36,684 bases of DNA from the NCBI GenBank assembly GCA_023954745.1, contig JAGSHC010000033.1:1-36684 (forward strand), written 5' to 3'. Shown in pieces: positions 1 through 36,684 of the stretch. The stretch is from Deltaproteobacteria bacterium. GTDB taxonomy: Bacteria > Myxococcota_A > UBA796 > UBA9615. The notes under the pieces are model-generated. The model searched no databases. It was given only the letters and a program-made list of their open reading frames with translations, and was not told the origin of the DNA. The position numbers were made by a program, and so were the translations under genes. Numbering within the stretch: position 1 is the stretch's first letter; each line of letters begins with the position of its first letter.

Positions 1-157
1 CCGAGCGGCTGGCGACCGCGCCGTAGCGGATCTCACCGCCGGACGCGGTCTGCTGGTCGATGACCGCGCGGAGCTCGACGACCTCCCCGTCCGCCCCATC
101 CGCGACCCAGTCCCAGGAGAGACCGACCTCCTCGAACGGTGAGGTGGGCGCGTTCAT
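1..157 (-). CDS. Unknown protein, N-terminal part, cut by the left edge
   Basis: A leftward reading frame runs off the left end of the window. It starts MNAPTSPFEEVGLSWDWVAD and continues for about 52 residues, acidic and rich in Val, Ala and Gly. Nearly every codon ends in G or C, as in the proven genes of the window. A GAGG ribosome-binding site lies 5 nt before the ATG at 157; a second ATG directly upstream (160) is possible but poorly spaced. The gene is divergent from the decayed gene that begins near 144, and the two overlap slightly at their 5' ends, which suggests the neighbour has lost its own start. No family was recognised from this fragment. Confidence 0.6.
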   Translation of the reverse strand, partial: MNAPTSPFEEVGLSWDWVADGADGEVVELRAVIDQQTASGGEIRYGAVASRS

Positions 158-931
158 CATCGCCTCGGCCCGCCTCTCCGCCAGCGCCCCCCACAACCTC
201 GAAGCCCTGCGCCACCGCCTCGTCTTGGAGACGCGAGGGGCGATGGCCGCTCGCTTCCCCGTAATCAAGCTGTCCTGCTACGACGACCTCTGGCAGGAGA
301 CCGTGGACCAGCTCATCGTCTGGAGCGACGTCGTCATCATGGACGCGCGGGGCTTCACCCCCGCGAAGGCCGGGGTCCCCTACGAGCTCGGCGTGATCCT
401 CGCGGGGTTTCCCTTGGATCGCACCGTCTTCCTCGTCGACTCCAGCACGGACGATCAGTACCTCGAAGACACCATGCGTGCGGCCTGGGACGCGCTGCCT
501 GGGAATGCGCCGGTCCCCAGCGAGGAGCCCGTCGCGCACGTGTACGTCGCGGAGGCCTTGGGGCGGGGGTTCCGCCATGAGTTGCCGGGCCTCGTGGCCT
601 GCTCGCCGAGATCACAGCGAAGGCGCAGCGCCGACCCTCCGAGGCGAGCGCGGGGCCGTCGGGCGCCCTCACCGTGCTGGCTGCGTCGGCGTGGCTCCTG
701 GGGATCGGCGCGCTCACCCGGACGAAGGCCCCGCCCCTCGACTGGAGCCTCGATCTGCCGGGGGTGCTCCTGGCAGGCGCCGCGGTCCTCAGCTGGATGG
801 TGAGCACCCGGGCACGCCTCGCCCTGTCGGTGGAGGGAGGGCTGAGGCGTTTCTTCGCGAGCCGCACGTGGAACGCGAGCTTCGTCACCGTGCTCACGGT
901 GGCGGCGTGGGTGGTGTTCGGGTTGCTCTGA
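144..931 (+). pseudogene. Decayed membrane protein gene with TIR-like/nucleotide-sensing-type domain, frameshifted
   Basis: One coding frame runs from about 144 to 600 and carries a well-formed globular segment: VIKLSCYDDLWQETVDQL, then WSDVVIMDARGFTP, a YELG stretch and VFLVDSSTDD. Such segments occur in bacterial membrane proteins with a TIR-like fold; that assignment comes from memory of sequence patterns and is tentative. Near 590-605 coding switches to the frame one base back, which continues LLAEITAKAQRRPSEAS and two hydrophobic helices (about 674-735 and 755-800) plus a last helix before the TGA at 931. After 605 the first frame becomes Arg/Pro-rich nonsense. The 5' part expected for such a membrane protein is missing. 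I read this as a gene remnant with 5' truncation and one frameshift. A sequencing indel, or two separate genes, would be the alternatives. Confidence 0.55.
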
Positions 932-976
932 CCTTGCGAGCCGTCCTGGCCGAGGCGGCGCAGTCGCCAGGCAGTC

Positions 977-1117
977 TCAGTCGCAGACGGCGGACCCGAC
1001 CTCGTACTCCCAGTGGCTGGCCCAGGAGCGGCCGAAGCCGAGGTCCCCGTCGGCCCAGGCAGTCCCTTCATCTCCCAGGATGGGATCACGCTCGAGGACC
1101 ACCTCGATGACGGTCAC
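977..1117 (-). CDS. Short unknown ORF or C-terminal gene remnant
   Basis: A leftward frame of 46 residues starts at a GTG (VTVIEVVLERDPILGDEG...) and ends SHWEYEVGSAVCD before a TGA. Third positions are almost all G/C and the residues look protein-like (alternating hydrophobic beta-like start, aromatic-rich end), unlike the flanks. The frame stays open for another 29 codons upstream, but those residues are Arg/Ser/Pro-rich and contain no start codon, so this is more likely the last part of a degraded gene than a complete small gene. No ribosome-binding site stands out. It lies between a decayed gene and a radical SAM gene, in a stretch (932-1236) that otherwise shows nothing I can name. Confidence 0.3.
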   Translation of the reverse strand: MTVIEVVLERDPILGDEGTAWADGDLGFGRSWASHWEYEVGSAVCD

Positions 1118-1236
1118 TTGGGCGACGACGATCTGCGCGCTGGCTGACCGTGGTTCACGGCGCGGCTCTGAGGCCCGTCTAGCGGAGGGGAACCGAGCGG
1201 CAGATCAGCTCGCGAGAGCCAATCAGCGCAACGTCT

Positions 1237-2265
1237 CTACAAATGCTCGAAGTTGCAGTTCAACATGTTGCAGGTGCGGGGGCAGTTGTGCGCCTCCCAG
1301 CGCCGGCGCTGGCTCTGCATCGAGTTCCACATCCAGGGCACCGGCTTGTTCTTCACGTTCCCCACCGGCGGAAGCCAGAAGCAGAGGAGGAAGTTGCCGT
1401 AGGCGTCCAGGGAGATGTCGCTGTGTCCGGCGTTGCAGGGCAGGCCGTTGCTGACGCTCGGGTTGCGGAAGTAGCGCTTCATCTCGCGAAGCTGCCCCAC
1501 CCCGTTGCACACGTGGCCGTCGGCTTCCTTGATGGAGATGAGGTAGTCCAGGGCCCCGTCGAGCTCCTCGAGCTGGTCTTCCCGAGGGAAGTGCGGCGAG
1601 TTCACGAACCAGTTGGGGTCGTAGGTGCGCCCGAAGTTGTTGAACAGCGGCTGATAGACCACCTGGTAGTCCCGCTCCCGCGTCCAGTCCGCCATCTCGG
1701 TGATCTCGCCGACGCTGTGGCGGCTGACGATCATCGCGATGATGACCCTCGGGTTGTCGACCTTGTCCACCAGATCCAGCGTGCGCATGACCTTGTCGTA
1801 GGTACCCGCCTCGCCCCGCATGTGGTCATGAGTGGCGCCCGAGAACCCATCCATCGACACGTACAGGATGTCGAGCCCCGAGTCGGCCAGCTGCTTCACG
1901 CGCCGCTCGTTGAACGTCGTGGCGTTGGTGTTGCTGGTGACCGTGAAGCCGAGGTCGGTGGCGTACCGGATGAGCTCGAAGACGTCCTTGCGCAGGAACG
2001 GCTCGCCCCCCGCGAAGTTCAGCCCCACGGGCCCAGCCCAGGCGGCGACCTGGTCGAACACGCCCTTCCACTCGTTGGTGGTGAGCTCCGGCCCGGGCTT
2101 GATCTTCCAGATGTCGCACATGCGGCACGGCAGGGTGCAGCGGTCGGTGATGGATACGTGGATCTGGTCGGGCAACCCCGGCGCCTTGCGCAGCTTCACC
2201 ACATCCTTCGCGTCCCGCGCGAAGCGGGCGAGGTCGGAGACGAAGAAGCTGCGAGGGCTGTTCAT
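1237..2265 (-). CDS. Stand-alone radical SAM protein with SPASM-like C-terminal cysteines
   Basis: A 342-residue protein of the radical SAM superfamily, which cleaves S-adenosylmethionine with a [4Fe-4S] cluster to start radical chemistry. The cluster motif CxxxCxxC is C43-C47-C50 in DRCTLPCRMCDIW, and the GGEP SAM-binding motif is at 86-89. The C-terminal third has a set of further cysteines (CNAG, LLCFW, then C328, C332 and C337 in CPRTCNMLNC), as in SPASM or twitch domains that bind auxiliary Fe-S clusters. An ATG at 2265 is used here; a GTG two codons upstream (2271) is equally open and neither has a strong ribosome-binding site. The gene stands alone, divergent from a GNAT gene, with no precursor peptide visible beside it. 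The substrate is unknown; peptide or cofactor maturation is the usual role of such enzymes. Confidence 0.9.
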   Translation of the reverse strand: MNSPRSFFVSDLARFARDAKDVVKLRKAPGLPDQIHVSITDRCTLPCRMCDIWKIKPGPELTTNEWKGVFDQVAAWAGPVGLNFAGGEPFLRKDVFELIRYATDLGFTVTSNTNATTFNERRVKQLADSGLDILYVSMDGFSGATHDHMRGEAGTYDKVMRTLDLVDKVDNPRVIIAMIVSRHSVGEITEMADWTRERDYQVVYQPLFNNFGRTYDPNWFVNSPHFPREDQLEELDGALDYLISIKEADGHVCNGVGQLREMKRYFRNPSVSNGLPCNAGHSDISLDAYGNFLLCFWLPPVGNVKNKPVPWMWNSMQSQRRRWEAHNCPRTCNMLNCNFEHL

Positions 2266-2356
2266 GCCCACGCAGGGTAGCCGGGGATTGTGGTCGGTCG
2301 CAGGCGCGCGCGCAGCCAGGCGTCTCCTTCAGCCGCCATTCGATAGCCTGCCCACC

Positions 2357-2875
2357 ATGGTCGCCCCTGCCGAACTCAGAACGGACCGCCTCCTCTTGCG
2401 TCGCTGGCGCCTCGAAGACGCCGTCGCTCTTCGCGCCGCCCTGGACGTCAGCGACGCGCACCTCCGGCCGTTCATCCCCTTCATGAAGAGCGAGCCCCGG
2501 ACCCTCGTCGAGACGGGCGGGTGGGTCGCCGAGCACATCGCTGCCTTCGAGGACGGCGCCATCCTGCGCTGGGCGGTCTGGGCGGAGGGAGCCCTCGTCG
2601 GCGAGGTGATGCTCATGAGCCGGGTCGGGCCCGAGGCCCTCGAGGTTGGCTACTGGCTGCACGTGGACCAGGTGGGGCGTGGGTACGGGAGGGAGGCGGT
2701 GGCTGCGTTGGTTGACTGGGCGGACAGCCAGGAGGTCGAGCGACTCGAGGCCTGGTGCGACGTCGCCAATCACCCCTCGGGCAGGCTGGTGGAGCGGCTG
2801 GGCTTCGTGGAAGCTCGGCTGGAGAAGGTGGGAGACGCGACCCTGACCGTGTGGGCGCGGCCGCGCGGGGGCTGA
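2357..2875 (+). CDS. GNAT N-acetyltransferase, RimJ/RimL-like
   Basis: A 172-residue acetyltransferase of the GNAT fold, which moves an acetyl group from acetyl-CoA to an amine. It opens with the family-typical ELRTDRLLLRRWRLEDA; the acetyl-CoA pyrophosphate loop is QVGRGYG at 105-111, and the C-terminal N-HPSGRLVERLGFVEA pattern matches the RimJ/RimL ribosomal-protein and small-molecule acetyltransferase subgroup. The length is normal for the family. The ATG at 2357 lies in frame just before the conserved start, and the frame upstream of it overlaps the divergent radical SAM gene, so a longer protein is unlikely. The substrate cannot be told from sequence. It is followed by two GC-rich hairpins. 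Confidence 0.9.
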   Translation: MVAPAELRTDRLLLRRWRLEDAVALRAALDVSDAHLRPFIPFMKSEPRTLVETGGWVAEHIAAFEDGAILRWAVWAEGALVGEVMLMSRVGPEALEVGYWLHVDQVGRGYGREAVAALVDWADSQEVERLEAWCDVANHPSGRLVERLGFVEARLEKVGDATLTVWARPRGG

Positions 2876-2876
2876 T

Positions 2877-2923
2877 GCGGTCGAACGGACCGCTGCGAGG
2901 AAGCGCCCGGCCCCGTGGGGCCG
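2877..2923 (+). terminator. Two GC-rich hairpins after the GNAT gene
   Basis: Immediately after the stop codon two perfect inverted repeats follow each other: GCGGTC / GACCGC with a 5-nt loop (2877-2893) and CGGCCCC / GGGGCCG with a 2-nt centre (2908-2923). There is no T-run, so factor-independent termination is only possible, not shown. Confidence 0.3.
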
Positions 2924-2999
2924 AAGGCTCCTCCGCCCTCGGTTTCCCTTGGCGCGGCCTTGCGGGATCCGTACCCTCCCGCCGCCCCAAGGAGTTCCA

Positions 3000-3614
3000 A
3001 TGCGCACACCCCTGCTCGCCATCCTCTCGCTCTCCCTCCTGACTCCCCTCGGCTGTGCCCGGGGCGGCGGCGGTGGCGGCGGTGGCGGTGGCGGTGGAGG
3101 CTCGTGCATCACGCCGAGTCACCTCGAGGGAGACTGGCGGTTCGAGCTGGATGGGGAGACGATCAACTTCGACATCGGCTCGGATGGGTCCTCGGTCTTC
3201 ACGACCGAGGAGGACGACTTCGTCGGCATCACCAGCGAGCCCATCGGCGACGACATCTGCGACATGACCTTCGACGTGACCTTCGACTACGGCGACGGTG
3301 ACACGGAGGACTACCGCTACTCGCTCCGGAAGACCAACGGCTCCGGCCTCAGCATCTCCATCCCGGGCAACTTCGACATCTGCAGCGCGCCCCCGAGCGC
3401 CCTCGACGGCCGCTGGGAGCTGACGGTGGACTACCTCGGAGACGGAGACGACAGCACGGTCGTCGTGCTCGACCTCACGGACGACAACGCCAGCCTCACC
3501 GCCGAGTACGACGGCGAGACGGAGGAGTGGGCCAACTGCGTCGTAGACGGCACCATCTGCGACCTGGCGATTGCCTGCGACGATGTGCCGACCATGCGCC
3601 TCGAGCGCCTCTGA
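3000..3614 (+). CDS. Lipoprotein with a 13-glycine linker
   Basis: A 204-residue predicted lipoprotein of unknown function. The start at 3000 is fixed by an AAGGAG ribosome-binding site 5 nt upstream. A classic lipoprotein signal (MRTPLLAILSLSLLTPLG) ends at Cys19. Directly after it comes an unbroken run of 13 glycines (22-34) coded by GGC/GGT/GGA triplets, which would act as a flexible tether between lipid anchor and globular part. The rest is strongly acidic, with two related halves that each start with a W-(R/E)-(F/L)-x-(L/V) pattern (DWRFELDGE and RWELTVDYLG) and carry paired cysteines, suggesting a duplicated beta-sandwich-like unit such as a lipocalin-type domain. No close family was recognised. 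It is probably periplasmic or on the outer membrane. Confidence 0.85.
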   Translation: MRTPLLAILSLSLLTPLGCARGGGGGGGGGGGGGSCITPSHLEGDWRFELDGETINFDIGSDGSSVFTTEEDDFVGITSEPIGDDICDMTFDVTFDYGDGDTEDYRYSLRKTNGSGLSISIPGNFDICSAPPSALDGRWELTVDYLGDGDDSTVVVLDLTDDNASLTAEYDGETEEWANCVVDGTICDLAIACDDVPTMRLERL

Positions 3615-3715
3615 GGGGCCAGCCGCTCCCTCCCCGTCGCGCAGCGCGGCCCCCCACAGCGCAGTTTCGGGCTGGAGTGCGCACGGTCATGAGCCCAGGG
3701 CGCGACCTGGTGCGC

Positions 3716-4027
3716 CTACCGGTTTGCGATCTTCTCGAGCTTCATCTTCACCACCGAGCGCTCGCGACCAATGCGGGCGGCCAGCTCTGCGCGCTCCGCT
3801 TCGCCGACGGTTCCCGAGAGCTCGATCTCCAGAGCGCGGATGCGCTTCATCTCCTCCACCAGGGGAGGCGCGATGCCCGCGTTCTTGAGGATGCGCATGA
3901 CCATGCGCAGCTCGGGGTGGATGTGGCTGTCGTCCTCGATGGGGATGGGCTCCCCCTTGAACGGCAGGTTGTCCATCTCCCCCTTCTTGATGGCCGCTTC
4001 GATCATCCGGTCGACGTGCAGACTCAT
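3716..4027 (-). CDS. DUF1992 (DnaJ-C28-type) small protein
   Basis: A 103-residue protein of the DUF1992 family, the domain also found in the DnaJ homologue DNAJC28. The diagnostic order is present: DRMIEAAIKKGEMDNLPFKG near the N-terminus, then a PELRMVMRILKNAGIAPP segment (38-55), followed by a charged helical tail ending KLEKIANR. The biochemical role is not established for bacteria. The ATG at 4027 is preceded by a purine-rich GGGGAGAGG; a longer reading upstream is possible but falls outside the conserved region. It lies 91 bp after the pilC stop in the same direction and converges with the poly-glycine lipoprotein gene; the 100 bp between the two convergent stops hold nothing I recognise. 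Confidence 0.85.
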   Translation of the reverse strand: MSLHVDRMIEAAIKKGEMDNLPFKGEPIPIEDDSHIHPELRMVMRILKNAGIAPPLVEEMKRIRALEIELSGTVGEAERAELAARIGRERSVVKMKLEKIANR

Positions 4028-4118
4028 GCCTCTCCCCTCAGAGGGGCGTACAGGAGCGGGCCCCTCATGCAAGAGATGGGGACGAAGACGAGGGCCGCAA
4101 ATGCAGCACTTCGTTGCA

Positions 4119-5240
4119 CTAACGAACGGCGGTGCCCATCAGGATGCTGAAGTAGGGCAGGAACATCGCCAACAGAACGAAGAGCACCAGGATCCCGAGC
4201 AGGATCGTGAGAACCGGCTGAATGAGCGAGATGATGCGGCCCTGCATGCGGTCCACCTCGGTGCGGAACACCTCGGCGAGGTTGTCGAGCATCTCGGCCA
4301 TGGAGCCGGACTCTTCGCCGATGACGATCATGTCGCGAGCGAGCTCGGGGATGAACCAGTGCTGCTCGAGAGGCGCGCTCATGCGCCCGCCGTTCTCGAC
4401 GGACTTCTCCATGTCCACGACGGCTTCTTCGATGGCCATGTTGTCGACGGTCCCCCGGGCGAGGCGCAGGCTCTCGAGGACGGGCACGCCGGTGCGGAGC
4501 AGCGCCGCCAGCGTCTTTCCGAACCGGGCCATGGCCGCCACCGTCAGCATGCGACCGATGTAGGGGATGCGCAGCTTGAGGAAGTCGAGGATGTAGTTGC
4601 GCATGCTCGTGCCGCGCCAGACCACGAAGGCTCCGAGGCCGAGGACGACGAGCACCGCGATGCGCACGAACGGTGACTGAAGGGCGTCACTCAGGTTGAA
4701 CACCACCTGAGAGAAGAACGGCAGGTCGATCTGCCCGGGGGAGTCCTCGATGATCTGCTTGAACATCGGGGCGACGACCATGAGGATGAACAGCAGCGTG
4801 CCCAAGGTGAACGTCAGAGTGATGAGCGGGAAGATCATCGCCTCCGTCACCTTGTCCCGGACGCTCTCGTCGTGGTCGAGGTTGTCTGCCAGATAGCGAA
4901 GGTTCGCGCTGAGTTCGCCCGCCTTCTCCCCCGCACGGCACAAGGGCACGACCACCGACGGCAGGCCGGGGCCGTGAGTCTGGAGTGCGGTGGAGAACGC
5001 GCCGCCGGCCTCCACGTCCGCGGTCACCCGCGTGACGAGCGACTGCATGCCTCCGCCGGTCGTGCGGCGACCGAGGATCTTGAGCGCCCGCACCATCGGA
5101 ATGCCGGCATCGAGGAGCACCGCGAGCTGCCGACAGAACGTGGAGACATGGCGCGGCGACAGACGCCGGCTGAAGAGTCCGGGGTTGCCCGAGGGGGCAG
5201 GGTCAGCGTCCTGCGCGGGTGCAGGTGCATTGCGGGCCAT
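4119..5240 (-). CDS. pilC: PilC/GspF-family inner-membrane platform protein
   Basis: A 373-residue polytopic protein of the type II secretion/type IV pilus platform family, which sits in the inner membrane and couples the assembly ATPase to pilin insertion. Two copies of the T2SSF domain are visible: residues about 33-158 (STFCRQLAVLLDAGIPMVRALKIL) and 237-360 (ARFGKTLAALLRTGVPVLESLRLA), each starting with the family's helix and followed by GEKAGEL or GEESGSM. Membrane segments lie at about 137-158, 192-208 and 338-366. GGAGG-like GGAGG is 9 nt before the ATG at 5240. It follows pilB by 140 bp on the same strand. Whether it serves a pilus or a secretion system cannot be decided because no pilin, secretin or PilT gene is present here. 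Confidence 0.92.
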   Translation of the reverse strand: MARNAPAPAQDADPAPSGNPGLFSRRLSPRHVSTFCRQLAVLLDAGIPMVRALKILGRRTTGGGMQSLVTRVTADVEAGGAFSTALQTHGPGLPSVVVPLCRAGEKAGELSANLRYLADNLDHDESVRDKVTEAMIFPLITLTFTLGTLLFILMVVAPMFKQIIEDSPGQIDLPFFSQVVFNLSDALQSPFVRIAVLVVLGLGAFVVWRGTSMRNYILDFLKLRIPYIGRMLTVAAMARFGKTLAALLRTGVPVLESLRLARGTVDNMAIEEAVVDMEKSVENGGRMSAPLEQHWFIPELARDMIVIGEESGSMAEMLDNLAEVFRTEVDRMQGRIISLIQPVLTILLGILVLFVLLAMFLPYFSILMGTAVR

Positions 5241-5258
5241 CGTCGGTGTCCTCCATTG

Positions 5259-5276
5259 CGACCCCTGAGGGGGTCG
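5259..5276. repeat. 7-bp perfect inverted repeat in the pilC leader
   Basis: CGACCCC and GGGGTCG flank a TGAG loop, 19-36 bp upstream of the pilC start and just ahead of its ribosome-binding site. In RNA it would be a stable stem-loop between pilB and pilC; it could be an operator or an element that adjusts pilC expression. Function is inferred only from position. Confidence 0.4.
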
Positions 5277-5380
5277 TCCCCTGGCGCACCCTACAACAGG
5301 GGCGCATCAGAAAAATCGCCCATTGAGGGCTCGTTCGTCAACGTTCCGGGGGCACCCAATGGGTCAGATGCGATCCCGGC

Positions 5381-7639
5381 TCACTGATAGAGCACGCGAA
5401 CGAACTCTTCCACGGTGGTCTCTCCAGAGACGACCCTGTGCCGCCCTGCATCGGCGAGGGTCCGCATGCCGCTGTCGAGAGCCATCTGCTTCAGCAGCGA
5501 CTCGGGCTTGCGCTCCGAGATGGCGAGGCGCATGTCGTCAGTGACGTCGAGGATCTCGAAGATGCCTCGACGACCGAGGTATCCCGTGCCAAAGCAGGCA
5601 TCGCAGCCGCGGCCCCGATGAAAGACGGGGCGCTGGACGACCGGCTTCTTCTTCCGCCTTCGTTTCGGCTTCTCGCCCTCGGCAGGCTCGGGCGCAGGCT
5701 CGGCAGCGACTTCCACGAGGTAGCCGTTGGCGGTGAGCCACTCGTCGGTGAGCCCGGCCTGGTTCAGGGTCTGCGGCTCCGGCTCGAACACCTCGCGACA
5801 CTCGCTACAGATGGTCCGCACGAGGCGCTGGGCCACAACGCCCACGAGGGAGGTCGCAAGCAGGAAGGGCGCGATGTTGAAGTTGTAGAGCGTGGTGACG
5901 GCGCCGGTGGCCGAGTTCGCGTGGATGGTGGACAGGACCAGCAGGCCCGTCAGGGAGGCACGGACGGCGACCTTGGCGGTCTCCTCGTCGCGAATCTCAC
6001 CCACGAGGATGATGTTCGGGTCCTGCCTCATCAGGGCGCGCAGGCCCTTGGCGAAGTCGAGGCCGATCTTGTAGTTCACGTTGATCTGGGAGACGTGGGG
6101 GAGAGCGATCTCCACCGGGTCCTCGATCGTCATGATGTTCTTCTGATCGGCGTCCACCTCGCCGAGGCAGGCGTACAGCGTCGTGGTCTTGCCCGACCCC
6201 ACGGGGCCGCAGGCGAGCACGATGCCGTGAGAGCGCCGGGTGAAGTCGTGGAGCTTTTCGTCTTCTTCTGCGTCGAGGTTCAGGAGGTCCAGGGTCGGCA
6301 CCTCCTTCGCACCCGCCGTGATGCGAATGCTCATGCGCTCGCCGTGGGTGGTGGGCACGGTGGCGATGCGGAAGTCGTAGGCATCGCCGTGGAGCTCGAC
6401 GCGGATGTGGCCGTCCTGGGGCTTGCGCCGCTCGGTGATGTCCATGTCGGCCATCACCTTGACGCGGGAGAGCACCTCCTCCCCCATCAACCCGCGCAGC
6501 TGCGCAACGTTGTAGAGAATCCCGTCGAGGCGGAAGCGCGCGCGCATCCCCTCCCGTTGGGGCTCGAGGTGGATGTCGGTGGCGCCCACGGCCGTGGCTC
6601 GCTCCATGAGCGCCCGCGCCATGTCGGGCGGGGAGTTGATGCCGAGGAAGCTGTCCTGGTCGATGCGGAACTCTCCGGTGCCCTTGCGCGGACGGGTGCG
6701 CTCTCGGGGGGCGCGCATGCGGCCGGAGTTGCTGCGGCCTGCGGGGCGCGCGAGGGCTGCGGCCTCGACCGCCTTCTCCCAGTCAGCGAGGACCTCGGCG
6801 AAGCTCGAGGGCGTGTCGATGAGGATCTCGACCTCGTGTCCGGTCACCTTCTTCAGGGTCTCCACGAGGGCGGCGCCCGGGTGGGAGACGGACAAGAGGG
6901 CGACCTGGGAGCCGTTGCTTACGGGCACCACCTGAAAGGCGTGTCCGATCTCGGGGGTGACAGTCGAGCCGAGGGTCGGGTCAGAGACCCACTTGCTGCC
7001 GCGCTTGCGACGCAGTCCAAAGAACTCCGCGGTGACATCGGCCGCGCGCCCCTCGGTGAGGGTCTCGTTCTCGACGAGGGCCGACAGCAGCCGCTTGCCC
7101 TCCTTGAAGGCTTGCTTGTCCGCTGCCTTGACCTCGCGATAGGAGCCGATCTCGGAGTCGAGCACGTAGTCGAACAGGAGGCCGTTGCGGTCGTGGTGCT
7201 CCGGGATGCCGGGGCACGCGCGCAGGATCTCGGCGAGAGTCTCCGGATCCACCTCGCCGGAGGAGAGTACGGACCACCAGAAGCTCGCCCCCGACGTGTT
7301 CGTGCGGCGCGCGAGGCCGAGGGCGGCGAGGCGACGACCGAGGACCCCGCCAGCGCTTCCGTGACTCTCGAGGTAGTCCTCGACGACCTTGCGGCTCAGG
7401 TAGTTCAGGTGAGCGGCGATGCGCTCCACGGCCTTCTCGGGCGACTCGGCGGAGCGCGTCCGAGGAGCCGGAGGGGGCCGGTCTCCAACCCGCCGGCCGC
7501 TGCTGCCCTCGTCCGATGGCTCGGGGCGAAGGTCTTCGGGCCGAAGAGCCTGGTGCTGGCCGGAGAAGCCAGGGACGTCAATCTTGCGGGTCATTGCCTT
7601 GACCAGCGAGCCCCAGAGGGCGGAGTTCTCAGAGGCCAT
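5381..7639 (-). CDS. pilB: PilB/GspE-type assembly ATPase
   Basis: A 752-residue hexameric ATPase of the type II/IV secretion family that powers pilin or pseudopilin assembly. An N-terminal region (about 70-290) carries MshEN/GspE-N-like segments. The ATPase core has the Walker A GPVGSGKTT (478-486), the Asp box TIEDPVE (504-510), the Walker B LVGEIRDEE (545-553) and the His box STIHANSA (570-577). Zinc is probably held by C611/C614 and C679/C682, the usual tetra-cysteine pair of PilB/GspE. Between the pairs lies an unusual insert, rich in Pro, Glu, then Lys/Arg (about 643-668). AGGAGACACA precedes the ATG at 7639; longer readings upstream are not supported. The adjacent pilC supports the assignment, and no retraction ATPase is seen. 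Confidence 0.93.
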   Translation of the reverse strand: MASENSALWGSLVKAMTRKIDVPGFSGQHQALRPEDLRPEPSDEGSSGRRVGDRPPPAPRTRSAESPEKAVERIAAHLNYLSRKVVEDYLESHGSAGGVLGRRLAALGLARRTNTSGASFWWSVLSSGEVDPETLAEILRACPGIPEHHDRNGLLFDYVLDSEIGSYREVKAADKQAFKEGKRLLSALVENETLTEGRAADVTAEFFGLRRKRGSKWVSDPTLGSTVTPEIGHAFQVVPVSNGSQVALLSVSHPGAALVETLKKVTGHEVEILIDTPSSFAEVLADWEKAVEAAALARPAGRSNSGRMRAPRERTRPRKGTGEFRIDQDSFLGINSPPDMARALMERATAVGATDIHLEPQREGMRARFRLDGILYNVAQLRGLMGEEVLSRVKVMADMDITERRKPQDGHIRVELHGDAYDFRIATVPTTHGERMSIRITAGAKEVPTLDLLNLDAEEDEKLHDFTRRSHGIVLACGPVGSGKTTTLYACLGEVDADQKNIMTIEDPVEIALPHVSQINVNYKIGLDFAKGLRALMRQDPNIILVGEIRDEETAKVAVRASLTGLLVLSTIHANSATGAVTTLYNFNIAPFLLATSLVGVVAQRLVRTICSECREVFEPEPQTLNQAGLTDEWLTANGYLVEVAAEPAPEPAEGEKPKRRRKKKPVVQRPVFHRGRGCDACFGTGYLGRRGIFEILDVTDDMRLAISERKPESLLKQMALDSGMRTLADAGRHRVVSGETTVEEFVRVLYQ

Positions 7640-7901
7640 TGTGTCTCCTGGCGGGCGTACCCACCGGTCCCAGTTGCGGGGATCCGTAATTCTAGACCGA
7701 TCGATGGCAAGTTCGGGTGACGAGGTGCATCGCGGGCGGTGGGGCGGACGGACGCGTCGACACAAATCAGTCGAAAGAACCGCCGGTTGCGACGCGCAAA
7801 CCACCACTTTGGACACCCCGCCCGCTCCCTCCCAGCGAGGCGCTGGGCGCCTGAGCACCCTGGTCCACGCCGGCTGGCACCTCGCGCACTACACTGCCGC
7901 C

Positions 7902-8732
7902 GTGCCGCTGACGTCCTTCCCCCTCCGACACGCAGCCCGCCGCGCCCTCTTCGGGGTCTTCGCTCGCGTGCGCCGGCGAGGAGGGCGTCGCACGAAGGTC
8001 CTCGGCATCGCCCTCGACATCCCCGCTGGGGTCCATCATCCCGGTCTCGACCCCTCCTCCGGGTTCTTTCATCGCACCGTGGGCCCCATGATCGCGCCGG
8101 GCCAACGCGTGCTCGATGTGGGCTGCGGCGCCGGGCTGGGCGCTCTCGTGGCAGCGACCCGAGGTGCAGCCGTCCTCGCCCTCGACGCCGCTCCCACCGC
8201 CCTCGAAGCCACCGCGGCGAACGCCCGCTCCCAGGGGATCGCGGTCGTGGCCTCCCCTCCCGAGCCCGGACAACTCCAGACACTCACCGGCCAGGTACCG
8301 GACGCGCTGGCCGACCCTGCCGTCGTCGGCTCCGATCCCTGGGACCTCGTGCTCTGGAACGCCCCTCAGCGAACTGAATCCCACCGCGCTGCGGTCCTCG
8401 ATGCCCTCCCGACCCTCCCGACCCTCCTCGGCGAGTCGGGCCGCCTTCTGCTCCTCGTCGAGAAGGGCTCAGGCCTCGAAGACCGAGTCCGCGCGGCGAT
8501 GCCGTTCGAGTATCGCGTGGTCGAGCTGGCCCGCGACCTGGGGCTCCGCCCTGCGTTCAGGGTGCTCTGCCTCGGCTTCGACAAGGAGGCGTCCCGGGCG
8601 CGTCGTCACGCCGAGCGCAAGCGCACGAAGGCCGCCAAGGCCGCGGTGTCCCGCCGCAAGTGGGAAGGAAAGGGCGAGAACCCAGCCGCCCCCGCCCCGT
8701 CCTCCGACGAGCCCGTGGAGACCCAGCCGTGA
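7902..8732 (+). CDS. SAM-dependent methyltransferase, RsmC/PrmC-like fold, basic tail
   Basis: A 276-residue class I methyltransferase. The SAM-binding motif I is VLDVGCGAGLGALVAA (70-85), the acidic end of strand 2 is LALDAAPTALEATAANA, and the motif IV position reads DLVLWNAP (148-155), where N-methyltransferases such as PrmC or RsmC have NPP(Y/F). The change from NPP to NAP weakens a base- or glutamine-N-methylation assignment. The C-terminus (from about 228) is a highly basic stretch followed by a Pro/Glu tail, suggesting nucleic-acid or ribosome contact. The GTG at 7902 is chosen because the conserved part begins there; the frame stays open with coding-like composition upstream, so the start is uncertain. 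A small AGGCGC/GCGCCT hairpin lies at 7838-7852. It is the first gene of a four-gene rightward set. Confidence 0.82.
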   Translation: MPLTSFPLRHAARRALFGVFARVRRRGGRRTKVLGIALDIPAGVHHPGLDPSSGFFHRTVGPMIAPGQRVLDVGCGAGLGALVAATRGAAVLALDAAPTALEATAANARSQGIAVVASPPEPGQLQTLTGQVPDALADPAVVGSDPWDLVLWNAPQRTESHRAAVLDALPTLPTLLGESGRLLLLVEKGSGLEDRVRAAMPFEYRVVELARDLGLRPAFRVLCLGFDKEASRARRHAERKRTKAAKAAVSRRKWEGKGENPAAPAPSSDEPVETQP

Positions 8733-9082
8733 GACCACGCCGCATCGCTCGCCGCTTCTACGCGCGCATGACCCACTGGGGCACCCCGCACGTGCACTGC
8801 CCCAGCTGCGGCGGCGACACCACGGTGCCGCGCGCCCACGACGAGCAGATCTGCTTCGTCTGCCACGTGAAGTGGTTCCGACTCGACCTCACCGGGGACG
8901 ACGCCGTGGACTGGGCCGCGATGAAGGCCCGCGCGTCAGAGCTCGGCGCGCGGCATGACGGCCCCGGCGGCAAGCCCAACTGGGCCGTGGTGTGGCGCCC
9001 CCTCCTCGTGGACTGCCCCGACGGCCACGGCGGCAAGCGCACCGAGTCCACCGAGATGGCCTTCGGGTACTTGCTGGGGTGA
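8729..9082 (+). CDS. Small zinc-ribbon protein
   Basis: A 117-residue protein with a four-cysteine zinc ribbon: CPSC at 24-27 and CFVC at 42-45, after a short Arg-rich start (VRPRRIARRFYAR). The remainder is a short mixed domain containing DWAAMKARASELGARHD and NWAVVWRPLLVDCPDG. Its GTG start overlaps the TGA of the methyltransferase gene by 4 nt (GTGA), so the two are probably translationally coupled and functionally linked. An ATG at 8768 would remove the basic leader and is less likely given the overlap. No named family was recognised. A nucleic-acid-binding or protein-protein adaptor role is the usual one for such ribbons. Confidence 0.8.
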   Translation: MRPRRIARRFYARMTHWGTPHVHCPSCGGDTTVPRAHDEQICFVCHVKWFRLDLTGDDAVDWAAMKARASELGARHDGPGGKPNWAVVWRPLLVDCPDGHGGKRTESTEMAFGYLLG

Positions 9083-9128
9083 AGGCTCCGGCGGCGACCC
9101 CGCGCGCCACCGGTCATACTCCCTGACA

Positions 9129-11780
9129 GTGAACGTCCGCTCCACCAGCGCAGCTGACCCTGGGTCCGACGCGCGCGCTCGCCCGCGTGAGGGCAAGCCG
9201 TTGCACATCACCCTGGTCACCCGGCACGACCTGCTGCCCGCCGTGCACGGCGCCGCCGTCAAGGTAGTGCGCACCGCCGAGGCCCTGAGCCGCCAGGGGG
9301 CCGAGGTGACCATCGTCACCGGGGACCGCGAGCACTACCACCGCTATCGCGACGGCAACCACGAGGTCCTGGCATACCACCCTCGCTGGGTCGCCGCGAC
9401 GCGGGTCCCCCGGCGACTGCGCCCCTGGCTCGACCGCCTCGGTCTCCCCGACTACTGGCGCACGGTCGAAGGCCTGCTCGACTCCCTCGGCTACCCCCGC
9501 GACGAGCACATCCTCTACCAACCCCTGGTGGACCCGGAGTTCTGGCTACGCACCATCTACGTGGGCATCCGCCACCGCACCGACTGGTTCCAGGCGGAGT
9601 TCCCCGGCTTCGGCGCCCCCGCCTGGGTGGCCGCCCGCGTCCTGCGCCGCAAGTGCTCGGTCGTGCAGCACAACGTCGAGTGGAAGCGGCTCGAGGACAC
9701 CACGGAGCTTCCCCCCGAGGTCATCCAGCGCCTGCGGGAGATCGAGCTCCAGCTCTGTCATCTGGCCGACGAGGTCATCACCTGCAGCTCCGACGACCGG
9801 GAGCTGATGCTGCCCGACGACTTCGAGCGGGACGAGATCACTGTCATCCCCCACGGCGTCGAGCGCAGCATGTTCGTGGGCAAGAGCGGCGCGGGGGTGC
9901 GCGAGCACTACGGCATCCCTCGCGAGAACGCGCTGCTGTTCTTCCACGGCACCCTTCACTACTGGCCCAACACTGTGGCCTGCCGCGTCTTCGCCGAAGA
10001 GGTCATGCCCCGCCTCGCAGACCGCGGCCGCAACGTATCTCTCCTCGTCGCCGGCATGGGGCCGCCCGAGCGCTACACCCACGCCAACCTCACCTACGCC
10101 GGCTGCGTCGAAGACCTCGCCACCCACATCGCCGCCGCGGACGTGTGCGTCGTCCCCCTGCTCGACGGCGGAGGAACGCGCCTCAAGATCCTCGAGTACT
10201 TCGGTGCCGGCAAAGCCGTCATCTCCACCCGCAAGGGCGCCGAGGGGCTGCTGCTGGAGGACGGCTACGACGTGTTCCTCACCGACGACGGAGACTGGGA
10301 CAGCTTCTGCGACCGCATCGAGGAGCTGCTCGACGCGCCCGACCAGGCCGCCGCCATGGGCCACAACGCGCGGCAGTTCAGCGACGCCTACGACTGGGAC
10401 CGCGTGGGCGCCGCGTTCCTCGACCTCTACGAAGGCCGTGAGGCCGTCCGCGGCACGGACTTCAACGCCACGTTCTCGTCGGAGGTGGAGCGAGACGCCG
10501 CCGGCCTCGCCGCCCAGATGCCCCGCATCGTCGCCGCCCAGACCCAGGCCCACGACCTCATCCTGCGCAAGGAGCGCCGGGGCAACGCCTCCGCTCTCCT
10601 CGACGGTGGCACCGTCCCCGAGGTCGTGCACTGGGACGAGGACCAGGTGCTGCACGAGCTGTCCGAAGAGGACATCACGAAGCACATCCCCGGGGAGCTG
10701 GACTGGCAGAAGCCCCGCACGATGATTCTGCTGCTCAACAAGCGCTGCAATCTCAAGTGCGACTTCTGCGACCTGTGGCACTTCACCGACATGATGCCCT
10801 TCGAGTCGGCCATCACCGTCATCTCCCGGGCGCCGGCCGCCGGGGTGAAGACCCTCGTCATCACCGGCGGCGAACCCTTCATGCACCCCCGCATCTTCGC
10901 CATCATCGAGTACGCCAAGAACCTCGGGCTCGGCGTGAACATCACCACCAACGGCACCCTGCTCCGGCGGGACATGCAGTCGCTGATCAACAGCCGGGTG
11001 GACTCGCTCTCCATCAGCGTCGATGGCTTCGAGGAGACCCACGACGTGTTGCGGGGCGTGGACGGCGCCTACGCAGAGACCATGGCCGCCATCACCGAGC
11101 TGCAGACGCGCACGAAGATCCACCTGAACATCTACTTCGTGGTGACCAACCAGAACGTCCAGGACCTGGTGCAGATCCACGACTTCGCCCAGGACCGCGC
11201 CATCGGCTTCGACTTCTGGCCGGTCAATGGCTACCCACACCTGTACGTCACCGAGGGCGAGCACAAGGCCGCCTACCTCGCCGCTGTCCAGGAGATCGGC
11301 ACCCGCAACGCCGAAGTCGCCGAGCGCATGGACTACTACCAGTACGGCATCGAGTACATGGAGGGGCGCCGCGACCACGTGCGTTGCCTGGGCCTCATCG
11401 AGCAGTTCGGGGTGAACCACGAGGGCAAGCTGGTGCCGTGCTGCGTGTGGGACCAGAAGGGCCTGCAGGTGGGGAGCGCTCTCGACGAGCCCCTGGACCA
11501 GCTCTTCTACAGCCAGCGGGCCCAGGACATGCGCGAGGAGGTGTTCGGCACCGGCTGCCTCGACCAGTGCTTCAACCACTCGCTGTACGAGTTCCAGCAG
11601 GCGACGGGCTTGCCCTTCGTGGTGCAGGAGGCGACGCGGGACGTGGGCAACGATGCCCTCATCAAGGAGTCTGGCCAGGCGCGCGAGGGAGAGGCGAAGG
11701 CACGACGACGCGCTGCATCCAAGGCCCGCCGCGCCAGGGAGCTGGCCGCCAAGGCCCAGGCTGAGGGGAGCGGGCAGTGA
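9129..11780 (+). CDS. Glycosyltransferase family 4 / radical SAM-SPASM fusion protein
   Basis: An 883-residue two-enzyme fusion. Residues about 24-440 form a GT-B glycosyltransferase of the GT4 type: HITLVTRHDLLPAVHGAAVK at the start, VVQHNVEWKRLE and VIPHGVERSMF in the middle, and the sugar-nucleotide site PLLDGGGTRLKILEYFGAGK (343-362). After a linker of about 90 residues comes a radical SAM domain: C540, C544 and C547 in NKRCNLKCDFCDLW, GGEP at 580-583, and SPASM-like cysteines C753, C771/C772, C810 and C814. The tail (855-877) is Lys/Arg/Ala-rich. The GTG at 9129 is chosen; the region upstream belongs to the zinc-ribbon gene, and a TTG just before HITLV is possible. A fusion of these two activities is not one I know from a described pathway. 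Glycan or glycopeptide modification is inference. Confidence 0.9.
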   Translation: MNVRSTSAADPGSDARARPREGKPLHITLVTRHDLLPAVHGAAVKVVRTAEALSRQGAEVTIVTGDREHYHRYRDGNHEVLAYHPRWVAATRVPRRLRPWLDRLGLPDYWRTVEGLLDSLGYPRDEHILYQPLVDPEFWLRTIYVGIRHRTDWFQAEFPGFGAPAWVAARVLRRKCSVVQHNVEWKRLEDTTELPPEVIQRLREIELQLCHLADEVITCSSDDRELMLPDDFERDEITVIPHGVERSMFVGKSGAGVREHYGIPRENALLFFHGTLHYWPNTVACRVFAEEVMPRLADRGRNVSLLVAGMGPPERYTHANLTYAGCVEDLATHIAAADVCVVPLLDGGGTRLKILEYFGAGKAVISTRKGAEGLLLEDGYDVFLTDDGDWDSFCDRIEELLDAPDQAAAMGHNARQFSDAYDWDRVGAAFLDLYEGREAVRGTDFNATFSSEVERDAAGLAAQMPRIVAAQTQAHDLILRKERRGNASALLDGGTVPEVVHWDEDQVLHELSEEDITKHIPGELDWQKPRTMILLLNKRCNLKCDFCDLWHFTDMMPFESAITVISRAPAAGVKTLVITGGEPFMHPRIFAIIEYAKNLGLGVNITTNGTLLRRDMQSLINSRVDSLSISVDGFEETHDVLRGVDGAYAETMAAITELQTRTKIHLNIYFVVTNQNVQDLVQIHDFAQDRAIGFDFWPVNGYPHLYVTEGEHKAAYLAAVQEIGTRNAEVAERMDYYQYGIEYMEGRRDHVRCLGLIEQFGVNHEGKLVPCCVWDQKGLQVGSALDEPLDQLFYSQRAQDMREEVFGTGCLDQCFNHSLYEFQQATGLPFVVQEATRDVGNDALIKESGQAREGEAKARRRAASKARRARELAAKAQAEGSGQ

Positions 11781-13015
11781 ACGTCGACGCGCTGAACCTC
11801 TCGGGCTCCTACATGGTGCTGGAGACCACGAACCGCTGCCCCCTCAAGTGCGGGCACTGCGCCGTGGCCGAGGCGGACTCGGGTCATCCCCACTACAGCG
11901 ACATCAAGCACATGCCCCTGGGCATGGTGCGCGAGCTGTTGGTGGACCTGCGCACGTCGGGCCTGCGCTACGACAACCTCGTGATGTTCTGGCTCGGCGA
12001 GCCCTTGTCGCACCCGCGCTTCGCGGAGATGTACGACCTCATCCTGGAGCACAGCGGCAACGGCGAGATCTTCGGGAAGATCGAGGTCCACACCAACACC
12101 TTCCCGCTGAAGCCCCACATCGCCGACCGCGCGCTGAACGACGCCAAGGTCCCGCAGGTGTGGCACCTGACGCTGGACGCGATTCGGGAAGACACGTTCA
12201 AGGTCATCAAGGGCCTGGACGCGATGAAGAAGTCGCAGAAGCAGGCGCTCTACATGGTGCAGCGGAAGGGCAGCACGTCGGCGCGGTGGCCGAAGCTGGC
12301 CATGCAGTTCATCGTCAGCGACGTGAACGCGGACGAGGCCCCCGAGTTCGTGGAGTTCTGGACGAAGGCCTACCGGGATGCAGGGCTGCCCATCGAGACC
12401 ACCGGCTTTCACGTGCCCGTGGACGGGCCCGAGAACTACATCTTCCTCAAGCAGCTCGACTGCGCGACCCCCGAGGAGCAGGACGGTCAGAACCGGGTGT
12501 ACGCGGGGCTGATGAAGAAGCTGGGGCTGCGCTCGCCGGTGAACCCCAACGCCGAAGAGGCGGTGGCGTCCTCGGTGCCCCGCACCCTGAAGACCCCGTG
12601 CTCGGGCTTCTACCTGTCCCCCACCATCGGCAGCGACGGGCGCGTCACCGTGTGCACGCGAGACAACAGCTATCACAACGTCGTGGGCAACCTCGTCGAC
12701 CAGAGCTTCTCGGAGCTGTGGCTGCGCAACCCGTGGCTGAACCGGCGCCGCCAGATGGTGGCGCGGGGCGACTACAGCGAGCTTCCGTACTGCCAGGGAT
12801 GCTTCATCCCGAGCTCGGTGAACTACTCGGGCATCACGCAGAGTCAGATCGAGGGCTTCTTGCACGGAGCGGAGCTCGATGGCACGCGGGTGCAGGCCCC
12901 CGACGGGCTCCCGCCCTGGGCGAGGCCCTACCCAGACGAGTACAGCGGACGCGAGGTGGAGCTCACCTACGGGGACCGCACGGGTCCGCGGGAGCTGGTG
13001 CAGATCGGCGGCTAG
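11777..13015 (+). CDS. Radical SAM/SPASM protein coupled to the fusion gene
   Basis: A 412-residue radical SAM enzyme. The cluster motif is C21-C25-C28 in TTNRCPLKCGHCAVAE; the SAM-binding strand reads FWLGEPLSHP (71-80) in place of GGEP. A SPASM domain follows with C275 (TPCSGFYL), C293 (GRVTVCTRD), and C339/C342 (LPYCQGC), preceded by the family pattern GNLVDQSFSELWLRNPW. SPASM proteins commonly modify peptides or mature cofactors through auxiliary Fe-S clusters. The GTG start overlaps the stop of the upstream fusion gene by 4 nt (GTGA), so the two radical SAM proteins are almost certainly made together. Both genes begin at the same short sequence CAGTGAACGTC. No precursor peptide was found close by. 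Confidence 0.92.
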   Translation: MNVDALNLSGSYMVLETTNRCPLKCGHCAVAEADSGHPHYSDIKHMPLGMVRELLVDLRTSGLRYDNLVMFWLGEPLSHPRFAEMYDLILEHSGNGEIFGKIEVHTNTFPLKPHIADRALNDAKVPQVWHLTLDAIREDTFKVIKGLDAMKKSQKQALYMVQRKGSTSARWPKLAMQFIVSDVNADEAPEFVEFWTKAYRDAGLPIETTGFHVPVDGPENYIFLKQLDCATPEEQDGQNRVYAGLMKKLGLRSPVNPNAEEAVASSVPRTLKTPCSGFYLSPTIGSDGRVTVCTRDNSYHNVVGNLVDQSFSELWLRNPWLNRRRQMVARGDYSELPYCQGCFIPSSVNYSGITQSQIEGFLHGAELDGTRVQAPDGLPPWARPYPDEYSGREVELTYGDRTGPRELVQIGG

Positions 13016-13107
13016 GTCAGCGCGGAGGTCTCGTCCTGGAGCGAGAACACCGGGTGCTCCGCCGAGGGAACCTGGGCCATGCGCCCCGAGCGGCTCTCCG
13101 CGGCCGA
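13012..13107 (-). other. Coding-like stretch in frame after the MAPEG stop codon
   Basis: Between two convergent genes, the frame of the leftward MAPEG gene continues past its TAG for 31 sense codons to a second TAG that overlaps the stop of the radical SAM gene. It reads SAAESRSGRMAQVPSAEHPV and on to DETSALT, and contains an ATG at 13080 that could open a 22-residue peptide. Nearly every third position is G/C. The opposite strand in frame with the radical SAM gene looks equally coding-like because the third positions coincide, so the strand is uncertain. It may be a decayed C-terminal extension, a readthrough tail or a microprotein. Confidence 0.3.
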
Positions 13108-13497
13108 CTACAGAAGCGCGGAACCCACCATCACCATGCCCGCCACGCTGCCGGCCCAGGCGAGGGTGCGCACCCAGGGGGTGCCGGTCACGTAGACGAC
13201 CGCGTGCAGGATGCGGCAGCCCAGGAAGATCTGGGCGCCGAGGGCGGAGGTGTCGTCGCCGGAGCCGGTCACGTGCACCACGAGAACCAGGAGGCCAAAC
13301 ATGGCCAGGTTCTCTTGCAGGTTCTTGCTGGCTCGGTCGGCGCGTTGGGCCCACGCCGGGAGCGGCTCCCCAACATCCTCGCGAGGGCTCACCGCCCACC
13401 CGACCCCGTTCGTCACCAACCCCGGCGTGGCCGCGATCAGGATCAGAGCAAACTGCAGGCCGACGCTGGCGACCAGCATCCATAGATCGGTCGTCAT
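13108..13497 (-). CDS. MAPEG-family membrane protein
   Basis: A 129-residue protein with about four hydrophobic helices, of the MAPEG family (membrane-associated proteins in eicosanoid and glutathione metabolism). Conserved features are visible: [19 protein letters not shown] in the middle, [19 protein letters not shown], then [18 protein letters not shown] at the end. Bacterial members often conjugate glutathione or are of unknown activity; no substrate can be named. The ATG at 13497 has a GGGAGG ribosome-binding site 6 nt upstream. It lies 42 bp downstream of the lon stop in the same direction and converges with the radical SAM/SPASM gene. Confidence 0.88.
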
Positions 13498-13539
13498 GGC
13501 GCCCTCCCGGTTCGAGCGGCCCCGTCCTCGGGGCAGCGG

Positions 13540-15924
<2,385 letters not shown>

Positions 15925-15954
15925 GGGGGCTTTGTTTCCTGTCTGTGGGAGCGG

Positions 15955-15995
15955 GCTCCGGGACGGAGCGGCCGCAGGCAACCCACGAGGTTGCC
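15955..15995. promoter_or_regulatory. Tandem inverted repeats upstream of lon
   Basis: Two perfect inverted repeats sit 31-71 bp upstream of the lon start, in the divergent region shared with the CoA-transferase gene: GCTCCG / CGGAGC with a 3-nt loop (15955-15969) and GGCAACC / GGTTGCC with a 5-nt loop (15977-15995). The second has the size of a typical repressor operator. It does not resemble the CIRCE heat-shock element. A run of alternating CG lies further right near 16019-16030. Confidence 0.4.
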
Positions 15996-16063
15996 GGAAT
16001 CAGCGGGGAGTTTGAATGACCGCGCGCGCGTGAGCAACTGGCCGGGAGGGGTATGGTGGCGCC

Positions 16064-17245
16064 GTGTCCTGGCCAGCCCCCTCCCTCGAAGGCGTGCGCG
16101 TCCTCGATCTGACCCGCCTCCTCCCCGGTCCCTTCGCGAGCTGGCAACTGGCCGCCATGGGCGCCGACGTCCTCCGAGTGGAGAGCCCCGGGCTGGGCGA
16201 CTACGCCCGCGTGATGCCCCCCTTCGTGGGCGAGGTCTCGGCGCTCTACCACGTCATCAATCGGGGGAAGCGAAGCCTCGTCATCGACCTCAAACAGGAC
16301 GCCGGGAAGCAGCTTCTGCTCGACCTCGTGCGCCGGTCGGATGTGGTGTTCGAGCAGTTCAGGCCTGGGGTGATGGACCGGCTCGGCCTCGGCTACGACG
16401 TGCTCAAGGAGACGAAGGACGACATCATCCTCTGCTCCCTGACCGGCTACGGACAGACCGGTCCCCTCCGCCACGCGGCGGGGCACGACATGAACTACCT
16501 GGCCCTGAGCGGAGTGCTGCACATGCAGGGCACCGCGGGAGGGCCCCCCGCCCTGGGGACTCCGCCCACCGCCGACCTCGTAGGTGCCTGGACGGCGGTC
16601 GTGCAGATCCTCGGGGCGCTGCTCCGCAAGGGCACGACCGGCAAGGGAGCCCACCTCGACGTGTCCATGACCGATGCCGCGGCAGCGTTCGCGGCTCCGT
16701 TCCTCGCTTCCTGGAACGCCACCCTCGCAGACGGAGACCCCGCCCCGGAGCGAGGCCTCGGCCTCCTCAACGGCGGGCTCGCGCAGTACTCGGTCTACGC
16801 CACCAGCGATGGGGGGCACCTCGCCGTGGGCGCCCTGGAGCCGAAGTTCTTCGCGCGGTTCGCCGCGGTCTGCGGTCACCCCGAGTGGATGGAGGTCCCG
16901 CCGCTGCCCGTGCCGGCGCAAGCGGAGCTCCGCGCAGCTGTCGCGGCGGTCGTGGCCACCAAGACTCGGGACGAGTGGGATGCAGCGCTGGACGGCGTCG
17001 ACTGCTGTGTCACCGTGGTGCGCAGGCCGGACGAACTCGGTGCGCAAGCCCAGCTGCGCGAGCGAGGACTGTTGCGGGCAGCTGAGCATCACGGGCAGGC
17101 CGTGCACTGGATCGACACCCCAGTCGGACCGCCGCTTGGCGGCTCGGCGCCAATGCCGGGCGAGCACACGGACGCCGTGCTCTTGGAGCTGGGGATGGAG
17201 CAAGCCGCGATTGACGCGCTGCGCTCCGCAGGAGTGGTGGAGTGA
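16064..17245 (+). CDS. CaiB/BaiF-family CoA transferase or alpha-methylacyl-CoA racemase
   Basis: A 393-residue class III CoA-transferase-family protein. The N-terminal LEGVRVLDLTRLLPGPF is the family signature. The motif GHDMNYLALSG (140-150) is typical of the alpha-methylacyl-CoA racemase branch, with the likely base His141, and Asp171 (PPTADLVGAW) aligns with the catalytic aspartate of the family. Racemases of this group invert 2-methyl branched acyl-CoAs for beta-oxidation; a transferase role is the alternative. The start is a GTG at 16064 with GGGAGGGG about 10 nt further upstream. The stop overlaps the start of a small membrane-protein gene by 4 nt. Confidence 0.92.
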   Translation: MSWPAPSLEGVRVLDLTRLLPGPFASWQLAAMGADVLRVESPGLGDYARVMPPFVGEVSALYHVINRGKRSLVIDLKQDAGKQLLLDLVRRSDVVFEQFRPGVMDRLGLGYDVLKETKDDIILCSLTGYGQTGPLRHAAGHDMNYLALSGVLHMQGTAGGPPALGTPPTADLVGAWTAVVQILGALLRKGTTGKGAHLDVSMTDAAAAFAAPFLASWNATLADGDPAPERGLGLLNGGLAQYSVYATSDGGHLAVGALEPKFFARFAAVCGHPEWMEVPPLPVPAQAELRAAVAAVVATKTRDEWDAALDGVDCCVTVVRRPDELGAQAQLRERGLLRAAEHHGQAVHWIDTPVGPPLGGSAPMPGEHTDAVLLELGMEQAAIDALRSAGVVE

Positions 17246-17433
17246 TTCCGTTCTTCCTCGAGGACTTCTCGGCCTGGACGCCGCGCGACATCGTCGCGTT
17301 GGTGGGCACCTGCCTCATCGTCATCGGCTTGAGCAATCTGGCCGGGGTCGGCCGCAAGAAGGAGGGCAGCAACCTCTCCCGCACCGACAAGGCCATCGAG
17401 GACGACAAGGCCCCGGCGATTCCCGAGGACTGA
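17242..17433 (+). CDS. Small single-pass membrane protein
   Basis: A 63-residue protein with an N-terminal amphipathic start (MIPFFLEDFSAWTPRD), one membrane helix at about 17-34 (IVALVGTCLIVIGLSNLAGV) and a charged, soluble tail (GRKKEG... to IEDDKAPAIPED). The GTG start lies in a GTGA overlap with the preceding CoA-transferase-family gene and has GGAG upstream, so it is probably co-translated. The positive residues after the helix place the tail in the cytoplasm by the positive-inside rule. No family was recognised; the coupling hints at a role linked to the CoA enzyme. Confidence 0.75.
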   Translation: MIPFFLEDFSAWTPRDIVALVGTCLIVIGLSNLAGVGRKKEGSNLSRTDKAIEDDKAPAIPED

Positions 17434-17473
17434 GTTCCCCGGGACCGAAGTCGGTCGCCTACCCTTCTGCGCC

Positions 17474-18280
17474 ATGAAGAGATGCCTCCTCCTTGTTGCG
17501 ATCTGCGTCCTGGCCGTCGCCCCCGCCGGGGCCGAAGAGCCCGCCCCGGCAGTCGTCGGCGGGGCTGAGGCCCCACTGCCCAGCTGGCTCGCCGAGCGCG
17601 CCGAGGACGCCACCTGGCTGCGAGGGACGGGCGAGAACCCCCGCGCCCTCATCAACCTGTGGCCCAGCGGCGTCGAGGTCGTGGTCTACCTGCCGGGCCT
17701 CGTCCCCGCCGCCGTCGTGAGCCGCATCGAGCGCTACGACATCTGGAAGAACACCGACATGGTGGAGAGCGCGCTGTGCACCGACGGCGCCTTCTTTACG
17801 GGGACCCGGGTGCGTATGGCCGGGCTCAGCGCCTTCAGCCCCACGGTGACCGGCTACCGCAAGGACGTGGGGGGCGACCGCTTCTCCATGAGCTGGACCC
17901 TCATGAACGAGGCGGACGCCGAGGCCTGGCTCGCGCGCAATGAGCAGAGCTTCTCACAGATGCTCGGAACCACCGGCCTCGACCGCGAGCTCGACGACTA
18001 CCTCGAGGAGGTCCGCGACAAGCTCGGCACCGTGAGCTCTGTGGACGGGAGCCACACCTACGAGCAGGGCTACTACCGCTACAAGCAGGAGATTCACTCG
18101 CGAAGCAAGCTCCAGGAGTCCCTGGTCCGCAGCTTCGGTGCAGGGCCTCAGCTCAAAGCGGCGCTCAAGTCCGCGCTGTTCAGCGCCGGACGGGTCGATC
18201 TGGCGGGGAAGGCCGGGGAGAAGGGCGTGCTCTTCGATGTGCGCGGCGCGTCCCAGTCCACGGTGCGCCCGGGGACCTGA
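17474..18280 (+). CDS. Exported protein of unknown function
   Basis: A 268-residue protein with a clear Sec signal peptide (MKRCLLLVAICVLAVAPAGA, cleavage near residue 20). The mature part has PSWLAERAEDATWLRGTGEN, VEVVVYLPGLVPAAVVSRIE and a patterned middle (GYRKDVGGDRFSMSWTL) before a helical C-terminal region rich in Tyr, Glu and Lys (YLEEVRDKLGTVSS... YYRYKQEIHSRSKLQ). The pattern recalls secreted lipid-binding (START-like) proteins, and another START-like gene lies nearby, but the match is weak. A short GACCGA/TCGGTC inverted repeat (17443-17456) lies upstream of the ATG at 17474. Periplasmic location is expected. Confidence 0.75.
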   Translation: MKRCLLLVAICVLAVAPAGAEEPAPAVVGGAEAPLPSWLAERAEDATWLRGTGENPRALINLWPSGVEVVVYLPGLVPAAVVSRIERYDIWKNTDMVESALCTDGAFFTGTRVRMAGLSAFSPTVTGYRKDVGGDRFSMSWTLMNEADAEAWLARNEQSFSQMLGTTGLDRELDDYLEEVRDKLGTVSSVDGSHTYEQGYYRYKQEIHSRSKLQESLVRSFGAGPQLKAALKSALFSAGRVDLAGKAGEKGVLFDVRGASQSTVRPGT

Positions 18281-18385
18281 GCCAGAGCCCTGACAGGAGG
18301 CCGGCCCGTCCGCGGACATGCTGCGACCCCGCCCCAGACGCGGCCCTCCCGGGCCAAACGCGCGACGCCTCTCCAATGCAGCAAC

Positions 18386-18402
18386 TTGGCACGCCCCCTG
18401 CT
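18386..18402 (+). promoter_or_regulatory. Sigma54 (-24/-12) promoter
   Basis: TTGGCACG followed by four bases and CTGCT matches the sigma54 consensus TTGGCACG-N4-TTGCW at all but one element base; GG (18388-18389) and GC (18400-18401) are exactly 12 bp apart. Transcription would start near 18413, 34 nt before the ATG of the 90-residue gene, with a GGAGG site between. A sigma54 activator is encoded at 31550-33376, but a link is not shown. Confidence 0.7.
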
Positions 18403-18446
18403 TTGTCCTGGGAGTACTGGCCAACTCGGGCCAGGGAGGACATCCC

Positions 18447-18719
18447 ATGAGCACCGCCGCCACCGCCACCTTCTCGACCTTCAGCTCCATCACCCTTCCG
18501 ACCCTCGAGTCGATCACCCTTTACGACATTGTCCCCGTCGACCTTGCCCCCTCGCACCGCTCCGCAGCGAGGGCCGCAGTCATCCCGCTGCCCGTCCCCA
18601 TGTTCGGGGCGACCCGCGCAGTGGCGCAGCTCACGGATCGGGCAGTGCAGTCGTTGACCGCGTTCATGACCGGGGCCTTCTTTGCAGGCGTCGCCTATCA
18701 GATCGCCCTGATGTGGTGA
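18447..18719 (+). CDS. 90-residue protein with C-terminal membrane anchor
   Basis: A small protein of no recognised family. The first quarter is rich in Thr and Ser (MSTAATATFSTFSSITLPTL); the middle contains a Pro/Val stretch (VIPLPVPMFG) and a short amphipathic part (TRAVAQLTDRAVQSL); the last 20 residues form a single hydrophobic helix ending in Met-Trp (FMTGAFFAGVAYQIALMW). The topology therefore looks tail-anchored. GGAGG lies 8 nt before the ATG at 18447. The sigma54-type promoter 45-60 bp upstream and the absence of a neighbour in an operon indicate a gene that is switched on its own by an enhancer-binding activator, as for stress or development genes in related bacteria; that last point is inference. 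Confidence 0.75.
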   Translation: MSTAATATFSTFSSITLPTLESITLYDIVPVDLAPSHRSAARAAVIPLPVPMFGATRAVAQLTDRAVQSLTAFMTGAFFAGVAYQIALMW

Positions 18720-18737
18720 CCGAGCCGACGCCCGCGC

Positions 18738-19592
18738 TCAGGGCCGGAGCTTCGGCGGGAGGGCCTTGCCGTCTCCACCCTCGATGGGAGGATGCGCCGC
18801 GTCGTAGTGGTCCACCACGGTGGGGACCCGCTCAGCGACGCCCTTGAGCATCTTCCCGAGGGTGAACAGCGTGTAGTCCGCGACGAGCTTGTCGGGGATG
18901 GCCCCCCCGATGACCGAGGTCACGTGGTACCCGAGCAGGGACGTACCGTCCCCCAGGTCGATGACGAGCCACGCCCCGTGGTTGACGGGGGTGTAGATGG
19001 CGTCCTCGATGCGGTCGGAGTCGATTCCGGGCACCCGACCCGCTCCCACCGCGTCGGCGGCGACGGTGGGGCCGTGCTCCGACAGGACCCACGCGTGCTC
19101 CCAGCAACGGCCTCCGGTGGCGGTGGCCAACGAGTGCGTGTCCGTGACGTCCACCACCCAGTGGCGGTCCGAGAAGGGGCGTGGCATGTCGAGGAGCTGG
19201 TACCAGACCGCGGGCCACTGCGCTGGCGGGGTGAGCTTCACCTCCACCAGCTCGTCCACGGCGGTGAAGTGGACATCGCGAGCCGAGAGCCAGAGAGCTG
19301 CGGCGGGGTGTGCGGTGCGCAGCAGGCCGATGGCTCGCTGGGGCTCGTCGCCGTCCTCAGAGACCTGCCGGACCTTGAGCACCTTGCCGGCGGCCAGCCG
19401 CTCCAGCTGCGCGTCGGTCAGGGCCGGGAGCGGGAACCGAGCCCCCGCGTTGAAGTCCGCCAGGGAGGATCGCAGAGCAGCCTCGTCGCGTACGGCCTGG
19501 GGCGCGATCTCGTAGGCGGTGAGGCGCAGGGGCAGGCAGAGGACCAGGCCCAGGAGGGCGGTGGGGAGTGCGGCTCTCACTGCGCCTCGCAT
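18738..19592 (-). CDS. Secreted START/polyketide-cyclase-type lipid-binding protein
   Basis: A 284-residue protein with a signal peptide (RAALPTALLGLVLCLPLRLTA). The mature part resembles the START lipid-transfer fold: a strand-rich start (ERLAAGKVLKVRQV), VHFTAVDELVEVKLTPPA, WYQLLDMPRPFSDRHWVVDV and YHVTSVIGGAIPDKLVADYT before a long C-terminal helix. FSDRHWVVDV and IPDKL are typical of bacterial START-like proteins. Ligand: probably a lipid or hydrophobic molecule. ATG at 19592 is used; a GTG at 19580 would form a GTGA overlap with the upstream esterase stop, as seen at four other junctions here, and is equally plausible. It overlaps the esterase gene and is probably co-expressed with it. 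Confidence 0.78.
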   Translation of the reverse strand: MRGAVRAALPTALLGLVLCLPLRLTAYEIAPQAVRDEAALRSSLADFNAGARFPLPALTDAQLERLAAGKVLKVRQVSEDGDEPQRAIGLLRTAHPAAALWLSARDVHFTAVDELVEVKLTPPAQWPAVWYQLLDMPRPFSDRHWVVDVTDTHSLATATGGRCWEHAWVLSEHGPTVAADAVGAGRVPGIDSDRIEDAIYTPVNHGAWLVIDLGDGTSLLGYHVTSVIGGAIPDKLVADYTLFTLGKMLKGVAERVPTVVDHYDAAHPPIEGGDGKALPPKLRP

Positions 19593-20476
19593 CCCGTCGG
19601 CGCGTCCTTCGAGGCCCACGGAGAGGGCTCTCCATACCGATGCGCCAGGGTCCAGCGGTGCACCAGATCGAAGCGACCGGTGGGGACGACGTGCCCGCGC
19701 CCATGTGGGCAGTGCACCGCCAGCACGCCATCACCTCGCAGCCGCTCACGCAGCTTCACGGTGTTCCGATCGAAGTGAATGACGGTGGGGCCGGCGCGGT
19801 AGGTGTCCCGCGCCCCTCCATCGAACAGCAGCACGGGAATGGGCCAGGTGGGCGTGGAGTAGGCGAGGATCGGCGGGAGCAGCCCCCCGCTCATGATCAC
19901 GGCGCTCGCGAGGGCCTCGGCCCGGTGAAAGAGCAGATAGGTGGACCAGAGTCCGCCGGCAGAGAACCCGCTGGTGACGACGCGATCGAGGTCGACGTCG
20001 AGGTCCTTCGAGAGACACGCCCGTAGATCGTCGAAGAGGGTCAGGTCCTCGCGCTGACGGGTCCACCCCCACCCGATGTCCGCTTCGGGATGGGCCTGCG
20101 GCACGACCACCACAGCCCCCGATGCCGCCAGCTCGCGGAGTCCGAGGCGAGGGACCATCGACTTCGCCGTCGCGCCGAGCCCGTGCCAGACGAAGAGGAC
20201 CGGGAGACCCGGCTTCGGATCCGGCGGTGTCAACACGAGGACCTCTCGCTCGTAGCCTGCGCTCGTCATGGGGGTCAGACCGACGGCGCGCACATCCGGG
20301 CAGGTACCCGAGGGCTCGTCGAGACCGCGCAGAGGAGGCACGGCATCGAACGAAGCAGCCGGGCGGGACGGGGTGCTCGACGCCGACGACGCGGTCCTCG
20401 AACCAGCGCCAGGACCGGCGCAAGAGGCGAGGCCGACAGCGATCGCGGCGACGAGGATGGGGGCGAGGTGACGCAT
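19577..20476 (-). CDS. Lipoprotein alpha/beta-hydrolase (PHB-depolymerase/feruloyl-esterase-like)
   Basis: A 299-residue lipoprotein esterase. The lipoprotein signal (MRHLAPILVAAIAVGLAS) ends at Cys19, followed by a Ser/Pro-rich linker (about 24-45). The hydrolase core has the oxyanion-hole strand VLFVWHGLGATA (93-104), the nucleophile elbow GFSAGG with Ser172, an acidic residue in LFDGGARD (Asp219 or Asp224) and His262 in CPHGRGHVVP. Cysteines at 59, 154, 256 and 296 could form disulfides. This type hydrolyses carboxylic esters of polymers or lipids outside the cytoplasm. The ATG at 20476 is chosen by the signal peptide; ribosome-binding site is weak. It is divergent from the SCP2 gene. Confidence 0.85.
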   Translation of the reverse strand: MRHLAPILVAAIAVGLASCAGPGAGSRTASSASSTPSRPAASFDAVPPLRGLDEPSGTCPDVRAVGLTPMTSAGYEREVLVLTPPDPKPGLPVLFVWHGLGATAKSMVPRLGLRELAASGAVVVVPQAHPEADIGWGWTRQREDLTLFDDLRACLSKDLDVDLDRVVTSGFSAGGLWSTYLLFHRAEALASAVIMSGGLLPPILAYSTPTWPIPVLLFDGGARDTYRAGPTVIHFDRNTVKLRERLRGDGVLAVHCPHGRGHVVPTGRFDLVHRWTLAHRYGEPSPWASKDAPTGCEAQ

Positions 20477-20584
20477 CGACACCCAGGCAAGGTATTGGCT
20501 CGCAGCCCGCCCCGCCAGGGAACGTTCCGACTTGCTGGTTGCTCGCTTCTCATGTCCCGCGTATCTTGCGGCGCGTCGCGTTGA

Positions 20585-20600
20585 CTGAATGGTCATTCAG
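20585..20600. promoter_or_regulatory. 16-bp palindromic operator upstream of the SCP2 gene
   Basis: CTGAATGGTCATTCAG is an inverted repeat with 7-bp perfect arms and a 2-bp centre, in the divergent region between the esterase and SCP2 genes. A TTGACT (possible -35) overlaps its left edge at 20581-20586. TGAATG-N-CATTCA is a frequent operator form for TetR-type repressors of fatty-acid genes. No such repressor is encoded in the window. Confidence 0.5.
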
Positions 20601-20662
20601 CGACGGAATGAAGCAACCACGAGGGCACGAGCCGGGCGCTCGCACCTCGACGAGGACCTCTG

Positions 20663-20980
20663 ATGACCCCCGCCGAATTCTTCGCCAACAAGCACGACCA
20701 GATCCAGGCCAACCCCGACGCCCTCGGCGTCAACGCGACCTACCAGTTCAACCTGTCGGGTGACGACGGTGGCGACTGGGTCATCAAGCTCGGCGGTGAC
20801 GACAGCGGCGTCGCCACCGGCACCGACGAGAGCGCCCAGTGCGTCATCTCCATGAAGTCCAAGGACTTCCTCGGAATGATCGACGGCAGCCTCAACCCCC
20901 AGATGGCGTTCATGACCGGCAAGCTCCGCGTCAAGGGCGACATGGGCCTGGCGCTCAAGCTCCAGTCCATCCTGTCCTAG
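20663..20980 (+). CDS. SCP2 sterol-carrier-domain protein
   Basis: A 105-residue stand-alone SCP2 domain. It starts MTPAEFFANKHDQIQANPDA and has the strand pattern YQFNLSGDDGGDWVIKLGGD, then ATGTDESAQCVISMKSKDFLGMIDG and the closing LNPQMAFMTGKLRVKGDMGLALKLQSIL, the most conserved part of the family. SCP2 proteins bind fatty acyl-CoA or sterol-like lipids; single-domain bacterial copies are usually soluble. Length and motifs fit the family fully. The ATG at 20663 has GAGG 9 nt upstream. The palindromic operator lies 63 bp upstream of the start, and a strong terminator follows, so this is a single-gene transcript. Confidence 0.92.
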   Translation: MTPAEFFANKHDQIQANPDALGVNATYQFNLSGDDGGDWVIKLGGDDSGVATGTDESAQCVISMKSKDFLGMIDGSLNPQMAFMTGKLRVKGDMGLALKLQSILS

Positions 20981-21016
20981 CGCAGGAACGTCGCGGCTTC
21001 GGCCGTGGTGAGAGAC

Positions 21017-21053
21017 CGGCCGGAGTGCTCACGCACTCCGGCCGTCTTGCTTG
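21017..21053 (+). terminator. Strong hairpin terminator after the SCP2 gene
   Basis: An 11-bp perfect stem (CGGCCGGAGTG / CACTCCGGCCG) with a 6-nt loop CTCACG is followed by a short T-rich TCTTGCTTG, 36 bp after the SCP2 stop. This has the form of a factor-independent terminator, with a weaker T-tract than usual. Confidence 0.7.
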
Positions 21054-21188
21054 GGGCTTCGCCTGCCCGAATGGGGAGTGGATCGCCCCATCTGGCTCGA
21101 GGGCGGATGGAACTCGCGTGCCTTCGTGTCTACTCTGCGAGCCATGAGGTCTCGGAGCGTCGCTGCCGGGACTCGAGGAGGTGCGCAC

Positions 21189-21923
21189 GTGTCCAACTTC
21201 GCCGAGACCAACTACGGAACCATGCCGATCGCCCAAGCCGCGGAGTCCGCGAGGGCTGAGTTCCTCCGTGCGGTGGGCATCAAGACCATGGGCTCGCTGC
21301 TCATCACCGCCCTCGCTGCCGTGGGGATGATGGCCGCGATCCTCAACGGACCGGCCATCCTCACCCACCGCTGGGTCTCCCTCGGGATCATGCTCGGCGG
21401 CATCTACGGCGCGCAGTTCATCGGCAACTCGATGACGCGTTCAGCGAACCCGGGCACCCAGACGGGCGGCTTCGTGGTCGGCTCGGCCCTCTCGGGCATC
21501 GCCATCAGCTACGTGCTGCTTCAGGCGGCGGCTCTGAGCGCCGGCGTCTTCGGGAACCCGTACAACCTGATCCTCCAGGCGGGCGCCCTCGTGGGGATGA
21601 CGCTGCTGGGGATGGTCATGTACCTGATGACCGGTCCAAAGGAGCTGAGCATGCTCCGCGCAGGTCTCTCGGTGCTCTTCCTGCCCATGCTCGGCCTGAT
21701 GGCCATCACGTGGTTCTTCCCCGTGGGCGGGGTGATGGGTCTCGTGTTCTCGGCGATCTTCGTGCTCGTCTCCGCGGGCGGGCTCCTCTACAGCCTGAAC
21801 AACGTCATGCACCAGATGAGCACCAACCAGGCCACCGCGGCCGCGTTCATGATCAGCTCCGGCATCGTGATCCTCTTCTGGAACATCCTGGTGCTGCTCA
21901 TGCGCCTGACCTCCCGCGACTAG
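21189..21923 (+). CDS. Bax inhibitor-1/YccA-family membrane protein
   Basis: A 244-residue integral membrane protein with seven likely helices. The N-terminus NFAETNYGTMPIAQAAESAR is followed by helices including TMGSLLITALAAVGMMAAI, WVSLGIMLGGIYGAQFIG and GGFVVGSALSGIAISYVLL, ending FWNILVLLMRLTSRD. The pattern, including the pair of short loops and the Gly-rich helices, fits the Bax-inhibitor-1/YccA family, whose bacterial members form calcium-leak channels or bind FtsH. GAGGAGG lies 7 nt before the GTG start at 21189, so this start is preferred over earlier codons. Upstream is the SCP2 terminator; it is probably transcribed alone. Confidence 0.85.
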   Translation: MSNFAETNYGTMPIAQAAESARAEFLRAVGIKTMGSLLITALAAVGMMAAILNGPAILTHRWVSLGIMLGGIYGAQFIGNSMTRSANPGTQTGGFVVGSALSGIAISYVLLQAAALSAGVFGNPYNLILQAGALVGMTLLGMVMYLMTGPKELSMLRAGLSVLFLPMLGLMAITWFFPVGGVMGLVFSAIFVLVSAGGLLYSLNNVMHQMSTNQATAAAFMISSGIVILFWNILVLLMRLTSRD

Positions 21924-21977
21924 ACGCGTTCGGGGCGCCCGCACTCTTCGTCGACCTGCGGCCCCGCTTGTGCGGCC

Positions 21978-23813
21978 TCAGGCTGCGGGGAGCTCGGCGT
22001 ACATCGCCTCGATGAGGGGGCGGTAGCGTTCCTGCACCGCCGTGCGCCGCACCTTGAGGGTCGGCGTGAGCTCTCCCCCTTGGATGCTCAGCGACCTGGG
22101 CAGGATGCGGAAGCGTCGCACCTGCTCGAACCGGGCGAGGCGGCTGTTGCAGCGCTCCACCTCCTCCTCCATCAGCCGGAGGATCCGGGGCTCTCGCACC
22201 AGCGCGGACCAGTCCTTGTCCTCGATTCCGAGCTTCGAGGCGAACCGCCGCACCTCCGCCTCGTCCAGCGCGAACAGAGCCACCAGGTAGGGTCGCCGGT
22301 CCCCGAAGATCATCGCCTCGGAGATGTACGAACTCAGTCGCAGCGCGCCCTCCACCCGCTGGGGCGGCACGTTCTTGGCGCCCGAGAGGATGATGAGGTC
22401 CTTCTTGCGATCGGTGATGATCAGGTAGCCGGCTTCGTCGAAGCGGCCCAGGTCGCCGGTGTGCAGCCACCCGTCGTCGAGGGCCAGCTCGGTCTCGTCT
22501 GGCTGATCGTGGTAGCCACCGAACACTGGAGCGCCGTGCAGCAAGATCTCCCCGTCCGCCGCGATACGCACGCGGACGCCCGGTAGGGGCCGCCCGACCG
22601 TGCCGATGCGCGCCTCGCCCGGAGGGTTGATGGTGCCGGCACCCACCGTCTCCGTGAGTCCGTACCCTTCGAGGACCTCGACCCCCGCGAGCTCGAAGAA
22701 GCGCAAGACCTCGACGTTCATGGGGGCGCCGCCCGAGAGGCAGAACCTGATCCGGCCCCCCAGTGCCTCTCGCACCGGCTCGAAGATGGCCTTGTCGGCT
22801 GCCCGCTCTTGAAGCTTCTTCGCGAAGCCGAGGCGGGAGAGCAGCGGCCTCTCGGTGGCCGGCGGTCCGGCCTCGGGCCGGGGAAGTCCGCGCACATCCC
22901 GGGCGGCCGCGACCCCCTTGCGGAACGCCACCTGAAGCAACGGCGGCAGCTCGCGGTACCGGGCGAGGGTCTCGTGATAGATGCGCTCGTAGATCCGTGG
23001 GACCGCGAAGAAGAAGGTGGGCTTTACCTCAATCAACACTTCTTGCAGCCGGTCGATCCGGCGCGCGTACGCGATGCAGAACCCCGTCGCCAGCGACGTG
23101 AACTGGGCCAGCCGGGGGTAGATGTGAGACAGCGGAAGGCAAAGCACCGTGGTGTCTTCCGGCCCGACGGGGATCACCGAGTCGAGGGCGTGCACCGCAG
23201 CGAGGAGGTTGGCGTGAGTGAGCTTGACGCCCTTGGGCTGGCCCGTCGTTCCCGACGTGTAGACGACGGTCGCGAGGTCTTCGGGCTGCACGGCGTCGAT
23301 GGCTTCGTCGAGTCGTGACGGCTCCGCTCGGAGCAGCCGGCGCCCGTCGCGCCCGAGCTCGTCGAGCAGCACCGAACGCTCGACCTCTCGCAGATCGGCC
23401 ACCTCGATCAGCACGACGTGCTTCAGATCCGGCAGAGAATCCAGCAGCGGCACCAAGGCTTCGAGCTGCTCGCGGTCCTCGACCACGAGCACCGACGCGC
23501 CCGAGTCTTGAATGATGAACCGCCACTGAGCTGGGGTGTTCGAGTGATAGAGCGGCACCACCGAGGCGCCGATGGAGAGCGACGCGTAGTCCACGAGCGA
23601 CCACTCGATGCGGGTGCCGCAGAGAAGCGCGACCCCGTCTCCCCGCTCCACACCCAACCCCAGAAGCCCCGCCGCGATCGCCCGGACCTGCTCTCCCAGC
23701 TCCGCCCAGCTCAGCACCGACCACTGCAGCGCCTCGCGCCGGCGACGGACCGAGATACGGGGACCCCAGGAGTCGACCGCTTCGCGGAGCAGCATGCCCA
23801 TGGTTGTGGCCAT
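21978..23813 (-). CDS. Long-chain acyl-CoA synthetase
   Basis: A 611-residue AMP-forming fatty acyl-CoA ligase of the adenylate-forming superfamily. The phosphate-binding loop is YTSGTTGQPKGVKLTH (185-200); further motifs are SHIYPRLAQF, the ATP motif GYGLTETVG, the hinge DGWLHTGDLG and the C-terminal KDLIILSGAKNVPPQRVE. It activates free fatty acids to acyl-CoA in the cytoplasm. Size is typical of bacterial FadD15-like enzymes. GGAGG precedes the ATG at 23813 by 8 nt. A long palindrome lies 63 bp upstream between it and the divergent ppsR, suggesting repression that responds to acyl-CoA; that is inference. Confidence 0.94.
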   Translation of the reverse strand: MATTMGMLLREAVDSWGPRISVRRRREALQWSVLSWAELGEQVRAIAAGLLGLGVERGDGVALLCGTRIEWSLVDYASLSIGASVVPLYHSNTPAQWRFIIQDSGASVLVVEDREQLEALVPLLDSLPDLKHVVLIEVADLREVERSVLLDELGRDGRRLLRAEPSRLDEAIDAVQPEDLATVVYTSGTTGQPKGVKLTHANLLAAVHALDSVIPVGPEDTTVLCLPLSHIYPRLAQFTSLATGFCIAYARRIDRLQEVLIEVKPTFFFAVPRIYERIYHETLARYRELPPLLQVAFRKGVAAARDVRGLPRPEAGPPATERPLLSRLGFAKKLQERAADKAIFEPVREALGGRIRFCLSGGAPMNVEVLRFFELAGVEVLEGYGLTETVGAGTINPPGEARIGTVGRPLPGVRVRIAADGEILLHGAPVFGGYHDQPDETELALDDGWLHTGDLGRFDEAGYLIITDRKKDLIILSGAKNVPPQRVEGALRLSSYISEAMIFGDRRPYLVALFALDEAEVRRFASKLGIEDKDWSALVREPRILRLMEEEVERCNSRLARFEQVRRFRILPRSLSIQGGELTPTLKVRRTAVQERYRPLIEAMYAELPAA

Positions 23814-23875
23814 TTCGGAGCCTCCGGGGTGGGGCCTCTCTACCGTCTGAACAGTTGACGGGAGGGCGCGGCTAC

Positions 23876-23905
23876 GGAACATACCGGAACGGACCGGTAT
23901 GGTCC
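23876..23905. promoter_or_regulatory. 30-bp near-perfect palindrome between acyl-CoA synthetase and ppsR
   Basis: The inner arms CATACCGG (23880-23887) and CCGGTATG (23894-23901) are perfect and flank a 6-nt centre AACGGA. The symmetry extends outward as GGA and TCC with a single mismatched pair (23879/23902), giving 11 of 12 paired positions. It lies 63 bp from the acyl-CoA synthetase start and 22 bp from the ppsR start. The form (ACCGG-N6-CCGGT) fits a dimeric repressor operator, such as a TetR/AcrR-type site. Confidence 0.6.
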
Positions 23906-23927
23906 CTGCCTAGGAGCAGCACCCCTG

Positions 23928-24782
23928 ATGTCCGAGAACGAGCCGCAGCCCATCTTCGTCGTGTCCGACAGCAGTGGAACCACCGGCGAGCAGTTGATCC
24001 GAGCCGCCCTCGCGCAGTTCGAGAACTTCCTCGTGAACATCCGCACGTACCCGCACGTCACCGAAGCCCGCCGCGCCGAAGCGGTGGTCCGGCTCGCATC
24101 TCGCCAGAACGCGCTCGTCTTCTACACGTTGGTGAAGCCCGAGGTGCACGCCGCCCTTGGCTCCGCGTGCGAAGCCCACGATGTCGTCAGCTTCGACCTC
24201 ATGGGGCCCCTGCTCCTCACTCTCGCCGACTATCTCGGAGGACGTGAAGCCCGCGGAATCCCCGGAGCCCGCACGTCGCTCTCGGCCGAGTACTTCCGGC
24301 GCATCGAGGCGGTGGAGTTCACGGTCAAGCACGACGACGGCGCCGAGCCCCGACACCTCCGCAACTCCGACATCGTGCTCACCGGCGTCAGCCGCACCAG
24401 CAAGACCCCCGTCTCCACGTACCTCGCCCAGAAGGGCTGGAAGGTCGCGAACGTGCCTCTGGTGCTGGGCATCGACCCGCCACCGGAGCTGTACGAGGTG
24501 GACCAGAGCAAGATCTTCGGCCTCACGATCGAGCCCGAGGCGCTGCACGCCATTCGCATGGCCCGCATCCGCAACCTGGGGCTCGACGCGAGCAGCAACT
24601 ACGGCCACCTCGAGCACATCCTGATGGAGCTCGAGTACGCCCACGAGATCTTCCGCCAGAACCCCACCTGGCCCGTGGTCGACGTGACCAGCCGCGCGGT
24701 GGAGGAGACGGCCACCGTGATCCTCAAGATCCACGACGAGCGCAGCAAGGTGCGCACGCGCGAGACCACCATCCGCGGGTGA
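23928..24782 (+). CDS. ppsR: PPDK/PEP synthetase regulatory protein (DUF299)
   Basis: A 284-residue member of the bifunctional kinase-phosphorylase family that switches pyruvate phosphate dikinase or PEP synthetase off with ADP and on with phosphate. The family start FVVSDSSGTTGEQLIRAAL (10-28) and the unusual P-loop LTGVSRTSKTPVSTYLA (151-167) are clear, as is VPLVLGIDPPPELYEVD. Length is normal. AGGAG precedes the ATG at 23928 by 10 nt. No target enzyme gene is in the window. The stop overlaps the start of the Nudix gene by 4 nt. The 30-bp palindrome lies immediately upstream. Confidence 0.93.
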   Translation: MSENEPQPIFVVSDSSGTTGEQLIRAALAQFENFLVNIRTYPHVTEARRAEAVVRLASRQNALVFYTLVKPEVHAALGSACEAHDVVSFDLMGPLLLTLADYLGGREARGIPGARTSLSAEYFRRIEAVEFTVKHDDGAEPRHLRNSDIVLTGVSRTSKTPVSTYLAQKGWKVANVPLVLGIDPPPELYEVDQSKIFGLTIEPEALHAIRMARIRNLGLDASSNYGHLEHILMELEYAHEIFRQNPTWPVVDVTSRAVEETATVILKIHDERSKVRTRETTIRG

Positions 24783-25234
24783 GCGAGCCGCTCCCGAACC
24801 TCCTCGTCGTCGGCGGCCTGATCCGCGACGGCGACCGCATCTTGCTTGCGCAGCGAGCCCCCGGTGGCTCCTTCGGCGGCTGCTGGGAGTTTCCCGGCGG
24901 CAAGGTGGAGAGCCACGAGACGGACCAGCAGGCACTCGCCCGGGAGCTCCACGAGGAACTCGGCGTGCGCGTCGCGGTCGGAGCCCTGGTGGCCCGTGTC
25001 CAACACCCCTACCCCGCCTTCCACATCGACTTTCGGGTCTACGAGTGCGCGGTGCTCCGCGGGACCCCAGCCCTGCTGGGCGTGCATGCGCTGCAATGGG
25101 CCCGCCTTGGCGACGGCGTGGACGAGACCAGGTCCCTCCCCTTCCCTCCGGCGGACGTTCCAGTCCTGCGGGTCCTGCGTCGCGCCGCGGGGCTGCCAGA
25201 GGATCCGGCCGCCTCGGCACCGATGCCGGGATAG
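24779..25234 (+). CDS. Nudix hydrolase, MutT/NudG-like
   Basis: A 151-residue Nudix pyrophosphohydrolase. The Nudix box spans residues 41-63 (GKVESHETDQQ...RELHEELGV) and agrees with GX5EX7REUXEEXGU at every fixed position. It is preceded by FGGCWEFPGG, typical of MutT-type enzymes that clear oxidised (deoxy)nucleotides such as 8-oxo-dGTP or act on CTP analogues. The GTG start is in a GTGA overlap with ppsR. The kinase gene begins 9 nt after its stop, so the three are an operon. The exact substrate is not given by sequence. Confidence 0.92.
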   Translation: MSEPLPNLLVVGGLIRDGDRILLAQRAPGGSFGGCWEFPGGKVESHETDQQALARELHEELGVRVAVGALVARVQHPYPAFHIDFRVYECAVLRGTPALLGVHALQWARLGDGVDETRSLPFPPADVPVLRVLRRAAGLPEDPAASAPMPG

Positions 25235-25243
25235 GATGCCGGC

Positions 25244-27118
<1,875 letters not shown>

Positions 27119-27160
27119 TCGACTGAGTCCGCAGACCCCACGTTCCAAGATGGTGGCCTC

Positions 27161-27712
27161 GTGCCCGGGCAGACCGGGGCGGGACTTGGTAAGAACCCGT
27201 GGAGCAGGGAGGGAGCGACGATCAGGGCGAAGAGAACGAGCTGGGGGGCTGCTCTGGGCGTTGCCGCGTTGGCGCTGGCGCCCGGTTGCCTGTGGATTCC
27301 CGGGCTGTTTCCCGAGAAGGGCAAGCCCTCGACCGCCCCTGTGGACGATCGCCTCGTCTCCCACTGCCGACCCCACTCCGGGCGCCCGTTGCTCCTCGGC
27401 GAGCAGACGGGCGAGCGCGAGATCCGCTGCCGCATCCAGGGGGCCGAGGAAGCCGAGTGGACGCTGTCGTTTCCGTCCCAGGCGGGCACGGCCCTGAACA
27501 AGGGGCCGGCCATCAACGCCTACCCCCTCGCGGTCGGAACCGAGAGCATCGTCCTGCGTCGCGACGACCTCCCTTGGGCACCGCAGCCCTACGAGGCGAC
27601 GCTGACCCTCCGACTGCCCGCGGACGCACAGACCTTCGGCTGGCGCATCATCGTCATGCCCCACGCGGACGAGCTCTGGCCCGTCCCCGAGACCCCGGAG
27701 TCCGAGGGATGA
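27161..27712 (+). CDS. Lipoprotein, start codon uncertain (possible ATC start)
   Basis: A predicted lipoprotein of unknown function. The only conventional start in frame is the GTG at 27161, which gives an odd 25-residue leader with no ribosome-binding site before RAKRTSWGAALGVAALALAPGC. A strong GGGAGGGAG lies 5-8 nt upstream of an ATC at 27221, and a protein starting there would have a textbook lipoprotein signal with Cys at position 23. I give the GTG start as convention but the ATC position looks better by signal and ribosome-binding site. The mature part has paired Cys (HCRPH, RCRIQ) and beta-rich strands (EAEWTLSFPSQ, YEATLTLRLPADAQTFGWRI). Its stop overlaps the start of the next lipoprotein gene as ATGA. 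Confidence 0.7.
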   Translation: MPGQTGAGLGKNPWSREGATIRAKRTSWGAALGVAALALAPGCLWIPGLFPEKGKPSTAPVDDRLVSHCRPHSGRPLLLGEQTGEREIRCRIQGAEEAEWTLSFPSQAGTALNKGPAINAYPLAVGTESIVLRRDDLPWAPQPYEATLTLRLPADAQTFGWRIIVMPHADELWPVPETPESEG

Positions 27713-29223
27713 GAGGACTGGCCTACGCCGTCGCTCTCCTCGGCCTCGCGGTGGGCTGCGACGTGCCCGCGCCCACGAGCGCGCCTCCGCGCCGGGTCGC
27801 CTTCGACCTCATCGAGTTCCGGGCACAGAGCGACGAGCGGGCCCAACCGGCGGGCGAGCACACCTGGTCCGGGCGCGAGAACGACACCGTCGCCGTGCAG
27901 ATGACCGCCCCCGTGCAAGCCCTGGCTGACGTCACGCCCGTGGAAACCCTCGCCGGGCTTCCCGACGACATCGACGTCTTCCTCGACGGCGCGGGGCAGC
28001 TCGGTGACTTCGGGATTCGGCTCGACTCGAGCTCGCAGTTCAGCCAACCCGTGCTCCCCTCCACCTACGACGTGCTCGTCGCCCCCGACGGCCTCCTGGG
28101 CCGACACCCAGCGCGGCTCATCACCCCAGTGACCTTCCAGAACTCTCTGGGGCCGGGGGAAGAGCTGGAGTGGGCCCTCGAGGAGACCCAAGAGGTCCTC
28201 GGAGAGGTCCTCACCTGGAGCACCGGCGTGCCCGTCGAAGGCGCCGTCGTCACCCTGTTCCGGGCTGCCGAGCCCCGCCTCCCTCTGGGGGTGAGCACCA
28301 CCACCGACGCCGATGGCGCCTTCTTCTTCGAGGTTCCGGAGGGGCAGTACGACATCGTGGTGGCTGGGCCATCGGATGGGAGCGTGGCCATTGCGCCGGT
28401 GCGTCGGCTCGCTCAGCAGCTGCCCCTCTCCGTGCCAGGAGTGGCTCTGCGCATGGAGGTGTGGCCTCTGCAGCCGATCCCGGTGCGCGGCACCTTGCGA
28501 CGCAGCATCGACAGCACCGCGGCCGGTCGCGTGCGCGTGCAGGGCCGCATCGACGACCCGTTCAACAACGCCTCGGGGCTGCGCACCGGTCTGTACCGCG
28601 CGGAGTTCGAGACCGAGGGCGACGGATCCTGGGAGATCGAGCTCCCGCCAGGCACGTACGACGTCACCGGAATCCCGCGCTACTCCCCCGAGGCGCCCAG
28701 CTTGGGTCTCGGCAAGCGCACCATCGTGGTCCCTGGGAACCAGGCGTCCCTCGACGGCCAGGACATCCAGCTCCCCCCCAACGTCGACGTGCGCATTGAC
28801 GCGTTCAACCCCGACGGCTCCCCGATGCTCGGGGCAACCATCCTGCTCCGCATGCGCTCCGCGCCCCGGTACATGTGGCGCAGAGTCACCGGGGCCACGG
28901 GGTCCCTCGAGGGCTCCTGGTTCGGCGAGGTCATCGAGGACGAATACGACATCGAGCTCATTCCGCCCCCAGACGCCGACGGAAACAGCCGCATCGCGCG
29001 GGTGCAGCTCCGAGAGACTCTGGGACCGGGCACGCCGGCGATCACGATCAACGCCCGTCGCTCGGACCGCTTTCAGGGCTTCGTCTTCACCGAGGGAGAG
29101 CGCGCCGCGGGGGACGTCCGGGTGATGGTGCGCGACCCCGACACCGGCGATCTGCTCGACACCGTGATCAGCCGCGACGACACCGTTTTTGCCGGGGTGT
29201 TCGAGGTGGTCGTTCCCCGCTGA
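27709..29223 (+). CDS. Large lipoprotein with repeated carboxypeptidase-regulatory-like beta domains
   Basis: A 504-residue lipoprotein: signal MRGLAYAVALLGLAVG and Cys17. The mature part is beta-rich and contains several units of the CarboxypepD_reg/Cna-B type, e.g. STGVPVEGAVVTLFRAAEP to DADGAFFFEVPEGQYDIVV, DGSWEIELPPGTYDVTG, and NPDGSPMLGATILLRMR. Such units are often in surface or periplasmic proteins that bind partners or glycans. The ATG start overlaps the stop of the preceding lipoprotein gene by 4 nt and has GGAG/GAGGG nearby, so both lipoproteins are co-translated and probably act together, possibly downstream of the membrane kinase. The gene ends 7 bp before the convergent rhodanese gene. 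Confidence 0.85.
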   Translation: MRGLAYAVALLGLAVGCDVPAPTSAPPRRVAFDLIEFRAQSDERAQPAGEHTWSGRENDTVAVQMTAPVQALADVTPVETLAGLPDDIDVFLDGAGQLGDFGIRLDSSSQFSQPVLPSTYDVLVAPDGLLGRHPARLITPVTFQNSLGPGEELEWALEETQEVLGEVLTWSTGVPVEGAVVTLFRAAEPRLPLGVSTTTDADGAFFFEVPEGQYDIVVAGPSDGSVAIAPVRRLAQQLPLSVPGVALRMEVWPLQPIPVRGTLRRSIDSTAAGRVRVQGRIDDPFNNASGLRTGLYRAEFETEGDGSWEIELPPGTYDVTGIPRYSPEAPSLGLGKRTIVVPGNQASLDGQDIQLPPNVDVRIDAFNPDGSPMLGATILLRMRSAPRYMWRRVTGATGSLEGSWFGEVIEDEYDIELIPPPDADGNSRIARVQLRETLGPGTPAITINARRSDRFQGFVFTEGERAAGDVRVMVRDPDTGDLLDTVISRDDTVFAGVFEVVVPR

Positions 29224-29230
29224 CGGCTGC

Positions 29231-30412
29231 CTACTCCGGGGGCTCGTCGCCAGCCTCGGCTGGCTTCGGCTTCGGGCCGTCGAGGCGCGCCTTCAGCTTC
29301 TGCGCCGGGGTGAGGGGGATCACCTCCTCGGCGCTGTCGTCATCGTCCGCGTCGAGCATCGCCTTGAGTTCCTCGGTCGTCATCTTCACCTCGGGCTCTC
29401 CGCTGTCCGCATCGACGGCCTTGCCGCGCGGCTCCGGTGGCCAGGCAGGTCCCACCGGCATGGGACGCTGGCCGCCCGTCTCGGCGCCGAGCTTCCGATC
29501 GAGGCTCCACTCCCACCAGGACGCCGAATAGTTCTTCACCACCGGATAGCCGAGGCTGTGCAGGACGAACCAGGTATGGGCGCTCCGTACGCCGCCGGTG
29601 CAGTACGTGATGATGCGTGCGTCGGGGCGAACCCCCTTGTTGATGAGGATGGGCTCGAGCTGGTCGGGAGGCAGGATCCGCCCCTTGTCGTCGAGCAAGC
29701 TCCTCCAGGGCAGATTCACGGCTCCAGGTACGTGCCCGACGCGAAGGGACCCATAGGAGGGAGCGCCGGGGGCTCCGCGGAACTCCTCGGGCTCGCGCAC
29801 GTCGACGAGGACGGTCGACCAGTTCTCCTGGTCTGCCGAGAACAGCCGCACGTCGCGCTTGCGGGCGATGTACTGGTCTGCGACCTCCGCCGCGAACTCC
29901 GCCGGCTCGCGCAGCACGTCGCCCTTCTGCACGGGCAGTCCGGCCTCGACCCACGCGGACCAGCCGCCGTCCACGATGCTGACCTTGGTGGCACCGAGGT
30001 AGTGCAGCGTCCAGGCGATGCGCCCCTCCTCGCCCCACCCGGAGAGCGGATCCCCAAAGACGATGGCCCAGCTGTCGCGGGCGACGCCCTTGCCGGCGAA
30101 CAACGCGGCGAGACGGTCGAGGTCGGCGTCGAGCTTGCCCGTCATGAGGGTGGCGGTCTCGTCGCGGAACTCGGTCCACTCCGCGGACACGGCGCCGGGA
30201 GCGTGCCCCTTGCGGTAGTGCTTCTTGGGGCGTGCGTCGATGAACGACGCCCCCGGATGACCGATGTAGAGCGCCGCCTCTTGCGGAGTCAGCGTCATGG
30301 GAGGCTCGTCGGGGATCGGCTGTTCGGGATTTGCCGGAGCGGGGTACCCCGCTGGCTTGGCGCACCCGGTCACCGCGAGGGCGAGGCTGGTGAGCAACGC
30401 AGACACCACCAC
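29231..30412 (-). CDS. Two-domain rhodanese (thiosulfate sulfurtransferase) lipoprotein
   Basis: A protein of about 393 residues with a lipoprotein signal (SALLTSLALAVTG, Cys17) and two rhodanese domains at about 41-160 and 195-300. Domain 2 carries the active-site loop YCTGGVRSAH with Cys271, which accepts sulfur from thiosulfate. Domain 1 has FGDPLSGWGEEG at the same place and lacks the cysteine, the usual arrangement in tandem rhodaneses. A Glu/Asp/Lys-rich tail (about 335-393) follows. The start is uncertain: three consecutive GTG codons (30412, 30409, 30406) are in frame but lack a ribosome-binding site, while the best site (GGGAG) serves an ATG at 30428 in another frame. It converges with the lipoprotein gene at the other end. 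Confidence 0.82.
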   Translation of the reverse strand: MVVSALLTSLALAVTGCAKPAGYPAPANPEQPIPDEPPMTLTPQEAALYIGHPGASFIDARPKKHYRKGHAPGAVSAEWTEFRDETATLMTGKLDADLDRLAALFAGKGVARDSWAIVFGDPLSGWGEEGRIAWTLHYLGATKVSIVDGGWSAWVEAGLPVQKGDVLREPAEFAAEVADQYIARKRDVRLFSADQENWSTVLVDVREPEEFRGAPGAPSYGSLRVGHVPGAVNLPWRSLLDDKGRILPPDQLEPILINKGVRPDARIITYCTGGVRSAHTWFVLHSLGYPVVKNYSASWWEWSLDRKLGAETGGQRPMPVGPAWPPEPRGKAVDADSGEPEVKMTTEELKAMLDADDDDSAEEVIPLTPAQKLKARLDGPKPKPAEAGDEPPE

Positions 30413-30532
30413 CCGGGCACGCCAGCATCCGGGCCGCTCCCAGCCCGCGAAAGCGGCTACAGCGGTCTGATAGGGTCTCGGCTGATTCTTGCGGGGGGAT
30501 CGAGCCACTGGGTCGCCTCCGGACGACGGGCG

Positions 30533-31507
30533 ATGCCCGACGGAGGACATCCTATCCGCCTCGCGCCACGCCAGGCTTACCCGACTCAAAGGCTGCTGCT
30601 CGCCCTCGTGGCGCTGCTGGCCTGCGCGTGGGTGCCTGGAGCCGCGGCGGCGCAGGACGATCTCCCTGCCATCACCCAGATGACCCCCGAGCAAGCCGAA
30701 GAGGTCGCCATCGCGGACCGCGAGCGCCTCGCGCGGGAGCAGCTCCAGCAGGCGAAGCTCCGCTTCGAGCGCGGGGAGTTCCAAAGCGCGGTCCAGCTCT
30801 TCGAGGGGATTCTCTCTCCGGTGCGTCTGCGGACCGCCGACGACCTGCACGACGGCTTCCTGCATTGGGCGTTCACCCTCATCCTCATGGGAGACAAGGT
30901 CACGGCCCTCGAGCGCCTGGACATCGCCCTGCAGCTCAAGCCTGCCTATGCCCCCAGCCCGGTGACGACGCGCCCCGACCTGCTGACGTTCTACGAGGAG
31001 AAGCAGTCCCTGTTCCTCGCAGCGGGCGGCGTGCAGAGGCTCCCGACGGAGCTGTTTCCCGAGCTCGCGGGAAGCGGGGTGGTGCGCACGCGACGCGAGC
31101 CCCCCATCCCCCTGTTCGGAATTCGCCTCCGGCAGCTGGGTCAGCCCTCCGTGGGCAACGCCCTGATGGGCGTCGAGGTCGGCTCAGCCATCCTCAACGG
31201 CGCGGGCTGGATCCTGTGGGCGTCGGTCTTCCAGAACCTCGGCCCGAGCGGGGACACGTGGCGCCAGGTGTTCTTCGTGAGCAACCCCATCACCGTCGGC
31301 GTGTTCTGGACGGCCATCACGGTGGAGCTCATCGTGACCGCTGTCATGAACCGGCGGGCCTCCCTCCGGGTCGGCGAGCTGCGGCCGTTCGAGGGGCATC
31401 CGGGAGGAGAACGGCTGCGACGACAGGCGCGCGATCGGCACGCGCGGCGGCGGAGCAGCCTCTCGGTGGGCGTGGGGCCCGGCGGCTTCGTGTTGCGAGG
31501 CTGGTAG
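30533..31507 (+). CDS. Exported TPR-like protein with C-terminal hydrophobic segments
   Basis: A 324-residue protein with a Sec signal peptide preceded by a short basic leader (LLLALVALLACAWVPGAAAA, cleavage near 40). Residues about 55-130 are helical and TPR-like (LQQAKLRFERGEFQSAVQLFEGIL, LIDIALQLKPAYAP-type end in LDIALQLKPAYAP). The C-terminal part has two hydrophobic stretches (AILNGAGWILWASVF and ITVGVFWTAITVELIVTAVM) and a basic tail ending in FVLRGW, a pattern of some outer-membrane-associated proteins. The ATG at 30533 is used. It is divergent from the rhodanese gene and upstream of the FHA activator, with two mutually exclusive hairpins in between. No family was recognised beyond the repeat type. 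Confidence 0.78.
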   Translation: MPDGGHPIRLAPRQAYPTQRLLLALVALLACAWVPGAAAAQDDLPAITQMTPEQAEEVAIADRERLAREQLQQAKLRFERGEFQSAVQLFEGILSPVRLRTADDLHDGFLHWAFTLILMGDKVTALERLDIALQLKPAYAPSPVTTRPDLLTFYEEKQSLFLAAGGVQRLPTELFPELAGSGVVRTRREPPIPLFGIRLRQLGQPSVGNALMGVEVGSAILNGAGWILWASVFQNLGPSGDTWRQVFFVSNPITVGVFWTAITVELIVTAVMNRRASLRVGELRPFEGHPGGERLRRQARDRHARRRSSLSVGVGPGGFVLRGW

Positions 31508-31533
31508 GACCGTCGCCGCTCGGTCCTCGGACC
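31506..31533 (+). repeat. Two competing hairpins at the exported-protein/activator junction
   Basis: AGGACCG (31506-31512) and CGGTCCT (31521-31527) form a perfect 7-bp stem with an 8-nt loop, starting inside the stop codon of the exported-protein gene. GGTCC (31522-31526) can instead pair with GGACC (31529-31533). The two stems exclude each other, as in attenuators, and lie 17 bp upstream of the GTG of the sigma54 activator gene. No T-run follows. Confidence 0.35.
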
Positions 31534-31549
31534 ACCCCAGACTGATATC

Positions 31550-33376
<1,827 letters not shown>

Positions 33377-33382
33377 CGCGCC

Positions 33383-33489
33383 CGGAGGCGCTCGATCTCG
33401 GCGTCGACAGCGGTCGTCGGTCGGTGCGACGTGCCGGAAGCACGCCTCCCTCCTCTCCTCCCTTGTCTCCTTGACCTCGAGCGCCTCCG
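33383..33489. repeat. 13-bp inverted repeat spanning the activator/coaE gap
   Basis: CGGAGGCGCTCGA (33383-33395) and TCGAGCGCCTCCG (33477-33489) are perfect complements 81 nt apart, filling nearly the whole gap between the activator stop and the coaE start. Inside is a smaller hairpin, CGTGC / GCACG with loop CGGAA (33430-33444), followed by a pyrimidine run. The transcript could fold into a long structured element. Confidence 0.45.
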
Positions 33490-33512
33490 AGCGCGCTAGA
33501 TTTGAAAGACTC

Positions 33513-34121
33513 ATGAGCGACCTGCGCGTCATCGGCCTCACCGGAAACATCGCCTGCGGCAAGTCCCTCGTGGAGCGGATCTTGCGCGACGCGGGCGTGC
33601 CGGTCATCGACACCGACCAGGTGGCCCGCGAGGTGGTTCTGCCTGGCTCCGCGGGCCTCGAGGAGATTCGGCGCACCTTCGGCAGCGCCGTCATCGCCGC
33701 CGACGGCTCACTGGACCGCGGCGCGCTGGGCGCCATCGTCTTCACCGACCCCGGGGCCCGCAAGGACCTCGAGGCCATCACCCACCCCAAGATCTTCGCG
33801 CGGACTGCCGAGCAGGTGATGGCCTACGCCGCCGACGGCCACACCCTGGTCGTGGTCAGCGCGGCCTTGATGGTGGAGACCGGCAGCTACCGCAACTACG
33901 CGGGATTGCTCGTGGTCACTTGCCCGGACGAGCAACAGCTCGCGCGACTCCTGGCTCGCGACGGACTCAACGAGACCGAGGCCTACAAGCGCATCGCCAG
34001 TCAGCTCCCCCAGGCCGACAAGGCGTCCCTGGCCGACACGGTCATCGACAACGGCGGGACCATCGCCGAAACCGAGGCGCAGGTCCTGGGGTGGCTGAAA
34101 CAGGAGCGGTCGGGGGCCTGA
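33513..34121 (+). CDS. coaE: Dephospho-CoA kinase
   Basis: A 202-residue CoaE, which phosphorylates dephospho-CoA in the last step of coenzyme A synthesis. The P-loop is GLTGNIACGKS (8-18), followed by the family segments VPVIDTDQVAREVV and HPKIFARTAEQ, the strand TLVVVSAALMVETG, and LARDGLNETEAYKRIASQ, which carries the conserved lid arginine region. The C-terminal ADTVIDNGG is also typical. The final DxxxxN-type pattern (VIDNGGTIAETEAQV) agrees. ATG at 33513; the 13-bp inverted repeat lies upstream. The neighbour downstream is convergent. Confidence 0.94.
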   Translation: MSDLRVIGLTGNIACGKSLVERILRDAGVPVIDTDQVAREVVLPGSAGLEEIRRTFGSAVIAADGSLDRGALGAIVFTDPGARKDLEAITHPKIFARTAEQVMAYAADGHTLVVVSAALMVETGSYRNYAGLLVVTCPDEQQLARLLARDGLNETEAYKRIASQLPQADKASLADTVIDNGGTIAETEAQVLGWLKQERSGA

Positions 34122-34139
34122 CCGCGCTGGGGCCCTCGA

Positions 34140-35312
34140 TCAGACGGGGCGCAGCCACGGGATGTCGTCGTTCCCGAGCCGGCTGAACACCAGCTGGAAC
34201 AGCTGAAGTCCTCCGGACGCAAACGTGGCGCTCGACCCGGCGAGGTAGAGCAGCCACGCCCGGGCGCGCTCCTCTCCCACGTCGGTCACGATGGGCTCCC
34301 ACTGCGCCAGGAAGCGGTCGTGCCACAGGCGGCAGGTGTGGGCGTAGTGCCTTCGGAGGTTCTCGACGTCCAGGGTGACGAAGCCCTCGGGTTCGAGGAT
34401 CTGCATCATCTGGGCGAGGGTCGGCGGGTAGGCATTGGGGAAGATGCGCTCCTCAATCCAGCGGTGGACCCGGCGCGGGCGCGCCCGCCCAATGGTGTGC
34501 AGCAGCCCCCGGCCCTCGGGGACGAGCACCCGGGCGATGACCTCTCCAAGCTCGGAGTAGTGCTCCACCCCCACGTGCTCGAGCATGCCCACAGACACGA
34601 ACGCGTCGCAGGTTCCCTGGATGCCTCGCCAGTCCTCTTCGACGAACCGAACGCGGTCCGTGAGGCCACGCTCGGCGGCGCGAGCCCGCGCAAAGGCGAC
34701 CTGCTCCTTCGACACGTTGTACGCCTCCACGGTCACCCCGTACTCGGCCGCCATGTGCATGGCGAGAGCGCCCCACCCTGCCCCTGCCTCGATGACCCGC
34801 ATCCCCGGGGCGAGGGCCAGCTTGCGGCAGACGCGGTCGAGCTTAGCCACCTGAGCTGCCGCGAGTTCCTGGTCGGGCTGCTCGAAGACGGCGCAGGTGT
34901 AGACGAGCTGGGGATCGAGCCACCGAGCGTAGAAGTCGTTGCCCACGTCGTAGTGGAACGCCGCGCTCTGGCGAGCAGCGCGCCGGTCGTTCCTGAGCGC
35001 CCGCTGCACCAGGGCAGGGACGGGATTGGAGGTGGCGCGACTGGCCAGACCGCGGCTGTAGACCGCCTCGAGCAGGGACGGCAGGTCGCCATCGATGGTC
35101 ACGTCCCCCCGACAGAACGCCTGGGCGACGCCGTACTCGAAGTCCCAGATGAGTCGATGGAGCGCTGACGGGGCGAACCGCACCGTCCAGGTGGCGTCTG
35201 CTGTCGGCACACCCAGCGACCTCTGCTCGCCAAACTCCATCCGGAGGGGGAGCCCGTCCAGGGGCGCGAGCCAAGCCTGAATCAGTCGCAGAGGGAAGCT
35301 GGGGCGGGACAC
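34140..35312 (-). CDS. cfa: Cyclopropane-fatty-acyl-phospholipid synthase family methyltransferase
   Basis: A 390-residue SAM-dependent enzyme of the CFA synthase/mycolic-acid methyltransferase family, which adds a methylene or methyl group to unsaturated acyl chains of membrane lipids. The signature HYDVGNDFYARWLDPQLVYTC (120-140) and SAM motif VIEAGAGWG (173-181) are intact, with Cys140 at the conserved position and the later motif VSVGMLEHVG. An N-terminal lipid-binding segment of about 110 residues is present, as in true CFA synthases. Start is a GTG at 35312 with a weak ribosome-binding site. It converges with coaE (18 bp) and is divergent from the second kinase. Confidence 0.92.
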   Translation of the reverse strand: MSRPSFPLRLIQAWLAPLDGLPLRMEFGEQRSLGVPTADATWTVRFAPSALHRLIWDFEYGVAQAFCRGDVTIDGDLPSLLEAVYSRGLASRATSNPVPALVQRALRNDRRAARQSAAFHYDVGNDFYARWLDPQLVYTCAVFEQPDQELAAAQVAKLDRVCRKLALAPGMRVIEAGAGWGALAMHMAAEYGVTVEAYNVSKEQVAFARARAAERGLTDRVRFVEEDWRGIQGTCDAFVSVGMLEHVGVEHYSELGEVIARVLVPEGRGLLHTIGRARPRRVHRWIEERIFPNAYPPTLAQMMQILEPEGFVTLDVENLRRHYAHTCRLWHDRFLAQWEPIVTDVGEERARAWLLYLAGSSATFASGGLQLFQLVFSRLGNDDIPWLRPV

Positions 35313-35406
35313 ACCACGAGGTATACCCTGGGATCGAGGCCTGGAGGACTCCGGTGGTAGAGTTCATGAGGGCAGGGGCGTGTGCGACGGAGGGTTGACG
35401 GGACCG

Positions 35407-36684
35407 ATGGCTGAGGGGCAGGACGAAGGCGAGATCTCCCCCGAGGAGCTCGTGGAGTCGGACAGCGTTGCGGTGCCTGCACCGACACGCTCCCGCCGGC
35501 GTGACCCCCTCATCGGTGAGACTCTCGATGGACGCTACGAGGTGCTCCGCCTCATCGCCCGCGGGGGCATGGGCCGCATCTACTCCGCAGAGCAGAGCGC
35601 GCTGGGACGCAAGGTGGCCCTCAAGGTCATGGACCTGGGCTACTCGGAGGACCTCGACCCCGACTTCCACAAGCGCTTCTTCCTCGAAGCCTCCACCTGC
35701 GCCCAGCTCTCGCACCCCAACACCATCCGGGTCTTCGACTACGGCGCCGACGGCGACATCTGCTACATCGCCATGGAGTTGGTCGAAGGCCGCACGCTCC
35801 TTCAAGCCATCCACGACAGCGCTCCTTTTCCGCCCGCGCGGGTGCTGAATATCGCCCGCCAGATCTGCGGCTCCCTCGGCGAGGCCCACCGCAAGGGAAT
35901 CATCCACCGGGACCTCAAACCCTCGAACGTGCTGCTCACCCAACACGGCGACGAGACCGACTACGCCAAGGTGTTGGACTTCGGGCTGGTGAAGCTGCTG
36001 AGGGAGGACGCCCAGGAGATCACGCGGTCCGGGCTCTTCCTGGGCTCGCCGAACTACATGTCACCCGAGCAGATTCGCTCCACGGACGTGGACCAGCGCA
36101 GCGACCTCTACTCCCTGGGCGTCATCCTCTTCATGACCCTGACCGGGCGCGCTCCCTTCAAGCGGAACAGCTCCATCAACGTGCTGCTGGCCCAGCTCGA
36201 AGAGCCTCCCCCAATGATCACCGACGTGGCTCCGGAGACCGACGCATCGGCGGCTCTCCAGTGGGCGGTCATGACCTGCCTCGAGAAGCACCCCAGTGCG
36301 CGGTTCGGCTCGGTCGATGAGCTGAACAAGGCCCTGAAGGCTTGCCAGGCGGAGATCCGTGGCGACTACGACGCGCCCTTGTTGCTGCGCTTGGAGGCCG
36401 GCTCGGTGGTGGTGGAGACGGTCCCTCCGGGGGTGAATCCCATGGGAGCCCACGGCCTGCGCCTGCCGGTCACGTCGCAAGAAGCCACCGTGGAGACCGG
36501 GCCTGGGCCGTTTCCCCGCCCGCGCTTCGGCTACACCCCCTCCATCCAGAGCGTGCGAAGCGGCGTGGGGTGGGAGGAGGCGGCTTCCGACGTACCGAAG
36601 CGGCCCTCGCCCTCTCTGGCGCGGAACACGGACCATCTCGAGACGAAGGAGTTGCCTGCCACTCCTGAGCCTCCGACCGACCGC
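35407..36684 (+). CDS. Ser/Thr protein kinase, C-terminus cut by the right edge
   Basis: The first 426 residues of a Hanks-type kinase. A 40-residue acidic leader precedes the catalytic domain (about 44-320): glycine loop ARGGMGRIYS, Lys73 in VALKVM, HRDLKPSN with Asp169, DFG at 191-193, and SPNYMSPEQ in the activation region. No membrane segment is seen before the edge. The region after about 350 is Pro/Gly-rich and low in order, suggesting a linker to a further domain beyond the window. ATG at 35407 is chosen; the purine-rich GGAGGG about 14 nt upstream is a little far. It is divergent from the CFA synthase gene. Confidence 0.92.
   Translation, partial: MAEGQDEGEISPEELVESDSVAVPAPTRSRRRDPLIGETLDGRYEVLRLIARGGMGRIYSAEQSALGRKVALKVMDLGYSEDLDPDFHKRFFLEASTCAQLSHPNTIRVFDYGADGDICYIAMELVEGRTLLQAIHDSAPFPPARVLNIARQICGSLGEAHRKGIIHRDLKPSNVLLTQHGDETDYAKVLDFGLVKLLREDAQEITRSGLFLGSPNYMSPEQIRSTDVDQRSDLYSLGVILFMTLTGRAPFKRNSSINVLLAQLEEPPPMITDVAPETDASAALQWAVMTCLEKHPSARFGSVDELNKALKACQAEIRGDYDAPLLLRLEAGSVVVETVPPGVNPMGAHGLRLPVTSQEATVETGPGPFPRPRFGYTPSIQSVRSGVGWEEAASDVPKRPSPSLARNTDHLETKELPATPEPPTDR

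Follow-up and report, generated by a model that had tools for sequence, protein, structure and literature searches.

The stretch of DNA analysed here (36,684 nt; hereafter the window) encodes a single polypeptide in which a GT4 glycosyltransferase is joined to a radical SAM (rSAM) enzyme, and across one bacterial class this fusion is co-inherited with four or more additional rSAM enzymes, one of which appears to be split into a catalytic protein and a free SPASM/twitch protein. We propose, with a probability of roughly 0.4, that these genes constitute an undescribed, class-wide pathway that makes a multiply radical-modified cell glycan. The component families are known; the GT4–rSAM fusion combination is new, and searches of the mostly open-access literature for the fusion, the gene set, spiro-SPASM and the free-standing SPASM protein returned no description. 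The genes and domains of the window are as follows.

1237-2271, minus strand: rSAM3 (344 aa), the third co-inherited rSAM gene, displaced within the window and overlooked by the first-pass annotation
7902-8732, plus strand: class I methyltransferase-like gene (Pfam), taken as a neighbour
8729-9082, plus strand: zinc-ribbon-like protein gene, a neighbour found in family f1 only
9129-11780, plus strand: GT4-rSAM1 fusion (883 aa, GTG start), with conserved sequence from about residue 25
9201-10448, plus strand: GT4 glycosyltransferase domain, residues about 25-440 (Pfam; invariant columns)
10449-10664, plus strand: linker of the fusion (from the alignment), long in the window's order and shorter in families f5-f9
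10740-11189, plus strand: radical SAM core of rSAM1, with CxxxCxxC at 540/544/547 and GGEP at 580-583 (Pfam)
11385-11570, plus strand: predicted twitch/SPASM-type auxiliary cluster domain of rSAM1, C753-X17-C771-C772 ... C810-X3-C814
11777-13015, plus strand: rSAM2 (412 aa), radical SAM plus twitch-pattern domain, C275-X17-C293 ... C339-X2-C342, overlapping the fusion by GTGA

The frame 8955-11780 (+) is open throughout, and the GTG start at 9129 yields the 883 residues that had been read in the first-pass annotation as one GT4–linker–radical SAM protein. Pfam bears this out, since Glyco_transf_4 (41.8 bits; gathering score 28.5), Glyco_trans_1_4 (73.7 bits; gathering score 27), Radical_SAM and SPASM all matched the fusion above their gathering scores. 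Based on these scores and on the conserved active-site region (H40-GAA-K45, GGGTR 347-351 and E356, invariant in the alignment of fusions), the fusion belongs to the GT4 glycosyltransferases, and the Radical_SAM domain with its CxxxCxxC motif, the three cysteines of which are invariant in rSAM1-5, places it in the radical SAM superfamily as well. The fusion stop overlaps the rSAM2 start by GTGA at 11777-11780, and Radical_SAM and SPASM domains were found in 11777-13015, as had been claimed for a second, coupled radical SAM/SPASM gene. Of the four-gene coupled operon described earlier, both GTGA overlaps are present (the other, between the methyltransferase and zinc-ribbon genes, at 8729-8732), but the zinc-ribbon gene stops at 9082 and the fusion starts at 9129, which leaves a gap of 46 nt; there are therefore two coupled pairs and not one chain. 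Structure prediction from two-sequence alignments gave a mean pLDDT of 41.6 for the fusion and 40.7 for rSAM2, too low for a fold search.

The fusion was detected in 42 of 58 relatives. When a profile of 18 fusions was compared with 379 genomes of the phylum, the fusion was found in 49, all of the window's class and belonging to eight families; 48 of these matches span nearly the whole profile, and the match in G034 is cut by a contig end. The domain order was read in one open frame in the 17 further loci aligned, and the three rSAM cysteines, five auxiliary-domain cysteines, GGEP and the GT4 GGGTR...E region are all invariant. Pairwise identities of the GT half and the rSAM half were closely correlated (Mantel r 0.91; none of 2000 permutations was as high), as expected for one ancestral fusion passed on as a unit. 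That the fusion is an error of sequencing or assembly, or two genes read through by chance, is conceivable a priori in a fragmented assembly, but nothing was found in favour of this, and recurrence of the fusion in 49 genomes of the class, in separate assemblies, makes it negligible; the same fusion in one frame across these assemblies also excludes a missed stop or an assembly error in the linker. Domains that are always separate and have unrelated neighbours, or a missed linker stop, had been named at first pass as grounds for giving up the fusion, and neither was observed. Family f3 lacks the fusion, as does G012, a member of family f6. No fusion relative was found in the viral contigs and plasmids searched; one was found in the MAG of an uncultured proteobacterium (L009), in a scan by short exact patterns that gives no evidence of absence outside the phylum.

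In G059, a member of another class of the phylum, the GT (L075:8951-10174; 38% identity) and rSAM1 (L076:9356-10306; 43%) are encoded on different contigs; judged by these similarities, the fusion of the window's class joins what G059 keeps as separate genes. The total of fusion-positive genomes is accordingly given below as 50 of 379, that is, 49 with the fusion and G059 with two separate genes. The rSAM1 gene of G059 lies in a row of seven rSAM genes and a free SPASM gene, many with overlapping ends (L076:7123-14630; G059:C185), which match the genes of the window's genome in the order rSAM4 (42%), rSAM3 (26%), rSAM1, rSAM3 (32%), rSAM6 (41%), rSAM4-like plus free SPASM, and rSAM2 (36%). By this matching order, the rSAM genes that are scattered in the window's class form one single run in the distant G059. 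A few kb from the run (L076:162-4055), genes resembling a HemN-type oxidase, ferrochelatase and protoporphyrinogen oxidase were also noted.

A conserved radical SAM partner gene had been anticipated, and rSAM2 is such a gene: in the 379 genomes of the phylum it was found in 46 of the 50 fusion-positive genomes and in 0 of the 329 others. The four positive genomes without it (G030, G034, G044 and G292) are fragmented assemblies, 72-88% complete. The Fisher test gave 5e-55, which is not a true probability because related genomes are counted. Among the 58 relatives, rSAM3, rSAM5 and rSAM4 were present in 39, 36 and 37 of the 42 positive genomes, respectively, and all three were absent from the 16 negatives. 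The location of the genes varies: rSAM3 comes immediately after rSAM2 in the majority of f1, f2 and f4 relatives; rSAM5, rSAM4 and the free SPASM gene are on another contig of the window's genome (G000:C323); all five rSAM genes are at a single location in family f2; and in f5-f9 rSAM2 and rSAM3 are often next to rSAM5 and rSAM4 at a second locus. These co-occurrence counts are of related genomes and not of independent events, and the in-class negatives come mostly from one family (f3). The weightier events are fewer, namely the absence of the whole set from f3, its absence from G012 together with its full presence in the family member G042, and its joint presence in the distant G059. Taken together, it is very likely that the fusion, rSAM2, rSAM3, rSAM5 and rSAM4 with the free SPASM protein form one functional system. 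A 751-aa frame on another contig of the window's genome (L118, about 3778-6031, minus strand; G000:C333) combines an active rSAM/twitch domain with an rSAM2-like domain that has lost CxxxCxxC; long frames of this type, with matching hits, occur in other f1 and f2 genomes, and the first half of the 751-aa frame is matched by one gene in the run of G059.

The tabulation of neighbours across genomes thus upheld the radical SAM partner, but not the methyltransferase and the zinc-ribbon protein that had been expected beside it. Of 58 genomes, 5 have the zinc-ribbon gene, and these all belong to the window's own family f1; in the loci compared the methyltransferase was seen solely beside it, in f1. 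Neither is therefore regarded as core, and both the zinc-ribbon protein as a part of the system and the suggested methylation step are unsupported. PADLOC matched the methyltransferase (7902-8732) to Mad2 of the MADS system, over the methyltransferase region only.

The auxiliary domains were compared with the two described forms. SPASM is defined by a seven-cysteine motif, CX9-15GX4C-gap-CX2CX5CX3C-gap-C, that holds two clusters (PMC6231123), and twitch is its shortened, one-cluster form (PMC6231123; PMC9012708). In rSAM1, 2, 3 and 5, the pattern is C-X17-C(-C) ... C-X2/3-C with 4-5 cysteines, and the free SPASM protein is alike. The "SPASM-like cysteines" reported earlier thus amount to only 4-5 of the seven of SPASM; by cysteine pattern, the domain of these five proteins is a shortened one with some four predicted cluster cysteines, i.e., a twitch domain. 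No auxiliary cysteine is invariant in rSAM4, and the twitch pattern is carried by the neighbouring free SPASM-domain protein (114 aa; L122:2421-2765 on G000:C323), which adjoins rSAM4 in f1 and f4. Judged by these patterns, rSAM4 and the free SPASM protein are probably a split twitch enzyme; such a pair would make it possible to take out or exchange the auxiliary cluster as a protein of its own, which bears on the role of auxiliary clusters. Free-standing SPASM/twitch proteins of 103-123 aa are kept across families (L122, L120, L121, L123, L108, L125, L132 and L076:13171-13542).

When the rSAM2 profile was compared with solved structures, BtrN was the sole match, and the alignment covered each of the four cluster cysteines. 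In the biosynthesis of butirosin, BtrN catalyses the oxidation of a cyclitol (PMC9012708). For rSAM1 and rSAM3, SkfB was the best solved match and cytosylglucuronate decarboxylase the second. According to the authors of the SkfB structure, sequence is a poor guide to fold and function within this subfamily (PMC6231123); given this warning, and given that SkfB acts on a peptide, the structural relatives are only mild evidence for a sugar.

Genes for nucleotide-sugar synthesis adjoin the second locus of the window's genome. On L122, 3' of rSAM5-rSAM4-SPASM and on the same strand, a run with short gaps or overlaps encodes PilZ, a 4,6-dehydratase-like protein, a PseC/LegC-like aminotransferase, a hexapeptide acyltransferase and an ABC transporter (families assigned via the close homologues L120 and L121). 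Dehydratase, aminotransferase and acyltransferase is the usual working order for a 4-acylamino sugar nucleotide. The dehydratase, the first aminotransferase and the acyltransferase were observed adjoining rSAM4 in f1 only, and a second aminotransferase, the ABC genes and a prepilin peptidase have a wider distribution close to rSAM4/5 or to the SPASM gene. Since G012, which is without rSAM genes, still has the ABC permease, the DegT_B, ABC and PilD genes were not adopted as parts of the system; this wider aminotransferase/ABC/PilD set may be neighbours only.

The GT4 domain, the nucleotide-sugar genes beside rSAM4/5, the BtrN match of rSAM2 and the second place of cytosylglucuronate decarboxylase for rSAM1 and rSAM3 all point to a sugar. 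On this sequence evidence, the chances are about even that the pathway builds a radical-modified glycan or glycoconjugate, and the combined sugar-transfer and radical pathway first suggested for the locus is still the best reading. Starting from the gene content, domain order, conservation, co-inheritance, cysteine patterns and adjoining nucleotide-sugar genes described above, the following scheme is proposed, in which the sugar substrate, the types and order of the reactions and the acceptor are all putative. The GT4 domain would transfer a sugar from a nucleotide-activated donor to an acceptor, and rSAM1, held beside it, would abstract hydrogen from the transferred sugar. Further oxidation, epimerisation or deoxygenation of the sugar could then be performed by rSAM2-5 through 5'-deoxyadenosyl-radical chemistry, rSAM1 and its partners using one auxiliary iron-sulfur cluster each. 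Transaminases might aminate the resulting ketones, by analogy with BtrN and its aminotransferase in the butirosin pathway.

The strongest alternative is that a protein or peptide, such as a lipoprotein or pilin, is the substrate of the rSAM enzymes and is also glycosylated by the GT4 domain. The closest solved relatives of the rSAM proteins include SkfB, PqqE and CteB, f5-f8 have small conserved lipoprotein genes beside rSAM4/rSAM5, and type IV pilus genes lie near several loci. However, no PqqD/RRE domain was found by Pfam in the rSAM proteins, as would be expected of RiPP rSAM maturases, and when small ORFs near the rSAM genes were compared across families, only the SPASM protein was both conserved and not read against another gene, in agreement with the first-pass annotation, which had found no precursor peptide. 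These two results disfavour a peptide route, although a divergent RRE or a precursor encoded far from the rSAM genes would have escaped the searches. Moreover, none of the lipoproteins was observed in f1, f2 or f4, and PilB-type ATPases gave 23 matches in the window's genome (11-23 in fusion-positive genomes and 2-5 in f3), so many that chance nearness is not rare; type IV pilus linkage was downgraded as a functional clue on this account. A protein or peptide target is therefore considered unlikely, at about one chance in four.

It is less probable again, and on the whole doubtful, that the target of the rSAM enzymes is the lipid moiety of a glycolipid whose head group is supplied by GT4. Phosphatidylinositol mannosyltransferases are among the PDB relatives of the GT4 domain, tetraether lipid synthase is among the better solved relatives of rSAM3, and B12-binding rSAM genes occur near some loci, but the sequence similarity is limited to the general rSAM core and no lipid-biosynthesis gene is consistently linked. 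Slightly weaker still is the case for a glycosylated redox cofactor of the mycofactocin kind, in which rSAM enzymes mature a small molecule or peptide and a GT adds a sugar chain. A SPASM rSAM enzyme is likewise found together with a glycosyltransferase (MftF; PMC7491314) and a methyltransferase in mycofactocin itself. The window's set departs from it in that rSAM5 scored 68.6 bits against a cut-off of 265 for the rSAM model and the methyltransferase 24.1 against 200 (MftM), no precursor was found, there are at least five rSAM enzymes, and the methyltransferase was seen in f1 alone.

Butirosin biosynthesis is one of the closest parallels. BtrN, like rSAM2, has a twitch-type domain with the four aligned cysteines, and its partners are a DegT-type aminotransferase and a GT4-type glycosyltransferase, so that both gene sets include an aminotransferase and a glycosyltransferase. 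Unlike butirosin, the window's set has the GT fused to an rSAM enzyme, at least five rSAM enzymes, and scattered, class-wide genes instead of one antibiotic cluster. The cytosylglucuronate decarboxylase BlsE (7vob) is likewise a sugar-acting rSAM enzyme, but it stands alone, and rSAM1 scored 56.6 bits against the BlsE model cut-off of 400. The twitch sactisynthase SkfB (6efn) shares the twitch domain with rSAM1 and rSAM3, but carries an RRE domain at its N-terminus and acts on a peptide; neither such a domain nor a peptide substrate was found for them. To spiro-SPASM (TIGR04321), rSAM2 and rSAM4 show resemblance in the rSAM part of that longer model only (33.5 and 46 bits; cut-off 250). Two further candidates were rejected: viperin-type defence (NF038283, 64.3 bits against a cut-off of 180, the PADLOC matches covering mainly the rSAM core) and the XrtA/PEP-CTERM glycosyltransferase TIGR03087 (81.8 against 316.65 bits).

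Sugar-modifying radical SAM enzymes are known from antibiotic pathways. If the proposed pathway is real, a conserved class-wide rSAM set tied to a glycosyltransferase would mean that radical sugar chemistry serves a cellular product that is widely kept; the GT4-rSAM1 fusion would couple sugar transfer directly to radical chemistry at the functional level, and the separate GT and rSAM1 genes of G059 provide a natural control.

Several other neighbours were recorded. An RNase HI-like protein with a conserved N-terminal extension is encoded right after the GT4-rSAM gene at most f5-f9 loci (L034:11619-12386, L043:5070-5822 and others) and was treated as a neighbour only. A lipoprotein family lies directly downstream of rSAM4 in f6-f8 (L108:6109-6840, L125:7699-8382, L129:8830-9456, L131:10779-11537 and others), the one member scanned having no Pfam match, and a second small lipoprotein is found near rSAM5 (L110:13025-13456, L113:11049-11489 and L129:14781-15218). 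Type IV pilus genes lie beside the fusion locus, with pilC and pilB in the window at 4119-5240 and 5381-7858 (minus strand) and pilB-pilC-pilS-pilR in f4 (L031:13109-19001); a prepilin peptidase is encoded at the second locus, that of rSAM4 and rSAM5.
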